DNA from: Microbacterium esteraromaticum
GTDB lineage: Bacteria > Actinomycetota > Actinomycetes > Actinomycetales > Microbacteriaceae
Reading direction: 5' to 3'
DNA length: 64,000 nt
NCBI RefSeq assembly: GCF_900163815.1
Contig: NZ_FUKO01000019.1
Location: 496,001 to 560,000 of the forward strand
Every line of letters begins with the position of its first letter. Position 1 is the first letter of the stretch. The translations under genes and the position numbers were made by a program. Shown piece by piece: positions 1 through 64,000 of the stretch. The notes below the pieces were generated by a model. That model saw only the letters and a list, made by a program, of their open reading frames with translations, had not been told where the DNA came from and did no database searches.

Positions 1-116
1 AGATGGTCTCGATGCGCGGCACTGACATCGTGCGGGTGCCGTTCGCCGAAGCGCTGGTCGAGCTCAACACGGTGCCGCTCGCTCGCTACGAGGAGGCGTC
101 CGCGCTCTTCGGGTGA
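1..116 (+). CDS. pfkA: ATP-dependent 6-phosphofructokinase, C-terminal fragment
   Basis: The window opens inside a gene whose last 37 codons read from position 3 to a TGA at 114-116. The tail contains RGTDIVRVPFAEAL and then NTVPLARYEEASALFG, which matches the end of actinobacterial 6-phosphofructokinases (GTDIVRVP, then a TVP..RY.EA..FFG/LFG ending). The family phosphorylates fructose-6-phosphate in glycolysis. Only the extreme C-terminus is visible, so the identification rests on recognising this tail and the active site cannot be checked. Confidence 0.75.
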   Translation, partial: MVSMRGTDIVRVPFAEALVELNTVPLARYEEASALFG

Positions 117-187
117 GCCCGCGCAGCATCCGCCTCGGGCGGGTATCGGAGCCCCGCATCCGCCACTAGTGCTCGCAGCAGCGGAGT

Positions 188-240
188 GCGTCCCAGAAAA
201 GGCCGGTTGGTTTCCGCAGCACCAGCCATTTGTGGGACAC
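188..240. repeat. Imperfect palindrome related to the 1339-1452 repeats
   Basis: The left arm GTCCCAGAAAAGGCCGGTTG (190-209) pairs with the right arm at 220-240, whose reverse complement reads GTGTCCCACAAATGGCTGGTG. About 18 of 22 aligned positions agree. The right arm also matches the outer arm of the repeat at 1427-1452 at about 15 of 20 positions. It lies between the 3' ends of pfkA and the DUF559 gene. It could act as a terminator, but its relation to the repeat beyond the other end of the same gene suggests a mobile-element relic. Confidence 0.55.
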
Positions 241-244
241 GCTG

Positions 245-1237
245 TCAACCGCGTCCCGGACGCCATCCTGCGTCGAACAGCGCGACGGCTACCTTGTCGA
301 CGGCGATCTGCGGATCCGGTCGTAGATGGTGGCTGAGGATGCGCACATGCTGCCAGTGTTGCGCCCGAATTGCATCCCAACGATCGGCATCCTTGGCGAA
401 TTGACCGGCCTCCGCGTGACCCCGGCCGTCGTACTCCGGCGCCACTCGGTATTTCGGATAGGCGAGATCGAGCCGTGCGACGAAGCGGCCGCTGTCGTCC
501 ACCAGGTTCATGTTCAGAACTGGCTCGGGGAGGCCTGCGCGCGTCAGCACCAGCCGCAATCGGCTCTCCTCCGAGCTTTCCGATCCCGAGCGGATCTCCT
601 GCAGGGCGGCTCGCAGCAGCCTGCGCACATCGCCTGCCTCGGCGACTTCGCGGCGCAGGTCGTCGAGGGTGACCAACCGTCGCCGGGGGTGGATGAGGAA
701 GTCGCCGGCGACGATCAGGTCATCCAGGCCCCATTGCGAGGCCGATTGACGCCACATGCGCGCCGGGTGCTCGATCGGCAGTCCGCCAGCTCGCCAGCGG
801 GCCGACTCTCGTGCCTGAAGGCGATGTCCCCGGACACCGTTCCGACGGGGGAGCGGATGCGGGCGCCGAACGGACACGTGCACCTCACGTCGGTCGGTGG
901 TCGTGTATGGCAGGGGACAGCCCAGGACAGCGAGTCCCGTCTCGTGGCTCAGGAATTGATGAGGGGTGAACGCTACGACGTAGCCCTCGATATCGTCGCG
1001 CAGACGAGTCGAGAGGCGCTGCATCCGCTGAGTGGGTGTGAGGTTGTCCTGATCGCTCCCTCCCTCAGCATCCGCTGCTTCCTCCTTGCTGCGGATTCGC
1101 CGGACGCCACGGGTCGGTGACGAGAGATCAGCAGCCCGCAGACGAGATCGCGCAATGCCGGCCTCGCGGGCCCGCGCGACATGGAAGGGGCCATCGACGA
1201 AGTCATCGGGAAGCGGCTGCCGGCGAGTCATCCCCAT
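245..1237 (-). CDS. AbiEi-like / DUF559 endonuclease-fold protein
   Basis: A 330-residue protein. The N-terminus (about residues 15-50, FHVARAREAGIARSRLRAAD... RGVRR) resembles the winged-helix start of AbiEi-type antitoxin proteins. The C-terminus (about 225-330) has the DUF559/Vsr-like layout, with EYDGRGH at residue 268 and a following DADRWDAIRAQHWQHVRI, as in PD-(D/E)XK nuclease-fold proteins common in Microbacteriaceae. The function of these proteins is not established and nuclease activity is not shown. The ATG at 1237 has GGTGAG just upstream; an in-frame ATG at 1231 is the alternative. Related palindromic repeats lie beyond both ends, suggesting a mobile or duplicated unit. Confidence 0.8.
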   Translation of the reverse strand: MGMTRRQPLPDDFVDGPFHVARAREAGIARSRLRAADLSSPTRGVRRIRSKEEAADAEGGSDQDNLTPTQRMQRLSTRLRDDIEGYVVAFTPHQFLSHETGLAVLGCPLPYTTTDRREVHVSVRRPHPLPRRNGVRGHRLQARESARWRAGGLPIEHPARMWRQSASQWGLDDLIVAGDFLIHPRRRLVTLDDLRREVAEAGDVRRLLRAALQEIRSGSESSEESRLRLVLTRAGLPEPVLNMNLVDDSGRFVARLDLAYPKYRVAPEYDGRGHAEAGQFAKDADRWDAIRAQHWQHVRILSHHLRPDPQIAVDKVAVALFDAGWRPGRG

Positions 1238-1338
1238 ATCTCACCCGGTCGGCACGGCGGTCCGGTACCGGATCCCCACGAACTGTGCACAAGCTGCGAC
1301 GACCCGCCATTGTGCAGGAGGAAGGAGATCCGTGTCCC

Positions 1339-1389
1339 TGTCTCAGTAGTGGCGGCTCACCGTGCCGACCACTCGCCAGTGCTGAGACA
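1339..1389. repeat. Palindromic repeat B1 (TGTCTCAG ends)
   Basis: TGTCTCAG at 1339-1346 is inverted as CTGAGACA at 1382-1389. The arms continue as AGTGGCG on the left and CGCCAGTG on the right, with interruptions. It is the first of two adjacent hairpins upstream of the DUF559 gene. Confidence 0.55.
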
Positions 1390-1407
1390 TGCCGAGGGAG
1401 TCGGGCC

Positions 1408-1452
1408 AGAAGTGGCGGGTGCGCGGTGAGCACACCCACCACTTCTGAGACA
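1408..1452. repeat. Palindromic repeat B2, with a third TGTCTCAG end
   Basis: AGAAGTGGCGGGTG (1408-1421) pairs with CACCCACCACTTCT (1433-1446) with a single mismatch. The right arm continues into CTGAGACA (1445-1452), which is inverted relative to the TGTCTCAG at 1339. The outer ends at 1339 and 1452 thus form terminal inverted repeats of a 114-bp unit resembling a miniature inverted-repeat element. No transposase is present. It may also terminate transcription of the downstream end of the peptidase gene. Confidence 0.55.
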
Positions 1453-1488
1453 TGCCGCGGATGCAGGGGAGCGGCGCGCGCGCCGAGG

Positions 1489-3594
1489 CTAATCGGCGAG
1501 ACCGAAGACGTCCAGCATCCACGCGATTTCGAACGCGCGTTCGCGCCAGGCGTTGTAGCGACCGCTGACGCCGCCGTGACCAGCTGACATCTCGCACTTC
1601 ATGATCACGTCGGCAGCGCCCGCCTCGCGCAGCCGCGCGACCCATTTGGCCGGCTCCACGTACAGCACGCGCGTGTCGTTCAGCGATGTCATCGCGAGGA
1701 TGCGGGGATACGCCACACCATCGCGCACGTTCTCGTACGGCGTGTACGACTTCATGTACGCGTAGACATCGGCGTCGTGCAGCGGGTCGCCCCACTCGTC
1801 CCACTCCACCACGGTCAGCGGCAGCGACGGGTCGAGGATCGAGGTGAGCGCGTCGACGAACGGCACGGCGGCGAGGATGCCGGCGAACAGCTCGGGTGCG
1901 ATATTCGCCACAGCGCCCATCAGCAGACCGCCAGCGCTGCCACCCTCGGCGATCATCCGGTCAGGGGTGGTGACGCCGGTGTCGATCAGATGCTGCGCGC
2001 AGGCGACGAAGTCGGTGAAGGTGTTGCGCTTGTTCAGCTCCTTGCCGTCCTCGTACCAGTGGCGTCCCATCTCGCCGCCGCCGCGCACGTGCGCGACCGC
2101 GAAGACGACGCCGCGGTCGAGCATCGACAGTCGCATCATCGAGAAGCCCGGGTCGATCGAGTGTTCGTAGGCCCCGTATCCGTACAGGTGCACCGGCCGG
2201 ACAGATGCGCCGGGTTCACCGAAGGAGCGCTTCCAGACGAGAGAGATCGGCACCAGCACGCCGTCGGATGCTGTCGCCCACACCCGCCGCTGGCCGTACT
2301 CGGCCGCGTCATAGCCGCCGAGTACCGCAAGCTGCTTGCGCACGTGCTTCTCACCGGTCGCGACTTCGAGATCGAGCACGGTCGACGGTGTGACGAACGA
2401 GGTGTACCCCATTCGCAGGAACGGAGTGTGCCATTCCGGGTTGCCGCTGAAGTACGCCTCGAACAGCGGCTCGTCGAAACCGATCTCGTCGAGGATGCCG
2501 GTCTTGATGTCCATGACCGCGGTGCGCGACAGACCCTCTCGGCGGTATTCGACGGTCGCGAAGTCGCGGAAGCAGTCCACATCGAGGATCCGGCGGCCAG
2601 CGGTGTGCTCCAGCAGCATCTGGCGCGCACCCTGCGGGTCCGTCGCCGCCACCGATATCAACTCGAAATCGAGAGCATTCTCGTTGTGCAGGATCAGCAG
2701 ACGATCCTCGCCGTCGACGACGGCGTGATCGACTGAGTATTCGACCCCGTCGCGACGCGGCCACACCACGAGCGGCTCACCAGTCACATCGGCGAGATCC
2801 ACCAGCAGCTCTTCGCTGGTGATCTTCGAGCCGAGACCGATCACCAGGTACCGCTTGCTGCGGGTGATCCCCGCACCGAGCCAGAACCGCTCGTCCGGTT
2901 CGTGGAACAGCTGCACATCGGCATCCGGAGCCGTGCCGATCCGATGCAGCCAGAGGGTGTCCGGCCGCCACGCCTCATCACGCGTCGTGTACAGAATGCT
3001 CGAGCCATCGGGGGTGAAGAACGCCTGAGCGGTGTTGTCGACGACGTCTGAGAGCGTCTCACCGGAGACGAGATCGCGCACGTGCACGGTGTACACCTCG
3101 GATCCTTCGACATCGACCGACCACAGCAGGCGCGTGCCATCGTCTGACACATCGAACGCGCCGAGCGAGAAGAACTCGTGGCCTTCGGCTTCGATATTGC
3201 CGTCCAGAAGGATCTGCTCACCGGGAACCGGAACACCAGGTTCAAGTACCGGGGGAGTCCAGTCGTCGCTCGCCACCGGGGTACGGCACTGGATGCCGTA
3301 TTGCGCGCCCTCTACGGTGCGCCCGTAGAACCACCAATCGCCTCGGCGGGTCGGCACGGAAAGATCCGTCTCCTGCACGCGTGCCTTGACCTCGTCGAAC
3401 AGCTGCTCGCGCAGCGACGCGAGATGCGCGGTTCTGGTTTCTGCATAGGCGTTCTCTGACTCGAGGTGCTCGACGACCTCAGGATCCTCCTTGACACGGA
3501 GCCATTCGTAGGCGTCTTCGAAAGTATCGCCATGGTGGGTGCGTGTGGTGGGACGTCGGCCTGCAACGGGCGGCTGGATGCTGGAATCGCTCAC
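1489..3594 (-). CDS. ptrB: S9 family peptidase, oligopeptidase B-like
   Basis: A 701-residue serine peptidase, the usual length for oligopeptidase B / prolyl oligopeptidases, which cut short peptides in the cytosol. The N-terminal part (to about residue 410) has the beta-propeller-type sequence of the family. The C-terminal alpha/beta-hydrolase domain has the nucleophile in GGSAGG (Ser553), Asp640 in LNDTR and His673 in SAGHGG. No signal peptide is evident. The reading frame stays open upstream to 4077, but that extension is low-complexity. The GTG at 3594 is preferred because TAGCGT ends 7 nt upstream, the leaderless arrangement seen throughout this window, and because it gives family length. 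Preference for basic residues is inferred from the subfamily. Confidence 0.88.
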   Translation of the reverse strand: MSDSSIQPPVAGRRPTTRTHHGDTFEDAYEWLRVKEDPEVVEHLESENAYAETRTAHLASLREQLFDEVKARVQETDLSVPTRRGDWWFYGRTVEGAQYGIQCRTPVASDDWTPPVLEPGVPVPGEQILLDGNIEAEGHEFFSLGAFDVSDDGTRLLWSVDVEGSEVYTVHVRDLVSGETLSDVVDNTAQAFFTPDGSSILYTTRDEAWRPDTLWLHRIGTAPDADVQLFHEPDERFWLGAGITRSKRYLVIGLGSKITSEELLVDLADVTGEPLVVWPRRDGVEYSVDHAVVDGEDRLLILHNENALDFELISVAATDPQGARQMLLEHTAGRRILDVDCFRDFATVEYRREGLSRTAVMDIKTGILDEIGFDEPLFEAYFSGNPEWHTPFLRMGYTSFVTPSTVLDLEVATGEKHVRKQLAVLGGYDAAEYGQRRVWATASDGVLVPISLVWKRSFGEPGASVRPVHLYGYGAYEHSIDPGFSMMRLSMLDRGVVFAVAHVRGGGEMGRHWYEDGKELNKRNTFTDFVACAQHLIDTGVTTPDRMIAEGGSAGGLLMGAVANIAPELFAGILAAVPFVDALTSILDPSLPLTVVEWDEWGDPLHDADVYAYMKSYTPYENVRDGVAYPRILAMTSLNDTRVLYVEPAKWVARLREAGAADVIMKCEMSAGHGGVSGRYNAWRERAFEIAWMLDVFGLAD

Positions 3595-3601
3595 TCGCTC
3601 A

Positions 3602-3607
3602 ACGCTA
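3602..3607 (-). promoter_or_regulatory. -10 box of the S9 peptidase (leaderless)
   Basis: TAGCGT on the minus strand, 7 nt before the GTG at 3594. It decides the start. Confidence 0.55.
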
Positions 3608-3744
3608 CCCGAGGCGAGTTGACCGGGTGGAGGAGGGGTGGGAGGATTCACACGGGCCCGGAAACGGAAAACGAACCCACGGTGAACTCTTCGTTCGTCA
3701 CGCCGACTTCGGCACTTCCCTGGTAGATCCAACGAAAGAGAACG

Positions 3745-5208
3745 GTGGAAACCGCAGCCCTCATCGTCGTGCTGGTCATCGCGCTGGCATTGTTCTTCGA
3801 CTTCACCAATGGATTCCACGACACCGCGAACGCGATGGCGACGCCGATCGCGACCGGAGCCCTCAAGCCCAAGACGGCTGTGCTGCTTGCGGCGCTGCTC
3901 AATCTGGTCGGCGCGTTCCTCTCGACGGAGGTGGCCAAGACCGTATCCGGTGGCATCGTCCGAGAATCCGAGATCAGTCATGCGATCCTGCCCCAGTTGA
4001 TCTTCGCCGGTCTCATCGGCGCGATCACCTGGAACATGCTGACCTGGTTGCTTGGCCTGCCGTCCAGCTCCTCGCACGCACTCTTCGGTGGCCTCATCGG
4101 CGCCACCCTCGTGGGAGTCGGCGCGTCAGGCATCGACTTCGGGGTCGTCCTGTCGAAGGTCATCCTGCCGGCTCTGATCGCTCCGCTGACAGCGGGAATC
4201 ATCGCGTACCTCGCGACAAAGATCGCCTATTCCATTACGCGGCGATACGACGGCAAACCGGATGGCCGTGACTGCTTCCGCTGGGGACAGATCTTCACCT
4301 CATCGCTGGTGGCTCTGGCGCACGGCACCAACGACGCGCAGAAGACGATGGGTGTCATCACCCTCGCACTGATCACCGTCGGCTGGCAGACCGGCGACCC
4401 GACCAGCGAGGACTTCCACAACCCCGAGTTCTGGGTCATCGTCGCCTGTGCTTTCACGATCGCGCTCGGCACCTACCTCGGCGGCTGGCGCATCATCCGC
4501 ACGCTCGGCAAGGGACTGACCGAGGTCAAGCCCGCGCAGGGTTTCGCAGCCGAGAGCTCAACCGCAGCGACCATTCTCGCTTCCAGCGCGCTGGGCTTCG
4601 CCCTCTCGACGACGCAGGTCGCATCGGGCTCAGTCATCGGATCCGGCCTCGGTCGCCGCGGTTCCGTCGTGCGGTGGGGGACAGCGGGGCGCATCGCTGT
4701 CGGATGGCTGCTGACGCTTCCGGCCGCCGGCGCGGTCGGCGGTCTCGCCGCCTGGCTGGTCGTGCTCTGGGGCAATTGGGGCGTCGTGGTCGACGCGGTG
4801 ATCGCCGTCGTCATCATCGTCGGCCTGTTCCTGCGCTCGCGCCGCGACGCGGTGACAGCATCCAACGCGATGAGCAGCATCGCCAAGTCCGGCCAGGCCG
4901 TGGAAACCCCCGAGGTCCCTGGCCCCACGCGTCGCACCACGCGGATGGAGCTCGTCCGAGCGCTGGCTCGCGCAGAGCGCAAGGCCGACGAGGCAGAGCG
5001 GGCCGCACGCAAGGCCAAGAAGCTCAAGAAGTCCGGCGGCAGTCCCGCGGAGATCAAGGCGGCGCGCAAGGCCGCGCAGCGCGCGGCGGAGAAGTTCGCC
5101 GATGCGCAAGCGGCAGCGCAGGAGTGGGAGCTGCTCAGTGCGAGCCGGCGTGCGCGCGCTGAGCTTGCCGAATGGGAGATCTCGATCGAAGAGGAGGCTC
5201 CGCGATGA
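3745..5208 (+). CDS. pit: PiT-family inorganic phosphate transporter with charged C-terminal tail
   Basis: A 487-residue low-affinity phosphate permease. Both halves carry the PiT signature: GFHDTANAMATPIATGALKP near the N-terminus and ALAHGTNDAQKTMGVI in the middle. About ten hydrophobic segments fill residues 1-370. The last 90 or so residues (about 395-487) are unusual: a strongly charged Ala/Lys/Arg/Glu-rich stretch (AERKADEAERAARKAKKLKK...) predicted to be helical or coiled coil and cytosolic. The start is a GTG preceded by AAAGAG. The stop overlaps the ATG of the next gene (ATGA), so the two are probably translationally coupled. Confidence 0.92.
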   Translation: METAALIVVLVIALALFFDFTNGFHDTANAMATPIATGALKPKTAVLLAALLNLVGAFLSTEVAKTVSGGIVRESEISHAILPQLIFAGLIGAITWNMLTWLLGLPSSSSHALFGGLIGATLVGVGASGIDFGVVLSKVILPALIAPLTAGIIAYLATKIAYSITRRYDGKPDGRDCFRWGQIFTSSLVALAHGTNDAQKTMGVITLALITVGWQTGDPTSEDFHNPEFWVIVACAFTIALGTYLGGWRIIRTLGKGLTEVKPAQGFAAESSTAATILASSALGFALSTTQVASGSVIGSGLGRRGSVVRWGTAGRIAVGWLLTLPAAGAVGGLAAWLVVLWGNWGVVVDAVIAVVIIVGLFLRSRRDAVTASNAMSSIAKSGQAVETPEVPGPTRRTTRMELVRALARAERKADEAERAARKAKKLKKSGGSPAEIKAARKAAQRAAEKFADAQAAAQEWELLSASRRARAELAEWEISIEEEAPR

Positions 5209-5540
5209 GCGTCGACATCGACTGGGCGGCGTTCCTCAGCGTCTTCATCGCCGCGCTGATCGCCGCGACTCTGATCGTCGCACTCTATGCGACGGGGCTG
5301 CGGATGCTGGTGCGCGCCGGGCGCGCGCCGGTGGTCAGCCCAGCGGAGTTCACCGATGCGATCACGATCATCTCGGCGAAAGACATCCGCCGCGCCGAGA
5401 AGCAGGCGGCGAAAGCAGCGAAGAAGAGTCCGCTGACCCCCGCGCAGCGGATGTTCTCGCTCGTGATCGCATATGCCTGCTTCGCGCTGTGCGGTGCGGC
5501 CGTGATCACCGGCGTGCTCATCATCTTCTTCCACCACTGA
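5205..5540 (+). CDS. Small membrane protein coupled to the phosphate transporter
   Basis: A 111-residue protein with two hydrophobic segments (about 9-30 and 85-108). Between them is a polar stretch with a basic Lys/Ala-rich helix (KDIRRAEKQAAKAAKKS). Its ATG overlaps the pit stop by four bases. It matches no family I can name. The position and the similar basic helix in the pit tail suggest a partner subunit or stabiliser, which is inference. It ends just before a strong terminator. Confidence 0.8.
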   Translation: MSVDIDWAAFLSVFIAALIAATLIVALYATGLRMLVRAGRAPVVSPAEFTDAITIISAKDIRRAEKQAAKAAKKSPLTPAQRMFSLVIAYACFALCGAAVITGVLIIFFHH

Positions 5541-5570
5541 CGCACTGCCTGCGGTTGCAGGCAGTGCGTT
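5541..5570 (+). terminator. Rho-independent-type terminator after pit operon
   Basis: CGCACTGCCTGC (5541-5552) and GCAGGCAGTGCG (5557-5568) form a perfect 12-bp stem around a GGTT loop, directly after the stop codon. The T-run is short. Confidence 0.8.
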
Positions 5571-5576
5571 CGGTTC

Positions 5577-5582
5577 TAGGCT
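5577..5582 (+). promoter_or_regulatory. -10 box of metallophosphoesterase (leaderless)
   Basis: TAGGCT ends 6 nt before the ATG at 5589. Confidence 0.6.
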
Positions 5583-5588
5583 GGTCGC

Positions 5589-6497
5589 ATGTCAGCGCGC
5601 TACGCCTTCGGTCGACACGAGCCTGCTTCGCATGTCATCGTGCACGTCAGCGACCCGCACCTGCTCGCCGATGGTGCAGCGCTCGGCGGTCGTTACGACG
5701 TCGAAACCAACCTGGCACGCACTCTCCAGGCGATTCGCTCGGTGAATGTCCAGCCGGCGGCGATCGTCGTCACCGGCGATCTGGCCGACCTGGGTGAGCC
5801 CGAGGCGTACCAACGCCTGCGGAGAGCTGTCGAGCCGGCCGCCGATGAGCTCGGCTGTCCGCTGATCTGGGTGGCGGGAAACCATGATGAGCGCCCGGCG
5901 CTGCGCGAGAACCTCCTTGATCTGCCGCCGACGGAAGAGCCCGTCACGGGGGTGTGGGATCTGAGCGGTCTGCGTCTGATCGCGCTCGACACGAGCGTGC
6001 CCGGGTGGCACCACGGCGACCTCGATGTCGATCAGCTCGAGTGGCTGCGCGATCTGCTGCGCGAGCCGGCACCGCACGGCACTCTGCTGGCGATGCACCA
6101 TCCGCCTCTGCCCAGTCACGTGCCGCTGTTCGACATCCTGGAGCTGCAGCATCAGGAAGAGCTCGCAGACATCATCCGTGGAACCGACGTGCGCGGCATC
6201 CTGGCCGGGCACCTGCACTATTCTTCGCATGGCACGTTCGCCGGCATCCCGGTCAGCGTGGCGTCCGCCACCTGCTACACGATGAACGTCGCGCTGCCGG
6301 CGGCCGAGGTCAATGGCATGGATGCTGCGCAGTCGTTCCAACTCGTGCACGTGCATCCTGGCACGATCACGCACACCGTGGTGCCGGTGACGGATGCTCG
6401 CACCGGCGACTACTTCTCACCCGAGTGGGCCGAGCGAATGGCCCAGCTGTCACCAGAGGAGCGACGCGAAGCGTTCTCTCGAAAGCCACCGCGCTGA
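5589..6497 (+). CDS. Metallophosphoesterase, CpdA-like
   Basis: A 302-residue calcineurin-like phosphoesterase. The metal-binding blocks appear in order: VSDPHL (Asp22, His24), VTGDLAD, WVAGNHDERP, AMHHPP and LAGHLHY. This is the arrangement of class III cyclic-nucleotide phosphodiesterases (CpdA/Rv0805 type), which hydrolyse cAMP or other phosphodiesters using Fe/Mn. There is no signal peptide, so it is cytosolic. The substrate cannot be fixed from sequence. It is a single gene with its own leaderless-type promoter. Confidence 0.88.
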   Translation: MSARYAFGRHEPASHVIVHVSDPHLLADGAALGGRYDVETNLARTLQAIRSVNVQPAAIVVTGDLADLGEPEAYQRLRRAVEPAADELGCPLIWVAGNHDERPALRENLLDLPPTEEPVTGVWDLSGLRLIALDTSVPGWHHGDLDVDQLEWLRDLLREPAPHGTLLAMHHPPLPSHVPLFDILELQHQEELADIIRGTDVRGILAGHLHYSSHGTFAGIPVSVASATCYTMNVALPAAEVNGMDAAQSFQLVHVHPGTITHTVVPVTDARTGDYFSPEWAERMAQLSPEERREAFSRKPPR

Positions 6498-6503
6498 GCG
6501 GCG

Positions 6504-6509
6504 TAGACT
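6504..6509 (+). promoter_or_regulatory. Probable -10 box of aspA
   Basis: TAGACT about 50 nt before the aspA ATG, giving a short leader. No convincing -35 is seen. Confidence 0.4.
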
Positions 6510-6558
6510 GGACGCATCCCCCAAGATTCCTACTCGCCACTACCCACAAGGATGTGAC

Positions 6559-8019
6559 ATGGCCGCTGTTGAGCCAGCCCTGACCCGTACAGAGTCCGAT
6601 TCGATCGGGAGCATGGAAGTTCCGATCGAGGCGTATTGGGGCGTGCACACCGCCCGCGCCGAAGCGAACTTCCCGATCACGAAGCGGCCCATCTCGGTCT
6701 ACCCCGACCTGATTCGCGGCCTGGCGATGGTCAAGCAGGCCAGTGCCAGAGCGAACAAGGAGATCGGGGTCCTCGACGCCGAGCGCGCCGACCTGATCGA
6801 CCATGCATCCCAGCGCGTCATCGACGGCGAGTTCCACGACCAGTTCGTCGTCGGGGTCATCCAGGGCGGCGCTGGCACGTCGACGAACATGAACGCCAAC
6901 GAGGTCATCACCAACATCGCGCTGGAGATGGCAGGCCGTGAGAAGGGCGACTACGCATTCCTGTCGCCCATCGACCACACCAACCGCAGCCAGTCGACCA
7001 ATGACGTGTACCCGACAGCCATCAAGATCGGCCTGTCGCTGAATCTGCACACGCTGCTCGACGAGCTCGACCTGCTGCGCCGTTCGTTCCTGGCCAAGGC
7101 ATCCGAGTTCCACGACGTGCTGAAGGTCGGACGCACGCAGCTGCAGGATGCCGTGCCGATGACGCTCGGTCAGGAGTTCCACGGCTTCGCATCGACGCTC
7201 GGCTACGATCACACCCGCCTCACCGAGAACGCCTCGCTGCTGTTCGAGATCAACATGGGAGCCACGGCGATCGGCACCGGCATCACCACCCACCCGGGCT
7301 ACGCCGCGTCGGTCGTGCGTCACCTGCGCTCGATCTCCGGCCTTGACCTGCAGACGGCAGCCGACCTGGTGGAGTCCACCAGCGACACCGGTTCGTTCAT
7401 GTCCTTCTCGTCGAGCCTCAAGCGCAACGCGATCAAACTGTCGAAGATCTGCAACGACCTGCGGCTGCTGTCGTCGGGACCGCAGGCGGGGCTCAGCGAG
7501 ATCAACCTGCCCGCAATGCAGGCCGGCTCCAGCATCATGCCCGGCAAGGTCAACCCGGTGATCCCCGAGGTCGTCAACCAGGTCGCATTCGCCGTCGCGG
7601 GTGCCGACATGACCGTCACGATGGCAGTGGAAGGCGGCCAGCTGCAGCTGAACGCCTTCGAGCCGGTGATCGCTCACTCGATCTTCCAGTCGATCACCTG
7701 GATGCGTCAGGCGATGTGGACGCTGCGCGTGAATTGCGTCGATGGCATCACCGCCAATCGTGCGCGTCTGGGCGCGATGGTCGGCGCCTCGGTGGGTGTG
7801 GTCACCGCACTCACCCCGTTCATCGGCTATGCAGCATCCGCAGCTCTCGCGAAGACGGCGCTGCTCACCAACCGCAACGTCGCCGACCTGGTGGTCGAGG
7901 CCGGACTGATGTCTCGTGAAGAGGTCACGAAGCAGCTCTCGCCGGCCCGCCTCTCCGGGCTGGAGACGGTCACCGAAGCGATCCCGGTGATCGCCGTCGA
8001 AGACCTGCTCGAGTCCTGA
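6559..8019 (+). CDS. aspA: Aspartate ammonia-lyase
   Basis: A 486-residue enzyme of the aspartase/fumarase superfamily, converting aspartate to fumarate and ammonia. The superfamily signature GSSIMPGKVNP lies at residues 323-333, and the N-terminal GSMEVPIEAYWGVHTARAE segment and TSTNMNANEV match aspartases. Fumarase C is the main alternative, but the motif set and length fit aspartase better. The ATG at 6559 follows AAGGA (6548-6552). The frame extends further upstream into the preceding gene, but without a ribosome site. A strong terminator follows. Confidence 0.9.
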   Translation: MAAVEPALTRTESDSIGSMEVPIEAYWGVHTARAEANFPITKRPISVYPDLIRGLAMVKQASARANKEIGVLDAERADLIDHASQRVIDGEFHDQFVVGVIQGGAGTSTNMNANEVITNIALEMAGREKGDYAFLSPIDHTNRSQSTNDVYPTAIKIGLSLNLHTLLDELDLLRRSFLAKASEFHDVLKVGRTQLQDAVPMTLGQEFHGFASTLGYDHTRLTENASLLFEINMGATAIGTGITTHPGYAASVVRHLRSISGLDLQTAADLVESTSDTGSFMSFSSSLKRNAIKLSKICNDLRLLSSGPQAGLSEINLPAMQAGSSIMPGKVNPVIPEVVNQVAFAVAGADMTVTMAVEGGQLQLNAFEPVIAHSIFQSITWMRQAMWTLRVNCVDGITANRARLGAMVGASVGVVTALTPFIGYAASAALAKTALLTNRNVADLVVEAGLMSREEVTKQLSPARLSGLETVTEAIPVIAVEDLLES

Positions 8020-8030
8020 GCCGGCTGTGA

Positions 8031-8069
8031 AGAGGGCGCCTTCCGCGAAACCCCCGGAAGGCGCCCTCT
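8031..8069. terminator. Bidirectional terminator between aspA and the FAH gene
   Basis: GAGGGCGCCTTCCG (8032-8045) pairs perfectly with CGGAAGGCGCCCTC (8055-8068). It serves two convergent genes. Confidence 0.85.
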
Positions 8070-8076
8070 CTCGTGA

Positions 8077-8946
8077 TCAGTCGAGGATGCGGCAGTGCGT
8101 CGTCAACTCGCCGATGCCGTCGATGCCGACCGTCACCGTGGAGCGGTCGCGCAGGAAGATCTGCGGGTCGCGGGAGTAGCCGGCGCCGCCGGGGCTGCCG
8201 GTCGAGATGAGTGTGCCGGGCAGCAGCGTGATCGATGAGGAGAGATGGGCGATGAGCGTGGAGACCGGCCGCACCATCTGCCCGGTGCTCGCGTCCTGAA
8301 CGGTGTGGCCGTCGATGACCGTCCAGATGTGCAGATCCTGCGGATCCGGGATCTCATCGGCGGTGACGACGACGGGGCCGGTGGGAGTGAATCCGTCGAA
8401 CGACTTGCAGCGGGACCACTGCGCCTCGGCGAACTGGATGTCCCGTGCCGTGATGTCGTTCACGACCGTGTACCCCCAGACGCAATCGAGCGCGTCGTCT
8501 GCCGAGACGTTCTTCGTCGGTCGGCCGATGATGACGCCGAGCTCGGCCTCGTAGTCGACGGATTCGCTGAGCGTCCGTGGCCAGGCGGTGGTGCTTTCGT
8601 GCCCGGTGAGGGAGTTCGGCCACAGCGTGAACACCGTCGGTGCGGTGTCGGTCTTCAGCCCCAGCTCGCTGGAGTGGGCGGCGTAGTTCAGGCCGACGGC
8701 GAGGATGGCCGGAGGATTGACGACCGCGGATCCGTAGGCGAAGTCTCCGAGCGGATGCCGGGGAGCGTCGCCCTTGCTGAGGGCATCGCGCAGTCGGTGG
8801 AGGAGCTCGTCACCGCCCTCGATCAGACCCTGCAGGTCGGTCGGACTGGGCGAGAGCAGATCGCTGACGAGGATCGCTTCTTCACGGTCGATGACGGCAA
8901 GATGGAGGATCTCGGAATCAGGAGTGCTGAGATGGGCGAACTGCAT
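8077..8946 (-). CDS. Fumarylacetoacetate hydrolase family protein
   Basis: A 289-residue FAH-superfamily enzyme, which usually cleaves or isomerises acylpyruvates or catechol meta-cleavage products with Mg2+. Recognisable blocks are LAVGLNYAAHSSE, VDYEAELGVIIGR (acidic metal ligands), YTVVNDITARDIQ, KSFDGFTPTGP and ISTGSPGGAGYSR. These match the 2-hydroxyhepta-2,4-diene-1,7-dioate isomerase / fumarylpyruvate hydrolase group. No other aromatic-degradation genes are adjacent, so the substrate stays open. TAGCGT ends 6 nt before the ATG. It is divergent from the PrsW-like gene. Confidence 0.87.
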   Translation of the reverse strand: MQFAHLSTPDSEILHLAVIDREEAILVSDLLSPSPTDLQGLIEGGDELLHRLRDALSKGDAPRHPLGDFAYGSAVVNPPAILAVGLNYAAHSSELGLKTDTAPTVFTLWPNSLTGHESTTAWPRTLSESVDYEAELGVIIGRPTKNVSADDALDCVWGYTVVNDITARDIQFAEAQWSRCKSFDGFTPTGPVVVTADEIPDPQDLHIWTVIDGHTVQDASTGQMVRPVSTLIAHLSSSITLLPGTLISTGSPGGAGYSRDPQIFLRDRSTVTVGIDGIGELTTHCRILD

Positions 8947-8952
8947 GCCTCT

Positions 8953-8958
8953 ACGCTA
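8953..8958 (-). promoter_or_regulatory. -10 box of FAH-family gene (leaderless)
   Basis: TAGCGT on the minus strand, 6 nt before the ATG at 8946. Confidence 0.6.
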
Positions 8959-8993
8959 CCGGCCCGGATGTCTGAGAAGACCGAGGCTCCCTC

Positions 8994-8999
8994 TAGGCT
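8994..8999 (+). promoter_or_regulatory. -10 box of PrsW-like gene (leaderless)
   Basis: TAGGCT, 6 nt before the ATG at 9006. Confidence 0.6.
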
Positions 9000-9005
9000 T
9001 TCGTC

Positions 9006-10427
9006 ATGAGCTTTGGAGGACAGCCCCCGGCGTATACGCCGCCGCCCCCGTCCGGTGATGCTTCGGACACGGGCGCGCAACCACCGGCGTACGCACCGCC
9101 ACAGGCGTACCCGCAGCCGCCGGCGTACGCGCAGCCACTGGCGTACCCGCAGGGACCGGCGCATCCGCAGCCACCGGCTTTCGGCCAGCCGCCGCAGCCC
9201 GCCTACGGCAGCCCGCCGCAGCCGCGGCACGCGCCATCGCAGCTCGCGCCCGCACCGACGCCCGCGCGCTTCGCCTCACCGTTCGACCGTCCGGCCGCGT
9301 ATGCGCCACCGGCGCCGCAGGCTCCCGCCCCGGCGCCTGCTGTGCCGGCGCTGCCGGTGCCCGAGCGCAAGGGGCGCAGCGCGTCGATCTGGCTCTTCGG
9401 CATCCTCGGGTTTCTGATGCTTGTGCTGATCGCCTATTTCGCCCTCTTCATCGGCACGACGGCATCGATCGTGGGAATGATCCTCGCACTCGTGCCGCTG
9501 GCGATCGTGCTGTTCGGCGTGCGCCTGATCGACCGGTGGGAGCCCGAGCCGAAGAGCCTGGTGATCTTCGCCCTCGCCTGGGGGGCTATCGCATCGGTCG
9601 GAATCAGCCTGCTGTTCGACCTGCTCCTGACCATCTCGGTCGGCACGCGAAACGACTTCTTCACCGCTATCGTGCAAGCCCCCTTCATCGAGGAGATCGC
9701 CAAGGGGCTCGGCGTCTTCCTGCTCTTCGTCATCGGTCGGCGCGCTCTCGATGGCCCCGTGGACGGCATCGTCTACGGAGCACTGGTCGGCGCAGGCTTC
9801 GCGTTCACCGAGAACATCCAGTACTTCGGCATCAGCCTCGTCACCGGCGGTGCGGGCGACCTCACCCTCACGTTTCTGCTGCGCGGCATCGTGTCCCCAT
9901 TCGCGCACGCGATGTTCACGGCTCTCACCGGCTTCGCGATCGGCCTCGCGGCGCGACGCGGAGCGAGCACGGCGGCCGCTCTCGGCTCGGGTGCGATCGG
10001 TCTGATCGGCGCCATCGCACTGCACGCGTTCTGGAACGGGTCGTCGCTGCTCGGCGACTTCCCGGTGCTGTATCTGACCACGCAGGTGCCGCTGTTCCTC
10101 GGCTTCATCTTCGCGATCATCGCGCTGCGCCGTGAAGAGGCGCGACTGACGAAGTCCCGCCTGGACGACTACGCCGCTGCTGGGTGGTTCACGCCAGAAG
10201 AGGTCACGATGCTGGCGACGCACGCCGGTCGAAAAGCCGGTCTGCAATGGGCGCAGGGTCTGCGCGGCAATCGCCGTGGGACGATGCGCGCATTCATCAA
10301 GGATGCGGCTGCACTAGCGGCGGTTCGCCAGCGGGCGATCCACGGTCACGACGCGTACGCGGCTTCGGACGAGCAGGCGCTGCTCGCCCGCATGCGACTG
10401 ACACGAGCGGAGCTGCTGGCGTACTGA
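9006..10427 (+). CDS. PrsW-family intramembrane protease with Pro/Tyr-rich head
   Basis: A 473-residue membrane protein. Residues 1-120 are low-complexity and rich in Pro, Ala, Tyr and Gln, with repeated PPAY/PQAY-type units. Residues from about 128 onward contain eight or nine hydrophobic segments. The PrsW motifs are present: FIEEIAKG (Glu229-Glu230), GFAFTENIQYF, and HAMFTALTGFAIG (His301). Family members such as B. subtilis PrsW cut anti-sigma factors in the membrane. No anti-sigma gene is nearby, so the substrate is unknown. The start is supported by a leaderless-type -10. The proline-rich head is common on actinobacterial membrane proteins and probably faces the cytosol. Confidence 0.87.
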   Translation: MSFGGQPPAYTPPPPSGDASDTGAQPPAYAPPQAYPQPPAYAQPLAYPQGPAHPQPPAFGQPPQPAYGSPPQPRHAPSQLAPAPTPARFASPFDRPAAYAPPAPQAPAPAPAVPALPVPERKGRSASIWLFGILGFLMLVLIAYFALFIGTTASIVGMILALVPLAIVLFGVRLIDRWEPEPKSLVIFALAWGAIASVGISLLFDLLLTISVGTRNDFFTAIVQAPFIEEIAKGLGVFLLFVIGRRALDGPVDGIVYGALVGAGFAFTENIQYFGISLVTGGAGDLTLTFLLRGIVSPFAHAMFTALTGFAIGLAARRGASTAAALGSGAIGLIGAIALHAFWNGSSLLGDFPVLYLTTQVPLFLGFIFAIIALRREEARLTKSRLDDYAAAGWFTPEEVTMLATHAGRKAGLQWAQGLRGNRRGTMRAFIKDAAALAAVRQRAIHGHDAYAASDEQALLARMRLTRAELLAY

Positions 10428-10759
10428 TCCGGCGGCCCGGAGACAGACTCAGCGCCCCCGGAGACAGACTCAGCGCCCGGGGCTGCGGCGATGCCTGCGA
10501 GTCTCCCGAGCGCTGAGTTGACCTAATGACAGGGTGCACCGGCGTCGTGCTGAAGTCAAGGGTTTCAAGCGAAACCCCAGGTCAGATGCCCTCTGCGTGC
10601 ATCACAGGGCGCGCATCACAGGCTCTCGGTGATGAGGTCCAGCGCGACCCCGTCGCAGGAGACGCGGGGGAGTTCCGCCTCGCAGCGGCTCTCCCGCGAC
10701 GTGAGCGACCGCGACTGAGTGCGGGCGCGCAGGCGTTCGCGCTCAGCGGAGCCATGGCG
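10428..10759. other. Long intergenic stretch without a convincing gene
   Basis: About 330 bases lie between the PrsW-like gene and the FKBP promoter. It contains a 21-bp tandem repeat (10436-10478), a small hairpin GGGTTTC/GAAACCC (10560-10577), and two copies of GCATCACAGG (10599-10608 and 10613-10622). Frames open through it on both strands, but none has a credible start, ribosome site or recognisable family. It may hold a decayed gene. Confidence 0.5.
10436..10478. repeat. 21-bp tandem direct repeat, two copies
   Basis: CCCGGAGACAGACTCAGCGC begins at 10436 and again at 10457, sharing 22 bases. A partly inverted GCGCTGAG follows at 10510-10517, so the region might also fold into a terminator for the upstream gene. 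Confidence 0.65.
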
Positions 10760-10789
10760 TTGACCGAAGTCGGGAACCTCGGGTTGGAT
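10760..10789 (+). promoter_or_regulatory. Putative promoter of FKBP gene
   Basis: TTGACC (10760-10765), an 18-nt spacer, then TTGGAT (10784-10789), which ends 6 nt before the ATG. The -10 is imperfect. Confidence 0.4.
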
Positions 10790-10795
10790 GTAGTC

Positions 10796-11164
10796 ATGAC
10801 TGATCGCACAAAGCCCGAGTTCGACGCCCCAACCGGTCCAGCACCGGAAGAGCTCGTCATCCGCGACCTCATCGAGGGAGACGGCGACGAGGCCAAGCCC
10901 GGTGACACCGTCACCGTGCACTATGCCGGTGTCGAATTCGACTCCGGCGAGGAGTTCGACTCGTCCTGGGGTCGCGGCGAGACCATTCAGTTCCCGCTCC
11001 GCGGCCTGATCCAGGGCTGGCAGGACGGCATTCCCGGCATGAAGGCCGGTGGTCGCCGTGAGCTCGTGATCCCTCCGCACCTCGCCTACGGCCCGGCAGG
11101 GGCAGGGCACTTCCTCTCCGGCAAGTCGCTGATCTTCATCATCGACCTGGTCGCGGTCGGCTGA
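10796..11164 (+). CDS. FKBP-type peptidyl-prolyl cis-trans isomerase
   Basis: A 122-residue single-domain FKBP that speeds proline isomerisation during protein folding. Family landmarks are GDTVTVHYAGVEFDSGEEFDSS, FPLRGLIQGWQDGIPGMKAGGRR, IPPHLAYG and LIFIIDLVAV. There is no signal peptide, so it is cytosolic. The ATG at 10796 matches the conserved MTDRTKPEFDAPTGPAP start. Upstream in-frame ATGs at 10526 and 10754 would add non-family sequence. A terminator with a T-run follows. Confidence 0.92.
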   Translation: MTDRTKPEFDAPTGPAPEELVIRDLIEGDGDEAKPGDTVTVHYAGVEFDSGEEFDSSWGRGETIQFPLRGLIQGWQDGIPGMKAGGRRELVIPPHLAYGPAGAGHFLSGKSLIFIIDLVAVG

Positions 11165-11184
11165 CCTGATCGAGAACAGAAGAG

Positions 11185-11215
11185 CCTCCGTCCGGAACAT
11201 CGGGCGGAGGTTTTT
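11185..11215 (+). terminator. Rho-independent terminator after FKBP gene
   Basis: CCTCCGTCCG (11185-11194) pairs with CGGGCGGAGG (11201-11210), with one wobble, and is followed by TTTTT. Confidence 0.9.
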
Positions 11216-11315
11216 CTCTGCTCTCGGAATAGATGCGCGTGGATAGAAGTTGACCTTCGTGTAATGCACACGACGTCGCGCACAGCGTGCGCGTCCCTAC
11301 TCGAGGAGAGCTGCC

Positions 11316-11864
11316 ATGACGATCGACATTCCCGGCTACCGTGCTGGAACCTGGGTCCTGGATCCCGCGCACAGCGAGGTCACGTTCAGTGTCCGTCACA
11401 TGATGATCTCGAAGGTGCGCGGCACGTTCGGCATCAAGGACGCCACGCTCATCGCGCCGGAGAACCCGCTGGAGGCCAGAGTCGAGGCGAATGTCGACGT
11501 CGCCTCCATCGACACGAATGACGAGGGTCGCGATGCGCATCTGCGTTCGGCCGACTTCTTCGACGCCGATAATCATCCGCAGATGATCTTCACGTCGACG
11601 GGAGCGCGCGTCGAGGACGGAGACTTCCTCGTCGATGGCGACCTCACCATCCGGGGCATCAGCAAACCCGTCAGCTTCACCTTCGACTTCGGGGGCTTCG
11701 GTGAGGACCCGTACGGCAACTACAAGGCGGGTGCCTCGGCGACGACGGTCATCAACCGTGAGGACTTCGGTCTCACCTGGAATGCCGCGCTGGAGACGGG
11801 TGGCGTCCTGGTCGGCAAAGACGTGACGATCACCCTCGACCTGCAGGGCGCCCTGCAGGTCTGA
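11316..11864 (+). CDS. YceI family protein
   Basis: A 182-residue protein of the YceI lipid-binding family. The start GTWVLDPAHSEVTFSVRHMMISKVRGTF is the family signature, followed by DEGRDAHLRSADFFDADNHPQMIF and the ending NREDFGLTWN. These proteins form a lipocalin-like barrel that binds an isoprenoid-type ligand. No signal peptide is present, unlike the E. coli member, so it is probably cytosolic. The physiological role is not known. A strong ribosome site, GAGGAGAG (11303-11310), precedes the ATG. Confidence 0.9.
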   Translation: MTIDIPGYRAGTWVLDPAHSEVTFSVRHMMISKVRGTFGIKDATLIAPENPLEARVEANVDVASIDTNDEGRDAHLRSADFFDADNHPQMIFTSTGARVEDGDFLVDGDLTIRGISKPVSFTFDFGGFGEDPYGNYKAGASATTVINREDFGLTWNAALETGGVLVGKDVTITLDLQGALQV

Positions 11865-11880
11865 ACGACGCTGCGACGCC

Positions 11881-11910
11881 GAGCCTCGGACCCATCAGGG
11901 TTCGGGGCTC
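11881..11910. terminator. Hairpin overlapping the MFS stop codon
   Basis: GAGCCTCGGACCC and GGGTTCGGGGCTC form a 13-bp stem with two wobbles and an ATCA loop. The loop contains the stop codon of the minus-strand gene. It probably ends transcription for both convergent genes. Confidence 0.6.
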
Positions 11911-13187
11911 AGTGCGTCGTACGCGCGGAATCGAGGGCTGAGGCGTGCCAGCATCGCTGCCAGGCCGATCACCAGGAACCCACCGATCAGCGGTGGGAAC
12001 CACAGCGTGGTGATGGTGGCGAGCGTTCCGGCGTAGAGGGCACCGACGCGCGGACCGCCGGCGACAACGATGATGAAGATGCCCTGCAAGCGCCCGCGCA
12101 TCGCATCCGGCACGGCCGCCTGCATCATGGTGTTGCGGTAGATCGAGCTGACGTTGTCGGCGGCGCCGGACAGCGCCAGCGCAGTGCAGGCGGCGACGAT
12201 CAGCGCCAGGTGCGGAACGTGTTCGGATGCCGGCGGCAAGAATGCGCCGAGGAGCAGGATCGCGCCGAAGAGTGCGATCGATCCGCCGTAGGCCTGAATG
12301 GCGCGCTCGATACCGCGGCCGTGCCAGCGGTAGTGCACGACGCGCCCCGAGAACAGGCTCGAGATGAAGGTGCCGACGGCGACAGCCGCGGTGAGAATGC
12401 CGGTGGTGAGCGCCCCGCCACCGAGGATGACGGTGCCCAGGGCGGGAAAGAGCGCCAGCGGCTGGCCGAAGGTCATCGCCGTGATGTCGAGCAGATACTG
12501 CATCCGGATGTTTCCCGCGCGCTGGAGGAACCGCCATCCGTCGACGAGTGAGGCCAGTCCCGGTCGTACGATCGTTCCCTCCGGCATCAGCGCAGGGAGC
12601 GTCCACAGTCCCAGGAACATGGACATCATCAGGATCACATCGATCGTGTAGGTCCAGCCGAAGCCCGTGAGCGCGACCAGCATCCCGGCTACGGCGGGGC
12701 CGACCATCACCGTGATGCCGAAGGCGATGCCGTTGAGGGCGGATGCTGCGGCGAGCTGGTCCATCGGGATCAGGCGGGGCACGATGGCTGTGCGCGTGGC
12801 CATGCTGACGGAGTTCGACGCGGCGATGATCATGCTGAGCCCGTACAGCCACCAGATGGTCTCGGAGTGCGTCCAGGTGAGTGTTGCCAGCAGCACCGTC
12901 GCGCAGAACGCGATGGTCGCCGCGACGAGGGCGACTCTGCGCCGGTCGAACGCATCTGCCAGCATCCCGCCGTAGAGTCCGGCGAGGATCATCGGCACAA
13001 GGCCCGCGACGGCGATCATCGCGACCGCGAACGTGCTCGCGGTGAGGTCGAACACATGCAGCATCACGGTGACGATCGTCAGCTGGCCGCCGATGCCGGC
13101 CAATGCCGAACCGATCCACATTCTGGCGAACGCAGGACTGATCTTCAGGGGAGTGAGATCGATGAGGTGGCCACGCGGTAACTGCAC
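11895..13187 (-). CDS. MFS transporter (EntS/MFS_3-like)
   Basis: A 430-residue major facilitator protein with about 12 hydrophobic segments. FARMWIGSALAGIGGQLTIVTV at the start and LYGGMLADAFDRRRVAL in the loop between segments 2 and 3 resemble the EntS/enterobactin-exporter-like MFS_3 group. The substrate is unknown; drug or siderophore efflux is only a possibility. The start is GTG at 13187, with TAACCT ending 6 nt upstream. Confidence 0.85.
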   Translation of the reverse strand: MQLPRGHLIDLTPLKISPAFARMWIGSALAGIGGQLTIVTVMLHVFDLTASTFAVAMIAVAGLVPMILAGLYGGMLADAFDRRRVALVAATIAFCATVLLATLTWTHSETIWWLYGLSMIIAASNSVSMATRTAIVPRLIPMDQLAAASALNGIAFGITVMVGPAVAGMLVALTGFGWTYTIDVILMMSMFLGLWTLPALMPEGTIVRPGLASLVDGWRFLQRAGNIRMQYLLDITAMTFGQPLALFPALGTVILGGGALTTGILTAAVAVGTFISSLFSGRVVHYRWHGRGIERAIQAYGGSIALFGAILLLGAFLPPASEHVPHLALIVAACTALALSGAADNVSSIYRNTMMQAAVPDAMRGRLQGIFIIVVAGGPRVGALYAGTLATITTLWFPPLIGGFLVIGLAAMLARLSPRFRAYDALSPEP

Positions 13188-13193
13188 TCCCTG

Positions 13194-13199
13194 AGGTTA
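13194..13199 (-). promoter_or_regulatory. -10 box of MFS gene (leaderless)
   Basis: TAACCT on the minus strand, 6 nt before the GTG at 13187. Confidence 0.5.
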
Positions 13200-13233
13200 T
13201 CGGTCCGCGCACACTGGTCGTCGCCGCAACTGG

Positions 13234-13239
13234 TAAGCT
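13234..13239 (+). promoter_or_regulatory. Probable -10 box of rpsO
   Basis: TAAGCT in TGGTAAGCT, giving a leader of roughly 85 nt. No good -35 is seen. Confidence 0.35.
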
Positions 13240-13330
13240 GGTTCAGTTGCCGTTTGATCGGCCGCGGATAAAGAGAGCCCACGTATCAGACGTCGGGCGC
13301 CGCGCAACGAACTGAGAGGGGATCGAATCT

Positions 13331-13600
13331 ATGGCACTGGAAGCAGACGTCAAGAAGGCGATCATGGAAGAGTACGCGACGCACCCCGGTGACACCGGAT
13401 CCCCCGAGGTGCAGGTCGCGATGCTGACGCAGCGCATCAAGGACCTCACCGAACACCTCAAGGACCACAAGCACGACCACCACTCGCGTCGTGGCCTGTT
13501 CCTTATGGTGGGTCAGCGCCGTCGTCTGCTCGGCTACCTCCAGGACACCGAGATCGCGCGTTACCGTGCGCTCATCGAGAAGCTTGGACTCCGCCGCTAA
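13331..13600 (+). CDS. rpsO: 30S ribosomal protein S15
   Basis: An 89-residue primary-binding protein of the small subunit that contacts the central domain of 16S rRNA. The whole length matches S15, including [30 protein letters not shown] and [12 protein letters not shown]-type motifs (here [13 protein letters not shown]). A purine-rich ribosome site, GAGAGGGGAT, lies before the ATG. A perfect hairpin terminator follows. In many bacteria rpsO sits directly before pnp; here pnp is 9 kb downstream. Confidence 0.97.
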
Positions 13601-13643
13601 GAGGCACCGCGTCCCTGCGTGCAATCGCGCAGAACATTCTTGT

Positions 13644-13673
13644 GAAGGCCGCCCCAGGTGTGGGGCGGCCTTC
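13644..13673. terminator. Bidirectional terminator after rpsO
   Basis: GAAGGCCGCCCC (13644-13655) and GGGGCGGCCTTC (13662-13673) form a perfect 12-bp stem with a 6-nt loop, between convergent genes. Confidence 0.85.
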
Positions 13674-13695
13674 AGTGTTCTCTGGCGGGGAGTGT

Positions 13696-14700
13696 TCAGG
13701 CGAGAGCGCCGACCAGGTCAGCGTGGTGGATCGCTGCCACATCGGGATGTGCGCGCAGGCGTGACTTCAGCGCGTTCTCGCCGTACAGGCTGTGGATCGG
13801 GTTCAACGGATCTGCCGTGACGCCGTGCGCCTCCGCAGCGAGTTCAGCGGGCAGGTCGATGATCGGCAATTGCGCATCGAGCGCCGGATTGAAGAAGAAC
13901 GGCACCGAGATGCGCTCACCCGGTGCCTTCGGCGAGATCACCCGATGGTTGGTGGCTTTGAGATACCCGCCGGTGGCGTACTCCAGCAGCTCGCCGATGT
14001 TCACCACGAAGGCGCCGTCCACGTGCGGCGCATCCAGCCACGTGCCGTCTCGCTCGACCTGGAGCCCGCCTTTGCCTGGCTCCACCCAGAGCAGCGTCAG
14101 AACGCCGGAGTCCTTGTGCGCACCCACGCCCTGCTGCGGCTCTGGTTCATCGGTTCCCGGATAGCGCACGATCTTGATCAGCGTCGAGGGATCGCCGAAG
14201 TTCTCATCGAAATACGTCTCCCCGGCGCCCAGCGCCAGTGCCCACGCGCGCAGCAGCTTGCGTGAGATGCCGGACAGGTGCGCGTGCCACTCGGCGATGA
14301 CCTCGCGCAGTTCGGGCTGAGCATCCGGCCACAGGTTCGGTCCGACCAGGCGGTTGAAAGCGGGGCCGCCTTCTGCGGCATCCCGCTCGGGACCGATGTC
14401 GATCTGCTCGCGCCAGTCGACTTCGCCCTGGGTGCGCTCGCCGCCGACACGCGTGTAGCCGCGGAAGTGCGGGCTCTTCACATTCTCTATGGCGAGCTTC
14501 TCCTGCTCGGGGAGTGCGAAGAAGTCGAGCGCCGCTCGGTGCAGCCGTGCAGTCAATTCGGCGCTCACACCCGTGCCGGTCAGATAGAAGAACCCGACGT
14601 CATGGGTGGCCGTGCGCAGGTCGAGGCAGAACTGCTCAGCGGCGCGCGCGCCGCGATCGAGTTCGGAGAGATCGAGGACGGGAAGAGTGAGATCGGCCAT
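13696..14700 (-). CDS. Isopenicillin N synthase-like 2-oxoglutarate/Fe(II) oxygenase
   Basis: A 334-residue oxygenase. An N-terminal DIOX_N-type region (LPVLDLSELDRG...) is followed by the double-stranded beta-helix core. The iron ligands are His195 and Asp197 (GVGAHKDSG) and His252 (TNHRVISP), and the 2-oxoglutarate-binding Arg lies in GERISVPFF. The family hydroxylates or oxidises small molecules. It is a single gene with no biosynthetic neighbours, so the substrate is unknown. The ATG follows TACTCT by 6 nt. Confidence 0.87.
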   Translation of the reverse strand: MADLTLPVLDLSELDRGARAAEQFCLDLRTATHDVGFFYLTGTGVSAELTARLHRAALDFFALPEQEKLAIENVKSPHFRGYTRVGGERTQGEVDWREQIDIGPERDAAEGGPAFNRLVGPNLWPDAQPELREVIAEWHAHLSGISRKLLRAWALALGAGETYFDENFGDPSTLIKIVRYPGTDEPEPQQGVGAHKDSGVLTLLWVEPGKGGLQVERDGTWLDAPHVDGAFVVNIGELLEYATGGYLKATNHRVISPKAPGERISVPFFFNPALDAQLPIIDLPAELAAEAHGVTADPLNPIHSLYGENALKSRLRAHPDVAAIHHADLVGALA

Positions 14701-14706
14701 GACGAG

Positions 14707-14712
14707 AGAGTA
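14707..14712 (-). promoter_or_regulatory. -10 box of 2OG oxygenase gene (leaderless)
   Basis: TACTCT on the minus strand, 6 nt before the ATG at 14700. Confidence 0.5.
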
Positions 14713-14792
14713 GGCAGATTGCGCGACAGAGATGCCGAGTGTTGCGCAGGATTACCGATGGCTCGCTGTTCTCGGCACAGCGGAGCGGATGC

Positions 14793-14824
14793 TACAGTTT
14801 TTGGGTAAGGGCCGCCTTACCTAA
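14793..14824 (+). promoter_or_regulatory. efeUOB promoter with iron-regulator-type operator
   Basis: A -10-like TACAGT (14793-14798) is followed directly by an inverted repeat. TTGGGTAAG (14801-14809) and CTTACCTAA (14816-14824) match the two half-sites of the DtxR/IdeR consensus (TTAGGTTAG and its complement). A regulator bound at the start site would block transcription when iron is plentiful. The half-sites are 6 bp apart, whereas the classical 19-bp box has them 1 bp apart, so another iron- or metal-dependent regulator is possible. Confidence 0.55.
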
Positions 14825-14840
14825 ACCTCGAAAGAAGCTC

Positions 14841-15782
14841 GTGCTCGCCACCTTTCTGATCGGCCTCCGCGAAGGCCTCGAAGCGGCACTCGTCGTCGGA
14901 ATCCTTGCCGCCTATCTCACGCGGATCGGCCGGAGGGACGTGCTTCCTCGCATGTGGCTGGGCGTCGGCCTGGCGATCCTGCTGTCGCTCGGCATCGGGG
15001 CGGTGCTGACATTCGGGCCCAATGCGCTGACCTTCGAGGCGCAGGAGCTGATCGGCGGGACGCTGTCGCTGGTCGCCGTCGCCATGGTCACCTGGATGAT
15101 CTTCTGGATGCAGAAGGCCGGGCGCACGATGAAGGCGTCGCTGGAGGGCGGCATCGATCGCGCTCTCGCGCAGGGCGGTCTCTGGGCACTCGTCGCGATC
15201 GGCTTCCTCTCGGTAGCGCGCGAGGGCATCGAGACGACGCTTCTGCTCTGGTCGATGGTGCAGTCATTCGGAGATGCGCCCGCAGCGCTCCTCGGTGCGC
15301 TGCTCGGGCTGCTCTGCGCGGTCGTCATCGGCGGGCTGATCGCCCGCGGTGCGGTGCGGCTCGACCTGCGTCGCTTCTTCGCATTCACCGGTGGGTTCCT
15401 CGTGATCGTCGCCGCCGGCGTACTGGCCTACGCGATCATGGATCTGCAAGAGGCGGGGGCAATTCCCGGACCGTTCTCCGCCGTCGCTCCGATCGATGTC
15501 ACCGGGAACGTCGCCATCGGCTGGGCAGCATTTCCCTTCGGCTGGGCCTTCGATCTCAGTGCCACCATCGCCCCAGGCGGCCCGCTCGCTGCCATTCTGC
15601 AGGCGACCGTCGGCTTCATGCCGCAGATGACCTGGCTGCAGGTCGCCGCCTGGCTGCTCTACATCCTCATCGTCGGAACCTTCTTCGTGCGGGGCCTCCG
15701 CGCGAAGCGAACCCGCTCGACGGCGCCCGCGCCTCGCGTTGTGCGCTCTCCGGAAACCGCAGAAATCCAAGGAGTCCTATGA
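14841..15782 (+). CDS. efeU: FTR1-family iron permease EfeU
   Basis: A 313-residue membrane protein, the permease of the EfeUOB ferrous iron system. It has seven hydrophobic segments and the two REGLE-type iron-binding motifs: LREGLEAALVVG near the N-terminus and AREGIETTLLLW in the middle. The GTG at 14841 follows AAAGAAG. It gives an N-terminus that begins at the first transmembrane segment, as in the family. The stop overlaps the efeO ATG. An iron-type operator lies at its promoter. Confidence 0.92.
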   Translation: MLATFLIGLREGLEAALVVGILAAYLTRIGRRDVLPRMWLGVGLAILLSLGIGAVLTFGPNALTFEAQELIGGTLSLVAVAMVTWMIFWMQKAGRTMKASLEGGIDRALAQGGLWALVAIGFLSVAREGIETTLLLWSMVQSFGDAPAALLGALLGLLCAVVIGGLIARGAVRLDLRRFFAFTGGFLVIVAAGVLAYAIMDLQEAGAIPGPFSAVAPIDVTGNVAIGWAAFPFGWAFDLSATIAPGGPLAAILQATVGFMPQMTWLQVAAWLLYILIVGTFFVRGLRAKRTRSTAPAPRVVRSPETAEIQGVL

Positions 15783-17011
15783 CCACCCCGACTCGCCTGA
15801 TCACTGCGGTTGCAGCGACCGGTGCCGCGGCGATCATCCTCGCCGGCTGCGTCGCGAAGAATGATGTCGCTGACGCAGCAGCACTCACCGTCTCTTCCAC
15901 CGATGGCGAATGCGCTGTGTCGCAGACCACGGCGACCAGCGGCACGCTGACGTTCGACGTCAGCAATGATTCGACACAGGTGACCGAGTTCTATCTGCTC
16001 GCCGAAGACGGTCTGCGCATCGTTGGCGAAGTGGAGAACATCGCGCCGTCAGCATCCCGCACCCTCACCGTCGTCGCGCAGCCGGGTGAGTACTTCACGC
16101 TGTGCAAACCGGGCATGCTCGGCGCGGGAGTCGGCAAGGCGGGTTTCACCGTCACCGGTGACGTCGTCACGGTCGACGGTCCGGACAGCGAGCAGAAGCA
16201 GCAGGCAGTCGACCTCTATGCCGCCTTCGTCAAAGACCAGGTCGGTCAGCTCGTGCCGGCCATCGACGATCTCGTCGCCGCATACGAATCGGGCGACGAC
16301 GACACCGCCCGTGCGCTGTTCCCGAACACGCGCGCTTTCTACGAACGCATCGAACCCGTAGCGGAGTCGCTCGGCGCCCTGGATCCTCGCATCGACTATC
16401 GCGAAGTGGATGCTGTGGCGGAGGGCATGGACTGGACGGGCTTCCACCGCATCGAGAAGGACCTCTGGGTGCCGGCCGAGGATGCGCTGAACGCAGACGG
16501 CGAGACCCCCGCATGGCAGGACTGGGCGCCGTCGACGACCGCAGAGCGCGGCGAGTTCGGCGATCAGCTCATCGCCGACGTGCAGGAGCTCTACAGCTAC
16601 GTGCACTCCGACGACTTCACCGAGGCGCTGGATGCCCAGGGCATCGCCGGCATCTCCAACGGCGCCATCGCGCTGCTCGACGAAGTCGCCACCGGCAAGA
16701 TCAGCGGTGAAGAGGACTGGTGGTCGGGTACCGACCTGTGGGACTTCGCCGCGAACGTCGAGGGATCCGAGATGGCGTTCTCGCTGGTGCGGGACCTTGC
16801 CGTCGCGCAGGGCGATTCCGGGGCGGATCTGGTCGATCAGATCGAGACCGGCTACGCCGCGCTGAAGGAATCGCTGATGGCGCACGGCTCGCTCGATGAC
16901 GGCTTCATCGGTTACGGAGAGCTCTCGGGCGCGGACAAGCGCGAACTGACCGACTTGATCAACGCGTTGGCCGAACCGCTGTCTCAGCTGACCGGAACGG
17001 TGCTCTCCTGA
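15779..17011 (+). CDS. efeO: EfeO lipoprotein (cupredoxin-like plus M75 imelysin domains)
   Basis: A 410-residue secreted lipoprotein. A signal peptide ends in the lipobox LAGC (Cys24). The first domain (about 35-125) is the cupredoxin-like EfeO_N, with an FTLCKPGM segment. The rest is the imelysin/M75 domain, with the HXXE motif in GFHRIEKDLW and the late GYGELSGADK region. EfeO is thought to bind iron outside the membrane and pass it to EfeU. The gene overlaps efeU (ATGA) and efeB (TGATG), so the three form one operon. Confidence 0.93.
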   Translation: MTTPTRLITAVAATGAAAIILAGCVAKNDVADAAALTVSSTDGECAVSQTTATSGTLTFDVSNDSTQVTEFYLLAEDGLRIVGEVENIAPSASRTLTVVAQPGEYFTLCKPGMLGAGVGKAGFTVTGDVVTVDGPDSEQKQQAVDLYAAFVKDQVGQLVPAIDDLVAAYESGDDDTARALFPNTRAFYERIEPVAESLGALDPRIDYREVDAVAEGMDWTGFHRIEKDLWVPAEDALNADGETPAWQDWAPSTTAERGEFGDQLIADVQELYSYVHSDDFTEALDAQGIAGISNGAIALLDEVATGKISGEEDWWSGTDLWDFAANVEGSEMAFSLVRDLAVAQGDSGADLVDQIETGYAALKESLMAHGSLDDGFIGYGELSGADKRELTDLINALAEPLSQLTGTVLS

Positions 17012-18288
17012 TGGCAGAGGGTGACGCGCAAGCGGCGGGTGGCTCTGCGGGGCTGAGCAGAAGGGGGCTGATCGGGCTCGCGTTGAGCAGTGGCGTGGTC
17101 GGTCTCGCGGCCGGAGGCGCCGCAGGTGTCGCTGGCGGTGCGGCGGTCGCGCGGGCAGAGCAAGGCCGAGGACACGAGGAGCCGTACGCCTTCTTCGGCC
17201 CCCATCAGGCGGGTATCACGACCCCTGTGCAGGACCACCTTCACTTCGCGTCGTTCGACATGATGCCCCGCACCAGCCGCGAAGACCTCATCTCGCTGCT
17301 GCAGGACTGGTCGTATGCCGCGTCGCGCATGACTCAGGGGCTCGAAGTCAGTGCAACAGGAGCCGTGGGCGGCGACGCGCAGACCCCGCCCGATGACACG
17401 GGTGAGGCGATGGATCTCGCCGTCAACGGACTGACCATCACGTTCGGCTTCGGTCCGGGGCTCTTCGAGAACGAGGACGGCGACCGCTACGGTCTCGCAG
17501 GCCAGCGGCCCGCCGGCCTGCAGCGACTGCCCGCATTCCTCGGCGACGACCTCGACCCGGAGTCGTCACAGGGCGACCTGTGCATTCAGGCGTGCGCTGA
17601 TGACCCGCAGGTGGCTGTGCATGCGATCCGCAACCTCAGCCGAATCGCGTTCGGTCGTGCCCGGCTGCGCTGGTCTCAGCTGGGTTTCGGACGCACCTCG
17701 CGCACCACCTCCGCCCAGGCCACACCCCGCAATCTCTTCGGCTACAAGGACGGCACGGCGAACATCCTCTCGGATGACACCGAGGCTCTCGACGATCATG
17801 TCTGGGTGGGCGCATCCGATGAGCCCGACTGGCTGCGGGGCGGGTCGTATCTCGTCGCACGCAAGATCGCGATGCTCATCGAGACCTGGGATCGGGTTCG
17901 CCTGGTGGAGCAGAATGAGATCATCGGCCGCGACAAGGGCGCGGGCGCTCCGCTTTCCGGTGGGGATGAGTTCACGGAGCCGGACTTCCACTCCACCGCG
18001 TTCGACGAGAACAGCCATGTGCGCCTTGCGCATTCGTCGATGAACGATGGCATCCGCATTCTCCGCCGCGGCTACAACTACGTCGATGGCAACAGCGCGC
18101 TCGGCAGGCTCGATGCCGGGCTCTTCTTTCTCTCCTATCAGCGTGACCCGGCGCAGTTCGTCACCCTGCAGCGCCACCTGTCGACAGACCTGATGAATGA
18201 GTACATCCGTCACATCGGCTCTGGCATCTGGGCTGTTCCGCCAGGAGCAGAAGCCAGTTCCTACGTCGGAGCACCGCTCTTTCGCTGA
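17011..18288 (+). CDS. efeB: EfeB deferrochelatase/peroxidase (DyP type, Tat-exported)
   Basis: A 425-residue heme peroxidase. The twin-arginine signal SRRGLIGLAL (Arg17-Arg18) followed by a hydrophobic stretch indicates export by Tat. DyP landmarks are the GXXDG motif in GYKDG (Asp247) and the C-terminal region containing HVRLAH with the likely proximal heme histidine. EfeB oxidises ferrous iron or releases iron from heme for EfeUO. It is the last gene of the operon. Its 3' end overlaps the convergent acyltransferase gene by 28 bases. Confidence 0.93.
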   Translation: MAEGDAQAAGGSAGLSRRGLIGLALSSGVVGLAAGGAAGVAGGAAVARAEQGRGHEEPYAFFGPHQAGITTPVQDHLHFASFDMMPRTSREDLISLLQDWSYAASRMTQGLEVSATGAVGGDAQTPPDDTGEAMDLAVNGLTITFGFGPGLFENEDGDRYGLAGQRPAGLQRLPAFLGDDLDPESSQGDLCIQACADDPQVAVHAIRNLSRIAFGRARLRWSQLGFGRTSRTTSAQATPRNLFGYKDGTANILSDDTEALDDHVWVGASDEPDWLRGGSYLVARKIAMLIETWDRVRLVEQNEIIGRDKGAGAPLSGGDEFTEPDFHSTAFDENSHVRLAHSSMNDGIRILRRGYNYVDGNSALGRLDAGLFFLSYQRDPAQFVTLQRHLSTDLMNEYIRHIGSGIWAVPPGAEASSYVGAPLFR

Positions 18289-19439
18289 GGTCTCGCCTGT
18301 TCCGCGGTGCGCCGTGAGCCGGTCGGATCGCTGCGGTGGTCATCGGACTGTGCGAGTGCCGCGCTGTCGAACATCCATCGGGGTCTGGGCTCGATCAGAG
18401 GCCGGAAGACCCGGCGCACGGGACGTGAGGCGAGCGCGAATGCGATTGCCACCGACACGAGCGTGATGAGCGGCAGCCACAGCCAGGTCGGGTCCAGGCC
18501 GCGGAGGATGCCGGATTCGCGAAACGGGTACAGCACGAAGGAATGCAGCAGGTAGATGTACATCGTGTACTGCCCGAATTTCGTCCACCAGGTATTGCGG
18601 CGGGGGACGAGTACGAAGAAGGCGGCACTGAGCAGGATCGCCAGGGCGATGAGGGCCAATCGCACTGAACCGCTCCACCACTGCTGAGAGCCGGTGAGGT
18701 CGGCGTACGAGGCCTCGTAGAAGAACCAATGCCGCAGGTCGATGTCGTCCCACGTCGCCAGCCATCGCCAGCAGACGAACGCCCATCCCGCGAGAACTGC
18801 GACCGCCGCGACGCGCAGCCACCACGGCCGGTGGTCGATGAGCTGAAGCCGGCGCACGACGTCGCGTTCACGCAGCCACCACCCCAGCGTGAAGAAGAAC
18901 AGCAGGCCGAGGGTGCGCGACAGCGAGAATGTGCTGTCGACGTTCGACATGTATCCGACCCCGATCGAGATCGCCAGCGCCCACAGCAGTGGCCAGCGCA
19001 GCAGCGAGAGGTAGGGCAGCACGAGGCGGAAGATGCCGAGTGCCAGCAGGAACCACAGGGTCCATGACTGCTGCGTCAGATTCGGATTCGCCCGACCCTC
19101 GACCAGCCATTTGGTGAGGGTCCACAGCGCTTCGAAGATGACGTACGGCACGAGGATGTCGGTGATCACTCTCGCCATCTGGCGCTTGGTGGGGCTTGCG
19201 GATTTTGAGAAGTAGCCCGAGATGATCGCGAACGCCGGCATGTGGAAGGCATAGATCGCGAGGTAGAAGGCGTAGGAGACGTCGGAGTCGTAGGTCAGCC
19301 GCTGGATGCCGTGCCACATCACGACGAGAACGACGCACGCGAAGCGCGCGTTGTCCCAGAACGGCACCCGTCGGCGGGCACGTGGGGCAGGGGCGGTCGT
19401 CGACGCCGTGACGGGCGGCTGCTGCTCGGCGCTGCTCAT
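18261..19439 (-). CDS. Membrane acyltransferase (acyltransferase 3 / fucose 4-O-acetylase-like)
   Basis: A 392-residue integral membrane protein with about ten hydrophobic segments. It begins with the family pattern RVPFWDNARFACVVLVVMWHGIQRL (catalytic-type His in the first segment), then YAFHMPAFAIISGYFSK. Such enzymes transfer acetyl or succinyl groups onto sugars or envelope polymers; the acceptor here is unknown. Of two adjacent ATGs, the one at 19439 is 6 nt from TACGCT, which favours a leaderless start there over 19442. The C-terminal 40 residues are hydrophilic, and the 3' end overlaps efeB. Confidence 0.82.
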   Translation of the reverse strand: MSSAEQQPPVTASTTAPAPRARRRVPFWDNARFACVVLVVMWHGIQRLTYDSDVSYAFYLAIYAFHMPAFAIISGYFSKSASPTKRQMARVITDILVPYVIFEALWTLTKWLVEGRANPNLTQQSWTLWFLLALGIFRLVLPYLSLLRWPLLWALAISIGVGYMSNVDSTFSLSRTLGLLFFFTLGWWLRERDVVRRLQLIDHRPWWLRVAAVAVLAGWAFVCWRWLATWDDIDLRHWFFYEASYADLTGSQQWWSGSVRLALIALAILLSAAFFVLVPRRNTWWTKFGQYTMYIYLLHSFVLYPFRESGILRGLDPTWLWLPLITLVSVAIAFALASRPVRRVFRPLIEPRPRWMFDSAALAQSDDHRSDPTGSRRTAEQARPQRKSGAPT

Positions 19440-19445
19440 CATCTG

Positions 19446-19451
19446 AGCGTA
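19446..19451 (-). promoter_or_regulatory. -10 box of acyltransferase gene (leaderless)
   Basis: TACGCT on the minus strand, 6 nt before the ATG at 19439. It selects between two adjacent ATGs. Confidence 0.5.
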
Positions 19452-19466
19452 CCTGCGGGAATAAGG

Positions 19467-19496
19467 TTGCACCTGATGCGTTCTACCAATTACATT
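19467..19496 (+). promoter_or_regulatory. Promoter of the flavin monooxygenase operon
   Basis: TTGCAC (19467-19472), an 18-nt spacer and TACATT (19491-19496). An identical 16-base palindrome GGATGCTGCGGCATCC follows in the leader (19511-19526) and also occurs at 48384-48399. Confidence 0.5.
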
Positions 19497-19540
19497 CACT
19501 TGCATAGAACGGATGCTGCGGCATCCCGAGCGGAGACGAA

Positions 19541-20758
19541 ATGAACGATCACGACGCGATGCAGTTCGGCATCATGTCGGTCAGCGACATCACGCAGGAC
19601 CCGACCACCGGCGTCACGCCCAGCGAGCGCGAGCGCATCCAGGCCGCTGTCACCATGGCCACGCACGCCGAGGACGCGGGCCTGGATGTCTTCGCCATCG
19701 GCGAGCACCACAATCCGCCATTCTTCTCGTCCAGTCCCACGACGCTGCTCTCCTTCATCGCCGCGCAGACCGAGAGGCTGATCGTCTCGACCTCCACGAC
19801 GCTGATCACCACGAACGACCCGGTGCGCATCGCCGAGGACTACGCGATGCTGCAGCACCTGTCCGGCGGCCGCATGGACCTGATGATGGGCCGCGGCAAC
19901 ACCGGTCCGGTCTACCCGTGGTTCGGGCAGGACATCCGCCAGGGCCTCCCGCTCGCGATCGAGAACTATGCATTGCTGCACGAGCTGTGGACCAAGGACG
20001 TCGTCGACTGGGAGGGCAAGTTCCGTACATCCCTGCAGGGCTTCACGGCCACCCCGCGTCCGCTGGACGGCGTGGCGCCGTTCGTGTGGCACGGGTCGAT
20101 CCGCACCCCCGAGATCGCCGAGCAGGCCGCTTACTACGGCGACGGATTCTTCGCCAACAACATCTTCTGGCCCAAGGAGCACTATCAGCGCCTCATCGAG
20201 CTGTACCGTCAGCGCTGGTCGCACTACGGGCACGGCGCACCGGAGACGGCGATCGTGGGCTTGGGCGGACAGGCCTTCATCCGGACGAAGTCGCAGGACG
20301 CCGTGAACGAGTTCCGGCCGTACTTCGACAACGCCCCTGTCTACGGTCACGGCCCTTCGATGGAGGACTTCACCGAGATGACGCCGCTGACCGTCGGCTC
20401 CCCGCAGCAGGTCATCGACCGCTACGCCGCCATGCGCGACACCTTCGGCGACTACCAGCGCCAGCTTTTCCTGATGGATCACGCCGGGCTGCCGCTGAAG
20501 ACCGTTCTCGAGCAGATCGATCTGCTCGGCAGCGAGGTGGTCCCCGTGCTGCGCAAGGAGCTCGCGCAGAATCGTGTGCCGGACGCCCCCGACGCGCCCA
20601 CGCACGCGGCTCGCGTCCGCGCCGGATACGGCGATGGTCCGGCACGCGAGGCGCGCCCCGGTGCGAACCGCGGCGACAACCTCACCACGGGCTCGCCCTA
20701 CCAGGACGCGCCAGTGCCCGCCGGTGCGGCGTTCGGCCTGAGTGCGAAAGAGGTCTGA
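19541..20758 (+). CDS. LLM-class flavin-dependent monooxygenase (CE1758-like)
   Basis: A 405-residue luciferase-like (beta/alpha)8 monooxygenase using reduced FMN. Landmarks are AEDAGLDVFAIGEHHNPPF, the LISTSTTLITTNDP-like core (IVSTSTTLITTNDPVRIAEDY), LSGGRMDLMMGRGN, and EIAEQAAYYGDGFFAN. The pairing with the next gene matches the CE1758/CE1759-type monooxygenase/reductase pair of actinobacteria, whose substrate is unknown. Its final 50 residues are polar and Ala/Gly/Pro-rich. The ATG follows GGAG by 5 nt. Confidence 0.88.
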   Translation: MNDHDAMQFGIMSVSDITQDPTTGVTPSERERIQAAVTMATHAEDAGLDVFAIGEHHNPPFFSSSPTTLLSFIAAQTERLIVSTSTTLITTNDPVRIAEDYAMLQHLSGGRMDLMMGRGNTGPVYPWFGQDIRQGLPLAIENYALLHELWTKDVVDWEGKFRTSLQGFTATPRPLDGVAPFVWHGSIRTPEIAEQAAYYGDGFFANNIFWPKEHYQRLIELYRQRWSHYGHGAPETAIVGLGGQAFIRTKSQDAVNEFRPYFDNAPVYGHGPSMEDFTEMTPLTVGSPQQVIDRYAAMRDTFGDYQRQLFLMDHAGLPLKTVLEQIDLLGSEVVPVLRKELAQNRVPDAPDAPTHAARVRAGYGDGPAREARPGANRGDNLTTGSPYQDAPVPAGAAFGLSAKEV

Positions 20759-20759
20759 G

Positions 20760-21404
20760 ATGAACGACCGTCGTATCGCCGTGATCTCCTCCGGCCTGTC
20801 CAACCCGTCCTCGACGCGGATGCTCGCCGACCGTCTGCTCGCCGAGACCGTGAAGGCGCTGCGCGAGCGCGACGTCGAAGCTCAGGCCGACGTGATCGAA
20901 CTTCGTGACCTCGCACACGACATCACGAACAACCTGCTCACCGGTTTCGCTCCCGCGCCGCTCGAGGAAGCCATCAACCGCGTGGTCTCGGCCGACGCGA
21001 TCATCGTCGTCACGCCGATCTTCTCGACCAGCTACGCCGGATTGTTCAAGTCGTTCATCGATGTTCTCGACCCGGATTCGCTGACGGGTAAGCCCGTGCT
21101 GATCGGAGCGAATGCCGGGACAGCGCGGCACTCCCTCGCGATCGACTACGCGATCCGCCCGCTGTTCACGTATCTGCATGCAGAGCCGGTCTCTACGGGG
21201 GTGTTCGCAGCTTCCAGCGACTGGGGAAAGAATGCCGATGAGGTGGCGCCGTTGAGCTCACGCATTGAGCGGGGTGCACGCGAGTTGGCAGAAGCGATCG
21301 TTCGCCGTGAGCCCGCGCAGAGTCATGACCCGTTCGATCCGGCGAACTATCTGGGGGAGGGGCGCTCATTCGGGCACCTCCTGGGCGGTCTCGCAGGGGA
21401 GTGA
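20760..21404 (+). CDS. NAD(P)H-dependent FMN reductase (CE1759-like)
   Basis: A 214-residue flavodoxin-fold reductase. The N-terminus RIAVISSGLSNPSSTRMLADRL is the FMN phosphate-binding loop of the family, and VTPIFSTSYAGLFKSFIDVLD and GANAGTARHSLAIDYAIRPLF complete the fold. It starts one base after the monooxygenase stop and most likely supplies that enzyme with reduced FMN. It is cytosolic. Confidence 0.88.
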   Translation: MNDRRIAVISSGLSNPSSTRMLADRLLAETVKALRERDVEAQADVIELRDLAHDITNNLLTGFAPAPLEEAINRVVSADAIIVVTPIFSTSYAGLFKSFIDVLDPDSLTGKPVLIGANAGTARHSLAIDYAIRPLFTYLHAEPVSTGVFAASSDWGKNADEVAPLSSRIERGARELAEAIVRREPAQSHDPFDPANYLGEGRSFGHLLGGLAGE

Positions 21405-21435
21405 CGCGAGCCCTCCGGCGGGGGAGGATGGGGAG

Positions 21436-22182
21436 ATGGACATCGCCATTGCCGGAGGAACCGGGGTCATCGGCACCCATGTCGCCGAAGTCGTGCGCGC
21501 ACGCGGTCATGCGGTGCGCCTGCTGACGCGGAGCGAATGCATCGATGTGCGGACCGGTGTCGGTTTGGAAGGGGCCCTGCGCGGAGCGGATGCCGTCATC
21601 GATGTGCTCAATCCGCACGGACCCGATGCGAAGAAGCCTGAGGAGTTCTTCCGACGTACGACAGCGAATCTGCTGGAGGCGGAGGGGCTCGCCAGCGTTC
21701 GGCACCACGTGGCACTCTCGATCGTCGGGGTTGATCGGGCGCCGCACGGATACTACGCGGCCAAGCTCGCGCAGGAGCAGGTGATCACGGCGTCAGATGT
21801 GCCCTGGACGATTCAGCGTGCCACGCAGTTCCACGACTTCGCGGCGCAGATGTATGCGCGGGCCCGGATCGGGCCCCTGCGCATGGCGGTGCGGATGCGC
21901 ACCCAGCCGGTGGATGCCGTTGAGGTGGCGACCCGGTTGGTGGAACTCGCGGAGCACCCGGCGCACGGCAGGGCCATCGACCTCGCCGGACCCCGTGAGG
22001 AGGATCTCGCCGCGATGATGCGCGCGTGGGCGCGGCACCATCACAAAAACGGATGGATGCCGAAGATCGGCCTGCCAGGCGGCTTCGGCCGTGCGATGCG
22101 CAGTGGCGACCTGCTGCCCGGCGTGCATGCAGATCTCGGGCAGCGCACGTTCGAAGAGTGGCTGGTCGCGCAGCCCGATTAA
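21436..22182 (+). CDS. NAD(P)-binding protein, NmrA/extended SDR type
   Basis: A 248-residue protein with an N-terminal Rossmann motif (GGTGVIG, residues 7-13) and later ALSIVGVDRAPHGYYAAKLAQEQ, typical of atypical SDRs that act on or sense NAD(P). WTIQRATQFHDF and the C-terminal segment resemble NAD(P)H-binding proteins of the NmrA-like group. The reaction is unknown. It starts 31 bases after the FMN reductase with GGGGAG before the ATG and is likely in the same operon. A long palindrome follows. Confidence 0.82.
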   Translation: MDIAIAGGTGVIGTHVAEVVRARGHAVRLLTRSECIDVRTGVGLEGALRGADAVIDVLNPHGPDAKKPEEFFRRTTANLLEAEGLASVRHHVALSIVGVDRAPHGYYAAKLAQEQVITASDVPWTIQRATQFHDFAAQMYARARIGPLRMAVRMRTQPVDAVEVATRLVELAEHPAHGRAIDLAGPREEDLAAMMRAWARHHHKNGWMPKIGLPGGFGRAMRSGDLLPGVHADLGQRTFEEWLVAQPD

Positions 22183-22188
22183 ACCGCT

Positions 22189-22243
22189 CAGGTCGCAGTT
22201 CATGTCGCCTGAACTGCTGTCATGCGACACGAACTGCGACCTG
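22189..22243. repeat. REP-like long palindrome
   Basis: CAGGTCGCAGTTCATGTCGC (22189-22208) and the reverse complement of 22224-22243 (CAGGTCGCAGTTCGTGTCGC) agree at 19 of 20 positions, with a 15-nt loop. The loop contains a further inverted copy (TGAACTGC) of the GCAGTTC core. It sits between the SDR gene and the convergent DUF5302 gene, where it could terminate both. Its length and nested copies look like a repetitive extragenic palindrome. Confidence 0.75.
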
Positions 22244-22261
22244 AATGGCGGTGCGGGGGCT

Positions 22262-22435
22262 TCAGCCGCTCTTGCGACGGAACTCCCGCTTCATCTGCGG
22301 GGCGTTCGTGGCATGCACGGCGGAGTCGCCGTCCAGGTGCGACTCGCCATCGCGGCTCTTCGCATTCTTGCGATCGAGCGCTTCCTTGAACTTGCGCTTC
22401 ATCTCCTCGGGGGAGGCTGCTTTGTCTTCGCTCAT
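22262..22435 (-). CDS. DUF5302 domain protein
   Basis: A 57-residue hydrophilic protein whose sequence (PEEMKRKFKEALDRKNAKS..., then GDSAVHATNAPQMKREFRRKSG) matches the small actinobacterial DUF5302 family of unknown function. The highly charged sequence suggests a nucleic-acid- or ribosome-associated or disordered protein, which is inference. TAGGCT ends 7 nt before the ATG at 22435. An upstream in-frame ATG at 22528 would add sequence not seen in the family. Confidence 0.82.
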   Translation of the reverse strand: MSEDKAASPEEMKRKFKEALDRKNAKSRDGESHLDGDSAVHATNAPQMKREFRRKSG

Positions 22436-22442
22436 GTGGGTC

Positions 22443-22448
22443 AGCCTA
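22443..22448 (-). promoter_or_regulatory. -10 box of DUF5302 gene (leaderless)
   Basis: TAGGCT on the minus strand, 7 nt before the ATG at 22435. Confidence 0.6.
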
Positions 22449-22648
22449 GTGCGCTCCACAACTGGTACGGGAGCCTCCGCGGCATGATGCAGCGGCACTG
22501 ATAGGATTGACGCGGTTGCCTGTGGCATCCATCAATTGCATACGCACGTACACGGAGCGGTCGGCTGGGAAGCTGGTCCCCTGTGGTGGGTTCCTCGTCG
22601 CACACGGCGCCGGGTGATCTTCTACTGGTGGCCAGCGCAGGTGACATT

Positions 22649-22706
22649 CGCGGGAATGCCCGCGCGCCTATTTCTGCCCGCATCCGCTCCTTCGCGAGAA
22701 CTCGCG
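22649..22706 (+). other. Structured 5' leader of pnp
   Basis: The roughly 300 bases between the DUF5302 start and pnp hold no gene. Two perfect stem-loops lie close to pnp: CGCGGG/CCCGCG (22649-22664, AATG loop) and CGCGAG/CTCGCG (22693-22706, 2-nt loop). In E. coli the pnp leader is a stem-loop target for RNase III and autoregulation; a similar role here is inference. No clear promoter was found. Confidence 0.4.
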
Positions 22707-22749
22707 CGCCATACGGGCACGCGAGCCTAAACAAAGAAGGAGAGACCTC

Positions 22750-25023
22750 TTGGAAGGTCCTGAAATCACTGCCACCGAAGCCGTTCTCGACAACGGCCGT
22801 TTCGGCACCCGCACCGTCCGCTTCGAAACCGGTCGCCTCGCACAGCAGGCACAGGGAGCAGTTGCGGCTTACCTCGACGACGAGACGATGCTCCTGTCGG
22901 CCACCAGCGCCGGCAAGCACCCGCGCGAAGGATTCGACTTCTTCCCGCTGACGGTCGACGTCGAAGAGCGCTCGTACGCAGCCGGCAAGATCCCCGGCTC
23001 GTTCTTCCGTCGCGAGGGGCGCCCCTCCACCGAGGCGATCCTCGTGTGCCGTCTCATCGACCGGCCGCTGCGTCCGTCGTTCGTCGCAGGCCTGCGCAAC
23101 GAGGTCCAGATCGTCATCACCGTGCTGTCGATCGCTCCGGGCGAGTACTACGACGCACTGGCCATCAACGCGGCCTCCGCGTCGACGCAGATCTCCGGTC
23201 TGCCGTTCTCGGGTCCGATCGCGGGTGTGCGCATGGCATTCGTCCCCGGCCAGGGCGAGCACGCCGACCAGTGGGTCGCATTCCCCAACGCCGAGCAGGT
23301 CGAGCAGGCCGTCTTCGATCTCATCGTCGCCGGTCGTGTGGTCACCAAGTCCGATGGCACCGAAGACGTCGCGATCATGATGGTCGAGGCCGAGGCCACT
23401 GAAGGCAGCTGGAACCTGATCAAGGCCGGCGCCACCAAGCCGAACGAAGATGTGGTCGCACAGGGCCTCGAAGCATCGAAGCCCTTCATCGCCCAGCTGG
23501 TCAAGGCTCAGGCCGAGCTCGCATCGCACGCCTCGAAGGAGCCGGGTGTCTACCCGGTCTTCCTGCCGTACAGCGAAGAGGTCTACAGCTTCGTCGCCGA
23601 CCGTGCGCTCGCCGAGCTCACCGAAGTGTACAAGATCGCCGACAAGCAGGAGCGCCAGAACGCCGACGACGCGATCAAGGACCGCGTCAAGGCTGAGCTG
23701 ATCTCCGCCACCGAGGCCGGCACACTGGCCGCCGGTGCGCCGCTGGAGTTCTCTGCCGCGTACAAGTCCGTCACGAAGAAGATCGTCCGCGGTCGCATCC
23801 TCACCGAGGGCGAGCGCATCGACGGTCGCGGCCTGGCAGACATCCGCCCGCTGGATGCCGAGGTTCAGGTCATCCCGCGCGTGCACGGCTCGGCCATCTT
23901 CCAGCGCGGTGAGACTCAGATCCTGGGTGTCACCACGCTGAACATGCTCAAGCTGGAGCAGCAGATCGACTCGCTGTCGCCGACGACGAGCAAGCGCTAC
24001 ATGCACCACTACAACTTCCCGCCCTACTCGACCGGTGAGACCGGCCGTGTAGGTTCGCCGAAGCGTCGCGAGATCGGGCACGGCTTCCTCGCCGAGCGCG
24101 CACTCGTGCCGGTGCTGCCGACCCGCGAGGAGTTCCCCTACGCGATCCGTCAGGTGTCTGAGGCTCTCAGCTCAAACGGCTCGACGTCGATGGGCTCCGT
24201 CTGCGCCTCGACACTGTCGCTGCTGAACGCCGGTGTGCCGCTGCGCGCACCTGTGGCCGGGATCGCCATGGGTCTGGTTTCCGACGACGTCGACGGTGAG
24301 ACCCGCTATGCGGCGCTCACCGACATCCTGGGTGCAGAAGATGCGCTCGGTGACATGGACTTCAAGGTCGCCGGCACCAGCGAGTTCGTCACGGCGATCC
24401 AGCTGGACACCAAGCTCGATGGCATTCCGACGTCCGTGCTCGTGGGCGCACTCGCTCAGGCTCGCGACGCGCGCCTGACGATCCTGAACGTGCTCAATGC
24501 CGCCATCGACGCTCCGGACGAGATGGCACCGACCGCGCCGCGCGTGATCAGCGTGCACATCCCGGTCGACAAGATCGGCGAGCTGATCGGCCCGAAGGGC
24601 AAGACGATCAACTCGATCCAGGACGAGACCGGCGCGCAGATCTCCATCGAGGAGGACGGCACCGTCTACATCGGCGCCACCGATGGTCCGTCGGCCGAAG
24701 CCGCTCGTGCCCAGGTCAACGCGATCGCCAACCCGACCAACCCCGAGGTCGGCGAGCAGTTCCTCGGCACCGTCGTGAAGATCGCCCCATTCGGCGCTTT
24801 CGTCTCGCTGCTTCCTGGCAAGGATGGACTGCTGCATGTCACCGAGGTGCGCAAGCTCGCCGGTGGCAAGCGCGTCGAGAACGTCGATGACGTTCTCTCC
24901 GTCGGCCAGAAGATTCTCGTGAAGATCACGAAGATCGATGACCGCGGCAAGCTGTCGCTCGAGCCCGTGCTCGATGACTCGGCTGCCGAGGGCGAGCAGG
25001 CTGCAGAGACCGCTGAGGCGTGA
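22750..25023 (+). CDS. pnp: Polyribonucleotide nucleotidyltransferase (PNPase)
   Basis: A 757-residue 3'-5' phosphorolytic exoribonuclease. It contains two RNase PH-like domains separated by a helical linker, then a KH domain with GPKGK at residues 614-618 and an S1 domain beginning near residue 668 ([28 protein letters not shown]). The start is TTG at 22750, set by the strong ribosome site AGAAGGAGAG (22735-22744) and by the conserved actinobacterial beginning MEGPEI. The protein degrades mRNA and acts in RNA turnover. Two hairpins follow the stop. Confidence 0.97.
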
Positions 25024-25030
25024 TCTGAGC

Positions 25031-25052
25031 GGATGCTGGTGATCCAGCATCC
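25031..25052 (+). terminator. Hairpin after pnp, GGATGC-type
   Basis: GGATGCTGG (25031-25039) and CCAGCATCC (25044-25052) form a perfect 9-bp stem with a TGAT loop. It lies between the stop and the larger hairpin, and may stabilise or terminate the transcript. Confidence 0.55.
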
Positions 25053-25060
25053 GTGAGCAC

Positions 25061-25100
25061 AGACCCGGGATCGGACGAGCAATCGTCCGGTCCCGGGTCT
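25061..25100 (+). terminator. Terminator after pnp
   Basis: AGACCCGGGA then CGGACGA pairs with TCGTCCG then TCCCGGGTCT around a GCAA loop, with a single interior mismatch, giving a stem of about 17 bp. Confidence 0.85.
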
Positions 25101-25238
25101 ATTCGTATCTGATGTGACTGAACCGTTATCGGAAGTTCGTGGCGCGTGCACTCGTGGCGGGCGTCCGGCCACGAAATGTCGCTTACCCTCTAAGTACGCA
25201 CCCGGGTGCGCAGGCCTTCGGATTCGCGGGGTGAGACG

Positions 25239-26264
25239 ATGAGACTTTTCGGCACAGGCACAGCCAGCGAGTCGTCGCGCGAAGAGAGTGTCACCGACGA
25301 GCATCCATCGGCGCCGATTCCCGTCGTGGGGCCCGGAGTCGGCGAGAGCATCCGCATCGCGCTCGGCGAAACCGGGCACAGCATTTTTCCGATGATGCTG
25401 GGGGCGGCCGAGTTCGGCTGGAACGTCGACCTGGAGAGCAGCCACGACATCCTCGACCGGTATCTGGAGTTCGGCGGCAACGCCATCCACACGGCCGATG
25501 GCTTCTCGGGCGGTCGCAGCGAGCACATCATCGGCCAGTGGCTGCGCTCGCGCGGGCGACGTGAGGAAGTGGTTCTCAGCGCCCGGATCGGCTCGCATGC
25601 AGACAACCCCGGGCTCGGCTCGGTGAACCTGGTGAGAGCTGTAGAAGGATCGCTCACCCGGCTCGGGGTCGAGCAGATCGACGTGCTGTATCTGGACGCG
25701 TCGCTCGATGAGGCCACCAACCTTGAGGAGACCCTCGCGACGGCCGAGTGGCTGAAGGAATCGGGCAAGATCACCGCTGTCGGCGCGTATTCGTTCGCGC
25801 CGGAGCGCTTGGTGGAGGCTCGGATCCTCGCCTCAGCCGGTTACCCGCGCATCGAGGTTCTCGACGAGCCGTACAACCTGGTGCGACGCACCGGCTTCGA
25901 GGGCGATCTGCGGTTGGTCGCCGCCGCGCAGAACCTCGCCGTCACGCCCTCGCATGCTTTGGAGCACGGCTTCCTCTCCGGCCAGCATCGCAGCAAGGCC
26001 TCTGCAGCCGGGGTCCGCGGGCAGCAGATGCGCAGTCACTTGAACCGTCGCGGCATCCGGGTGCTCGGCACTCTCGATCAGATCGCTTCGGAACTCTCGG
26101 TCCCCGTCGCGGCTGTGTCGATCGCCTGGCTGCTGGCGCAGCGCACCGTTGTCGCCCCGATCGTCAATGCCTTCGCCCCCGAGCATGTCGAAGAGCTCAT
26201 GCAGGGTGCAGGCATCTCGCTCTCTCAGGCTCAGATAGCACTGCTAGCGCGCTCCGGCGTCTGA
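25239..26264 (+). CDS. Aldo/keto reductase-like protein lacking the catalytic tetrad
   Basis: A 341-residue protein with the AKR barrel pattern (LGAAEFGWNVD..., GGRSEHIIGQWL, LTRLGVEQIDVLYLD, VPVAAVSIAWLLAQ). The four AKR catalytic residues are all changed. The DTADVY block reads HTADGF (Asp to His84, Tyr to Phe89), the TKVG lysine is Arg116 in SARIG, and the LH histidine is Asp153 in LYLDAS. The family reduces aldehydes with NADPH, but this protein probably cannot do so by the usual mechanism. A regulatory or binding role is possible. The ATG at 25239 gives a 35-residue leader before the barrel. Confidence is high for the fold and low for any enzymatic role. Confidence 0.85.
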   Translation: MRLFGTGTASESSREESVTDEHPSAPIPVVGPGVGESIRIALGETGHSIFPMMLGAAEFGWNVDLESSHDILDRYLEFGGNAIHTADGFSGGRSEHIIGQWLRSRGRREEVVLSARIGSHADNPGLGSVNLVRAVEGSLTRLGVEQIDVLYLDASLDEATNLEETLATAEWLKESGKITAVGAYSFAPERLVEARILASAGYPRIEVLDEPYNLVRRTGFEGDLRLVAAAQNLAVTPSHALEHGFLSGQHRSKASAAGVRGQQMRSHLNRRGIRVLGTLDQIASELSVPVAAVSIAWLLAQRTVVAPIVNAFAPEHVEELMQGAGISLSQAQIALLARSGV

Positions 26265-26305
26265 CTTTCGTCGTAGCATCGACGGCCGGTGTCGGAGGCG
26301 TGCCA

Positions 26306-26311
26306 TAAGCT
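26306..26311 (+). promoter_or_regulatory. Possible -10 box of phosphatase gene
   Basis: TAAGCT about 40 nt before the chosen GTG start at 26352. Confidence 0.35.
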
Positions 26312-26351
26312 GGAATGGCCCCGATTCGGTGGCGACGAAGTGAGCAGGGTT

Positions 26352-26954
26352 GTGACGCATTACATATATTTGGTCAGACATGGTGAACATCAAGATGCCG
26401 AGCACGGTGTAGATGACGGACCCCTCTCCCCGCGAGGCCAGCGACAGGCTGAGCTGATCGCCGATCGCCTTTCCGGGCTTCCGCTCGATGCGGTCTGGCA
26501 TTCGCCATTGCTGCGCGCGGCTGAGACCGCCCGTTCGGTGGCGGCACGCCTGCCCTCCGTCGACCCGGTGCCCTCGGCGCTGCTGTTCGACTGCGTGCCC
26601 AGCGGTATGAGCGAAGACACCCCTGCGGCTTATGAGTCCTTTTTCGGCTCGGTGACCGATGCCGAGATCGAGGCGGGATCTGCGCAGATGGCCGATGCGA
26701 CGGGGGAGTTCCTGCGCCGGCGCACGGGAGATGTGCACGAGGTCCTCATCACCCACAATTTCGTGATCTCCTGGTTCGTGCGCGAGGTTCTCGGCGCACC
26801 GGACTGGCGGTGGATGACCTTGAATCAGGCGCACTGCGGGCTCACGGTCATCGCCCAGAAGCAGGGTCGGCCATGGACGCTGCTGACCCACAACGATCTC
26901 GGGCACCTGCCGATGGAACTGCGCACCGGGCTTCCCGACGTTCCGACTGTCTGA
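26352..26954 (+). CDS. Histidine phosphatase family protein
   Basis: A 200-residue phosphoglycerate mutase-like phosphatase. The catalytic signature LVRHGEH has the phospho-accepting His10, and the second histidine lies in ITHNF. The GTG at 26352 gives the family-like start MTHYIYLVRHGEHQDAEHG; GTGs at 26289 and 26340 are alternatives. It is a cytosolic enzyme acting on phosphorylated small molecules or proteins, substrate unknown. It is 25 bases upstream of dapB, which has its own -10 box. Confidence 0.85.
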   Translation: MTHYIYLVRHGEHQDAEHGVDDGPLSPRGQRQAELIADRLSGLPLDAVWHSPLLRAAETARSVAARLPSVDPVPSALLFDCVPSGMSEDTPAAYESFFGSVTDAEIEAGSAQMADATGEFLRRRTGDVHEVLITHNFVISWFVREVLGAPDWRWMTLNQAHCGLTVIAQKQGRPWTLLTHNDLGHLPMELRTGLPDVPTV

Positions 26955-26966
26955 CATCGACGAATC

Positions 26967-26972
26967 TAGAAT
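26967..26972 (+). promoter_or_regulatory. -10 box of dapB (leaderless)
   Basis: TAGAAT, 7 nt before the ATG at 26980. It argues against the in-frame ATG at 26971. Confidence 0.55.
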
Positions 26973-26979
26973 GGATTCC

Positions 26980-27723
26980 ATGACCACACAGGTTGCTCTC
27001 GTCGGCGGCACAGGCAAGCTCGGCCGCATCATCCACGCGGTTATCGATGAGGTCGATGGGTTCGAGGTGCGCAACGTCCTCGGTTCCGCCAGTGAGCTCA
27101 GCGAACTCGACGGTGCAGATCTCATCATCGATGCGTCAACCCCTGCGGTGAGTCTCGATGTTGTTCGGGCAGCGATCGAGCGGGGAATCAACGTGCTCGT
27201 CGGGACGTCAGGGTGGTCGCAGGAGCGCATCGCACAGATCCGCCCGCTCGTCACTGATGAGTCAGCCGTGGTCTTCGTGCCGAACTTCGCGCTCGGCTCG
27301 GTGCTGGGCTCTGCGCTGGCTGCCGCGGCCGCACCGTTCTTCGTCTCGGCGGAGATCATCGAAGCACACCGCGACACGAAGATCGATTCGCCCAGCGGCA
27401 CGGCGGTGCGCACCGCCGAACTGATGACCGCAGCGCGAGATGACGAGGGGCCGTTCCAAGCGCCCCATGTCGATCAGCGAGCCCGCGGACAGCAGGTCGC
27501 CGGAATCCCGGTGCACTCGCTTCGTCGCCCCGGCGTCATCGCGAAGCAGGAGGTCATCCTCTCCGGCGCGGGGGAGTCGCTCTCGATCGTGCATGACACG
27601 GTCGATTCTGCCGCCGCCTACGCACCCGGCATCCGTCTCGCGCTGCCGTTCGCTCGCGATGCGCGCGCGCTCACGGTCGGCCTGGAGAACATGATCGACA
27701 TCGGGATCCGAGCTCGCTCGTGA
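26980..27723 (+). CDS. dapB: 4-hydroxy-tetrahydrodipicolinate reductase
   Basis: A 247-residue enzyme of the lysine/diaminopimelate pathway that reduces the DapA product with NAD(P)H. The nucleotide-binding motif GGTGKLG lies at the N-terminus. The substrate-binding block IEAHRDTKIDSPSGTA corresponds to the E.HH..K.D.PSGTA signature, with Arg at the second position of the HH pair. VFVPNFALGS matches the domain junction. The stop overlaps the next gene by four bases (GTGA). DapA is encoded 4 kb downstream. Confidence 0.94.
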   Translation: MTTQVALVGGTGKLGRIIHAVIDEVDGFEVRNVLGSASELSELDGADLIIDASTPAVSLDVVRAAIERGINVLVGTSGWSQERIAQIRPLVTDESAVVFVPNFALGSVLGSALAAAAAPFFVSAEIIEAHRDTKIDSPSGTAVRTAELMTAARDDEGPFQAPHVDQRARGQQVAGIPVHSLRRPGVIAKQEVILSGAGESLSIVHDTVDSAAAYAPGIRLALPFARDARALTVGLENMIDIGIRARS

Positions 27724-28163
27724 CGTCGCGCATCAGCGTCGCAGTCATGGGGGCTGCGCTCCTGCTGTACATCGCCACGGCGATCTGGCTGGCCGTGATG
27801 TTCTTCGCGGCGGGCTCTCCGGCATCCATCGGCATGGGGATTGCGCTCACCGTGATCGCGCCGATCGGCGCGTGGACGCTCGTGCGCGAACTGATGTTCG
27901 GCTTCTCCGCCGATCGGCTGGGCAAGACGCTGGATGCCGAGGGCGGCATGCCAGAGGCCCCGGCCGAGCTGACGCCTAGCGGGCGACTCCGCCGCGACGA
28001 CATCGAGCCGCTGATCGCTGAGCACACCGCCGCGGCCGAGGCGGCAGCAGACGACTGGCGGGCCCGCTACCGGCTCGGCGTCGTGCAGGATGCTGCCGGG
28101 CGCCGCAAGGACGCCCGGGCCAGCATCCGCGAGGCCATTCGGCTCGAGAAGACGACCGGCTGA
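27720..28163 (+). CDS. Small membrane protein coupled to dapB
   Basis: A 147-residue protein with two hydrophobic segments (about 8-30 and 38-58). A soluble C-terminal part follows, with a TPR-like helix pair (ADDWRARYRLGVVQDAAGRRKDARASIREAIRL). The GTG start overlaps the dapB stop. I do not recognise a named family. The topology suggests a cytosolic protein-interaction tail on a membrane anchor. Confidence 0.78.
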   Translation: MTSRISVAVMGAALLLYIATAIWLAVMFFAAGSPASIGMGIALTVIAPIGAWTLVRELMFGFSADRLGKTLDAEGGMPEAPAELTPSGRLRRDDIEPLIAEHTAAAEAAADDWRARYRLGVVQDAAGRRKDARASIREAIRLEKTTG

Positions 28164-28169
28164 GCCCGC

Positions 28170-28595
28170 TCAGGCCAGGCTGGCTTCGAGCGAGATCTCG
28201 ATGCCGGCGAGCGCCTGCGATACCGGGCAGCCGGTCTTCGCACCGTCGGCGAGCTCCTGGAACTTCTCCGGTGTCAGTCCGGGTACGGTGGCGTGCACGT
28301 TGAGATGACTGCCGGTGATGCCGGTTCCCGGCTTGAAGGTCACCGATGCGGTCGTGTTGACCAGCTCAGGAGGCGTGCCGTTCTCGGCCAGCGCATTCGA
28401 GAGCGCCATGCTGAAGCACGAGGCGTGCGCAGCTGCGATGAGCTCCTCCGGAGTGGTGGTGGTCTCGGACCCCTCGCTGCGGGACTTCCAATCGATGGGG
28501 AAGGTGCCGAGGTTCGACGTGGAGAATGCGACGGTGCCTGAACCTTCGGTCAGGGATCCGGTCCAAGTGGTGGCGGCTTCGCTGGTGACGGGCAT
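28170..28595 (-). CDS. OsmC family peroxiredoxin
   Basis: A 141-residue organic-hydroperoxide reductase of the OsmC/Ohr family. The peroxidatic cysteine is Cys60 (AAAHASCFSMAL) and the resolving cysteine is Cys123 (KTGCPVSQAL). GTFPIDWKSRSEGSETTTTPEELIAAAHASC-type order fits the OsmC branch. A very good ribosome site, GGAGGAATC, precedes the ATG at 28595. A TAGGCT box (28652-28657) could be its promoter. It detoxifies peroxides, next to thioredoxin-like genes on the same strand. Confidence 0.9.
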   Translation of the reverse strand: MPVTSEAATTWTGSLTEGSGTVAFSTSNLGTFPIDWKSRSEGSETTTTPEELIAAAHASCFSMALSNALAENGTPPELVNTTASVTFKPGTGITGSHLNVHATVPGLTPEKFQELADGAKTGCPVSQALAGIEISLEASLA

Positions 28596-28622
28596 GATTC
28601 CTCCGAGGGGTCGCATCTCGTG

Positions 28623-28648
28623 CACGCGCAGCGGGTTCGCTGCGCGTG
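28623..28648 (-). terminator. Hairpin between DUF4395 and OsmC genes
   Basis: CACGCGCAGCG (28623-28633) and CGCTGCGCGTG (28638-28648) form a perfect 11-bp stem with a 4-nt loop. It may terminate the upstream pair or lie in the osmC leader. Confidence 0.55.
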
Positions 28649-28686
28649 GCCAGCCTACCCAGGCGGTGCGCGTACCGGTACTGGGA

Positions 28687-29265
28687 TCAGGCGACACGGG
28701 TCGGGCGGCCGACAAGTCCCACCCGCTGCAGCAGCAGGAAGAGCTGACATCCGAGGCACAAGCCGAAGGCGGCGTTGAGGAAAGCGGCGAGAAACGCCGC
28801 GGCGGTGGCGATGGGGAGCGCGAGCGGCACACCGAGCAGATGCAGCAAGAGCCCCGCGGCTACGACGGCAAATCCCACACCCTGCGCGAAGCGCGGTGGA
28901 CGGGAATCCTCCAACTCGCGCGGGGCTGAAAGGCGAGGGCGAATCGTGCGGCGGAAAAGCACGCCCCACGGCTGCGTGCGTGGTGAGAGCACGCCCCACA
29001 GGAACAGCAGCGCGATGATGGCGGTGAGCAGGAATGCCGGGTCGAGGGCGCGGTGCACGGCGCTGGCAGACTGGACGGACCACGTCGTCGGGAAGAAAAG
29101 GGCGTCGCTGAGCGGTTGATAGGCGAACCAGCCGAAGGCAGCCGTCCCGGACCGTTGGGCAGACAATCCCGTGAGGCCCAGCAGCGTCGTGATCAGCAGC
29201 AGCACCGAGGTGATCCATGCAGAGAACCTCGGTCCGCGCGGGTCGATACCGGTTTCGCTCGTCAT
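28687..29265 (-). CDS. DUF4395 membrane protein
   Basis: A 192-residue protein with about four or five hydrophobic segments. The start (DPRGPRFSAWITSVLLLITTLLGL) and ending (FLNAAFGLCLGCQLFLLLQRVGL) match the DUF4395 family. The ending has a CXXC pair at the edge of a membrane segment. AGGAGG precedes the ATG. Its start overlaps the stop of the thioredoxin-like gene (ATGA). DUF4395 with thioredoxin is a recurring actinobacterial pair, so an envelope redox function is likely but unproven. Confidence 0.87.
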   Translation of the reverse strand: MTSETGIDPRGPRFSAWITSVLLLITTLLGLTGLSAQRSGTAAFGWFAYQPLSDALFFPTTWSVQSASAVHRALDPAFLLTAIIALLFLWGVLSPRTQPWGVLFRRTIRPRLSAPRELEDSRPPRFAQGVGFAVVAAGLLLHLLGVPLALPIATAAAFLAAFLNAAFGLCLGCQLFLLLQRVGLVGRPTRVA

Positions 29266-29687
29266 CGTGCCTCCTGGAGCGCGGGCAATTCGGCGAGCGC
29301 CTCTTCGACGTGGTCGCGACGCGGTGCGCCGTGGAAGCGCGCAAGAACGGTCGCATCCGCTCCGACGAGAAACGTTGTCGGAGTGGTGAGCACCTGATAT
29401 CGACGGGCGAGGTCGGGGCGGTGGGTGAGATCGACCTCGATGAGCTCGATGCGCGATCGAGTCGCCACCACGCTCCGCAGCATCCGGCGCACCTGCGGGC
29501 AGCGCGCACAGGTCTCGGTACCGAACTGAACGAGGGCCACACGACCTGGAACGACACCGAGATCGCGTACATCGACGGTGCCGCCGCCGCGTCGGCGTCG
29601 GCCATCGCGCGCCTGCCAGGTGATGCCCGCGACAGCCGCGACGATGACTAGACCGGCTGCCATGAGCAGAGCTGTGGAGAGGGGCAC
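29262..29687 (-). CDS. Membrane-anchored thioredoxin family protein
   Basis: A 141-residue protein with one N-terminal hydrophobic segment (about 3-24) and a thioredoxin domain. The redox motif is CARC (Cys60, Cys63) in FGTETCARCPQVRRML, and the cis-Pro region is LTTPTTFLV. The N-terminal anchor places the domain outside the membrane. The GTG at 29687 lies 6 nt from TATTCT; longer frames upstream lack a start signal. It is co-transcribed with the DUF4395 protein. Confidence 0.85.
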   Translation of the reverse strand: MPLSTALLMAAGLVIVAAVAGITWQARDGRRRRGGGTVDVRDLGVVPGRVALVQFGTETCARCPQVRRMLRSVVATRSRIELIEVDLTHRPDLARRYQVLTTPTTFLVGADATVLARFHGAPRRDHVEEALAELPALQEAR

Positions 29688-29693
29688 GGGTAG

Positions 29694-29699
29694 AGAATA
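29694..29699 (-). promoter_or_regulatory. -10 box of thioredoxin-like gene (leaderless)
   Basis: TATTCT on the minus strand, 6 nt before the GTG at 29687. Confidence 0.55.
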
Positions 29700-29765
29700 A
29701 GCGCGCCTCGAGGCCGAACGGGCGGATATGACGCCGGATGACGGCCGAGGGGCACTCGGCGCCGG

Positions 29766-29771
29766 TATCCT
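29766..29771 (+). promoter_or_regulatory. -10 box of thyA (leaderless)
   Basis: TATCCT, 7 nt before the ATG at 29779. Confidence 0.55.
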
Positions 29772-29778
29772 TGCTGAC

Positions 29779-30585
29779 ATGAGCGCCGTCCCCACGCCCT
29801 ACGAAGATCTGCTCCGCGATGTGCTCGAGAGCGGCACGCACAAGGATGATCGGACGGGCACCGGAACCACCAGTGTGTTCGGCCGGCAGATCCGATTCGA
29901 TCTCGCACAGGGCTTTCCGCTGATCACGACCAAGCGCGTGCACTTCAAGTCGATCGCCTACGAGCTGCTGTGGTTCCTCCGCGGTGACTCGAACGTGAGC
30001 TGGCTGCAGGAGCACGGCGTCACGATCTGGGACGAGTGGGCGGATGCTGATGGCGACCTGGGCCCGGTCTACGGCGTGCAATGGCGATCCTGGCCGACGC
30101 CGGATGGCGGCAGCATCGATCAGCTGTCACAGGTGATCGAGCAGATCAGGGCGACCCCGGATTCGCGTCGCCTCATTGTCTCAGCGTGGAATCCCGCCGA
30201 CATCCCCGATATGGCGCTGGCTCCCTGCCACGCGCTGTTCCAGTTCTACGTCGCCGACGGCAAGCTCTCATGCCAGCTCTATCAGCGCAGCGCCGACCTC
30301 TTCCTCGGCGTGCCGTTCAACATCGCCTCCTACGCGCTGCTGACGCTGATGGTGGCGCAGCAGACGGGACTCGAGCCCGGCGAGTTCATCTGGACCGGCG
30401 GCGACTGCCATATCTATGACAACCATCTCGAGCAGGTGCGCGAGCAGCTGAGCCGCGAGCCGTATCCCTACCCGACGCTGCGCATCGATGGGCAGCGCGA
30501 ATCGATCCTCGACTACCGCTATGAGGACTTCGTCGTCGAGGGATACCAGCATCATCCGGCCATCCGCGGAAAGGTGGCGGTATGA
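29779..30585 (+). CDS. thyA: Thymidylate synthase
   Basis: A 268-residue ThyA that methylates dUMP to dTMP using methylenetetrahydrofolate. The catalytic cysteine is Cys150 in [12 protein letters not shown], with DRTGTGT and [10 protein letters not shown] near the N-terminus, [21 protein letters not shown], and GDCHIYDNH. Length is typical. The stop overlaps the folA ATG, coupling it to the enzyme that regenerates tetrahydrofolate. The upstream in-frame ATG at 29728 is rejected because a leaderless -10 fits 29779. Confidence 0.97.
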
Positions 30586-31058
30586 CCTGGGTGGGCCTGA
30601 TCTGGGCCGAAGCCGCTGACGGCGTGATCGGCGCGCAGGGCGGCATGCCCTGGCATGTGCCCGAGGACCTGGCGCATTTCAAGGAGACCACGCTCGGCGT
30701 GCCGGTGATCATGGGGCGTCGCACCTGGGATTCGCTGCCCGAGCGCTTTCGCCCCCTGCCCGGACGCGAGAACGTCGTCATCACGCGCGATCAGGACTGG
30801 CATGCCGAGGGGGCCCGCCGGGCCGCGAACATCGAAGATGCGGTCCGCAGCCTCGAACGCGTCTGGGTCATCGGCGGCTCCGACATCTTCCGCCAGGTGA
30901 TCGGCCAGGCGGATCGGCTCGAGGTCACCGAACTCGACCTGGCCGTCGCGGGCGACACCTTCGCGCCGCCGAAAGATGGCTGGCGCCTCGTCGATGAAGG
31001 CGAGTGGCAGACCTCGCGCACCGGCATCCGCTACCGATTCCTGGGATTCGATCGCTGA
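30582..31058 (+). CDS. folA: Dihydrofolate reductase
   Basis: A 158-residue DHFR. Typical blocks are [27 protein letters not shown] (substrate-site Asp/Glu region), [12 protein letters not shown], and [10 protein letters not shown]. It reduces the dihydrofolate produced by ThyA. It overlaps thyA by four bases and the following SDR gene by one, so the three are probably one transcript. Confidence 0.95.
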
Positions 31059-31819
31059 TGCCCACCGCACTCATCACCGGTGCCTCCGCCGGTCTCGGAG
31101 CCGAATTCGCTCGTCAGATCGCAGCCAAGCACGGTGACCTCGTGCTCGTCGCTCGGCGAGCGGACGCATTGGAAGAGCTCGCGGATGAACTCCGCCGCGC
31201 CCATGGGGTGGGTGTCGAAGTGCTCACCGCCGACCTGGCGGACGAGAACGATGTGCACCGGGTTGCCCAGCGCATCTCGGATTCGGCGAACCCGATCGAC
31301 CTGCTCATCAACAACGCGGGCTTCGGCCTGCCGCTGCAATTCGCCGACAACCCCATCGAAGACGAGGTGCGTCACCTGCGTGTGCACGTGGAGGCTTCGA
31401 TGCGGCTTATGCATGCAGCCCTGGGCGTGATGCGCGGGCGAGGCGGACGCATCATCAACGTGGCGTCGGTCGCCGGCTTCATCTCACGATCCACCTATTC
31501 GGCCTGCAAGTCGTGGCTGATCGGCTTCAGTCGCTGGGCGAACGGCGAATACGGCAGGGACGGCGTGAGCGTGACGGCGGTGTGTCCTGGATTCACCCAT
31601 ACGACATTCCATGCCCGGATGGGGCTCGAACCGGGCAAGGAGGGCATCCCCGCGATCATGTGGCTCGACGCCGCAGATGTGGTGCGCGAGGCACTCCGGG
31701 ACGCGGCGAAGGGCAAGGCAGTGTCTGTCCCCTCGCTGCGCTACAAGATCATCGTCGCGGTCAGTCGCCTCCTGCCCAGCTCGCTCACGGCGGGCGTGGC
31801 GCGTCGCGGACGAGTGTGA
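31058..31819 (+). CDS. Short-chain dehydrogenase/reductase
   Basis: A 253-residue SDR with cofactor motif GASAGLG (residues 8-14), LLINNAGFG, and the catalytic Ser137, Tyr147 and Lys151 (YSACK). The C-terminal basic segment with a hydrophobic stretch (IIVAVSRLLPSSLTAGVARRGRV) resembles membrane-associated SDRs of the YqjQ/DltE-like group. The substrate is unknown. It starts one base within the folA stop. Confidence 0.87.
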   Translation: MPTALITGASAGLGAEFARQIAAKHGDLVLVARRADALEELADELRRAHGVGVEVLTADLADENDVHRVAQRISDSANPIDLLINNAGFGLPLQFADNPIEDEVRHLRVHVEASMRLMHAALGVMRGRGGRIINVASVAGFISRSTYSACKSWLIGFSRWANGEYGRDGVSVTAVCPGFTHTTFHARMGLEPGKEGIPAIMWLDAADVVREALRDAAKGKAVSVPSLRYKIIVAVSRLLPSSLTAGVARRGRV

Positions 31820-31855
31820 GTCTTCATCCGAACCGTGACGGCGTCGGCGAAACGC

Positions 31856-31861
31856 TACGCT
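31856..31861 (+). promoter_or_regulatory. -10 box of dapA (leaderless)
   Basis: TACGCT, 6 nt before the ATG at 31868. A second ATG at 31871 follows GAGAGG. Confidence 0.55.
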
Positions 31862-31867
31862 GAGAGG

Positions 31868-32845
31868 ATGATGCACTCGGGCAACCCTTTCGGACAGGTT
31901 CTTGTCGCGCTGGTCACTCCGATGACCGCCGACGGCGAAGTCGATTGGCCCGCAGTCGAGAAGCACATGGACCAGGTGATCGCCGACGGCGCCGACGGCA
32001 TCGTCGTCACGGGAACCACCGGTGAGACCTCGACGCTCACCGACGATGAGAAGCTGCGGCTGGTCGAGGTCGGCAAGGACGTCTCCGCGGGCCGTGCGAA
32101 GATCATCACCGGCGGCGGATCGAATGAGACCGCGCACGCGATCGAGCTGTACAAGGCCAGCGAGAAGGCCGGTGCCGACGGCATCATGATCGTGACGCCC
32201 TATTACAACAAGCCGACGCAGGCCGGCGTTCTGACGCACTTCCGTCTCGTCGCCGATGCGACGGACCTGCCGGTCATCCTCTACGACATCCCGGGGCGCA
32301 CCGGCGTGCCGATCAAGTACGAGACGATTCTGCGCCTCGCGAAGCACCCGAACATCCTCGCTGTGAAGGACGCCAAGGGCGATTTCTCGGAGGTGAGCCG
32401 CGTTCTCAACCAGACCGACCTGATGTACTTCTCCGGCGATGACTCCAACGCGCTGCCGCACCTCGCGATCGGCGCGACCGGCATCATCGGCGTGACGGGC
32501 AACATCACCTCCGCGCCGTACCGGACGATGGTGGATGCCGTGAACCGCGGCGATCTCACCGCAGCCACTGCAGAGCACCGGCGCTTGGAGCCGCTTGTGC
32601 GCGCGACCATGACCCACGTGCCCGGCACCGTGGCGGTGAAGTACATCCTGCACGGCCTCGGCCGCATCGGCAGCCCCCGCGTGCGCCTGCCGCTGGTGGG
32701 CCCGGAGGAGTGGGAGGCCGCCCTCATCGAGGATGAGCTGTCGGTCGTATCCGGGCTGCCCGGCGCCGATTTCTCGAACTTCCGCCCTGACCGCAACGCT
32801 GCGGCCGGAGGCGCTCTGCCCAAGGTGCACGGCACCACCCGATGA
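31868..32845 (+). CDS. dapA: 4-hydroxy-tetrahydrodipicolinate synthase
   Basis: A 325-residue class I aldolase-type enzyme condensing pyruvate with aspartate semialdehyde, the first step of the diaminopimelate pathway. The Schiff-base lysine is Lys167 (LAVKDAKGD). VVTGTTGETSTLTDDEK and TPYYNKPTQAG (conserved Tyr) are present. The C-terminal 30 residues extend beyond the barrel. RNase J follows 60 bases downstream, a common actinobacterial arrangement. Confidence 0.96.
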   Translation: MMHSGNPFGQVLVALVTPMTADGEVDWPAVEKHMDQVIADGADGIVVTGTTGETSTLTDDEKLRLVEVGKDVSAGRAKIITGGGSNETAHAIELYKASEKAGADGIMIVTPYYNKPTQAGVLTHFRLVADATDLPVILYDIPGRTGVPIKYETILRLAKHPNILAVKDAKGDFSEVSRVLNQTDLMYFSGDDSNALPHLAIGATGIIGVTGNITSAPYRTMVDAVNRGDLTAATAEHRRLEPLVRATMTHVPGTVAVKYILHGLGRIGSPRVRLPLVGPEEWEAALIEDELSVVSGLPGADFSNFRPDRNAAAGGALPKVHGTTR

Positions 32846-32905
32846 TCGCCACCGCGCGCTGAATCAACACCAACGGACACGACGTGTCCGACTGAGGAGA
32901 CGTGA

Positions 32906-34582
32906 ATGTCCATCCCCATCGCCGCTCCCGAACCGCTCGCCCAGGGCACGCTCCGCGTGACACCCATCGGCGGTCTCGGCGAGATCGGTCGCAATATGAC
33001 CACCTTCGAATTCGACGGCAAGATTCTCATCGTCGACTGCGGTGTGCTCTTCCCCGAAGAGCACCAGCCCGGAGTCGACCTGATCCTGCCGGACTTCGAG
33101 CCGATCAAATCTCGCCTCGATGACATCGTCGGCGTTGTGCTCACGCACGGCCACGAAGACCACATCGGCGCCGTCCCGTACCTCTTGCGGCTGAAGAACG
33201 ACATCCCGCTGATCGGCTCGGGCCTCACCCTGGCACTGGTCGAGGCGAAGCTGAAAGAGCACCGCATCAAGCCGTACACGCTCACCGTCGTCGAGGGGCA
33301 GAAGGAGCAGGTCGGCCCGTTCGACCTCGAGTTCATCGCGGTGAATCACTCGATTCCGGATGCCATGGCCGTCGCCATCCGCACACCAGCCGGTCTCGCG
33401 CTGGCAACCGGCGACTTCAAGATGGATCAGCTGCCGCTGGACGGACGCATCACCGACCTGCGGTCGTTCGCCCGCCTCGGCGAAGAGGGCGTCGATCTGT
33501 TCCTGGTCGACTCGACCAATGCCGATGTTCCTGGCTTCACGCCCACAGAGCGATCCATCGGTCCTGTGCTTGACCAGGTCATCGCCAAGTCGCAGCGTCG
33601 GGTGATCGTCGCGAGCTTCTCCAGCCACGTGCACCGCGTGCAGCAGGTCATCGATGCGGCGCACGCGAACGGGCGACGGGTGGCCTTCCTGGGCCGCAGC
33701 ATGGTTCGCAACATGACCATCGCGCAGCAGCTCGGATACTTGACCGTGCCCGACAACACGCTCATCGACTACAAGAAGGCGCGCGACCTGCCCGACGACA
33801 AGATCGTCTACATGTCGACCGGTTCGCAGGGCGAGCCGATGGCTGTGCTGAGCCGAATGGCCAACCTCGACCACGCCATCGAGCCCGGTGAGGGCGATAC
33901 GATCATCCTCGCGTCCAGCCTGATCCCGGGCAACGAGAATGCCGTCTACCGCGTCATCGATGGGCTGACCAGGCTCGGCGCCAACGTCGTGCACAAGGCG
34001 AATGCCCGCGTGCACGTGTCTGGTCACGCCGCGGCTGGTGAGCTGCTGTACTGCTACAACATCCTCAAGCCGAAGAACGTCCTTCCCGTTCACGGCGAGT
34101 ACCGTCACCTGATGGCCAACGCCAAGCTCGCGCAGGACACCGGCATCCCCGAAGAGCGCACGATCATCGGCGGCAACGGCACCATCATCGATCTGCGCGA
34201 CGGCGAGGCGACCATTGCAGGCCAGCTCGACATCGGCTTCGTCTACGTGGACGGGTCGACCGTCGGCGGCGTCACCGATGCCGATCTGAAGGATCGCAGG
34301 ATCCTGGGCGAAGAGGGCTTCGTCTCGATCATCGTCGTCGTGGACTCGTCGACGGGCCGCATCATCTCGGGGCCTGAGATCCACGCTCGCGGCGTGGCCG
34401 AAGACGATTCGGTCTTCGATGACGTGACGCCGAAGATCATCGCGGCGCTGAAGGAAGCTGCCGGAAACGGTGTGCGCGACAATCATGCGCTCTCGCAGAT
34501 CATCCGGCGCACGATCGGTCGCTGGGTGAACCAGAAGCTGCGTCGTCGACCGATGATCGTGCCGCTGGTCATCGAGGCGTAG
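32906..34582 (+). CDS. rnj: Ribonuclease J
   Basis: A 558-residue metallo-beta-lactamase/beta-CASP RNase. The metal motif HGHEDH lies at residues 81-86. It is followed by ATGDFKMD, FSSHVHRVQQ, STGSQGEPMAVLSRMA, VSGHAAAGE and LPVHGEYRH, the beta-CASP motifs. It matures rRNA and turns over mRNA by endo- and 5'-exonuclease activity. The ribosome site GAGGAGACG is ideal. Confidence 0.95.
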   Translation: MSIPIAAPEPLAQGTLRVTPIGGLGEIGRNMTTFEFDGKILIVDCGVLFPEEHQPGVDLILPDFEPIKSRLDDIVGVVLTHGHEDHIGAVPYLLRLKNDIPLIGSGLTLALVEAKLKEHRIKPYTLTVVEGQKEQVGPFDLEFIAVNHSIPDAMAVAIRTPAGLALATGDFKMDQLPLDGRITDLRSFARLGEEGVDLFLVDSTNADVPGFTPTERSIGPVLDQVIAKSQRRVIVASFSSHVHRVQQVIDAAHANGRRVAFLGRSMVRNMTIAQQLGYLTVPDNTLIDYKKARDLPDDKIVYMSTGSQGEPMAVLSRMANLDHAIEPGEGDTIILASSLIPGNENAVYRVIDGLTRLGANVVHKANARVHVSGHAAAGELLYCYNILKPKNVLPVHGEYRHLMANAKLAQDTGIPEERTIIGGNGTIIDLRDGEATIAGQLDIGFVYVDGSTVGGVTDADLKDRRILGEEGFVSIIVVVDSSTGRIISGPEIHARGVAEDDSVFDDVTPKIIAALKEAAGNGVRDNHALSQIIRRTIGRWVNQKLRRRPMIVPLVIEA

Positions 34583-34652
34583 CCGGTGGTCGTGGCTGCC
34601 GCCAATATCGCGGAAAGCCACGTCATTACGCGGAAATGTCGGTGTTCGGCCG

Positions 34653-34658
34653 TAACGT
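34653..34658 (+). promoter_or_regulatory. -10 box of ftsK (leaderless)
   Basis: TAACGT, 6 nt before the ATG at 34665. Confidence 0.5.
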
Positions 34659-34664
34659 GGAGAC

Positions 34665-37415
34665 ATGGCCAGGAGCACTACGAAGTCCGAGCGCGCGTCC
34701 GAGAGCGCCTCGCCTCGCCCGAAGCGGCAGGCGGCGCCTCGGGCGAACGCGAAGGCCGCTCCGGCGCCGAAGAAATACATCGATGACGCAGAGCGTCCTC
34801 CGCTGGCAGGGCGCATGTGGCTCGGCATCGCACACGGAGTTGGCGGACTCTTCCGCGCCTTCGGCCCTGAGGATCTCGAGAAGGATCAGCGCCGCGATGG
34901 CTTCCCGTTCCTGCTCGTGCTGCTCGCATGCGCAGGCGCCGTGGTCGAATGGTTCCTGATCGGCAATGACGTGGCCCAGGCGATCAGCGCCTACACGTGG
35001 GGCGGTCTGATCGGGCGCGCGGCGTTTGTGCTTCCGGTGCTGCTGCTGCTGCTCGCCGGCTGGCTGTTCCGGCATCCGTCCTCTGTGCACGACAACGGAC
35101 GCATCGGAATCGGATTCGGGCTGTTCGTGCTGGCGCTGGCCGGTTTCTGTCACGTCGCCTCCGGCACCGCCGACAAACTCGGCGAGATCGTCCGCCCGCA
35201 GCCGCGAGGGGGCATGCCCGGCCTCAGCGCCGCCGGGGGCCTTTTCGGCTGGATGCTGGGGGAGCCGCTGGCGTTCCTCACCTCCGTCGTGGCCTACATC
35301 GTGCTGGCGGTGCTGGCCGTGCTCAGCATCCTCATCCTCACCAAGACTCCTCCGAACCGCATCGGCGAGCGTCTTGGCGACCTGTACGCCTGGATGTTCG
35401 GCGCAGAGAAGCCGATGCGCGCTCCGGCAGCAGAGGAAGCCCCCGACGACTCCGCGAAGGACGATGCGCTGCCGTGGTGGCGCCGCAACAAGACGGGCCG
35501 CGAAGAGGATCCCGACGAGGGCACCGATTCACAGGCTCTCACCGCGCTTCTCGAAGAGCCGAACAAGAAGGCGGCCTACGACCAGGCGGTCATCGTCGAC
35601 GCCACCCCGCAGGATGCCGCGACCGAGGTGCTCACCGATGTCAGCGCTCTCACCGACATGCTCGGCGAGCAGAACGCCACCGGCCTTCTGGACGACGACG
35701 GATCGACCGGGGAACTGCCCGGGCTCGACGGATTCGGCACGGAAGGCCCCGGAACCGACGGCCTGAAGCCGCCCGCAGCCCCGTATGTGCTGCCGTCGCC
35801 CGCCGTTCTGAAAGCAGGACCGCCGCCGGTGACCCGTTCGGATGCCACCGATCACACCATCGCGCAGATCACCAGCGTGCTCGAGCAGTTCAAGGTAGAC
35901 GCCAAGGTCACCGGCTTCTCGCGGGGGCCGACAGTCACCCAGTATGAGATAGAGGTGGGACTCGGCGTCAAGGTCGAGAAGATCCTGCAGCTGAGCAACA
36001 ACTTCTCCTACGCAGTGGCATCCAACGATGTGCGCATCCTCTCGCCGATCCCGGGCAAGAGCGCGATCGGCATCGAGATTCCGAATGTCGACAAAGAGAC
36101 CGTCGCGCTCGGCGATGTGCTGCGCTCGCCCGCGGCGCAGAAGAGCACCCACCCGATGACGATCGGCGTCGGCAAGGACGTCGGCGGAAACATCGTCGTC
36201 GCCAACCTCGCCAAGATGCCGCACCTGCTGGTCGCAGGATCCACCGGTTCAGGAAAATCGAGCTTCGTGAACTCCATGATCACGAGCCTGCTCATGCGTG
36301 CACGCCCCGCCGACGTCCGCATGGTGCTCATCGATCCGAAGCGAGTGGAGCTCACCAGTTACGCGGGTGTGCCGCACCTGATCACGCCCATCATCACGAA
36401 CCCGAAGAAGGCGGCGGAAGCGCTGCAGTGGGTCGTGAAAGAGATGGACATGCGCTACGACGACCTCGCGTCGTTCGGCTTCCGACACATCGACGACTTC
36501 AACCGCGCTGTGCGCGCTGGCGAGATTCAGCTTCCTGCGGGCAGCGAGCGGGTGCTGAAGCCATACCCCTATCTGCTTGTGGTCGTCGACGAGCTCGCCG
36601 ACCTGATGATGGTCGCTCCGCGAGACGTCGAGGATTCCATCGTGCGCATCACGCAGCTGGCCCGCGCCTCCGGCATCCACCTCGTGCTGGCGACGCAGCG
36701 ACCCAGCGTCGACGTCGTCACCGGTCTCATCAAGGCGAACGTGCCCTCGCGCCTCGCCTTCGCCGTCACGAGCGTCACCGATAGCCGCGTCATCCTCGAT
36801 TCGCCCGGTGCAGACAAGCTCATCGGGCAGGGTGACGCCTTGTTCTCACCGATGGGATCGTCCAAGCCCTTCCGGTTGCAGGGCGCATGGGTCGACGAGA
36901 GCGAGATCGTCGAGGTCGTCAAGCACGTCACCCAGCAGGCCCGACCCGAATACCGCCCGGACGTGCAGGAATCCGCAGAGTCCAAGCGCAAGGAGGTCGA
37001 TGCGGACATCGGCGACGACCTCGAGCTGCTGCTCGCGGCTGCTGAGCTGATCGTCTCTTCGCAGTTCGGCTCGACCTCGATGCTGCAGCGAAAGCTGCGC
37101 GTCGGCTTCGCGAAGGCCGGCCGGTTGATGGATCTGCTCGAATCGCGCGAGATCGTCGGACCGTCTGAGGGCTCGAAGGCTCGCGATGTGCTCGTCACCA
37201 ATGAGCAGCTGCCGAGCGTGCTCGCGAAGCTGCGCGGCGATGACGCACCAGCGTCTGCTCCAGCGTCCGCATCTGGTGCCGCCGCGGCTTCGGCACCCGA
37301 ATCGCAGGGGCACTATGCCCATGACCCGGTCGAGCAGCAGTTCGAGGGTGTGCCCGTCGTCGAGAGCGAAGAAGACGGCGACGAAGACGCCTGGGGACTG
37401 ACGGGCCGAGACTGA
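34665..37415 (+). CDS. ftsK: DNA translocase FtsK
   Basis: A 916-residue septal DNA pump that clears chromosome ends during division. A basic N-terminus is followed by four transmembrane segments (about residues 75-230). An acidic Pro/Asp-rich linker runs to about 400. The RecA-like motor has Walker A GSTGSGKS at 525-532 and a Walker B-type [13 protein letters not shown]. The C-terminal gamma winged helix (about 790-860, [30 protein letters not shown]) reads the orientation of DNA motifs. The stop overlaps pgsA by one base. Confidence 0.95.
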
Positions 37416-37990
37416 TGACGATCCCGCGACAGCTTCCCAATGCGATCACGGTCGCGCGCATCCCGCTTGCGATCGTCTTCTTCGTGCTTCTGCTGCTCGC
37501 GGGCACGTTCGGCGCCGACGATCTTGCCCTGCGCTGGGTCGCAGCCGCCCTCTTCGTGCTCGCGATATCGACCGACTGGGTCGATGGCTATCTTGCGCGC
37601 AAATACGACATCGTCAGTGATTTCGGCAAGCTCTGGGACCCGATCGCCGACAAGCTGCTCACTGGCGCCGGTTTTCTCGGGCTCGCCATCCTCGGCGAGG
37701 TCGGCTGGTGGATCGTCATCATCATCCTCGTGCGCGAGTGGGGGATCACCGTTCACCGCTTCCTGATCGTGCGCGAGCAGGTCGTCGCCGCGGCCTGGAT
37801 GGGCAAGATCAAGACCGTCGTGCAGGCCATCGCGCTCGGCTGGGCGCTGCTGCCGCTGCACGCGCTGATCGGGGTGACGCCCTGGGTGATCGTGACCCAG
37901 GTGCTGATGATCGCCGCCCTCGTGCTCACCGTGGCCAGCGGAATCGACTACGTGATCGCGCAGATCCGCGGTCGCAGGTCCTCGGAGTGA
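37415..37990 (+). CDS. pgsA: CDP-diacylglycerol-glycerol-3-phosphate 3-phosphatidyltransferase
   Basis: A 191-residue membrane enzyme of the CDP-alcohol phosphatidyltransferase family, making phosphatidylglycerol phosphate. The family signature is complete: Asp54, Asp57-Gly58, Ala61-Arg62, Gly71, Asp75 and Asp79. Several hydrophobic segments surround it. It sits between ftsK and cinA with overlapping ends, the usual actinobacterial order. Confidence 0.93.
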   Translation: MTIPRQLPNAITVARIPLAIVFFVLLLLAGTFGADDLALRWVAAALFVLAISTDWVDGYLARKYDIVSDFGKLWDPIADKLLTGAGFLGLAILGEVGWWIVIIILVREWGITVHRFLIVREQVVAAAWMGKIKTVVQAIALGWALLPLHALIGVTPWVIVTQVLMIAALVLTVASGIDYVIAQIRGRRSSE

Positions 37991-38490
37991 GCGAAGCGGC
38001 AGCTCTCATCACGGAGCTTCGAGTACGCGGCTGGACGCTCGGCGTCGCCGAGTCTCTCACCGGTGGGGGTGTCGCCGCGGAGATCGTGACGGTGCCGGGA
38101 GCATCCGCTGTCTTCTCTGGGGCTGTCGTCGCCTACGCCACCCCCGTCAAGCACACGCTGCTCGGAGTCGACGCGGACCTGCTCGCGGAGCACGGACCGG
38201 TCTGTGCGGAAGTAGCAGTGCAGATGGCCGACGGCGTGCGCAGAGCGGTTGCCGTCGGTGGACGCGCAGCCGACGTCGGCATCAGCACGACCGGAATCGC
38301 CGGCCCGGATTCTCCGGACGGGCAGCCGGTGGGCACAGTGCATATCGGTCTGGCGACACCGCTCCGCAGCAGCACGCGCTCCTTCGTGTTCGCCGGAGAC
38401 CGGGGCGCCGTGCGCGTCCAGGCACGGGATGCGGCGATCGCACTCGCGCTCGAGGCGATCACACCCGCACCCGAGCCGATCCGGGAATAA
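37987..38490 (+). CDS. cinA: CinA C-terminal family protein (nicotinamide-nucleotide amidohydrolase type)
   Basis: A 167-residue CinA C-terminal (PncC-like) domain protein, with VAESLTGGGVAAEIVTVPGAS, AYATPVKHTLLGV, and GISTTGIAGPDSPDGQPVGTV. Enzymes of this type deamidate NMN. The N-terminal MoCF domain of full CinA is absent. The GTG overlaps the pgsA stop. The MLLGV and TGIAGP blocks are well conserved. Confidence 0.9.
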   Translation: MSEAAALITELRVRGWTLGVAESLTGGGVAAEIVTVPGASAVFSGAVVAYATPVKHTLLGVDADLLAEHGPVCAEVAVQMADGVRRAVAVGGRAADVGISTTGIAGPDSPDGQPVGTVHIGLATPLRSSTRSFVFAGDRGAVRVQARDAAIALALEAITPAPEPIRE

Positions 38491-38613
38491 CCGCGGGTCC
38501 GCGCGGGTTGTCGACGATGTGCTCATCACCAGACACATACGAATGACGAAGAGTCGATTGCTCACAACACAAACACAGGCTGAAACAGTAGATTCAGAGG
38601 GATCCGGTCGGGT

Positions 38614-38619
38614 TAGACT
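38614..38619 (+). promoter_or_regulatory. Probable -10 box of clgR
   Basis: TAGACT about 50 nt before the clgR ATG. A regulator-binding site could lie close by but was not identified. Confidence 0.4.
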
Positions 38620-38670
38620 GGCGATCCCCTTCGACACCACGTCGAATGGAAAGACGGAGAGGAGGTTCCG

Positions 38671-38979
38671 ATGATCCTTGTCAGGCAAGAGATCGGCGAC
38701 GTGCTGCGGGACTTCCGTCTGCAGAAGGGCCGCACGTTGCGTCAGGTGGCGGGTAAAGCGTCCGTTGCGCTTGGCTACCTGAGTGAGGTCGAGCGCGGGC
38801 AGAAGGAAGCGTCCAGCGAGATTCTCGCGTCGGTTGCAGAAGCTCTGGACGTGCCCATCTCGACGATCATGCGTGAGGTCGGCGACCGCATCTCGGTTCT
38901 TGAGGGACTCGGTGGCTTCCCCGATGTCGTCCCGGACGACCTGGTCGCCTCGGTCGAACCCGAGTTGTCGCTGCACTGA
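38671..38979 (+). CDS. clgR: ClgR-like XRE transcriptional regulator
   Basis: A 102-residue helix-turn-helix regulator. IGDVLRDFRLQKGRTLRQVAGKASVALGYLSEVERGQKEASSEILASVAEAL is the DNA-binding domain (about residues 8-58) of the ClgR/Rv2745c group, which activates clp protease and stress genes. Its place between cinA and recA is conserved in actinobacteria. GGAGAGGAGG precedes the ATG. Confidence 0.92.
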   Translation: MILVRQEIGDVLRDFRLQKGRTLRQVAGKASVALGYLSEVERGQKEASSEILASVAEALDVPISTIMREVGDRISVLEGLGGFPDVVPDDLVASVEPELSLH

Positions 38980-39005
38980 GCCGTTGAACGACTGACGACG
39001 GACGA

Positions 39006-39227
39006 ATGCGACGCAGCGAATTCCTGCGCGCCGTCGATGATGAATTCGGCGGACGTGCCGACTCCCTCACCCACGATCTGATCCTGGGGCAGCTCGGAGT
39101 CACAGCGATCGAGGCGCTGGATGCCGGTGTGCCACCGCGCGATATCTGGCTTGCCCTCTGTGCGGAAGCCGATGTGCCGCCGGAACGCCGGTACGGAGTG
39201 GGACGACGCGAACCGCGCGCACGGTGA
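39006..39227 (+). CDS. DUF3046 protein
   Basis: A 73-residue protein, MRRSEFLRAVDDEFG... DLILGQLGVTAIEALDAGVPPRDIWLALC, matching the DUF3046 family found immediately before recA in actinobacteria. Its function is unknown. It begins 26 bases after clgR. Confidence 0.9.
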   Translation: MRRSEFLRAVDDEFGGRADSLTHDLILGQLGVTAIEALDAGVPPRDIWLALCAEADVPPERRYGVGRREPRAR

Positions 39228-39259
39228 TCGAAAGTTCGGCACACAATCGCGGCGTGTCG

Positions 39260-39275
39260 TCGAATGTGTGTTCGA
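39260..39275 (+). promoter_or_regulatory. LexA (SOS) box of recA
   Basis: TCGAATGTGTGTTCGA is a near-perfect match to the Gram-positive SOS box CGAAC-N4-GTTCG. A -10-like TATCGT follows at 39284-39289, so LexA bound here would cover the -35 region. The recA leader is then about 175 nt. Confidence 0.85.
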
Positions 39276-39470
39276 ACTCAGCGTATCGTTCTGCACAAGT
39301 GGTTTCGTGCAGCTTCTCTCCACAGTTGATGGGCTTGCCGACGCAATGTCGGTGGCCTCTTCTACCGTGATGGATGTGGCACCGAGCCATACGCCTTGTC
39401 GGAGAGACACCCCAACCGGGGTGGCCGCGACAGCCTACAGGCGACAGAACGCGAGCAGAAGGAACACATC

Positions 39471-40513
<1,043 letters not shown>

Positions 40514-40514
<1 letters not shown>

Positions 40515-41332
40515 TGTCCGGTGACCTGATGTCCGGTGATGAGGGACTCGCCCCGATCATTCCGATCTTCGGCGGCGCCGCTGCGCGGCGCCGCCCGGAG
40601 ACGGAACCGTCCGACGACCATGCCCCGCGGGGCCCCGGGCCGCGTCATCCCGCGCTCTCGGGGGCAGCGCCGCGCACGCAGCGGCCCGCTGACGACCTGG
40701 CTGCCGAGCAGGCCATCGAGCAGAACGCGGAACAAGGCGACGGACGAAGCACTGAGCGAAATGCTGTGGTCGCGCTTCGTCCGCTCGGCCACCAGGTCGA
40801 AGCGGACGAAGCCGCTCCAGAACAGGACGCTGCTGAGATTCGCCGTCGTGCAGAGCACGCTCTGGTGCGGAAGCTGCGTGCAAAGGCTCTGTCCGTCTCA
40901 GAAGCACGTGCGGTTCTGCGCGGCCACGACCTGGATCGCGACTCCATCGACGACGTGATCGAGGACTTCACCTCGCGGGGCTACATCGACGATCACACGC
41001 TTGCTTCGCTGCTGGTCACCGCCGGCGTCGAACGCAAGGGGCAGGGTCGCGTCGCTCTGATGCGTTCGATGGCGCAGCGCGGGCTCCCGCGCGACGTCAT
41101 CGATGCGGCTCTCGAAGAAGTCCCCGATGACGACGCCGAGCGCGCGCTGGACTACGCCCGCGGCAAGGCGAACGCGATGAGCAGACTCGATCCGGAAACC
41201 GCGCTGCGTCGTCTGCTCGGGCAACTCGCTCGGCGTGGCTATGGCGGCCCGGTGGCCATGAACGCCGCACGGACGGCGCTGCGCGAAGCCGGCGGCTCCG
41301 GGCGGGGAGTGCGCTTCGTGGACTCCGACTGA
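40514..41332 (+). CDS. recX: Regulatory protein RecX with long N-terminal extension
   Basis: A 272-residue protein, longer than most RecX. Residues 1-110 are a polar, probably disordered extension. The RecX helical repeats occupy about 112-265 ([39 protein letters not shown]..., [14 protein letters not shown]). It inhibits RecA filaments. The first two ATGs (40514 and 40529) lie in a 15-base tandem duplication, giving [11 protein letters not shown]; either could be used. Confidence 0.9.
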
Positions 41333-41354
41333 CCCGAGCACTCGAGTCCGCTCG

Positions 41355-41360
41355 TAGAAT
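41355..41360 (+). promoter_or_regulatory. -10 box of miaB
   Basis: TAGAAT, 10 nt before the ATG at 41371. The transcript would have only a few leader bases. Confidence 0.45.
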
Positions 41361-41370
41361 GGCTAACACC

Positions 41371-42921
41371 ATGAGTACTCCGCACAGCGAACCGACGATC
41401 ATCGCGCCGTCGTCGGCAGCGATCGAAACCGACGGGCGTCACCGCTCGTACGAAGTGCGCACCTTCGGGTGTCAGATGAACGTGCACGACTCCGAGCGGC
41501 TGTCCGGCTCGCTGGAGAGTGCTGGCTACGTCAGAGCGGATGCCGGTGAAGACCCCGACATCGTCATCATCAACACCTGCGCGGTGCGCGACAATGCTGC
41601 CGGAAAGCTCTACGGCACGCTCGGCCACCTGGCATCGGTCAAGCGCCGCAAGGAGGGCATGCAGATCGCGGTCGGCGGCTGTCTGGCGCAGATGGACCAG
41701 CAGGCCGTGCTCGACAAGGCGCCCTGGGTCGATGTCGTCTTCGGCACGCACAACATGGGCTCGCTGCCGGGGCTGCTGGAGCGCGCCCGCCACAACGGCG
41801 AGGCAGAGCTCGAGATCCTCGAGTCGCTCGAGATCTTCCCCTCGACTCTGCCCACCAAGCGCGACTCCGCCCACAGCGGCTGGGTCTCGATCTCCGTCGG
41901 CTGCAACAACACCTGCACGTTCTGCATCGTGCCGAGCCTCCGCGGCAAAGAGAAAGACCGTCGCCCCGGCGACATCCTCAACGAGATTCGGCTCCTCGTC
42001 GAAGACGGCGCTATCGAGGTCACTCTGCTCGGTCAGAACGTGAACTCCTACGGCGTCGAATTCGGCGACCGACAGGCCTTCAGCAAGCTTCTGCGCGCCG
42101 CTGGCGAGATCGAGGGCCTGGAGCGCATTCGCTTCACGAGCCCGCATCCGGCCGCGTTCACCGACGATGTGATCGACGCGATGGCCGAGACCCCGTCTGT
42201 CATGCCGCAGCTGCACATGCCGCTGCAATCGGGCAGTGACCGAGTGCTCAAGGCGATGCGCCGCTCATATCGCAGCGAGCGCTACCTCGGAATTCTCGAC
42301 CGGGTGCGCGAGCGCATCCCGTACGCGGCGATCACCACAGACATCATCGTCGGTTTCCCCGGCGAGACAGAAGAAGACTTCGAAGACACCATGCGGGTCG
42401 TCGAGCAATCCCGATTCACCAGCGCGTTCACCTTCCAGTACTCGATCCGTGAAGGCACACCTGCCGCGACCATGGCGGATCAGATTCCGAAGGAGATCGT
42501 GCAGGAGCGCTACAACCGTCTGCTGGCGCTGCAGGAGCGGATCTCGCTGGAAGAGAACCAGAAGCAGGTCGGCCGCGAGGTCGAGGTGCTGGTCTCAGTG
42601 GGGGAGGGCAAGAAGGATGCTGAGACGCACCGCCTCACCGGTCGCGCTGAGGACAACCGGCTGGTGCACTTCGAGCTGACACCGGGCTCGGAGCTGCCGC
42701 GTCCCGGCGATGTCGTCACGGTCACGGTCACCCATGGTGCGCCATTCCACCTCCTCGCTGATGACCCGTCTGGCGCACCGCTGCGCATCCGCCGCACTCG
42801 CGGCGGCGACGCGTGGGAACGCGGACAGGCAGAGACCTGCGGTGTTCCGGCCGTCACCGGTGAATCCGGCGCTCCGAGAGCCGTGTCCTTGGGCCTGCCG
42901 ACCCTGCGCATCGGTGTCTGA
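41371..42921 (+). CDS. miaB: tRNA-2-methylthio-N6-dimethylallyladenosine synthase
   Basis: A 516-residue radical-SAM methylthiotransferase. The UPF0004 domain carries Cys34, Cys70 and Cys104, and the radical-SAM cluster is Cys178, Cys182, Cys185 (GCNNTCTFC). A TRAM domain follows, near residues 395-465. It thiomethylates A37 of tRNAs already modified by MiaA, encoded next. The final 45 residues are a less conserved extension. The in-frame ATG at 41359 would add MANT. Confidence 0.94.
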
Positions 42922-43828
42922 CAGCACGCCGCGGCTGTGGGCGGTCGTCGGGGCCACTGGCACCGGTAAGAGCGAGCTCGCCCTCGACCTGGCCGAAGCT
43001 TTGCGCACGCGCGGCAATCATGCCGAGATCGTGAACGCGGATGCGATGCAGCTGTACCGCGGCATGGACATCGGCACGGCCAAGCTCCCCGTCGGCGAAC
43101 GGCGCAGCATCCCGCACCATATGCTCGACGTGCGCGACGTCACCCAAGAAGCGGCCGTCGCCTGGTACCAGCCACAAGCGCGCGCTGCCATCAGCGAGAT
43201 CCACCGACGCGGAGACGATGCCATCCTGGTGGGCGGTTCCGGCCTGTACGTGTCTAGCGTGCTCTACGACTTTCGGTTCCCGCCGAGGGACCCCGCGCTG
43301 CGCGCGGCGCTGGAGGCAGAGCTCGACGCGCACGGACCCGGCCCGCTGCTCGAGCGACTGCGGGCTGCCGACCCGGCGACCGCCGAGCGAATCGATCCCA
43401 AGAACACCCGTCGCATCGTGCGTGCTCTCGAAGTGCTCGCGCAGGGTTCGAGCACGCACGGTGCCGCCCTGCCGGATGCGCCGGAACTCTGGCATCCGCA
43501 CACCCGGATCCTCGGGCTGCACGTCGACCGTGCGGAACTCGTGACGCGGCTCGACGGCCGCGTCGAGCGCATGTGGGCCGACGGCCTGGTCGACGAGGTG
43601 CGGACGCTTCGTGGAGAAGGGCTGACAGACGGCACGACGGCACCCCGCGCGATCGGCTACGCGCAGGCGCTGGCCGAGCTCGAAGGGCGCATGACTGCTG
43701 TCGCGGCGGTCGCCGAGACGCAGGCGCTCACGCGCCGGTACGCGCGTCGGCAGGTGTCGTGGTTCAAGCGCTACCCGGGTATCGAATGGCTGTCGCCCCC
43801 GGTGGATGCTGCGGCGCTGCTGACCTGA
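42914..43828 (+). CDS. miaA: tRNA dimethylallyltransferase
   Basis: A 304-residue transferase that adds a dimethylallyl group to A37 of tRNA. The P-loop is GATGTGKS (13-20). [31 protein letters not shown] and [13 protein letters not shown] are family motifs. The GTG at 42914 lies 8 bases inside the end of miaB, so translation is coupled. Confidence 0.94.
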
Positions 43829-43896
43829 TCGGCATACCCAGCGGCGCCGACGCACACCCCATGGTCAACGTCCCCGCTGAGGGGCACGATGGAGAT

Positions 43897-44448
43897 ATGG
43901 CTACCCGCTACTACACCGCATCGAGCTTGGACGGCTTCATCGCGACGAGTGACCATTCGCTGGACTGGCTGCTGAAGCAAGACATCGACGACGACGGGCC
44001 GATGTCGTACCCGAGCTTTCGAGCAGGGGTCGGAGCCATGGCTCTCGGAGCCACCACGTTCGAGTGGATCATGGCGAACAACGGCTCCTGGGACTACACG
44101 CTTCCCGCCTGGGTGTTCAGCCATCATGATGTCGAGATCCCCGACGGCGCGAACATCCGCCGCGTGAAGGACGATGTGCGTGCGGTGCACGCCGAGATGA
44201 CCGCAGCCGCGGGCGGCAAGGACCTCTGGATCGTCGGTGGCGGCGAACTGGTCGGGCAGTTCGCGGATGCTGGACTGCTCGACGAGGTCTGGGTGCAGTA
44301 CGCTCCGGTGACGCTCGGGTCCGGCGCGCCGATTCTGCCGCGCAGCCTTGATCTCGAACTCCTCGACGTCGCGCGCAATCGTGATTTTCTGTGTGGACGC
44401 TACCGGGTGGTCGGCGCTCTGCACGTGGCTGCAGAATCTCTAGACTGA
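43897..44448 (+). CDS. Dihydrofolate reductase family protein (RibD C-terminal fold)
   Basis: A 183-residue protein with [36 protein letters not shown] and [38 protein letters not shown], the YwjB/RibD_C-type DHFR-like fold. These reduce unknown substrates with NADPH and are distinct from FolA. GGAGAT precedes the ATG. Confidence 0.88.
44441..44446 (+). promoter_or_regulatory. -10 box of dapF (leaderless)
   Basis: TAGACT, 6 nt before the ATG at 44453. It overlaps the end of the preceding gene. Confidence 0.55.
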
Positions 44449-44452
44449 ACGC

Positions 44453-45325
44453 ATGGTCGCATTCACCAAAGGACACGGCACCGGCAACGACTTCGTGATC
44501 ATCGAAGACCTCGATGGCGAACTCGACCTCACGACGAGTCGCGTGCAGGCGCTGTGTGACCGGAATTTCGGCGTCGGCGCCGATGGCGTGCTGCGAGTGG
44601 TGCGGTCCACCGCGATCCCCGAGGGTGCCGCGCTGCTTACGGAAGAGCCGGCCGCCGAGTGGTTCATGGACTACCGCAATGCAGATGGCTCCGCCGTGCA
44701 GATGTGCGGCAACGGCATCCGTGTGTTCGCGCACTATCTGCTGCGTTCGGGGCTTGCGACGCGGGAACCCGGTTCGACGCTGCCCATCGGCACGCGTGCC
44801 GGGGTGCGAGACGTGATGAGCAGTGATACGGGATACCAGGTCGATCTGGGGCGGTGGCGTCTGGCCGGCGGTGAGCCGCTGGCGCGTGCCCAAGGGCTCA
44901 GCGTGGCCCGGCCCGGCCTGGGAATCGACATCGGCAATCCACACGTCGTCGTGGCGCTCGCCTCCGACGAAGAGCTCGCCGGCCTTGATTTGAATCCGGC
45001 GCCGCTACTGGACTCCACGGCCGCGGCAGACGCCAACGTGGAGTTCGTCGTCCCGGGGGAGCCGCTCGTCCGCGACGGTGTCGGCCATGTACGCATGAGG
45101 GTGCACGAACGGGGCGTCGGCGAGACCCTCAGCTGTGGAACGGGCGCAGCAGCGGCCGCCCTTGCCGTACGGTACTGGGCTGGCGAGCGTGCGCCCCACC
45201 AGTGGCGGGTGGAGGTTCCCGGTGGCGTGCTCGGCGTGCGGATGTTCGCAGCCGAAGACGGCGAGCACGTCGGCCTGTCAGGGCCGGCGCAACTCGTCTA
45301 TCGCGGCGAGATCGATCTCGCCTAG
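44453..45325 (+). CDS. dapF: Diaminopimelate epimerase
   Basis: A 290-residue cofactor-free epimerase converting LL- to meso-diaminopimelate for peptidoglycan and lysine. The two catalytic cysteines are Cys85 (MCGNGIR) and Cys228 (SCGTGA), with KGHGTGNDF at the N-terminus and IGNPHVVV in the middle. The 3' end overlaps the convergent methyltransferase gene by four bases. Confidence 0.95.
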
Positions 45326-45984
45326 AGCTGATCTTCTGCGCGCTCGGCGACATCGACCGGTTCGGTGGGCGGCGAACCGTGCTTGCGCACCTTCAGCACC
45401 CGGTATCCGCGACCCGTCGCGGCACGGAACACGCTGTAGCCCGGGTTGAACGTGGTCGTCAGCCAGCGCTGCAGCGAATCGGAACCGAGGTTGCGCTGCA
45501 CGACGAGCCAGGCGTCGCTGCGCTCATCGAGGCGGGGGATCCACCGCTCGAGCATGCTGTGCAACTCGTTCTTGCCCACGCGGATCGGCGGATTCGAACG
45601 GATCGTGCGGAACACGACGTCTTCGGGAACATCATCGGGGGTCACAGCGTTGACATTGGTGAGGCCGAGGGCCTCGGCATTGCGTCGGGTCAAGTCGAGC
45701 GCGCGCTGATTGACATCGACAGCCCAGATCCGCGCGTGCGGCGACGAAAGCGCCATCGTCAGACTGATCGGTCCCCAGCCGCACCCGAGGTCGAGGAAGT
45801 CGCCTCCGGGCGGCAGGGGAGGCATATTCGCGAAGAGGACAGCAGTGCCAGCATCCAAGCGGTCGGGACTGAAAACTCCACCCGCTGTGGTGAGTTGCAG
45901 ATCGCGACCTGCCAGCTGTACACGGATGGTCTTCAAATTCTCGGCGCTCGCCGGGGCCGCGCTGAAGTAGTGATCGGACGGCAT
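45322..45984 (-). CDS. RsmC-like class I SAM methyltransferase
   Basis: A 220-residue methyltransferase. Motif I is [14 protein letters not shown] and the catalytic NPP motif is in SNPPIRVGK, as in RsmC/RsmD rRNA guanine-N2 methyltransferases. A role in 16S rRNA modification is the likely one. The family's duplicated N-terminal domain is absent, which is usual in actinobacteria. TACGCT ends 6 nt before the ATG. Confidence 0.85.
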
Positions 45985-45990
45985 GCAGTG

Positions 45991-45996
45991 AGCGTA
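45991..45996 (-). promoter_or_regulatory. -10 box of RsmC-like gene (leaderless)
   Basis: TACGCT on the minus strand, 6 nt before the ATG at 45984. Confidence 0.55.
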
Positions 45997-46055
45997 CCGG
46001 ACAGCGCGGGCTAAGGTTAAGGCGCCATTTCAGAGAGGGCAGAGTTCACCACCGG

Positions 46056-47561
46056 ATGACGAACACCAACGACGAGACCGCGCACGGAGCAGTTGACCGC
46101 GTGCTGGCCAATGCAGACCCGCGCACGCAGGTGCGCACATTCGGGTCCGCCCAGGCGCTGCAGGACGCCGCGACCGCGAATCACACGGATGCGGACGGCG
46201 CGCAGTGGGATCTTGATGACCGGCATGCGCTCCGGCGCGTCGGCGGTCTTTCCACCGAGCTCGAGGATGTCACCGAGGTCGAGTACCGGCAGCTGCGGCT
46301 GGAGAACGTCGTCCTCGTGGGCGTGTACCCGCAGGGTGCCCAGGAAGATGCCGAGAATTCGCTGCGCGAGCTGGCTGCGCTTGCAGAGACCGCCGGGGCA
46401 GTCGTGCTGGATGGCTTGCTGCAGCGCCGGCCGCACCCGGATCCGGCAACGTACCTCGGCCGGGGCAAGGCGCAGGAGCTGAAGGACATCGTCGCCTCCG
46501 TCGGTGCCGACACGGTCATCGCCGACACCGAACTGGCATCCAGCCAGCGGCGCGCGCTGGAGGACGTCGTCAAGGTGAAGGTCATCGACCGCACCACGGT
46601 GATCCTCGACATCTTCAGCCAGCATGCCAAGAGCCGCGAGGGCAAGGCCCAGGTCGAGCTCGCCCAGCTCGAGTACCTCCTGCCGCGTCTGCGCGGCTGG
46701 GGCGAGTCGATGAGCCGCCAGGCCGGTGGTCAGGTCGGTGCTGGCGGTGCGGGCATGGGTTCGCGTGGACCCGGTGAGACGAAGATCGAATTGGATCGCC
46801 GCCGCATCCGCACTCGCATGGCGCAGCTGCGCAAGCAGATCCGCGACTTCGCTCCCGCGCGCGACGCGAAGCGCGCCGAACGCAAGCGCAATACGATTCC
46901 CTCGGTCGCGATCGCCGGCTACACGAACGCCGGCAAATCGAGTCTGCTCAACGCGCTCACCAGCGCCGGCGTGCTCGTAGAGAACGCCCTGTTCGCGACG
47001 CTGGATGCCACCGTGCGCCGCTCTGAGACTGCAGACGGCCGGGTCTTCACCCTCACCGATACAGTCGGCTTCGTCCGCAACCTGCCGCACCAGCTGGTCG
47101 AGGCGTTCCGCTCGACGCTGGAGGAAGTGGGCCAGGCCGACCTGATCGTGCACGTGGTCGACGGATCGCACCCGGATCCTTCCGCGCAGTTGCAGACCGT
47201 CCGCGATGTCATGGGCGACGTGGGTGCTCGAGACATTCCCGAGATCGTCGTGTTCAACAAGGCCGACCTCATCGACTCCGATGAGCGGCTCGTGCTGCGC
47301 GGTCTCGCACCCGACGCGCACTTCGTCTCGTCACGAACGGGGGAGGGCGTCGAAGAGCTGCGCGGCGTCGTCGAGCGGATGCTGCCGATGCCCGCCGTCG
47401 AAGTGCGCGTGCTCATCCCGTACGACCGCGGTGACCTGGTCTCTGCCGTGCACGAGAGCGGCGTGCTGCTCTCGGCCGAGCACGAAGAGGCGGGGACCGC
47501 CGTGCACGCGCACGTCTCTGAGCGCCTCGCGGCCGAGCTGCAGCCGTACTCGGTGTCCTGA
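46056..47561 (+). CDS. hflX: GTPase HflX
   Basis: A 501-residue ribosome-associated GTPase that splits stalled ribosomes. The N-terminal HflX domain includes PATYLGRGKAQEL, then the Gly-rich linker (GGQVGAGGAGMGSRGPGETKIE). The G domain has G1 GYTNAGKS (288-295), G3 DTVGFV and G4 NKAD. There is a TAAGGT box at 46011-46016 and a leader of about 35 nt. The start begins MTNTND, with a short polar head before the conserved part. Confidence 0.94.
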   Translation: MTNTNDETAHGAVDRVLANADPRTQVRTFGSAQALQDAATANHTDADGAQWDLDDRHALRRVGGLSTELEDVTEVEYRQLRLENVVLVGVYPQGAQEDAENSLRELAALAETAGAVVLDGLLQRRPHPDPATYLGRGKAQELKDIVASVGADTVIADTELASSQRRALEDVVKVKVIDRTTVILDIFSQHAKSREGKAQVELAQLEYLLPRLRGWGESMSRQAGGQVGAGGAGMGSRGPGETKIELDRRRIRTRMAQLRKQIRDFAPARDAKRAERKRNTIPSVAIAGYTNAGKSSLLNALTSAGVLVENALFATLDATVRRSETADGRVFTLTDTVGFVRNLPHQLVEAFRSTLEEVGQADLIVHVVDGSHPDPSAQLQTVRDVMGDVGARDIPEIVVFNKADLIDSDERLVLRGLAPDAHFVSSRTGEGVEELRGVVERMLPMPAVEVRVLIPYDRGDLVSAVHESGVLLSAEHEEAGTAVHAHVSERLAAELQPYSVS

Positions 47562-47597
47562 CAGACGGGCTCGACCGGCCAGTCCGGCATCTGTCTG

Positions 47598-47636
47598 CGC
47601 GCCGTCGGCTGGCCGGCGGCGCGAGACGTGCGTCTC
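47598..47636. terminator. Paired hairpins between hflX and SIMPL gene
   Basis: CGCGCCG/CGGCGCG (47598-47623) is followed by GAGACG/CGTCTC (47623-47636). They lie between convergent genes. There is no T-run. Confidence 0.4.
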
Positions 47637-48294
47637 AGTTGGCGGCGAAGCGGCCCTCCACGGTGGCGGAGACGGCGATCTCCTCGGCCTGGAACTCCAT
47701 GGCCGGCGCCGCTGCATCCATCGACATCATCCCGCCCACAGCGAGCGCCTTCGACATCTGGCCAGCGCCCTCGGAGATCAGACCCCGATCGGCGATCTCC
47801 AGCGGTGTGACGTTCTTCAGGCCGAGTGCTTCGGCATATGCGCGTGCACGCGAGACCGCTACACCAACCGCCTGAGTCGCCACCTCGCGCTCCACCTCGG
47901 CCTCGGTCTGCGGCGTCAGATGCCAGTCGATGTAGCCCAGCGAGACGCCATCATCGACGGAGAGCTCCGTCGCCCAGACAGACATCTCGGAGATGTCGGA
48001 GAAGGTGGCTGTGAACTCGACCGTGGCGCGGTAGACCGGAGCGAGACGCTTGCCCTCGTTGTTCCATGGTCGCTCCGCGAGCACGCTCATGCGCTGACTG
48101 GTCCACTCGGTCACGCTGCCAGCGGTCTCACGCGAGGTGATGCTGTCGCGCACGGGGGCAGCGAGTGCCAGAGTGCGCTCGACGACGTCTGCGCGATCGG
48201 GGCCGTCCAGTGCGACGGTCAGATGGACAGTGGCGCGCTCGGGAGACACACGCAGCTCGTGCTCGCCACGGACGGTGATGATGACATCGCTCAT
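47635..48294 (-). CDS. SIMPL domain (DUF541) protein
   Basis: A 219-residue protein with the SIMPL/DUF541 pattern: ITVRGEHELRVSPERATVHLTV at the start, and VATQAVGVAVSRARAYAEALGLKNVTPLEIAD near the end. The family is mostly periplasmic or secreted with no settled function. No signal peptide is visible here, so this member is probably cytosolic. TACAGT ends 7 nt before the ATG; an earlier ATG at 48324 is not favoured. Confidence 0.85.
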   Translation of the reverse strand: MSDVIITVRGEHELRVSPERATVHLTVALDGPDRADVVERTLALAAPVRDSITSRETAGSVTEWTSQRMSVLAERPWNNEGKRLAPVYRATVEFTATFSDISEMSVWATELSVDDGVSLGYIDWHLTPQTEAEVEREVATQAVGVAVSRARAYAEALGLKNVTPLEIADRGLISEGAGQMSKALAVGGMMSMDAAAPAMEFQAEEIAVSATVEGRFAAN

Positions 48295-48301
48295 GGCAGT
48301 G

Positions 48302-48307
48302 ACTGTA
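48302..48307 (-). promoter_or_regulatory. -10 box of SIMPL gene (leaderless)
   Basis: TACAGT on the minus strand, 7 nt before the ATG at 48294. Confidence 0.5.
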
Positions 48308-48448
48308 CGACACCGAAGGGACATTCAGACAGCCGGCAGGCGGGAATGGCGCGCGATTCGAATCCGTTGTACCCTGAGAGGCTGGATGCTGCGGCATCCA
48401 CATGGTAATTCAACAGTGTGACAGTGGCTCCTTCGCGAGAAGGTTCAC

Positions 48449-48818
48449 GGGGCTGATCGGTTTCGACGGCGCTTGTGTATCGACGAGAAGCGGGCCGAGG
48501 ATGCAGGGTTATCTCGTGAACGCTCCCTGCAAAACCATAGTTGCCGAAACAAAGCGCAACGACTTCGCCCTCGCTGCATAAGCGAGCCCGATAGTCCGTC
48601 AGACCGTATGTGATTCCGATACGGACCCTGGCGTCATTTAGGAATCTTGCTGCGTGATGGCGTCTGGACGTCACGTGGGACTCTTCCCAGGCTGGGCTCG
48701 TCGACTTAGGTGTCTGTGACAAAGGTCGGAGCCGAGCAGAACGTCTTCACAGACTGCGCCCGGAGAAGACGCCGATTTTCAGTGTCGGACGGGGGTTCGA
48801 TTCCCCCCAGCTCCACCA
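48449..48818 (+). ncRNA. ssrA: Transfer-messenger RNA (tmRNA)
   Basis: About 370 nt. It begins GGGGCTGATCGGTTTCGACGGC and ends with a T-arm (GGGGGTTCGATTCCCCCC) and the encoded CAGCTCCACCA, so the tRNA-like ends pair. The tag frame starts at GCC 48543 and ends at TAA 48579-48581, encoding AETKRNDFALAA, a typical actinobacterial degradation tag. tmRNA rescues stalled ribosomes and marks the product for proteolysis. A strong terminator follows. Confidence 0.97.
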
Positions 48819-48836
48819 GCCGCTGTCACTGCGAAC

Positions 48837-48877
48837 AACCCCGCGGTCCCTACGAGAGTGAGGGCCGCGGGGTTTTT
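48837..48877 (+). terminator. Rho-independent terminator of ssrA
   Basis: CCCCGCGGTCCCT (48839-48851) pairs with AGGGCCGCGGGG (48861-48872), followed by TTTTT. Confidence 0.92.
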
Positions 48878-48971
48878 CTGTGCACATTGACGACGATGCG
48901 GCGAGCGGCCTGGTCGCCGTGTTCACGGAAGGCGAGTAGGGTGACTCATCCACTACGAGGGAGGAACCACT

Positions 48972-49166
48972 ATGGGAATCTTCGATGATGCGAAAGAGAC
49001 GATCGACGAGGCCGCCAAGCAGGCCGGACGTGCTGTCGACGACACCGTGGAGCGCGTCAAGGACAAGGCTGACGAGATGAAGGCCGAAGCCGACGTGAAG
49101 AAGGCAGAAGCCGAGCGCGATTCGGTGAAGGCTCGCAATGACGCGAAGGAAGATCTCCGCGACTGA
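48972..49166 (+). CDS. Small charged helical protein
   Basis: A 64-residue protein with an unbroken pattern of Lys, Glu, Asp and Ala (AKETIDEAAKQAGRAVDDTVERVKDKADEMKAEADVKKAEAERD), predicted to form one long amphipathic helix. It resembles CsbD-like and LEA-like stress proteins in composition, but I cannot assign a family. The ribosome site GGGAGGAA is strong, and TAGGGT lies about 30 nt upstream as a possible -10. Confidence 0.75.
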   Translation: MGIFDDAKETIDEAAKQAGRAVDDTVERVKDKADEMKAEADVKKAEAERDSVKARNDAKEDLRD

Positions 49167-49202
49167 GCATCTGCGCTCTGCTGCGCTGTTGCCCAGCCTG
49201 AA

Positions 49203-49240
49203 CTGCGCCCTCGTCGCTCTTCGGAGCGCCGAGGGTGCAG
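49203..49240. terminator. Long hairpin between small-helix and TetR genes
   Basis: CTGCGCCCTCG (49203-49213) pairs with CGAGGGTGCAG (49230-49240), and inside it CGCTC/GAGCG closes a TTCG tetraloop. It lies between convergent genes and is probably a two-way terminator. Confidence 0.65.
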
Positions 49241-49265
49241 GCGTGCGACGGCGCTCCGAGCGCAG

Positions 49266-49868
49266 CTAGCGCGGACGCAGACCGTCGAGCGCGACCGCGA
49301 GGATCTCCTCGCCGAGCAGCGTGGGGTCGACCGGACCGTCCACCCGGTACCACTCGACGACGGAGTTGATCATGCCGAAGATCAGTCGCGTCGCAACGCC
49401 CGCATCGAGATCCGCCCGCACGAGCCCTTCGGACTGCGCCTCTCGCACCAGGGCGGTCACCATGTGATCGAATCGGCGTCGACGTTCCAGAGCGGCGAGT
49501 TCGATGTCGCTGTTTCCGCGCAGCCGCAGCAGCAGTGTGACCTGCGGCTGTCTCTGAGTGAGCACGTGCACCGCACCACGGATGATCGACCGCAGCCGCT
49601 CCGCAGCCGTCGGCTGCCGCTGTGCGGCATCCATGGCCTGCTCGAGACCGCCCAGTGCGTCTTCCAACGCGATCTCGAGGATCTGCTGCTTGGAATCGAC
49701 GTGGTGGTACAGCGCGGATTTCGTCACCCCGAGCCGGCTTGTCAGATCCGATACCGACGTTGCGTCGTAACCCTGCTGATTGAACAGCTCGACGCCAACG
49801 CGAATGACATCCGCGCGATCATATCCGGGGCGTCCTCGCCGCACCGAACCGGCACTGCTCGCCGTCAC
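49266..49868 (-). CDS. TetR family regulator
   Basis: A 200-residue repressor. The helix-turn-helix is VIRVGVELFNQQGYDATSVSDLTSRLGVTKSALYHHVDSKQQIL (about 20-65). The C-terminal part (LVRADLDAGVATRLIFGMINSVVEWY) resembles lipid- or acyl-CoA-responsive TetR proteins, but the ligand cannot be named. The GTG at 49868 follows GAGGAC. It is divergent from a small membrane protein gene. Confidence 0.87.
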   Translation of the reverse strand: MTASSAGSVRRGRPGYDRADVIRVGVELFNQQGYDATSVSDLTSRLGVTKSALYHHVDSKQQILEIALEDALGGLEQAMDAAQRQPTAAERLRSIIRGAVHVLTQRQPQVTLLLRLRGNSDIELAALERRRRFDHMVTALVREAQSEGLVRADLDAGVATRLIFGMINSVVEWYRVDGPVDPTLLGEEILAVALDGLRPR

Positions 49869-49988
49869 GGCGTCCTCTTCGACATGCCAACCAACTTAGC
49901 GCGCATCCACGCCGACGAGGCCTGCGGCGTCATCGGCTCCGAGGCGGCTAAGCTGGAGAAGTTATCCGACGTTCTGGAGGCTTTCGAC

Positions 49989-50186
49989 GTGGTCGATTTC
50001 ATTGTGTTCATGGTGCTGTTCCTCGGTGGTTTCTACCTTTTCGGGATCTCCCACTCGCTTCCGACCGGTCAGGGCCTGGCCTTCACCGCAGGCATTCTCC
50101 TGGTGAGCCTCGCACTGGCATGGGTCATGCGTCAGCGTGGCTCCGCCACCAAGCGCAGCGACAACTGGAACCAGAACAACAAGTGA
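49989..50186 (+). CDS. Small membrane protein
   Basis: A 65-residue protein with two hydrophobic segments (about 2-22 and 26-46) and a short basic, Asn-rich tail. GTG at 49989 has GGAGG 8 nt upstream, and a TAAGCT box (near 49948) could be the promoter. No family is recognised. A longer frame upstream begins at 49881 but lacks these signals. Confidence 0.7.
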   Translation: MVDFIVFMVLFLGGFYLFGISHSLPTGQGLAFTAGILLVSLALAWVMRQRGSATKRSDNWNQNNK

Positions 50187-50191
50187 GCGTC

Positions 50192-50216
50192 GGGTGCCGC
50201 ATGAAGCGCGGCACCC
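50192..50216. terminator. Convergent terminator hairpin
   Basis: GGGTGCCGC (50192-50200) and GCGGCACCC (50208-50216) form a perfect 9-bp stem. Confidence 0.7.
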
Positions 50217-50231
50217 CTGGCAGGCGACTGC

Positions 50232-50804
50232 TCAGCTCTTCCAATCGATGAGCAGCAGTCCCTGCTTCGTGTCGGAGAACTTCACCCAGCCGTCTCCGAA
50301 TTCATATGTCATGCCGAAACCGTCTTCATCGGTGGCGATGGCGTAGGCCGGGTCCTCAGTGAAGATCGTGTTTCCGTCTTCCGCTGAGCGCAACCACCCA
50401 TCACGGACGAGATTCGATTTCGCCGCGTCTGCGGTGACCGTGTCGGTCGGCCCCCACGCATACATCTGACCGTGGTCGGATGCGGTGGTGAAATCCGCCC
50501 ACATGCACAGCAGGCCGTCTTCGATCAGCGTCTCGCCGATGCGGAACTCTTCCTCTTCGAACGTCCAGCCCTGCGAGGTCAGTGCGTCGACTGTTCCCTC
50601 CGAGACGATCGTCTCGCAGGTCGGATCCGCGGATGGCTGCTCCGGTGCCGGTTGGCCTTCTGGTGTGGAGGAGATCGTCGCCTGCGGCTGCTCCGGCGTC
50701 GAGGTGGGGGTTGTCGACGCTTCGTCGGTGGGAGATCCACCGCAAGCGACGAGAGACAGCGCTGCGAGCACAGTGGCGGCAGCAAGGGGGATGCGATTTT
50801 TCAT
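50232..50804 (-). CDS. Secreted lipoprotein of unknown function
   Basis: A 190-residue lipoprotein. The signal peptide MKNRIPLAAATVLAALSLVACGG ends in the lipobox LVAC (Cys21). A Ser/Thr/Pro/Glu/Gln-rich linker (about 24-60) precedes a folded domain with two cysteines (PTCETIVSEGTVDALTSQGW and LLCMWADFTTASDHGQMYAWGP) that could form a disulfide. The pattern is common in Microbacteriaceae and has no assigned function. It lies downstream of the hisN-like gene on the same strand. Confidence 0.85.
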   Translation of the reverse strand: MKNRIPLAAATVLAALSLVACGGSPTDEASTTPTSTPEQPQATISSTPEGQPAPEQPSADPTCETIVSEGTVDALTSQGWTFEEEEFRIGETLIEDGLLCMWADFTTASDHGQMYAWGPTDTVTADAAKSNLVRDGWLRSAEDGNTIFTEDPAYAIATDEDGFGMTYEFGDGWVKFSDTKQGLLLIDWKS

Positions 50805-50835
50805 GTGATCCGTGGGGGAGAGGTGCGCAGCGCGC

Positions 50836-51645
50836 TCAGGGGCGGGGTACGTCGCGGAACAGGTCGAGGAAAGGGACGTGCAGGGTGCCGTTTGTGGCGA
50901 GTGCAGACAGCGCGCACAGGGTCTCCGCGCCATCGAAGGAAGTCATGCGTCCGCCTGCCTCGCGGACGATGGGAACGGCGGCGGCGATGTCGTACTCCTT
51001 GACATCGAACTCGGCGACCATGTCGATTCGCCCCTCGGCGAGCAGCATGTAGCTGAACACGTCACCGTAGGCGCGGTCTCGCCAGACGCGTTCGGCGACG
51101 GCGAGGAGCTCAGGCAGCTTCCCCGCATCGGCCCACTGCGCGATGCTCTGAAAGCTGACGCTGGCATCGTCCAAAGAGTCCACGTCCGACACCGAGAGGC
51201 GACGCGGCGCGTCTGGCGTTGCCGTCCACGCGCCGAGGCCTGCCGCGCCCCACCACCTGCGGTCGAGCGCGGGCATGCTAACAACGCCCACCTGCGGCAC
51301 CCCGTCGACTGCGAGGGCGATCATCGTCCCCCACAGCGGCACGCCGCGCAGGAAGTTGGCGGTGCCATCGATCGGGTCGATGATCCACTGCCGGTGCGTG
51401 TCTCCGACCGAGCCGAATTCTTCGCCGAAGATGCCATCATCGGGGCGCTCGGCCGTCAGGATCTCGCGGATGGCCCGCTCGGTAGCGAGATCGGCATCTG
51501 TGACGTGCGAACGGTCGGCTTTGAGGGACACCTGCAGATCGGCGGCGTCGAATCGGGTCAGCGACTGTTCGTCGGCGGCGTCGGCAAGACGAAGAGCCAG
51601 GGCGAGGTCGGCATCGAAGCCTGTGGCGGCGGGGGAGACTGTCAC
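50836..51645 (-). CDS. hisN: Inositol monophosphatase family protein, HisN-like histidinol-phosphatase
   Basis: A 269-residue metal-dependent phosphatase of the IMPase superfamily. The metal-binding blocks are GEEFG (Glu75-Glu76) and IDPIDGTANF (Asp90, Asp93), followed by EYDIAAAVPIVREAGG. The sequence LKADRSHVTDADLATERAIREI is close to actinobacterial HisN (histidinol-phosphatase of histidine synthesis). An inositol or other sugar phosphatase remains possible. The GTG at 51645 is 6 nt from TATCCT, so an upstream frame to 51774 that overlaps the tRNA is rejected. Confidence 0.85.
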   Translation of the reverse strand: MTVSPAATGFDADLALALRLADAADEQSLTRFDAADLQVSLKADRSHVTDADLATERAIREILTAERPDDGIFGEEFGSVGDTHRQWIIDPIDGTANFLRGVPLWGTMIALAVDGVPQVGVVSMPALDRRWWGAAGLGAWTATPDAPRRLSVSDVDSLDDASVSFQSIAQWADAGKLPELLAVAERVWRDRAYGDVFSYMLLAEGRIDMVAEFDVKEYDIAAAVPIVREAGGRMTSFDGAETLCALSALATNGTLHVPFLDLFRDVPRP

Positions 51646-51651
51646 TTTTCC

Positions 51652-51657
51652 AGGATA
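51652..51657 (-). promoter_or_regulatory. -10 box of hisN-like gene (leaderless)
   Basis: TATCCT on the minus strand, 6 nt before the GTG at 51645. Confidence 0.55.
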
Positions 51658-51770
51658 GCCCGCGCCCTCTGTCGCGAGCCTTGCTGCAACGCGCCCGAGA
51701 TGATTACGATTTGGTACGCCTCCCCGCGGCTGGTAACGTAATTCCTCGGCCGGGGAAGTTTTCCGGCCAT

Positions 51771-51843
51771 GCACCTCTAGCTCAATCGGCAGAGCAATTG
51801 ACTCTTAATCAATGGGTTCAGGGTTCAAGTCCCTGGGGGTGCA
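51771..51843 (+). tRNA. tRNA-Lys (anticodon CUU)
   Basis: A 73-base cloverleaf. The acceptor GCACCTC pairs with GGGGTGC, the D-arm is AGCTCAATCGGCAGAGC, the anticodon arm TTGA/TCAA encloses CTCTTAA, and the T-arm is CAGGG/CCCTG with TTCAAGT. The anticodon CTT reads AAG lysine codons. The CCA end is not encoded. A terminator follows. Confidence 0.96.
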
Positions 51844-51849
51844 CGGATC

Positions 51850-51884
51850 AGCCTCAGAAACTCTCGCCAGTTTCTGAGGCTGTT
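51850..51884 (+). terminator. Terminator of tRNA-Lys
   Basis: AGCCTCAGAAAC (51850-51861) and GTTTCTGAGGCT (51870-51881) form a perfect 12-bp stem followed by GTTT. Confidence 0.85.
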
Positions 51885-51977
51885 TCACTTTCTGGGAGCC
51901 GTGGAATTCCCGAACCCGGCATCCGCCTCTTCCCTCACGCGTGAAGCGGTGAGATCATGACGAGCGAGGAGGCTCTC

Positions 51978-52460
51978 ATGATCACACTCGATGACATCGA
52001 TACGGATGAAGACGGCGCCCTGACGGCCAGCGTCGAACTGCCTGGCGGACGCCGAGTCACCGTGGAGTACGACTTCGACGAGGAGTTCGACCGCGGCACG
52101 GACGATGACGATGATCAGGGCGACGACGATGACGACCTCGAACGCGAAGACCTGCCGGACATGGACACCATGCAGGCGACCGTGCAATCGGCGCTCGCCC
52201 GGCTGACGGACGAGATCCTCGATTCGCGACAGCGCGAGGTCGCTGAGGAGCTCACCGAGACCACATACGAAGACGATGAAGACGTCGATCTCGAAGAGGC
52301 ACTGGCGTCCGTCAAGGAAGATCTCGCGCTCGATGGGGTGGTGGTCTTCGGCGATGGCGGCATGACCCTGCTCTACATCGCCCCAGAGGAGTACCCCGAC
52401 CTCATCATCTACTGCCTGCTCGATGACGACTTGAACATCGACGATCTCATGGTCGAATGA
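51978..52460 (+). CDS. Acidic cytosolic protein of unknown function
   Basis: A 160-residue, very acidic protein with an Asp-rich stretch (residues 38-58, including runs of five Asp). A C-terminal half with hydrophobic segments (VVVFGDGGMTLLYIAPEEYPDLIIYCLL) may be a small folded domain. No family is recognised. ATG 51978 has a perfect AGGAGG 5 nt upstream and is preferred over ATG 51957. Confidence 0.72.
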   Translation: MITLDDIDTDEDGALTASVELPGGRRVTVEYDFDEEFDRGTDDDDDQGDDDDDLEREDLPDMDTMQATVQSALARLTDEILDSRQREVAEELTETTYEDDEDVDLEEALASVKEDLALDGVVVFGDGGMTLLYIAPEEYPDLIIYCLLDDDLNIDDLMVE

Positions 52461-52476
52461 GCTGAGGGTATACCGC

Positions 52477-53703
52477 TCAGGCGGCGTCTCCGACGAGGAT
52501 GGCCTCAGCGTCTTCACCCGCGCCCTGGCCGGCATCGTCGATGTGCGCGAGCACACGACGACCGAGCAGAACGGTCAGTGCAGCGATCAGCACCGATGTC
52601 GCGGCGAAGAAGTACGGCACGGTGTCGTTGAAGGCGTGTGCGAGAGCCGCAGCGATCGGCGGTGCCATTGCTCCGCCGATGAATCGCACGGCCGAGTAGG
52701 CGGAGGATGCCACGGAGCGCGGCAGATCAGTGGCTTCCATGACCGCTTCGGTGAGCACCGTGTTCATGATGCCCAGCAGCAGTCCTCCGACGATGATGGC
52801 GACGACCAGCGCTGCCGGATTGCCCACGACGAGGCCTGCGGCGATGAGATCGACCGCAAGCAGCGGCAGCATCGTCAGAATGATGGTCGTGCGCGCCAGC
52901 CGGCGCATCAGCACCGGGGCGACCCACACGCTGGTCACCGCAAGGCCGACGCCCCAGCCGAAGAACGTGAAGCCGATGCCCATCGCACCGAACCCGAGCG
53001 GGAACGGCGAGAACGCCAGCAGGACGAAGAAGCCGATGTTGTAGAACAGCGCCGCGACGGCGAGGATCGCCAGCGCCGGGCGGCCCAATGCGCGCAGCGG
53101 TGCGCTGAGCGGCATCGGCTGACGGGGGCTGGCTGGACCGCGCATCAACAGCAGAATCGCGACGAAGGCAATGGCCATCAGCACGACGACCCCGAAGAAT
53201 GGCGCCCGCCAGCTCTGTTCGCCCAGGAGTCCGCCGAGCAGGGGGCCGACTGCGATGCCGATGCCGAGCGCAGCCTCGTAGAGCACGATGGCTGCCGCGC
53301 TTCCGCCGGATGCGGCGCCGACGACCGTCGCGAGGGCGGTGGAGATGAATAGGGCGTTGCCTAGTCCCCAGCCCGCCCGGAACCCGATCACCATGTCGAC
53401 GCTGCCGCTCAGAGCGCACAGGAGGGCGAATGCGACGATCAGGCCCAAGCCGATGAGCAGTGTCGCCTTCGCGCCGATTCTGCTCGAGATCCAGCTGGTC
53501 ACGAGCATCGCAAGACCCGTCACGAGCAGGTAGCTGGTGAAGAGTAGCTCCGTCTCGACCGGAGACGCCTGCAGGGAGTCAGCGATCGCCGGAAGGATCG
53601 GGTCCACGAGCCCGATGCCCATGAATGCGACGACGCACGCGAATGCGACCGCCCATACTTGTGCTGGCTGACGCCATACCGATCCTGTGCGGGTCGCGCT
53701 CAT
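52477..53703 (-). CDS. MFS transporter (drug:H+ antiporter type) controlled by MarR
   Basis: A 408-residue major facilitator protein with 12 hydrophobic segments. FMGIGLVDPILPAIADSL in the first loop and LVTSWISSRIGAKATLLIG match Bmr/DHA1-type efflux pumps. It overlaps the marR stop by four bases, so the regulator and pump are one transcript. Export of a toxic compound sensed by MarR is the likely role; the compound is unknown. Confidence 0.87.
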   Translation of the reverse strand: MSATRTGSVWRQPAQVWAVAFACVVAFMGIGLVDPILPAIADSLQASPVETELLFTSYLLVTGLAMLVTSWISSRIGAKATLLIGLGLIVAFALLCALSGSVDMVIGFRAGWGLGNALFISTALATVVGAASGGSAAAIVLYEAALGIGIAVGPLLGGLLGEQSWRAPFFGVVVLMAIAFVAILLLMRGPASPRQPMPLSAPLRALGRPALAILAVAALFYNIGFFVLLAFSPFPLGFGAMGIGFTFFGWGVGLAVTSVWVAPVLMRRLARTTIILTMLPLLAVDLIAAGLVVGNPAALVVAIIVGGLLLGIMNTVLTEAVMEATDLPRSVASSAYSAVRFIGGAMAPPIAAALAHAFNDTVPYFFAATSVLIAALTVLLGRRVLAHIDDAGQGAGEDAEAILVGDAA

Positions 53704-54158
53704 GCGCTTTCTCCTGTCGATTGAAGTGCGAAATTCTTCTGGTGCTCCTGGGTGTGCGCACCGAGGATCTCCGCGGTGCGTTGCAATGCTCGCCAGTCGT
53801 CAGCGCTGAGGGCGGCGAAACGGGGCGCGAGAGTCTCGCGCAGTTCCACCTGCCAGGTGTGCAGAGCAGCTGAGCCGGCTGCGGTCACGTCGACCAGCGT
53901 CGCCCGTGAGTCGGCCGGGTCGGGAGAGCGGGTGACGAGGCCAGCCTGCTCCAGTGCGCCGACCAGGCGAGTCATGCCCGGTTGGGTCGTCCGGGTTGCC
54001 TGGGCCAGAGCGCCCAGACGCATCCCGCCGTGCTGCTCGAGGATGCTGAGGGTGCGCCACTGTGCTGAGGGCGTCTCGTTCCCGGCTTCTTGTGCGGCAA
54101 TACGAGCCAGCGCGTGCGCGGAGAGGATGATCGAGCTCACGACGTCAACCTTTTGCAT
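53700..54158 (-). CDS. MarR family regulator
   Basis: A 152-residue winged-helix repressor. SAQWRTLSILEQHGGMRLGALAQATRTTQPGMTRLVGALEQAGLVTRSPDPADSRATLVDVTAAG is the DNA-binding domain (about 30-98). MarR proteins release DNA when a phenolic or similar ligand binds. Its promoter contains a direct repeat that overlaps the -10, implying autoregulation together with the downstream pump. Confidence 0.9.
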   Translation of the reverse strand: MQKVDVVSSIILSAHALARIAAQEAGNETPSAQWRTLSILEQHGGMRLGALAQATRTTQPGMTRLVGALEQAGLVTRSPDPADSRATLVDVTAAGSAALHTWQVELRETLAPRFAALSADDWRALQRTAEILGAHTQEHQKNFALQSTGESA

Positions 54159-54182
54159 ATCACCAAGTATATATCACCTGGT
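54157..54182 (-). promoter_or_regulatory. marR promoter with overlapping operator
   Basis: The minus-strand -10 TATACT (54166-54171) ends 7 nt before the ATG at 54158. ATATCACC repeats directly at 54157-54164 and 54171-54178 on the plus strand, and ACCA/TGGT flank the core. A repressor here would block its own start. Confidence 0.55.
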
Positions 54183-54201
54183 ATGTATGCGCAAAGTCGG
54201 C

Positions 54202-54230
54202 TTGACGAATCGGTAGCATCCGCATACGCT
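54202..54230 (+). promoter_or_regulatory. Promoter of the liv-type operon
   Basis: TTGACG (54202-54207), a 17-nt spacer and TACGCT (54225-54230), close to the sigma-A consensus. The start would fall near 54237, leaving a leader of about 55 nt. Confidence 0.7.
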
Positions 54231-54290
54231 TCCAGTTACCTGAATCGGGTTTCATGTTTCCCGACCTTCCAACGTTGAAAGGCTCTGCAG

Positions 54291-55478
54291 ATGCGGGTTT
54301 CGAAGAAGTTGCTCATCGGCTCGGTGCTCGCCACCGCTGCCCTCGTTCTCTCGGCCTGCGCACCGCAGGCAGACGCCGGACCCTCTGAAGGCGGTGACAC
54401 AGGCCCGGAAGAGGTGCGAGTCGGCGTCATCACCAGTGAAACCGGCCCGCTCGCCGGGTACGGCAAGCAGTATCTCGACGCCTTCGCTGTCGGTCTCGAC
54501 TACGCCACCGACGGCACCGGCGAGGTCGATGGCATCAAGATCGTCATCGAGAATCGTGACGACGCGGGTGACCCCGACACGGCGGTGACCGCGGCCAAGG
54601 AACTGATCGGCGATGGCGTCAACATCCTGATGGGCAGCGCTTCCTCCGGTGTCGCGCTCGCGATGGCCGAGCAGGCAGCGCAGAACAAGGTGCTCTTCAT
54701 CTCCGGCCCGGCGGCTGCCGACGCGATCACGGGGATCAACGACTACACCTTCCGCTCCGGTCGCCAGTCCGCACAGGACGTCGCCACGGCGGGTACCTTC
54801 CTGGACGACATCCAGGGCAAGAAGGTCGTCGTGTTCGCGCAGAACAATGCCTTCGGACAGGGCAACGTCGCTGCGGTCGACGCCATCCTCGGAGGCAAGG
54901 GAGCGACCGTGGATTCGGTGCTCGTCGCCGAGGACGTCACCGAGTTCACTCCGTTCGCGCAGCAGGTGCTGTCTGCCTCCCCCGACCTCGTCTTCGTCGC
55001 GTGGGCAGGAGCCACTTCCGGAGCCATGTGGCAGGCGATGAGCCAGCAGGGCGTCCTCGACGAGACCCCGGTCGTCACCGGTCTCGGCGATAGCTCCACC
55101 TTCGGCGCCTATGGCGTCGCCTCGGAGCAGATCAACTTCCTCAACCACTACTTCGGCGGAGCCACCGACAACAAGGTCAACACCGCGATGATCGAAGGCC
55201 TGGAGAAGGCAGGCGCCGAGCCCGACCTGTTCAGCCCGGACGGCTTCAACGCGGCCATCATGCTCGTGCAGGCCATCAAGGAGGGCAAGGGCGACGTGGA
55301 CGCCATGATCGCCGCACTCGAGGGCTTCGAGTTCGAGGGACCCAAGGGCGCGAACACCGTGCGCGCTGATGACCACGCGCTGCTCCAGGACATGTTCCAG
55401 GTGAAGCTCGTCGCCGAGGGCGACTCGTTCATCGCCGAGCTCGTCGCGACCGCCCCGGCCGCTGACGTCGCTCCGTGA
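54291..55478 (+). CDS. livK: ABC transporter substrate-binding lipoprotein (LivK-like)
   Basis: A 395-residue lipoprotein. The signal peptide ends in the lipobox LSAC (Cys23). The body is the periplasmic-binding type-6 fold: VRVGVITSETGPLAGYGKQYLDAF, DPDTAVTAAKELI, GSASSGVALAMAEQAAQNKVLFISGPAA, and so on. These proteins bind branched-chain amino acids or other carboxylates. The linked enzymes point to a hydroxy- or keto-acid, which is inference. GAAAGG precedes the ATG by 8 nt. Confidence 0.92.
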   Translation: MRVSKKLLIGSVLATAALVLSACAPQADAGPSEGGDTGPEEVRVGVITSETGPLAGYGKQYLDAFAVGLDYATDGTGEVDGIKIVIENRDDAGDPDTAVTAAKELIGDGVNILMGSASSGVALAMAEQAAQNKVLFISGPAAADAITGINDYTFRSGRQSAQDVATAGTFLDDIQGKKVVVFAQNNAFGQGNVAAVDAILGGKGATVDSVLVAEDVTEFTPFAQQVLSASPDLVFVAWAGATSGAMWQAMSQQGVLDETPVVTGLGDSSTFGAYGVASEQINFLNHYFGGATDNKVNTAMIEGLEKAGAEPDLFSPDGFNAAIMLVQAIKEGKGDVDAMIAALEGFEFEGPKGANTVRADDHALLQDMFQVKLVAEGDSFIAELVATAPAADVAP

Positions 55479-55497
55479 CCCGAAGGAATCACACCGC

Positions 55498-56274
55498 ATG
55501 AATACCCCAGTCCCGCCCCTCGGCGGAGCCGCATTGCGAGTCGAAGGCCTCGGGCTCGACATCGGGGGAGCGACGATCCTCAAGGACGTTGACCTCGATG
55601 TCGCCCCCGGAGCACTCGTCGGAGTGATCGGCCCCAACGGTGCAGGCAAGACCACGCTGTTCAACGCCGTCTCCGGAGTGATCCGGCCGACCGCCGGCCG
55701 CATTCTCCTCGACGGTGTCGACATCACTCGCGACAGCGTGCCGCAGCGTGCACGGGCGGGACTGGGGAGAACCTTTCAGACATCGAGCCTGTTCCCACAG
55801 CTCTCCGTGCGCGAGAACGTGCGCATCGCCGTGCAAGCGGCAGAGGGGGGCAGCTATTCGCTGTTCCACTTCCCGAAGAAGACGGATGCCGCCAGCATCC
55901 GCGCTGAGGAACTGCTGCGCTCTGTGGGCCTTGCGCACCACCTCGACTCCCGGGCCGGCGACATCGGGCACGGCGACAAGCGCAAGCTCGAGATCGCCGT
56001 GCTGCTGGCCACCCGCTCGCGCCTGGTGCTGCTGGATGAGCCGATGGCGGGCGTCGCTTCCGGCGACGTCGCCGGGCTCGTCGACAGCATCCGCGGACTG
56101 CAGCGCGAGACGGGCTGCACCGTGCTGATGGTGGAGCACCACATCGAGGTCCTGATGGGCCTCGTCGACCTCGTCGCCGTGATGTACTTCGGCAACATCA
56201 TCGCGGTCGACACACCGCAGCAGATCATGGAGAACCCCACTGTGCAGAGTGCCTACCTGGGAACGAGCGCATGA
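55498..56274 (+). CDS. livG: ABC transporter ATP-binding protein (LivG-like)
   Basis: A 258-residue ATPase. Walker A is GPNGAGKT (45-52), the signature region reads IGHGDKRKLEIAV (a LivG-type variant of LSGGQ), and Walker B is LVLLDEP. It is the larger of the two ATPases of a HAAT-family importer. It begins 19 bases after the binding protein gene and overlaps the next by four. Confidence 0.94.
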   Translation: MNTPVPPLGGAALRVEGLGLDIGGATILKDVDLDVAPGALVGVIGPNGAGKTTLFNAVSGVIRPTAGRILLDGVDITRDSVPQRARAGLGRTFQTSSLFPQLSVRENVRIAVQAAEGGSYSLFHFPKKTDAASIRAEELLRSVGLAHHLDSRAGDIGHGDKRKLEIAVLLATRSRLVLLDEPMAGVASGDVAGLVDSIRGLQRETGCTVLMVEHHIEVLMGLVDLVAVMYFGNIIAVDTPQQIMENPTVQSAYLGTSA

Positions 56275-56981
56275 CCGCCCCCATCCTTCAGGTGCGGAAT
56301 CTGCGCGCATCCATCGCGGGTCAGCAAGTCGTCGAAGACGTCAGCTTCGACGTGCCGGCAACCGGCATCACCGCAGTTCTCGGACGCAACGGAGCGGGCA
56401 AGACTTCGACGCTGCGCGGCATTCTCGGACTCATCTCCCGCAAGGGCGAGGTGCTGCTCGATGGTGAGCGCATCGACAACCTCAGCACGCACCGCATCGT
56501 GCAACGCGGCGTCGGCTACGTGCCGGAGGACCGCGAGGTGTTCGCCGGGCTCACCGTCGCCGAGAACCTGGCGCTCGCCGAGCGTCAGCGCGAGCCGCGT
56601 CGCGAGTTCGTCGCCGAGCTCTTCCCCGACCTCGTCGCGCGCCGTGATCAGCGCGCGGGCACGCTTTCCGGCGGTCAGCAGCAGATGGTGTCGGTGGCGC
56701 GATCACTGCTGAACGACAATCGCCTGCTTCTTGTGGATGAACCCACCAAGGGTCTCGCCCCGAAGATCGTCACCGAAGTCGCCGATGCACTCGCCGAAGC
56801 GGCGACGATCGTGCCGATGCTGCTGGTCGAGCAGAACCTTGAGGTCGTGCGCCGACTGGCCGATAAGGCCATCGTGATCGCCGGCGGCCGCGTCGTGTAC
56901 ACCGGCCGCGCGGTCGACATCCTCGATGACCCGGAACTCACCCGGCGCCTGCTCGGCGTCAGTGCGGAGGCACACGCATGA
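56271..56981 (+). CDS. livF: ABC transporter ATP-binding protein (LivF-like)
   Basis: A 236-residue ATPase with GRNGAGKTS (Walker A), LSGGQQQMVSVARSLL (signature) and LLLVDEPTKGLAPKI (Walker B). With LivG it powers the importer. The last four bases overlap livH. Confidence 0.94.
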   Translation: MTAPILQVRNLRASIAGQQVVEDVSFDVPATGITAVLGRNGAGKTSTLRGILGLISRKGEVLLDGERIDNLSTHRIVQRGVGYVPEDREVFAGLTVAENLALAERQREPRREFVAELFPDLVARRDQRAGTLSGGQQQMVSVARSLLNDNRLLLVDEPTKGLAPKIVTEVADALAEAATIVPMLLVEQNLEVVRRLADKAIVIAGGRVVYTGRAVDILDDPELTRRLLGVSAEAHA

Positions 56982-57853
56982 GCACCCTGATCCTCACCCT
57001 CATCATCGGGCTCGGGCTCGGCGCGCTGTACTTCCTCGTCGCCAGTGGCCTCAGCCTCATCTATGGCCTCATGCACGTGCTGAACTTCGCGCACGGTGCC
57101 TTCCTGACCCTCAGCGCCTTCGTCGGATGGACCTTCGCGCAGATGATCGGCGCCTCGACCTGGAGCGGCTTCCTACTGTCGATCCTCGTCGGGGCGCTCG
57201 TCGGGGCGCTGTTCGCCGCCCTCACCGAGCTCCTGCTCATCCGTCCGCTCTATGAACGTCATATCGAGCAAGTGCTGGTCACGGTGGGGCTCTCCTTCGC
57301 CGCGATCGCACTGTTCGAGGGCGTCTGGGGCACCGACCCCATCACGATCGCGGGGCCGGCCTGGCTCAGCCAGACCACTCCGGTGCTCGGCGCCAGCATC
57401 CCGAACAAGTACTGGGTGCTGATCATCGCTGCGGGCCTCGTGCTCGCCGGCCTCGTGCTGTTCCTGAAGAAGACGCGCTACGGGATGATCATCCGCGCCG
57501 GGGTCGAGAACCGCGCGATGGTCACGGCGCTCGGCATCGATGTGCGCCGCTCGTTCACCCTGGTGTTCGCCATCGGAGGGGCCGCGGCCGGCATCGGCGG
57601 CGTGCTGGCCATGCACGCCATGACCTACGTCTCGGCGCACCTCGGCTCGACTCTGCTGATCTTCGCCTTCATCGTCACGGTCGTCGGCGGACTGGGCTCG
57701 CTCACGGGCGCCGCCATCGCCTCCGTCCTGGTGGCCGTGCTGCAGCAGGTTGCCAACACCTACCTCGGCGGTACCGGCGACTTCATCGTCGTGATCCTGC
57801 TCGCCATCGTCCTGCTGGTTCGCCCTGCAGGCCTCATGGGAAAGAAGGCCTGA
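56978..57853 (+). CDS. livH: Branched-chain amino acid-type ABC permease (LivH-like)
   Basis: A 291-residue permease with eight hydrophobic segments. ALYFLVASGLSLIYGLMHVLNFAHGAFLTL is the LivH signature, and the EENRAMVTALGIDV-type loop (ENRAMVTALGIDVRRSFTLVFAIG) contacts the ATPase. It is one half of the membrane channel. Confidence 0.93.
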   Translation: MSTLILTLIIGLGLGALYFLVASGLSLIYGLMHVLNFAHGAFLTLSAFVGWTFAQMIGASTWSGFLLSILVGALVGALFAALTELLLIRPLYERHIEQVLVTVGLSFAAIALFEGVWGTDPITIAGPAWLSQTTPVLGASIPNKYWVLIIAAGLVLAGLVLFLKKTRYGMIIRAGVENRAMVTALGIDVRRSFTLVFAIGGAAAGIGGVLAMHAMTYVSAHLGSTLLIFAFIVTVVGGLGSLTGAAIASVLVAVLQQVANTYLGGTGDFIVVILLAIVLLVRPAGLMGKKA

Positions 57854-57855
57854 GC

Positions 57856-58956
57856 ATGCGCACCGCATCCCGCTGGATTCCGCTCGCCGTCGGCATTGCG
57901 CTGGTGGCCGTCCTGGCCGTCCTTCCGCTGCTGAACCTCTCCATCCCCGGCGTCCTTCCCGGGGCGACCTATACCCCCGGATCGCTTGCGCTGATGTCCC
58001 TGTGCATGGTGTTCGCAGCCCTTGCGCTGTCGTACAACCTGCTGCTGGGCACTGCGGGCATGCTGTCGTTCGGTCACGCGCTGTACTTCGGTGCCGGCGC
58101 CTACGGGCTCGGGATCCTTTTGAAGGCCGCTGACCTCCCGCTCGTGCCCGGCGTGTTCGCGGCACTGCTGGGCGGTATCGTCATCGCCGTCGTCACCGGC
58201 GCCGTGGCGATGCGCGTCAATGGCATCCCGTTCGCGATGGTGACGCTCGCCTTCGCGCAGGCCGGGTCCGTTCTCGTGCGCCGCAACCAGGCCGTCACCG
58301 GCGGAGAAGAGGGACTCGGGCTGAACACGCAGGGCGTTCCGGATTGGCTCGTCGGCGTGGTGAACACCCGCAACCTCTACTGGATCTCCCTCGCGGTGGT
58401 CGTCATCGTCTATCTCATCGTGCTCTGGGTCGATCGTTCTCGTCTCGGGCACCTCGCTGCGGCGGCACGCGAGAACGACCTGCGCGTGCGCGTGCTCGGG
58501 CTGCACCCGTCGCGTGCGAAGCTGCTCGTCTTCGTGATCGCGGGTCTGTGCGCATCGCTGGCCGGAATGGCCTATCTCCTGCTGCAGTCGGGCACGCAGC
58601 CCAGCGCGGTCGGCGCCGATCTGACGATCACCGTGCTGGTCATGGTCGTCCTCGGTGGCGTCGGGTTCCGCTGGGGTGCCATCCTCGGTGGTGTACTCTA
58701 TACGATCCTCGATCAGCGACTCACCGTGCTCGCGCGCGCCGATGCGATCCGCGAGCTGCCCGATGTGCTGCGCGTGCCGCTGTCGGAGCCGCTGTTCATC
58801 CTCGGCGTGCTGTTCATCCTCGTGGTGATGTTCCTGCCCGGTGGCATCGCCGGCACGGTCGACTCGCTGTGGCGACGTCGTCGCGGCAAGGCGGCGCCCG
58901 TCGTCGGACTCGAGGCGATGGAAGACGACCGCGTGTTCGAAGAAGCGACGAGATGA
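57856..58956 (+). CDS. livM: Branched-chain amino acid-type ABC permease (LivM-like)
   Basis: A 366-residue permease, the second half of the channel. The LSYNLLLGTAGMLSFGHALYFGAGAYG block is typical, and the coupling loop is ENDLRVRVLGLHPSRAKLLVFVIAG. It starts two bases after livH and overlaps the ligase gene. The C-terminal 40 residues are charged. Confidence 0.92.
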   Translation: MRTASRWIPLAVGIALVAVLAVLPLLNLSIPGVLPGATYTPGSLALMSLCMVFAALALSYNLLLGTAGMLSFGHALYFGAGAYGLGILLKAADLPLVPGVFAALLGGIVIAVVTGAVAMRVNGIPFAMVTLAFAQAGSVLVRRNQAVTGGEEGLGLNTQGVPDWLVGVVNTRNLYWISLAVVVIVYLIVLWVDRSRLGHLAAAARENDLRVRVLGLHPSRAKLLVFVIAGLCASLAGMAYLLLQSGTQPSAVGADLTITVLVMVVLGGVGFRWGAILGGVLYTILDQRLTVLARADAIRELPDVLRVPLSEPLFILGVLFILVVMFLPGGIAGTVDSLWRRRRGKAAPVVGLEAMEDDRVFEEATR

Positions 58957-60536
58957 TGGACGCCGCGGCCGGGCCGCACACCATCGGGCGGTGGCTGCAC
59001 GATCGGGCAGTCTCCGCGCCGGAGCACATCGCTGTCGACGACCGCGGCGTGCGCACCGACTACCGCACGCTGGCCGCGCGGGTCACCGCTCTCGCCGACC
59101 GGCTGACCGGTGCGGGGTACGGCGCCGGTCAGCGCGTCGCCACCGTCTCGGGCAACTCCACCGACCATGTCGTGGCGTTCTTCGCCTGCGCAGAATTGGG
59201 GATCGCCTTCCTGCCGCTGTCCTGGCGGCTGACCCCGGCGGAGCTGTCCGATCTGATCACGCGATCAGACCCCGCGCTGCTGCTGATCGAAGACGAGCAT
59301 GCCGCCCTCACCACGGCAGCGCTCGAGCACGCAACGGCGCATCCGACTCACGTTCCGCTGGGAGTGGCCGGTGTCGAGGCAGACGTGCCGCCTGCCGGCA
59401 TCCGATCGCCCCGGCGCGCCGCGCGCGACGACGACCCGCTGCTGATCATCTACACCTCTGGCAGCGAGGCTGCGCCCAAGGGCGTCGTACTCACCCACGA
59501 GAACTGCTTCTGGAACAACCTCGCTCTCGATCGGGCGATGCCGGTGTCAGCAGACGACGTGGTGCTCTCGATGCTGCCGCAGTACCATGTCGCGGCATGG
59601 AACGTGCAGCCGCTGCTGGCCTGGTGGCGGGGTGCGACCGTCGTGCTGGAGCGCTCGTTCGACCCCGGGCGCGTGCTGCAGCTCATCGTCGACCGTGGTG
59701 TCACCACGATGATGGGCGTGCCGACGCAATACCGGATGCTGTGTCAGCATCCGCTCTGGGAATCCGCGGATCTCTCATCGCTGCGCCGCATCGTCGCCGG
59801 CGGTGAGACTGTTCCCGAGGGTCTCGCATCGACGTGGGCCGCTCGCGGTCTCGCCTTCACACAGGGATACGGCCTCACCGAAGCGGGCCCCAACGTGCTG
59901 TACCTCTCCGCTGACCTCATCGCCCAGCATCCGGCTGCGGTCGGCCGGCCCTACCCCGGGGTGGACGTGCGCATCGTCGACCCGGAATCGGAACTCGAAC
60001 TCGACGGTCCTGTCACGGGAGAGCTGTGGGTGCGCGGGGCGAGCATCTTCGCCGGGTATCTCGACGATGCCGAAGCGACGGCCCGCGCGATGCACGGCGA
60101 ATGGCTGCGCACCGGTGACCTCGTGCACCGCGATGCGCAGGGCATTCACCGAGTGGTCGACCGCCTGAAGGAGATCTACGTCTCCGGCGGCGAGAACGTC
60201 GCACCAGCCGAGGTCGAACGCGCGCTGCGACGGCATCCGCTCGTCTCGGCATGCGCGGTGGTGGGAGCACCGGACCCGGTATGGGGCGAGCGCGGCGTCG
60301 CATTCGTCGTCGCCGACGCTCCCGTGTCTGCTGAGGAGCTTCGCACCTTCGCCGCCGAGCGCCTCGCCAATTTCAAACTTCCCGCACGGTTCGTCTTCGT
60401 CGACGAGCTGCCGCGTTCTGCGATCGACAAGGTGGCCAGGGCGGCCTTGCGCGAAAGAGCGCGCCACCTCATGACCCAGCAGTTCTCCACAGAACCGCGC
60501 ACCACAGGCCCGTACGCTTCGGAGGCGACCTCATGA
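58953..60536 (+). CDS. AMP-binding acyl-CoA ligase-like enzyme
   Basis: A 527-residue ANL-superfamily enzyme that activates a carboxylic acid as acyl-AMP and acyl-CoA. The motifs run in order: LLIIYTSGSEAAPKG (P-loop), GYGLTEAGPNV, GELWVRG, WLRTGDLVHRDAQGIHRVVDRLKEIYVSGGENVAPAEVE, and the C-terminal LPRSAIDKVARAAL with the adenylation lysine. A short- or medium-chain acyl substrate fits the operon; the exact acid is unknown. The start ATG at 58953 overlaps livM. Confidence 0.9.
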   Translation: MMDAAAGPHTIGRWLHDRAVSAPEHIAVDDRGVRTDYRTLAARVTALADRLTGAGYGAGQRVATVSGNSTDHVVAFFACAELGIAFLPLSWRLTPAELSDLITRSDPALLLIEDEHAALTTAALEHATAHPTHVPLGVAGVEADVPPAGIRSPRRAARDDDPLLIIYTSGSEAAPKGVVLTHENCFWNNLALDRAMPVSADDVVLSMLPQYHVAAWNVQPLLAWWRGATVVLERSFDPGRVLQLIVDRGVTTMMGVPTQYRMLCQHPLWESADLSSLRRIVAGGETVPEGLASTWAARGLAFTQGYGLTEAGPNVLYLSADLIAQHPAAVGRPYPGVDVRIVDPESELELDGPVTGELWVRGASIFAGYLDDAEATARAMHGEWLRTGDLVHRDAQGIHRVVDRLKEIYVSGGENVAPAEVERALRRHPLVSACAVVGAPDPVWGERGVAFVVADAPVSAEELRTFAAERLANFKLPARFVFVDELPRSAIDKVARAALRERARHLMTQQFSTEPRTTGPYASEATS

Positions 60537-61201
60537 CCATTCACGCCGACACTCCTCCCGTCTCATCCGCCACCGGCCGGCCGCTGACCAAACGCGGTCA
60601 GGAGACCCGGCGCCGGCTGCTGGAGGCGGCTGAGCAGGTCTTCGCCGACCTCGGTTACCACGAGGCGTCGATTGTGAAGATCACCGAGCACGCCGGAGTC
60701 GCCCTCGGCACGTTCTACCTGTATTTCGACAGCAAGCAGTCGATCTTCGAAGCGCTCGTGATCGATTTGAACAGCCGAGTGCGCCACTCCATGTCGGAAG
60801 CCATGGCCGGGGCAACCAACCGCATCGAGGCGGAGGGGCTCGGCTTCGAAGGGTTCTTCAGGTTCACTGCAGAGCATCCGGCACTGTACCGGGTCGTGCG
60901 AGAAGCCGAGTTCGTCTCGCCTGCCACGCTGAAACTGCACTACGAGCGCATCGTCGACGGGTACCGGGCGGGTCTCGACGCCGCCCAGCGCGACGGCGAG
61001 ATCGCCGCCGAGCTCGACACGGAAGTCGTGGCCTGGGCGCTGATGGGCGCTGGAGAGCTGATCGGCATGCGGTATCTGCTCTGGGAGCGCGATGCCGAAG
61101 GCCGCCCGCCCGCAAAGATCGACCCGGCCGTACTGGCTGGCATGAGCGGATTCATTGCCCGGGCGCTGCGTCCGGACACCACGGAGGGGACAGACAGATG
61201 A
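60533..61201 (+). CDS. TetR family regulator within the catabolic operon
   Basis: A 222-residue regulator with the helix-turn-helix RRRLLEAAEQVFADLGYHEASIVKITEHAGVALGTFYLYFDSKQSIFEAL (about 25-75). It overlaps both neighbours by four bases. Being inside the operon suggests autoregulation of the whole unit. The C-terminal part has the fatty-acid-responsive TetR look, but no ligand can be assigned. Confidence 0.9.
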   Translation: MTIHADTPPVSSATGRPLTKRGQETRRRLLEAAEQVFADLGYHEASIVKITEHAGVALGTFYLYFDSKQSIFEALVIDLNSRVRHSMSEAMAGATNRIEAEGLGFEGFFRFTAEHPALYRVVREAEFVSPATLKLHYERIVDGYRAGLDAAQRDGEIAAELDTEVVAWALMGAGELIGMRYLLWERDAEGRPPAKIDPAVLAGMSGFIARALRPDTTEGTDR

Positions 61202-61950
61202 CCGAGCAGGATCTCACCGGTCGGCGAGCAGTGATCACCGGCGGTGCCAGCGGCATCGGCTTCGCCTGTGCACAGGAGTTCTCGCGCCGCGGAGCCCACG
61301 TCATCATCGCCGATCTGAACGGCGACGCTGCGCAGACCGCCGCTGACGAGGTCGGTGGTGAAGCCTGGGTGGTCGATCTGTCCGACACGCAGGCATTGGA
61401 TGCTCTGGCTCTGGACGCCGACATCCTCGTCAACAACGCCGGCATCCAGCGGGTAAGCCCGATCGTCGACTTCGACCCGGATGCATTCCGGCTCATCCAG
61501 CGGCTCATGCTCGAAGCGCCGTTCCTGCTGATGCGTGCGGTGCTCCCCGGCATGTACGACCGGGGCTGGGGGAGGATCGTCAACATCTCCAGTGTCCACG
61601 GTCTGCGCGCCAGTGCATTCAAGTCGGCGTATGTGGCCGCCAAGCACGGGATGGAAGGCCTGTCGAAGACCGCCGCGCTCGAGGGCGGATCGCACGGCGT
61701 GACCAGCAACTGCATCAACCCCGGCTACGTGCGCACCCCGCTCGTCGAGAAGCAGATCGCCGATCAGGCGCGGCTGCACTCTATACCCGAGAGCGAGGTG
61801 GTCGAGAAGATCATGCTGACCGAGAGTGCGGTCAAGCGGCTCGTCGAGGCGAGTGAAGTCGCCTCGCTCGCCGGGTGGCTCGTGTCGGATGCTGCCGGCA
61901 TGGTCACCGGCGCGTCGTACACCATGGATGGCGGATGGAGTGCTCGCTGA
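61198..61950 (+). CDS. 3-hydroxybutyrate dehydrogenase
   Basis: A 250-residue SDR. GGASGIG binds NAD(H). The catalytic Ser132, Tyr145 and Lys149 lie in ISSVHGLRASAFKSAYVAAKHG. The blocks VNNAGIQRVSPI, KTAALEGGSHGVTSNCINPGYVRTPLVEKQIADQA and the GGW ending are characteristic of NAD-dependent D-3-hydroxybutyrate dehydrogenases, which interconvert 3-hydroxybutyrate and acetoacetate. Other hydroxyacids remain possible. Confidence 0.87.
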   Translation: MTEQDLTGRRAVITGGASGIGFACAQEFSRRGAHVIIADLNGDAAQTAADEVGGEAWVVDLSDTQALDALALDADILVNNAGIQRVSPIVDFDPDAFRLIQRLMLEAPFLLMRAVLPGMYDRGWGRIVNISSVHGLRASAFKSAYVAAKHGMEGLSKTAALEGGSHGVTSNCINPGYVRTPLVEKQIADQARLHSIPESEVVEKIMLTESAVKRLVEASEVASLAGWLVSDAAGMVTGASYTMDGGWSAR

Positions 61951-62846
61951 TGACACATGTGTATCGCACCGTCGATGTGCCCGTCGAGGGCGGAGACCTG
62001 CGGGTGGGTGTCTGGGATCCCGACGGCGCCGCTGAGCACACGGTCCTCGCGATCCATGGCGTGACCTCTTCGCACCTGGCGTGGCCACTGGTCGTCGAAC
62101 AGCTGCCGGGGGTGCGGGTGATCGCCCCTGATCTGCGTGGACGCGGCGCCAGCAATGCTCTTGACGGGCCCGCAGGCATGTCAGCGCATGCCGACGACAT
62201 GGCAGCGGTGCTGGATGCTCTGGGCATCGAGGAGACGACTGTCGTCGGTCACTCGATGGGCGCGTTCGTCGCCGTCGCCCTCGCTCACCGGCATCCGGCG
62301 AGCGTGACGCGCCTGATTCTCGTCGACGGGGGACTTCCCCTGGCAGTACCTGCCGGAACCGATCCAGCCCAGCTCGTCTCGCTGATCCTTGGTCCGACCG
62401 CCGAGCGGCTGTCTCGCAGGTGGGAGAGCGTCGAACAGTACACCGCTGAGTTCTGGCGAGATCACCCCGCATTCGTCGACGACTGGAGCGACGAGATCGA
62501 GGCATACATCGCGTACGACCTCGTCCCGGATGGCGACCTGCTGCGCCCCGCGACCAGCTACGACACGATGGCTGAGGACACGCTCGACATGAACACCGGT
62601 ACGGCGCTGCCTGACGCGCTCGCCGCGCTGCCCGCGTCGACGCTGTTCATCACGGTGCCTCGCGGCCTGCAGAACGAGGAGCCGGGGCTGTATCCGCCCG
62701 CGCACCTGGCGACGCTGATCTCCACGTACCCGCGTGTGCGGCACGAACACCTCGACGAGCTCAACCACTACACGGTCGTCATGGCTCGTCGCGGTGCGGC
62801 TGCATTGGCACCGCTGATCCGCAGCGAGTTGCAGGCGACGGGGTGA
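61950..62846 (+). CDS. Alpha/beta hydrolase
   Basis: A 298-residue hydrolase with HGVTSSHLAWPLVV (oxyanion loop), DLRGRGASNA, nucleophile Ser102 in GHSMG, and the catalytic histidine in LNHYTVVM. Esterase activity on an ester or lactone feeding the operon is plausible but not shown. The ATG lies in the SDR stop (one-base overlap). Confidence 0.85.
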   Translation: MTHVYRTVDVPVEGGDLRVGVWDPDGAAEHTVLAIHGVTSSHLAWPLVVEQLPGVRVIAPDLRGRGASNALDGPAGMSAHADDMAAVLDALGIEETTVVGHSMGAFVAVALAHRHPASVTRLILVDGGLPLAVPAGTDPAQLVSLILGPTAERLSRRWESVEQYTAEFWRDHPAFVDDWSDEIEAYIAYDLVPDGDLLRPATSYDTMAEDTLDMNTGTALPDALAALPASTLFITVPRGLQNEEPGLYPPAHLATLISTYPRVRHEHLDELNHYTVVMARRGAAALAPLIRSELQATG

Positions 62847-62853
62847 CGGGCCC

Positions 62854-62890
62854 CGAATCGCCGCATCCGGGTTGAGGATGCGGCGATTCG
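62854..62890. terminator. Bidirectional terminator, GGATGC-type
   Basis: CGAATCGCCGCATCC (62854-62868) and GGATGCGGCGATTCG (62876-62890) form a perfect 15-bp stem around a 7-nt loop, between convergent genes. Confidence 0.85.
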
Positions 62891-62942
62891 AGCCACCTGA
62901 GCGAGTTCGGGTGCGATCAGCGCGCGTACGTGACGTGCGACG

Positions 62943-63737
62943 TCAGTGGCGCGCGCCGGCGAGGCGGGAGGACAGCTGGTGCGCGTGTGCGAGCAGGGTG
63001 CGGCCGAGCTGCGGGAGTCTATCGGGGCCGAAGCGGAATTCCACGCCGGTCAGGCTGAGCGCCCACTCCGGGCGGCCGTCGCGGTCGAACACGGCAGCCC
63101 CCATTCCCCATGATCCCTCCACGATCAGCCCGGGGTTCACGGCGTACCCACGGGCCTTCGTCTCACGAAGGCGGGTGCGCAGCGGCTTCTCGCCGTGCCG
63201 GCGTCCCCAGCGCTCTTCGAGCTCGGGGTGCCGTTCAAGGTAGGCATCCACATCGTGGTCAGGCTGGAACGAGAGGATCGCCAGGCCGGCGCTGGCCACT
63301 CCCAGCGGAAAGCGCACGCCCTCGCTGAGCACGAACGACCGGATCGGGAATGGACCTTCTTCCCGCACCAGGCACACAGTCTCATCGCCGCGTCGAGTGG
63401 AGAGGAACGCGCTCTCCTCGGTCTTCACCGCAAGTGAGCGCACGATGTCACGGGCGAGCTCGGTCACGTCATAGCGCGATGCCGCGACAGTTCCCATCAG
63501 GTACAGCTCAGGGCCCGGTGTCCACAGTGCTGTCGTCTCGTCCTGATCCACCAGTCCTTCCACGCGCAGCGCCGTCAGCAGGCGGTGAGCGGTGGAGCGG
63601 CTCAACTCAGCATCCCGAGCCAGCTTCTGCAGCGATGCGCCGTCGGCGCATGCCGTCACGAGTCGCAGCAGCGACGCGGCGCGCGCCACGGCCTGGGCGC
63701 CGGGCACGGTGCGCCTGCGAGAAGAGTCCTGTGCCAC
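62943..63737 (-). CDS. IclR family regulator
   Basis: A 264-residue regulator. The N-terminal winged helix is VARAASLLRLVTACADGASLQKLARDAELSRSTAHRLLTALRVEGLV (about 17-62). The C-terminal ligand-binding domain has LSEGVRFPLGVASAGLAILSF and RGYAVNPGLIVEGSWGMGAAVFDRDGRPEWALSLTG. The GTG at 63737 gives the typical MAQDSSRRRTVPG start with TAGCGT 7 nt upstream; an ATG at 63761 is the alternative. It is divergent from the CoA-transferase gene and probably controls it. Confidence 0.88.
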   Translation of the reverse strand: MAQDSSRRRTVPGAQAVARAASLLRLVTACADGASLQKLARDAELSRSTAHRLLTALRVEGLVDQDETTALWTPGPELYLMGTVAASRYDVTELARDIVRSLAVKTEESAFLSTRRGDETVCLVREEGPFPIRSFVLSEGVRFPLGVASAGLAILSFQPDHDVDAYLERHPELEERWGRRHGEKPLRTRLRETKARGYAVNPGLIVEGSWGMGAAVFDRDGRPEWALSLTGVEFRFGPDRLPQLGRTLLAHAHQLSSRLAGARH

Positions 63738-63744
63738 AATGTGG

Positions 63745-63750
63745 ACGCTA
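63745..63750 (-). promoter_or_regulatory. -10 box of iclR (leaderless)
   Basis: TAGCGT on the minus strand, 7 nt before the GTG at 63737. Confidence 0.5.
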
Positions 63751-63842
63751 CCCGTATTCATGACCACATCGCAAGCACCGGCTTGCCGAGCACGGCACAG
63801 GAGGCGGATGCTGGAGGAGACCCCATCACGAAGGAGTGGTCT

Positions 63843-64000
63843 GTGATCGACAAACAGTTCGCATCGGCAGCCGAAGCCGTCGCCGACATCCCCAACGGAG
63901 CCTCGCTGGCTGTCGGTGGATTCGGCCTGTCCGGAAACCCGATGACGCTCATCGAGGCGCTGCATGCCCAGGGCACCACCGACCTCAGCGTCGTCAGCAA
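63843..64000 (+). CDS. scoA: 3-oxoacid CoA-transferase subunit A, N-terminal fragment
   Basis: The first 52 codons of a gene running off the window. The sequence AVADIPNGASLAVGGFGLSGNPMTLIEAL is the beginning of succinyl-CoA:3-oxoacid CoA-transferase subunit A, which activates acetoacetate to acetoacetyl-CoA. The GTG at 63843 has AAGGAG 6 nt upstream. Acetoacetate is the product of the 3-hydroxybutyrate dehydrogenase encoded 2 kb away, so the two likely form one pathway. Subunit B would be just outside the window. Confidence 0.85.
   Translation, partial: MIDKQFASAAEAVADIPNGASLAVGGFGLSGNPMTLIEALHAQGTTDLSVVS

Follow-up and report, generated by a model that had tools for sequence, protein, structure and literature searches.

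An AbiEi-like gene with a nuclease-type domain as a possible resident partner of a REP-like palindrome family in Microbacterium

Results

The locus and its protein

The window (the whole stretch of 64,000 nucleotides that was analysed, positions 496001-560000 of contig C21 in the 3.37 Mb source genome, G000, of Microbacterium esteraromaticum) holds near its start a minus-strand gene. We take its neighbours to be pfkA, which ends at 116, and a gene for an S9-type peptidase, whose 3' end at 1489 faces it. The features of this part are as follows.

1..116, plus strand: 3' end of the left neighbour, presumably pfkA (reading frame)
186..242, minus strand: 3'-side palindrome of the gene (covariance model R1, 59.1 bits)
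245..1237, minus strand: gene for the AbiEi-like/DUF559-type protein, 330 aa (reading frame, domain matches, homologue alignment)
278..580, minus strand: stretch coding the PD-(D/E)XK/DUF559-like domain, about aa 220-320 (Pfam matches, alignment of 30 homologues, weak 3hrl match)
629..1027, minus strand: stretch coding the AbiEi match, aa 71-203 (PADLOC PDLC02249, E 1e-6, profile positions 52-178 of 184)
1336..1392, plus strand: first 5'-side palindrome of the gene (covariance model R1, 61.8 bits)
1404..1455, minus strand: second 5'-side palindrome of the gene (covariance model R1, 55.6 bits)
1489..3600, minus strand: right neighbour, presumably an S9-type peptidase gene, given as far as the searched stretch (reading frame)

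The gene and its three palindromes had been proposed in the original prediction, and the open reading frame call and the covariance model bear out their positions. The 5'-side palindromes form a doublet about 100-220 bp upstream of the start codon, with a direct-repeat spacing of 63 bp (repeat family D1). The unit at 1339-1452 begins with TGTCTCAG and ends with its complement, and the second palindrome is missing TGTCTC from the outer end of its 5' arm. No Rfam family matches at E ≤ 1 within positions 1-4000.

In PADLOC, four of five proteins matched the AbiEi profile (L176 did not). Pfam AbiEi_4, scanned against 11 proteins, matched only L178, below cut-off, and not the 330-aa protein. The Pfam matches of the latter up to E 1 are DUF559 and MTES_1575 (PF04480, PF18741), both below cut-off (13.9 of 20.6 and 16.5 of 38.2 bits), and PF01797 is not among them; the DUF559 cut-off is passed by five of ten homologues (L087, L161, L182, L190, and L155). 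The likeness to these families lies in the C-terminal domain and its conserved E, D, E, H, and D positions, and the difference lies in the weak scores of this protein and in a Pfam description that, as shown, mentions no palindromes. In the alignment of 30 homologues E224, E268, H274, and D283 are invariant and D257 is nearly so, and we take these five residues to be the putative PD-(D/E)XK active site. The C-terminal domain gives a weak match to the solved structure 3hrl (E 0.05), and structure prediction on three sequences had a mean pLDDT of 37, too low to be of use. Kinship with AbiEi suggests an N-terminal winged helix, the AbiEi match itself covering aa 71-203 and not the N-terminus. A homologue search of named genome contigs found two close loci, both in Microbacterium, and homologues are present in 93 of 99 Microbacterium genomes.

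A palindrome family in the source genome

The covariance model, drawn by hand with arms of 21 bp and a gap of 13 bp, finds nine palindromes at four places in the genome with E 6.5e-10 or better on the best strand, and the best match at any further place has E 1.48; the scores of the nine are partly circular, because all nine palindromes built the model. Independently of the model, TGTCYCAGAARTGGCGG with one mismatch allowed has five matches in the genome versus none for the reversed control, and on this count a chance origin was rejected. A looser 14-base pattern with two mismatches shows no excess over control in the genome (44+44 versus 53+62). The palindromes are real and form one family of nine copies.

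The six palindromes away from the gene are all doublets with a period of 63 or 64 bp (C18:3603-3722, C18:38760-38879, and C48:135889-136009). They sit between what we take to be the 3' end of an ABC permease gene and dcd, DivIVA-like and fur-like genes, and prpD and prpB. By eye, none of the adjoining reading frames belongs to the DUF559/AbiEi-like gene family. The original prediction had named repeats at intergenic sites with no link to DUF559 genes as one observation that would speak against it. The repeats do occur at intergenic sites away from the gene, and in the source genome alone such a lack of linkage would seem to hold, but across the genus they are not independent of the gene.

A separate gene, apparently AbiEi-like, lies about 2 kb from the doublet at C18:3603-3722 (L032:5930-6622). 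A TGTCTCACAAGTGATTGACAAG stretch occurs at two contig ends of the source genome (L038:5010-5043 and L039:1-33), inverted in one relative to the other, and may be the end of an insertion sequence.

Palindromes flanking homologous genes

The flanks of homologous genes were examined at 70 loci, 30 returned by the genus search and 40 picked from among the matches listed; six of the 30 (L086, L089, L090, L092, L099, and L105) were flagged with an internal stop, and the script read all 70 as open for at least 285 codons. The model built from the source-genome palindromes has matches beside most of the 30. In a sequence-blind scan, 38 of the 70 homologues have hairpins scoring at least 12 on both sides, and 58 have such a hairpin on one side or both. 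Of the control genes (93 script-picked long reading frames, not annotated genes, drawn from the window and from eleven further loci in the source genome) none has them on both sides and eight have one on either side; 440-bp control pieces have one in 28 of 466. At a score of at least 9 the both-sided counts are 54/70 homologues and 4/93 control genes. The original prediction had asked whether other DUF559 genes carry the same flanks, and on these numbers many do.

The two flanks of one gene also resemble each other. For the 54 of 70 loci with a hairpin scoring at least 9 on each side (the other 16 are excluded from this test and from that on protein identity), the mean left-right similarity is 29.3 versus 10.5 after shuffling (standard deviation 0.76), a value reached in none of 10,000 shuffles, and the own partner is the best or tied in 32/54. 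The four control genes with hairpins on both sides have a mean left-right similarity of 7.5. Palindrome similarity rises with protein identity at the same 54 loci (Mantel rho 0.31, 0/2000 shuffles), from 10.2-10.8 at identities below 50% to 15.6 at 50-60% and 25.3 above 60%. Protein lineages therefore have palindrome sequences of their own: TGTCYCAGAAG in the source genome, and TGTCCGGGTTG, TGTCCCACTT, GTGTCCAAGACAC, GGTCGCAGTT, TTCGAATCGCGC, and others elsewhere.

The pfkA-peptidase site is also occupied by a second AbiEi-DUF559 lineage, whose palindromes are of a CAGG type. It has hairpins on both sides at 9 of 11 loci (L146 was not parsed and L128 has no right hairpin), with a raw left-right similarity of 18-43 in eight loci and 13 in one. 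Beyond the genus, matching palindromes were seen by eye on both sides in 4 of 30 loci (L193, L197, L198, and L216), one of them on an Arthrobacter plasmid, and the remaining loci have a palindrome on one side or none.

Spacing and comparison with AbiEi-type operators

The doublets of the source genome repeat every 63-64 bp. At 32 gene loci, 55 direct pairs of half-sites lie within 70 bp of each other, the spacing being 21 bp in 29 of them, 42 bp in seven, and 63 bp in 13. A histogram of hairpin distances was uninformative (distances at 62-65 bp: 22/299 in gene loci, 16/214, 15/184, and 14/204 in pfkA-peptidase loci). AbiEi-type proteins are described as binding inverted repeats, and the operator of one of them, Rv2827c, as 23-bp repeats with gaps of 13 bp within pairs and 4 bp between them (PMC7319586); its period of 63 bp is a sum that we made from these published lengths. 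The present system shares with Rv2827c the AbiEi-like stretch and tandem inverted-repeat pairs of 63-bp period. It differs in the fused nuclease-type domain and in palindromes that also lie beyond the 3' end of the gene and elsewhere. It differs from AbiEi itself in the repeat gap, which in the Streptococcus operator is given as 3 bp, not 13 (PMC7319586). An AbiE type IV toxin-antitoxin system would have a DUF1814 toxin gene next to the AbiEi gene; by appearance, the neighbours here resemble pfkA and a gene for an S9-type peptidase.

One explanation is that the palindromes are only operators of the AbiEi type, by which the protein controls itself and perhaps other genes without mobilising anything, the 3'-side and remote copies having arisen by duplication, by conversion, or by selection as regulatory sites. 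The shared 63-bp period, the 21-bp half-site spacing, the position of the doublet upstream of the start codon, and the AbiEi-like stretch in the protein all favour it. However, promoter operators do not explain palindromes on both sides of 38 of 70 homologues, nor doublets at unrelated genes, nor the one between prpD and prpB, genes that overlap in 13 of 30 loci. We regard this explanation as rather unlikely.

A search for the prpD-prpB junction matched 354 of 366 genomes, and the 30 returned loci that were examined favour full-length matches. Stop and start overlap in the 13 loci just mentioned, the genes are 14 bp apart in one, and 59-190 bp lie between them in 16. Many of these longer gaps hold, by eye, palindromes of several families, including the doublet of the source genome. 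The overlapping stop and start (L254-L283) looks like a recurrent landing site for several palindrome families in the genus; GTTTCGTCTC...GAGACGAAAC palindromes are seen there in L257, L259, and L260.

Position and inheritance of the gene

Judged by neighbouring genes, the 70 homologues occupy 17 different sites; 25 are at the pfkA-peptidase site and 13 at one other. At the pfkA-peptidase site the identity of the gene tracks that of the peptidase (rho 0.60, 0/5000 shuffles, 22 of 25 loci), and for this one neighbour at this one site mean identity over the 22 loci is 57% for the gene versus 88% for the C-terminal 199 aa of the peptidase. The gene thus keeps its locus within a lineage and evolves fast, and appears to be inherited mostly vertically.

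The original prediction had suggested comparing the pfkA-peptidase interval among relatives. Among 30 such loci, seven hold a lineage-1 gene and 11 hold one of lineage 2; nine have neither, and the other three show a contig end or another frame. Six of the nine are short gene-free intervals of 11-83 bp in relatives, without a gene-type palindrome (L122, L125, L126, L129, L133, and L147), three of which contain a short terminator-like inverted repeat. In L131 the interval holds a long palindrome alone and no gene.

Such empty intervals, the presence of either lineage at one site, and the occurrence of the gene in both orientations (of the 25 lineage-1 loci, 14 have it running in the direction of the peptidase and 11 in the opposite one) would suit a transposon or a homing-type element, in which the nuclease cuts the empty pfkA-peptidase site and gene and palindromes are copied in as one block. 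Against this, gene and peptidase identities agree and lineages keep to their sites. No target duplication is seen above control at the 54 gene-bearing blocks (longest common substrings of up to 12, versus up to 13 in 586 mismatched pairs), where old duplications could have decayed. There was no homologue match in phages and none in viral contigs, searched with one peptide pattern, and the plasmid matches are three Arthrobacter records only. We find a whole-block transposon or homing-type element improbable, and the original prediction's mobile cassette spanning 188-1452 is not supported, given the 17 sites, a gene divergence that tracks the host, and no target duplication that stands out. A recent cassette jump as the sole explanation and a phage origin were both rejected or ranked low on these findings.

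Dispersed copies across the genus

With stricter filters and both strands counted, 33 of 99 Microbacterium genomes contain palindromes that match the covariance model at E ≤ 1e-4. Copies are present in 23 of 35 genomes with a homologue at E ≤ 1e-50 versus 10 of 64 without (Fisher 1e-6, kinship ignored), and three or more model matches in 19/35 versus 4/64; these counts include copies beside the gene as well as the source genome, from which the model was built. Other genomes have up to 29 model matches, both strands counted. When 14 gene-remote copies were ranked against the gene flanks of 34 genomes, the own genome came in the top seven for 12, and the copies in G006 and G024 ranked the flanks of their own genome only 22nd and 31st. 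(These 14 remain from 24 loci after setting aside three that are themselves gene flanks, five that lack a flank from their own genome for comparison, one skipped for its length, and L227, which was off register.) In G077 and G098 gene-remote copies are TGTCNCAGAAG-type and gene flanks mostly TGTCCGG-type.

PF01797, the RAYT-type domain, is found in one of 99 genus genomes, not including the source genome, and in 5 of 14 control genomes; on this basis REPs driven by a RAYT were rejected or ranked low. The single Y1_Tnp match in the genus is L313 (G040:C15:20980-21342).

Some genomes are rich in palindromes for which no partner was found, as with the CACAACTCCGG family of G070 (19 pattern matches in one 3.2 Mb genome versus none for the control). 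Such genomes would suit a model in which mobility comes from an unrelated transposase acting in trans, with the nuclease gene having settled among the palindromes, a reading that we consider very doubtful, given the near absence of PF01797, the sole transposase family searched, and a palindrome sequence that follows the nuclease lineage. That the palindromes are ordinary bidirectional transcription terminators is scarcely credible: they can form hairpins and adjoin gene 3' ends in the source genome, but terminators are not marked by tandem doublets or by sequence specific to a lineage, such hairpins are rare at control genes, and a scan of 1-1600 found no terminator-like site, a weak test that would miss these palindromes because only loops of 3-8 were allowed.

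At prpD-prpB in G070, the same 22-bp stretch stands on either side of a CACAACTCCGG-family palindrome, and G419 has this stretch once at the junction; of the 14 copies of this family that were compared, this is the one with a duplication, and 13 have none. The palindromes behind the 19 pattern matches in G070 (L284-L312, e.g., C1:2853740, 2671109, and 2655233) read GTTCACAACTCCGGAGAAAC... and make a second family beside that of the nuclease gene, and some of its copies look by eye to be inside reading frames. What we take to be an IS30-like transposase gene lies there between a full and a half palindrome (L298:1499-2755, C1:58823-60079; also L300), and in L311 the end sequence seen in L298 adjoins a different half palindrome, which looks like insertion of this element into palindromes.

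Discussion

In published accounts of REPs and RAYTs, the gene is flanked by its own palindromes, co-varies with them, holds a fixed position, and evolves faster than its neighbours, and REP/REPIN doublets are intergenic and more numerous in genomes that hold the RAYT gene (PMC2817692, PMC3116915, PMC8049555). The Microbacterium genes and palindromes resemble them in each respect, with flanks on both sides, co-variation, a kept position combined with fast evolution, intergenic doublets, and co-occurrence of copies with close homologues. They differ in the partner, which has an AbiEi-like part and a PD-(D/E)XK domain instead of a Y1/HUH domain, and in palindromes that are longer (57 model positions) and few: nine in the source genome, where REP copy number is usually given as over 100 per genome (PMC2817692). 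No GTAG or CGTC tag was seen by eye in the palindromes, and in the text of a paper on GTAG- and CGTC-tagged REPs neither 'actinobacteria' nor 'microbacterium' occurs (PMC3733652). The system is not a member of the REP/RAYT class, and we propose a likeness in working as a hypothesis.

Free-standing homing endonucleases of the Vsr-like kind are likewise small PD-(D/E)XK nuclease genes at a recurrent intergenic site, as here; we know of no flanking cognate palindromes or gene-less copies among their features. In the open literature, no title or opening of an abstract ties DUF559 or AbiEi-nuclease genes to palindromes, and no paper contained both AbiEi and DUF559.

We put at about even the chance that the palindromes are a REP-like family with the AbiEi-like PD-(D/E)XK protein as the resident partner that binds and spreads them. 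We infer the binding, and the spreading by way of the nuclease domain, because of the AbiEi kinship, the 63-64-bp period, the arms and gap of 21 and 13 bp, and the half-site distances of 21, 42, and 63 bp. The AbiEi-like part would bind the arms of about 21 bp as double-stranded DNA, as is known for AbiEi-type operators, and binding upstream would probably also repress the gene. The fused PD-(D/E)XK domain would then cut at or near the bound palindromes, and repair or strand transfer may then create further pairs of palindromes elsewhere between genes. In this reading the gene itself stays at its locus within a lineage, mostly vertically inherited and fast-evolving, and co-varies with its palindromes.

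More tentatively, and with the balance somewhat against it, this could be a second, independently evolved REP-type system, in which an AbiEi-like PD-(D/E)XK protein copies its own operator-like pairs by cutting, without an HUH transposase, each lineage having its own palindrome, and which reaches other Actinomycetota. In the papers cited above, REP-like repeats go with a single kind of enzyme, the RAYT. If repeats were partnered here by an antitoxin-like protein with a restriction-type nuclease domain, the REP way of life would have arisen more than once. It would also suggest a function for a large and little-studied gene family, present in 93 of 99 genomes of the genus, and would account for many palindromes between Microbacterium genes; recognition could be tested directly on the natural combinations of protein lineage and palindrome sequence.
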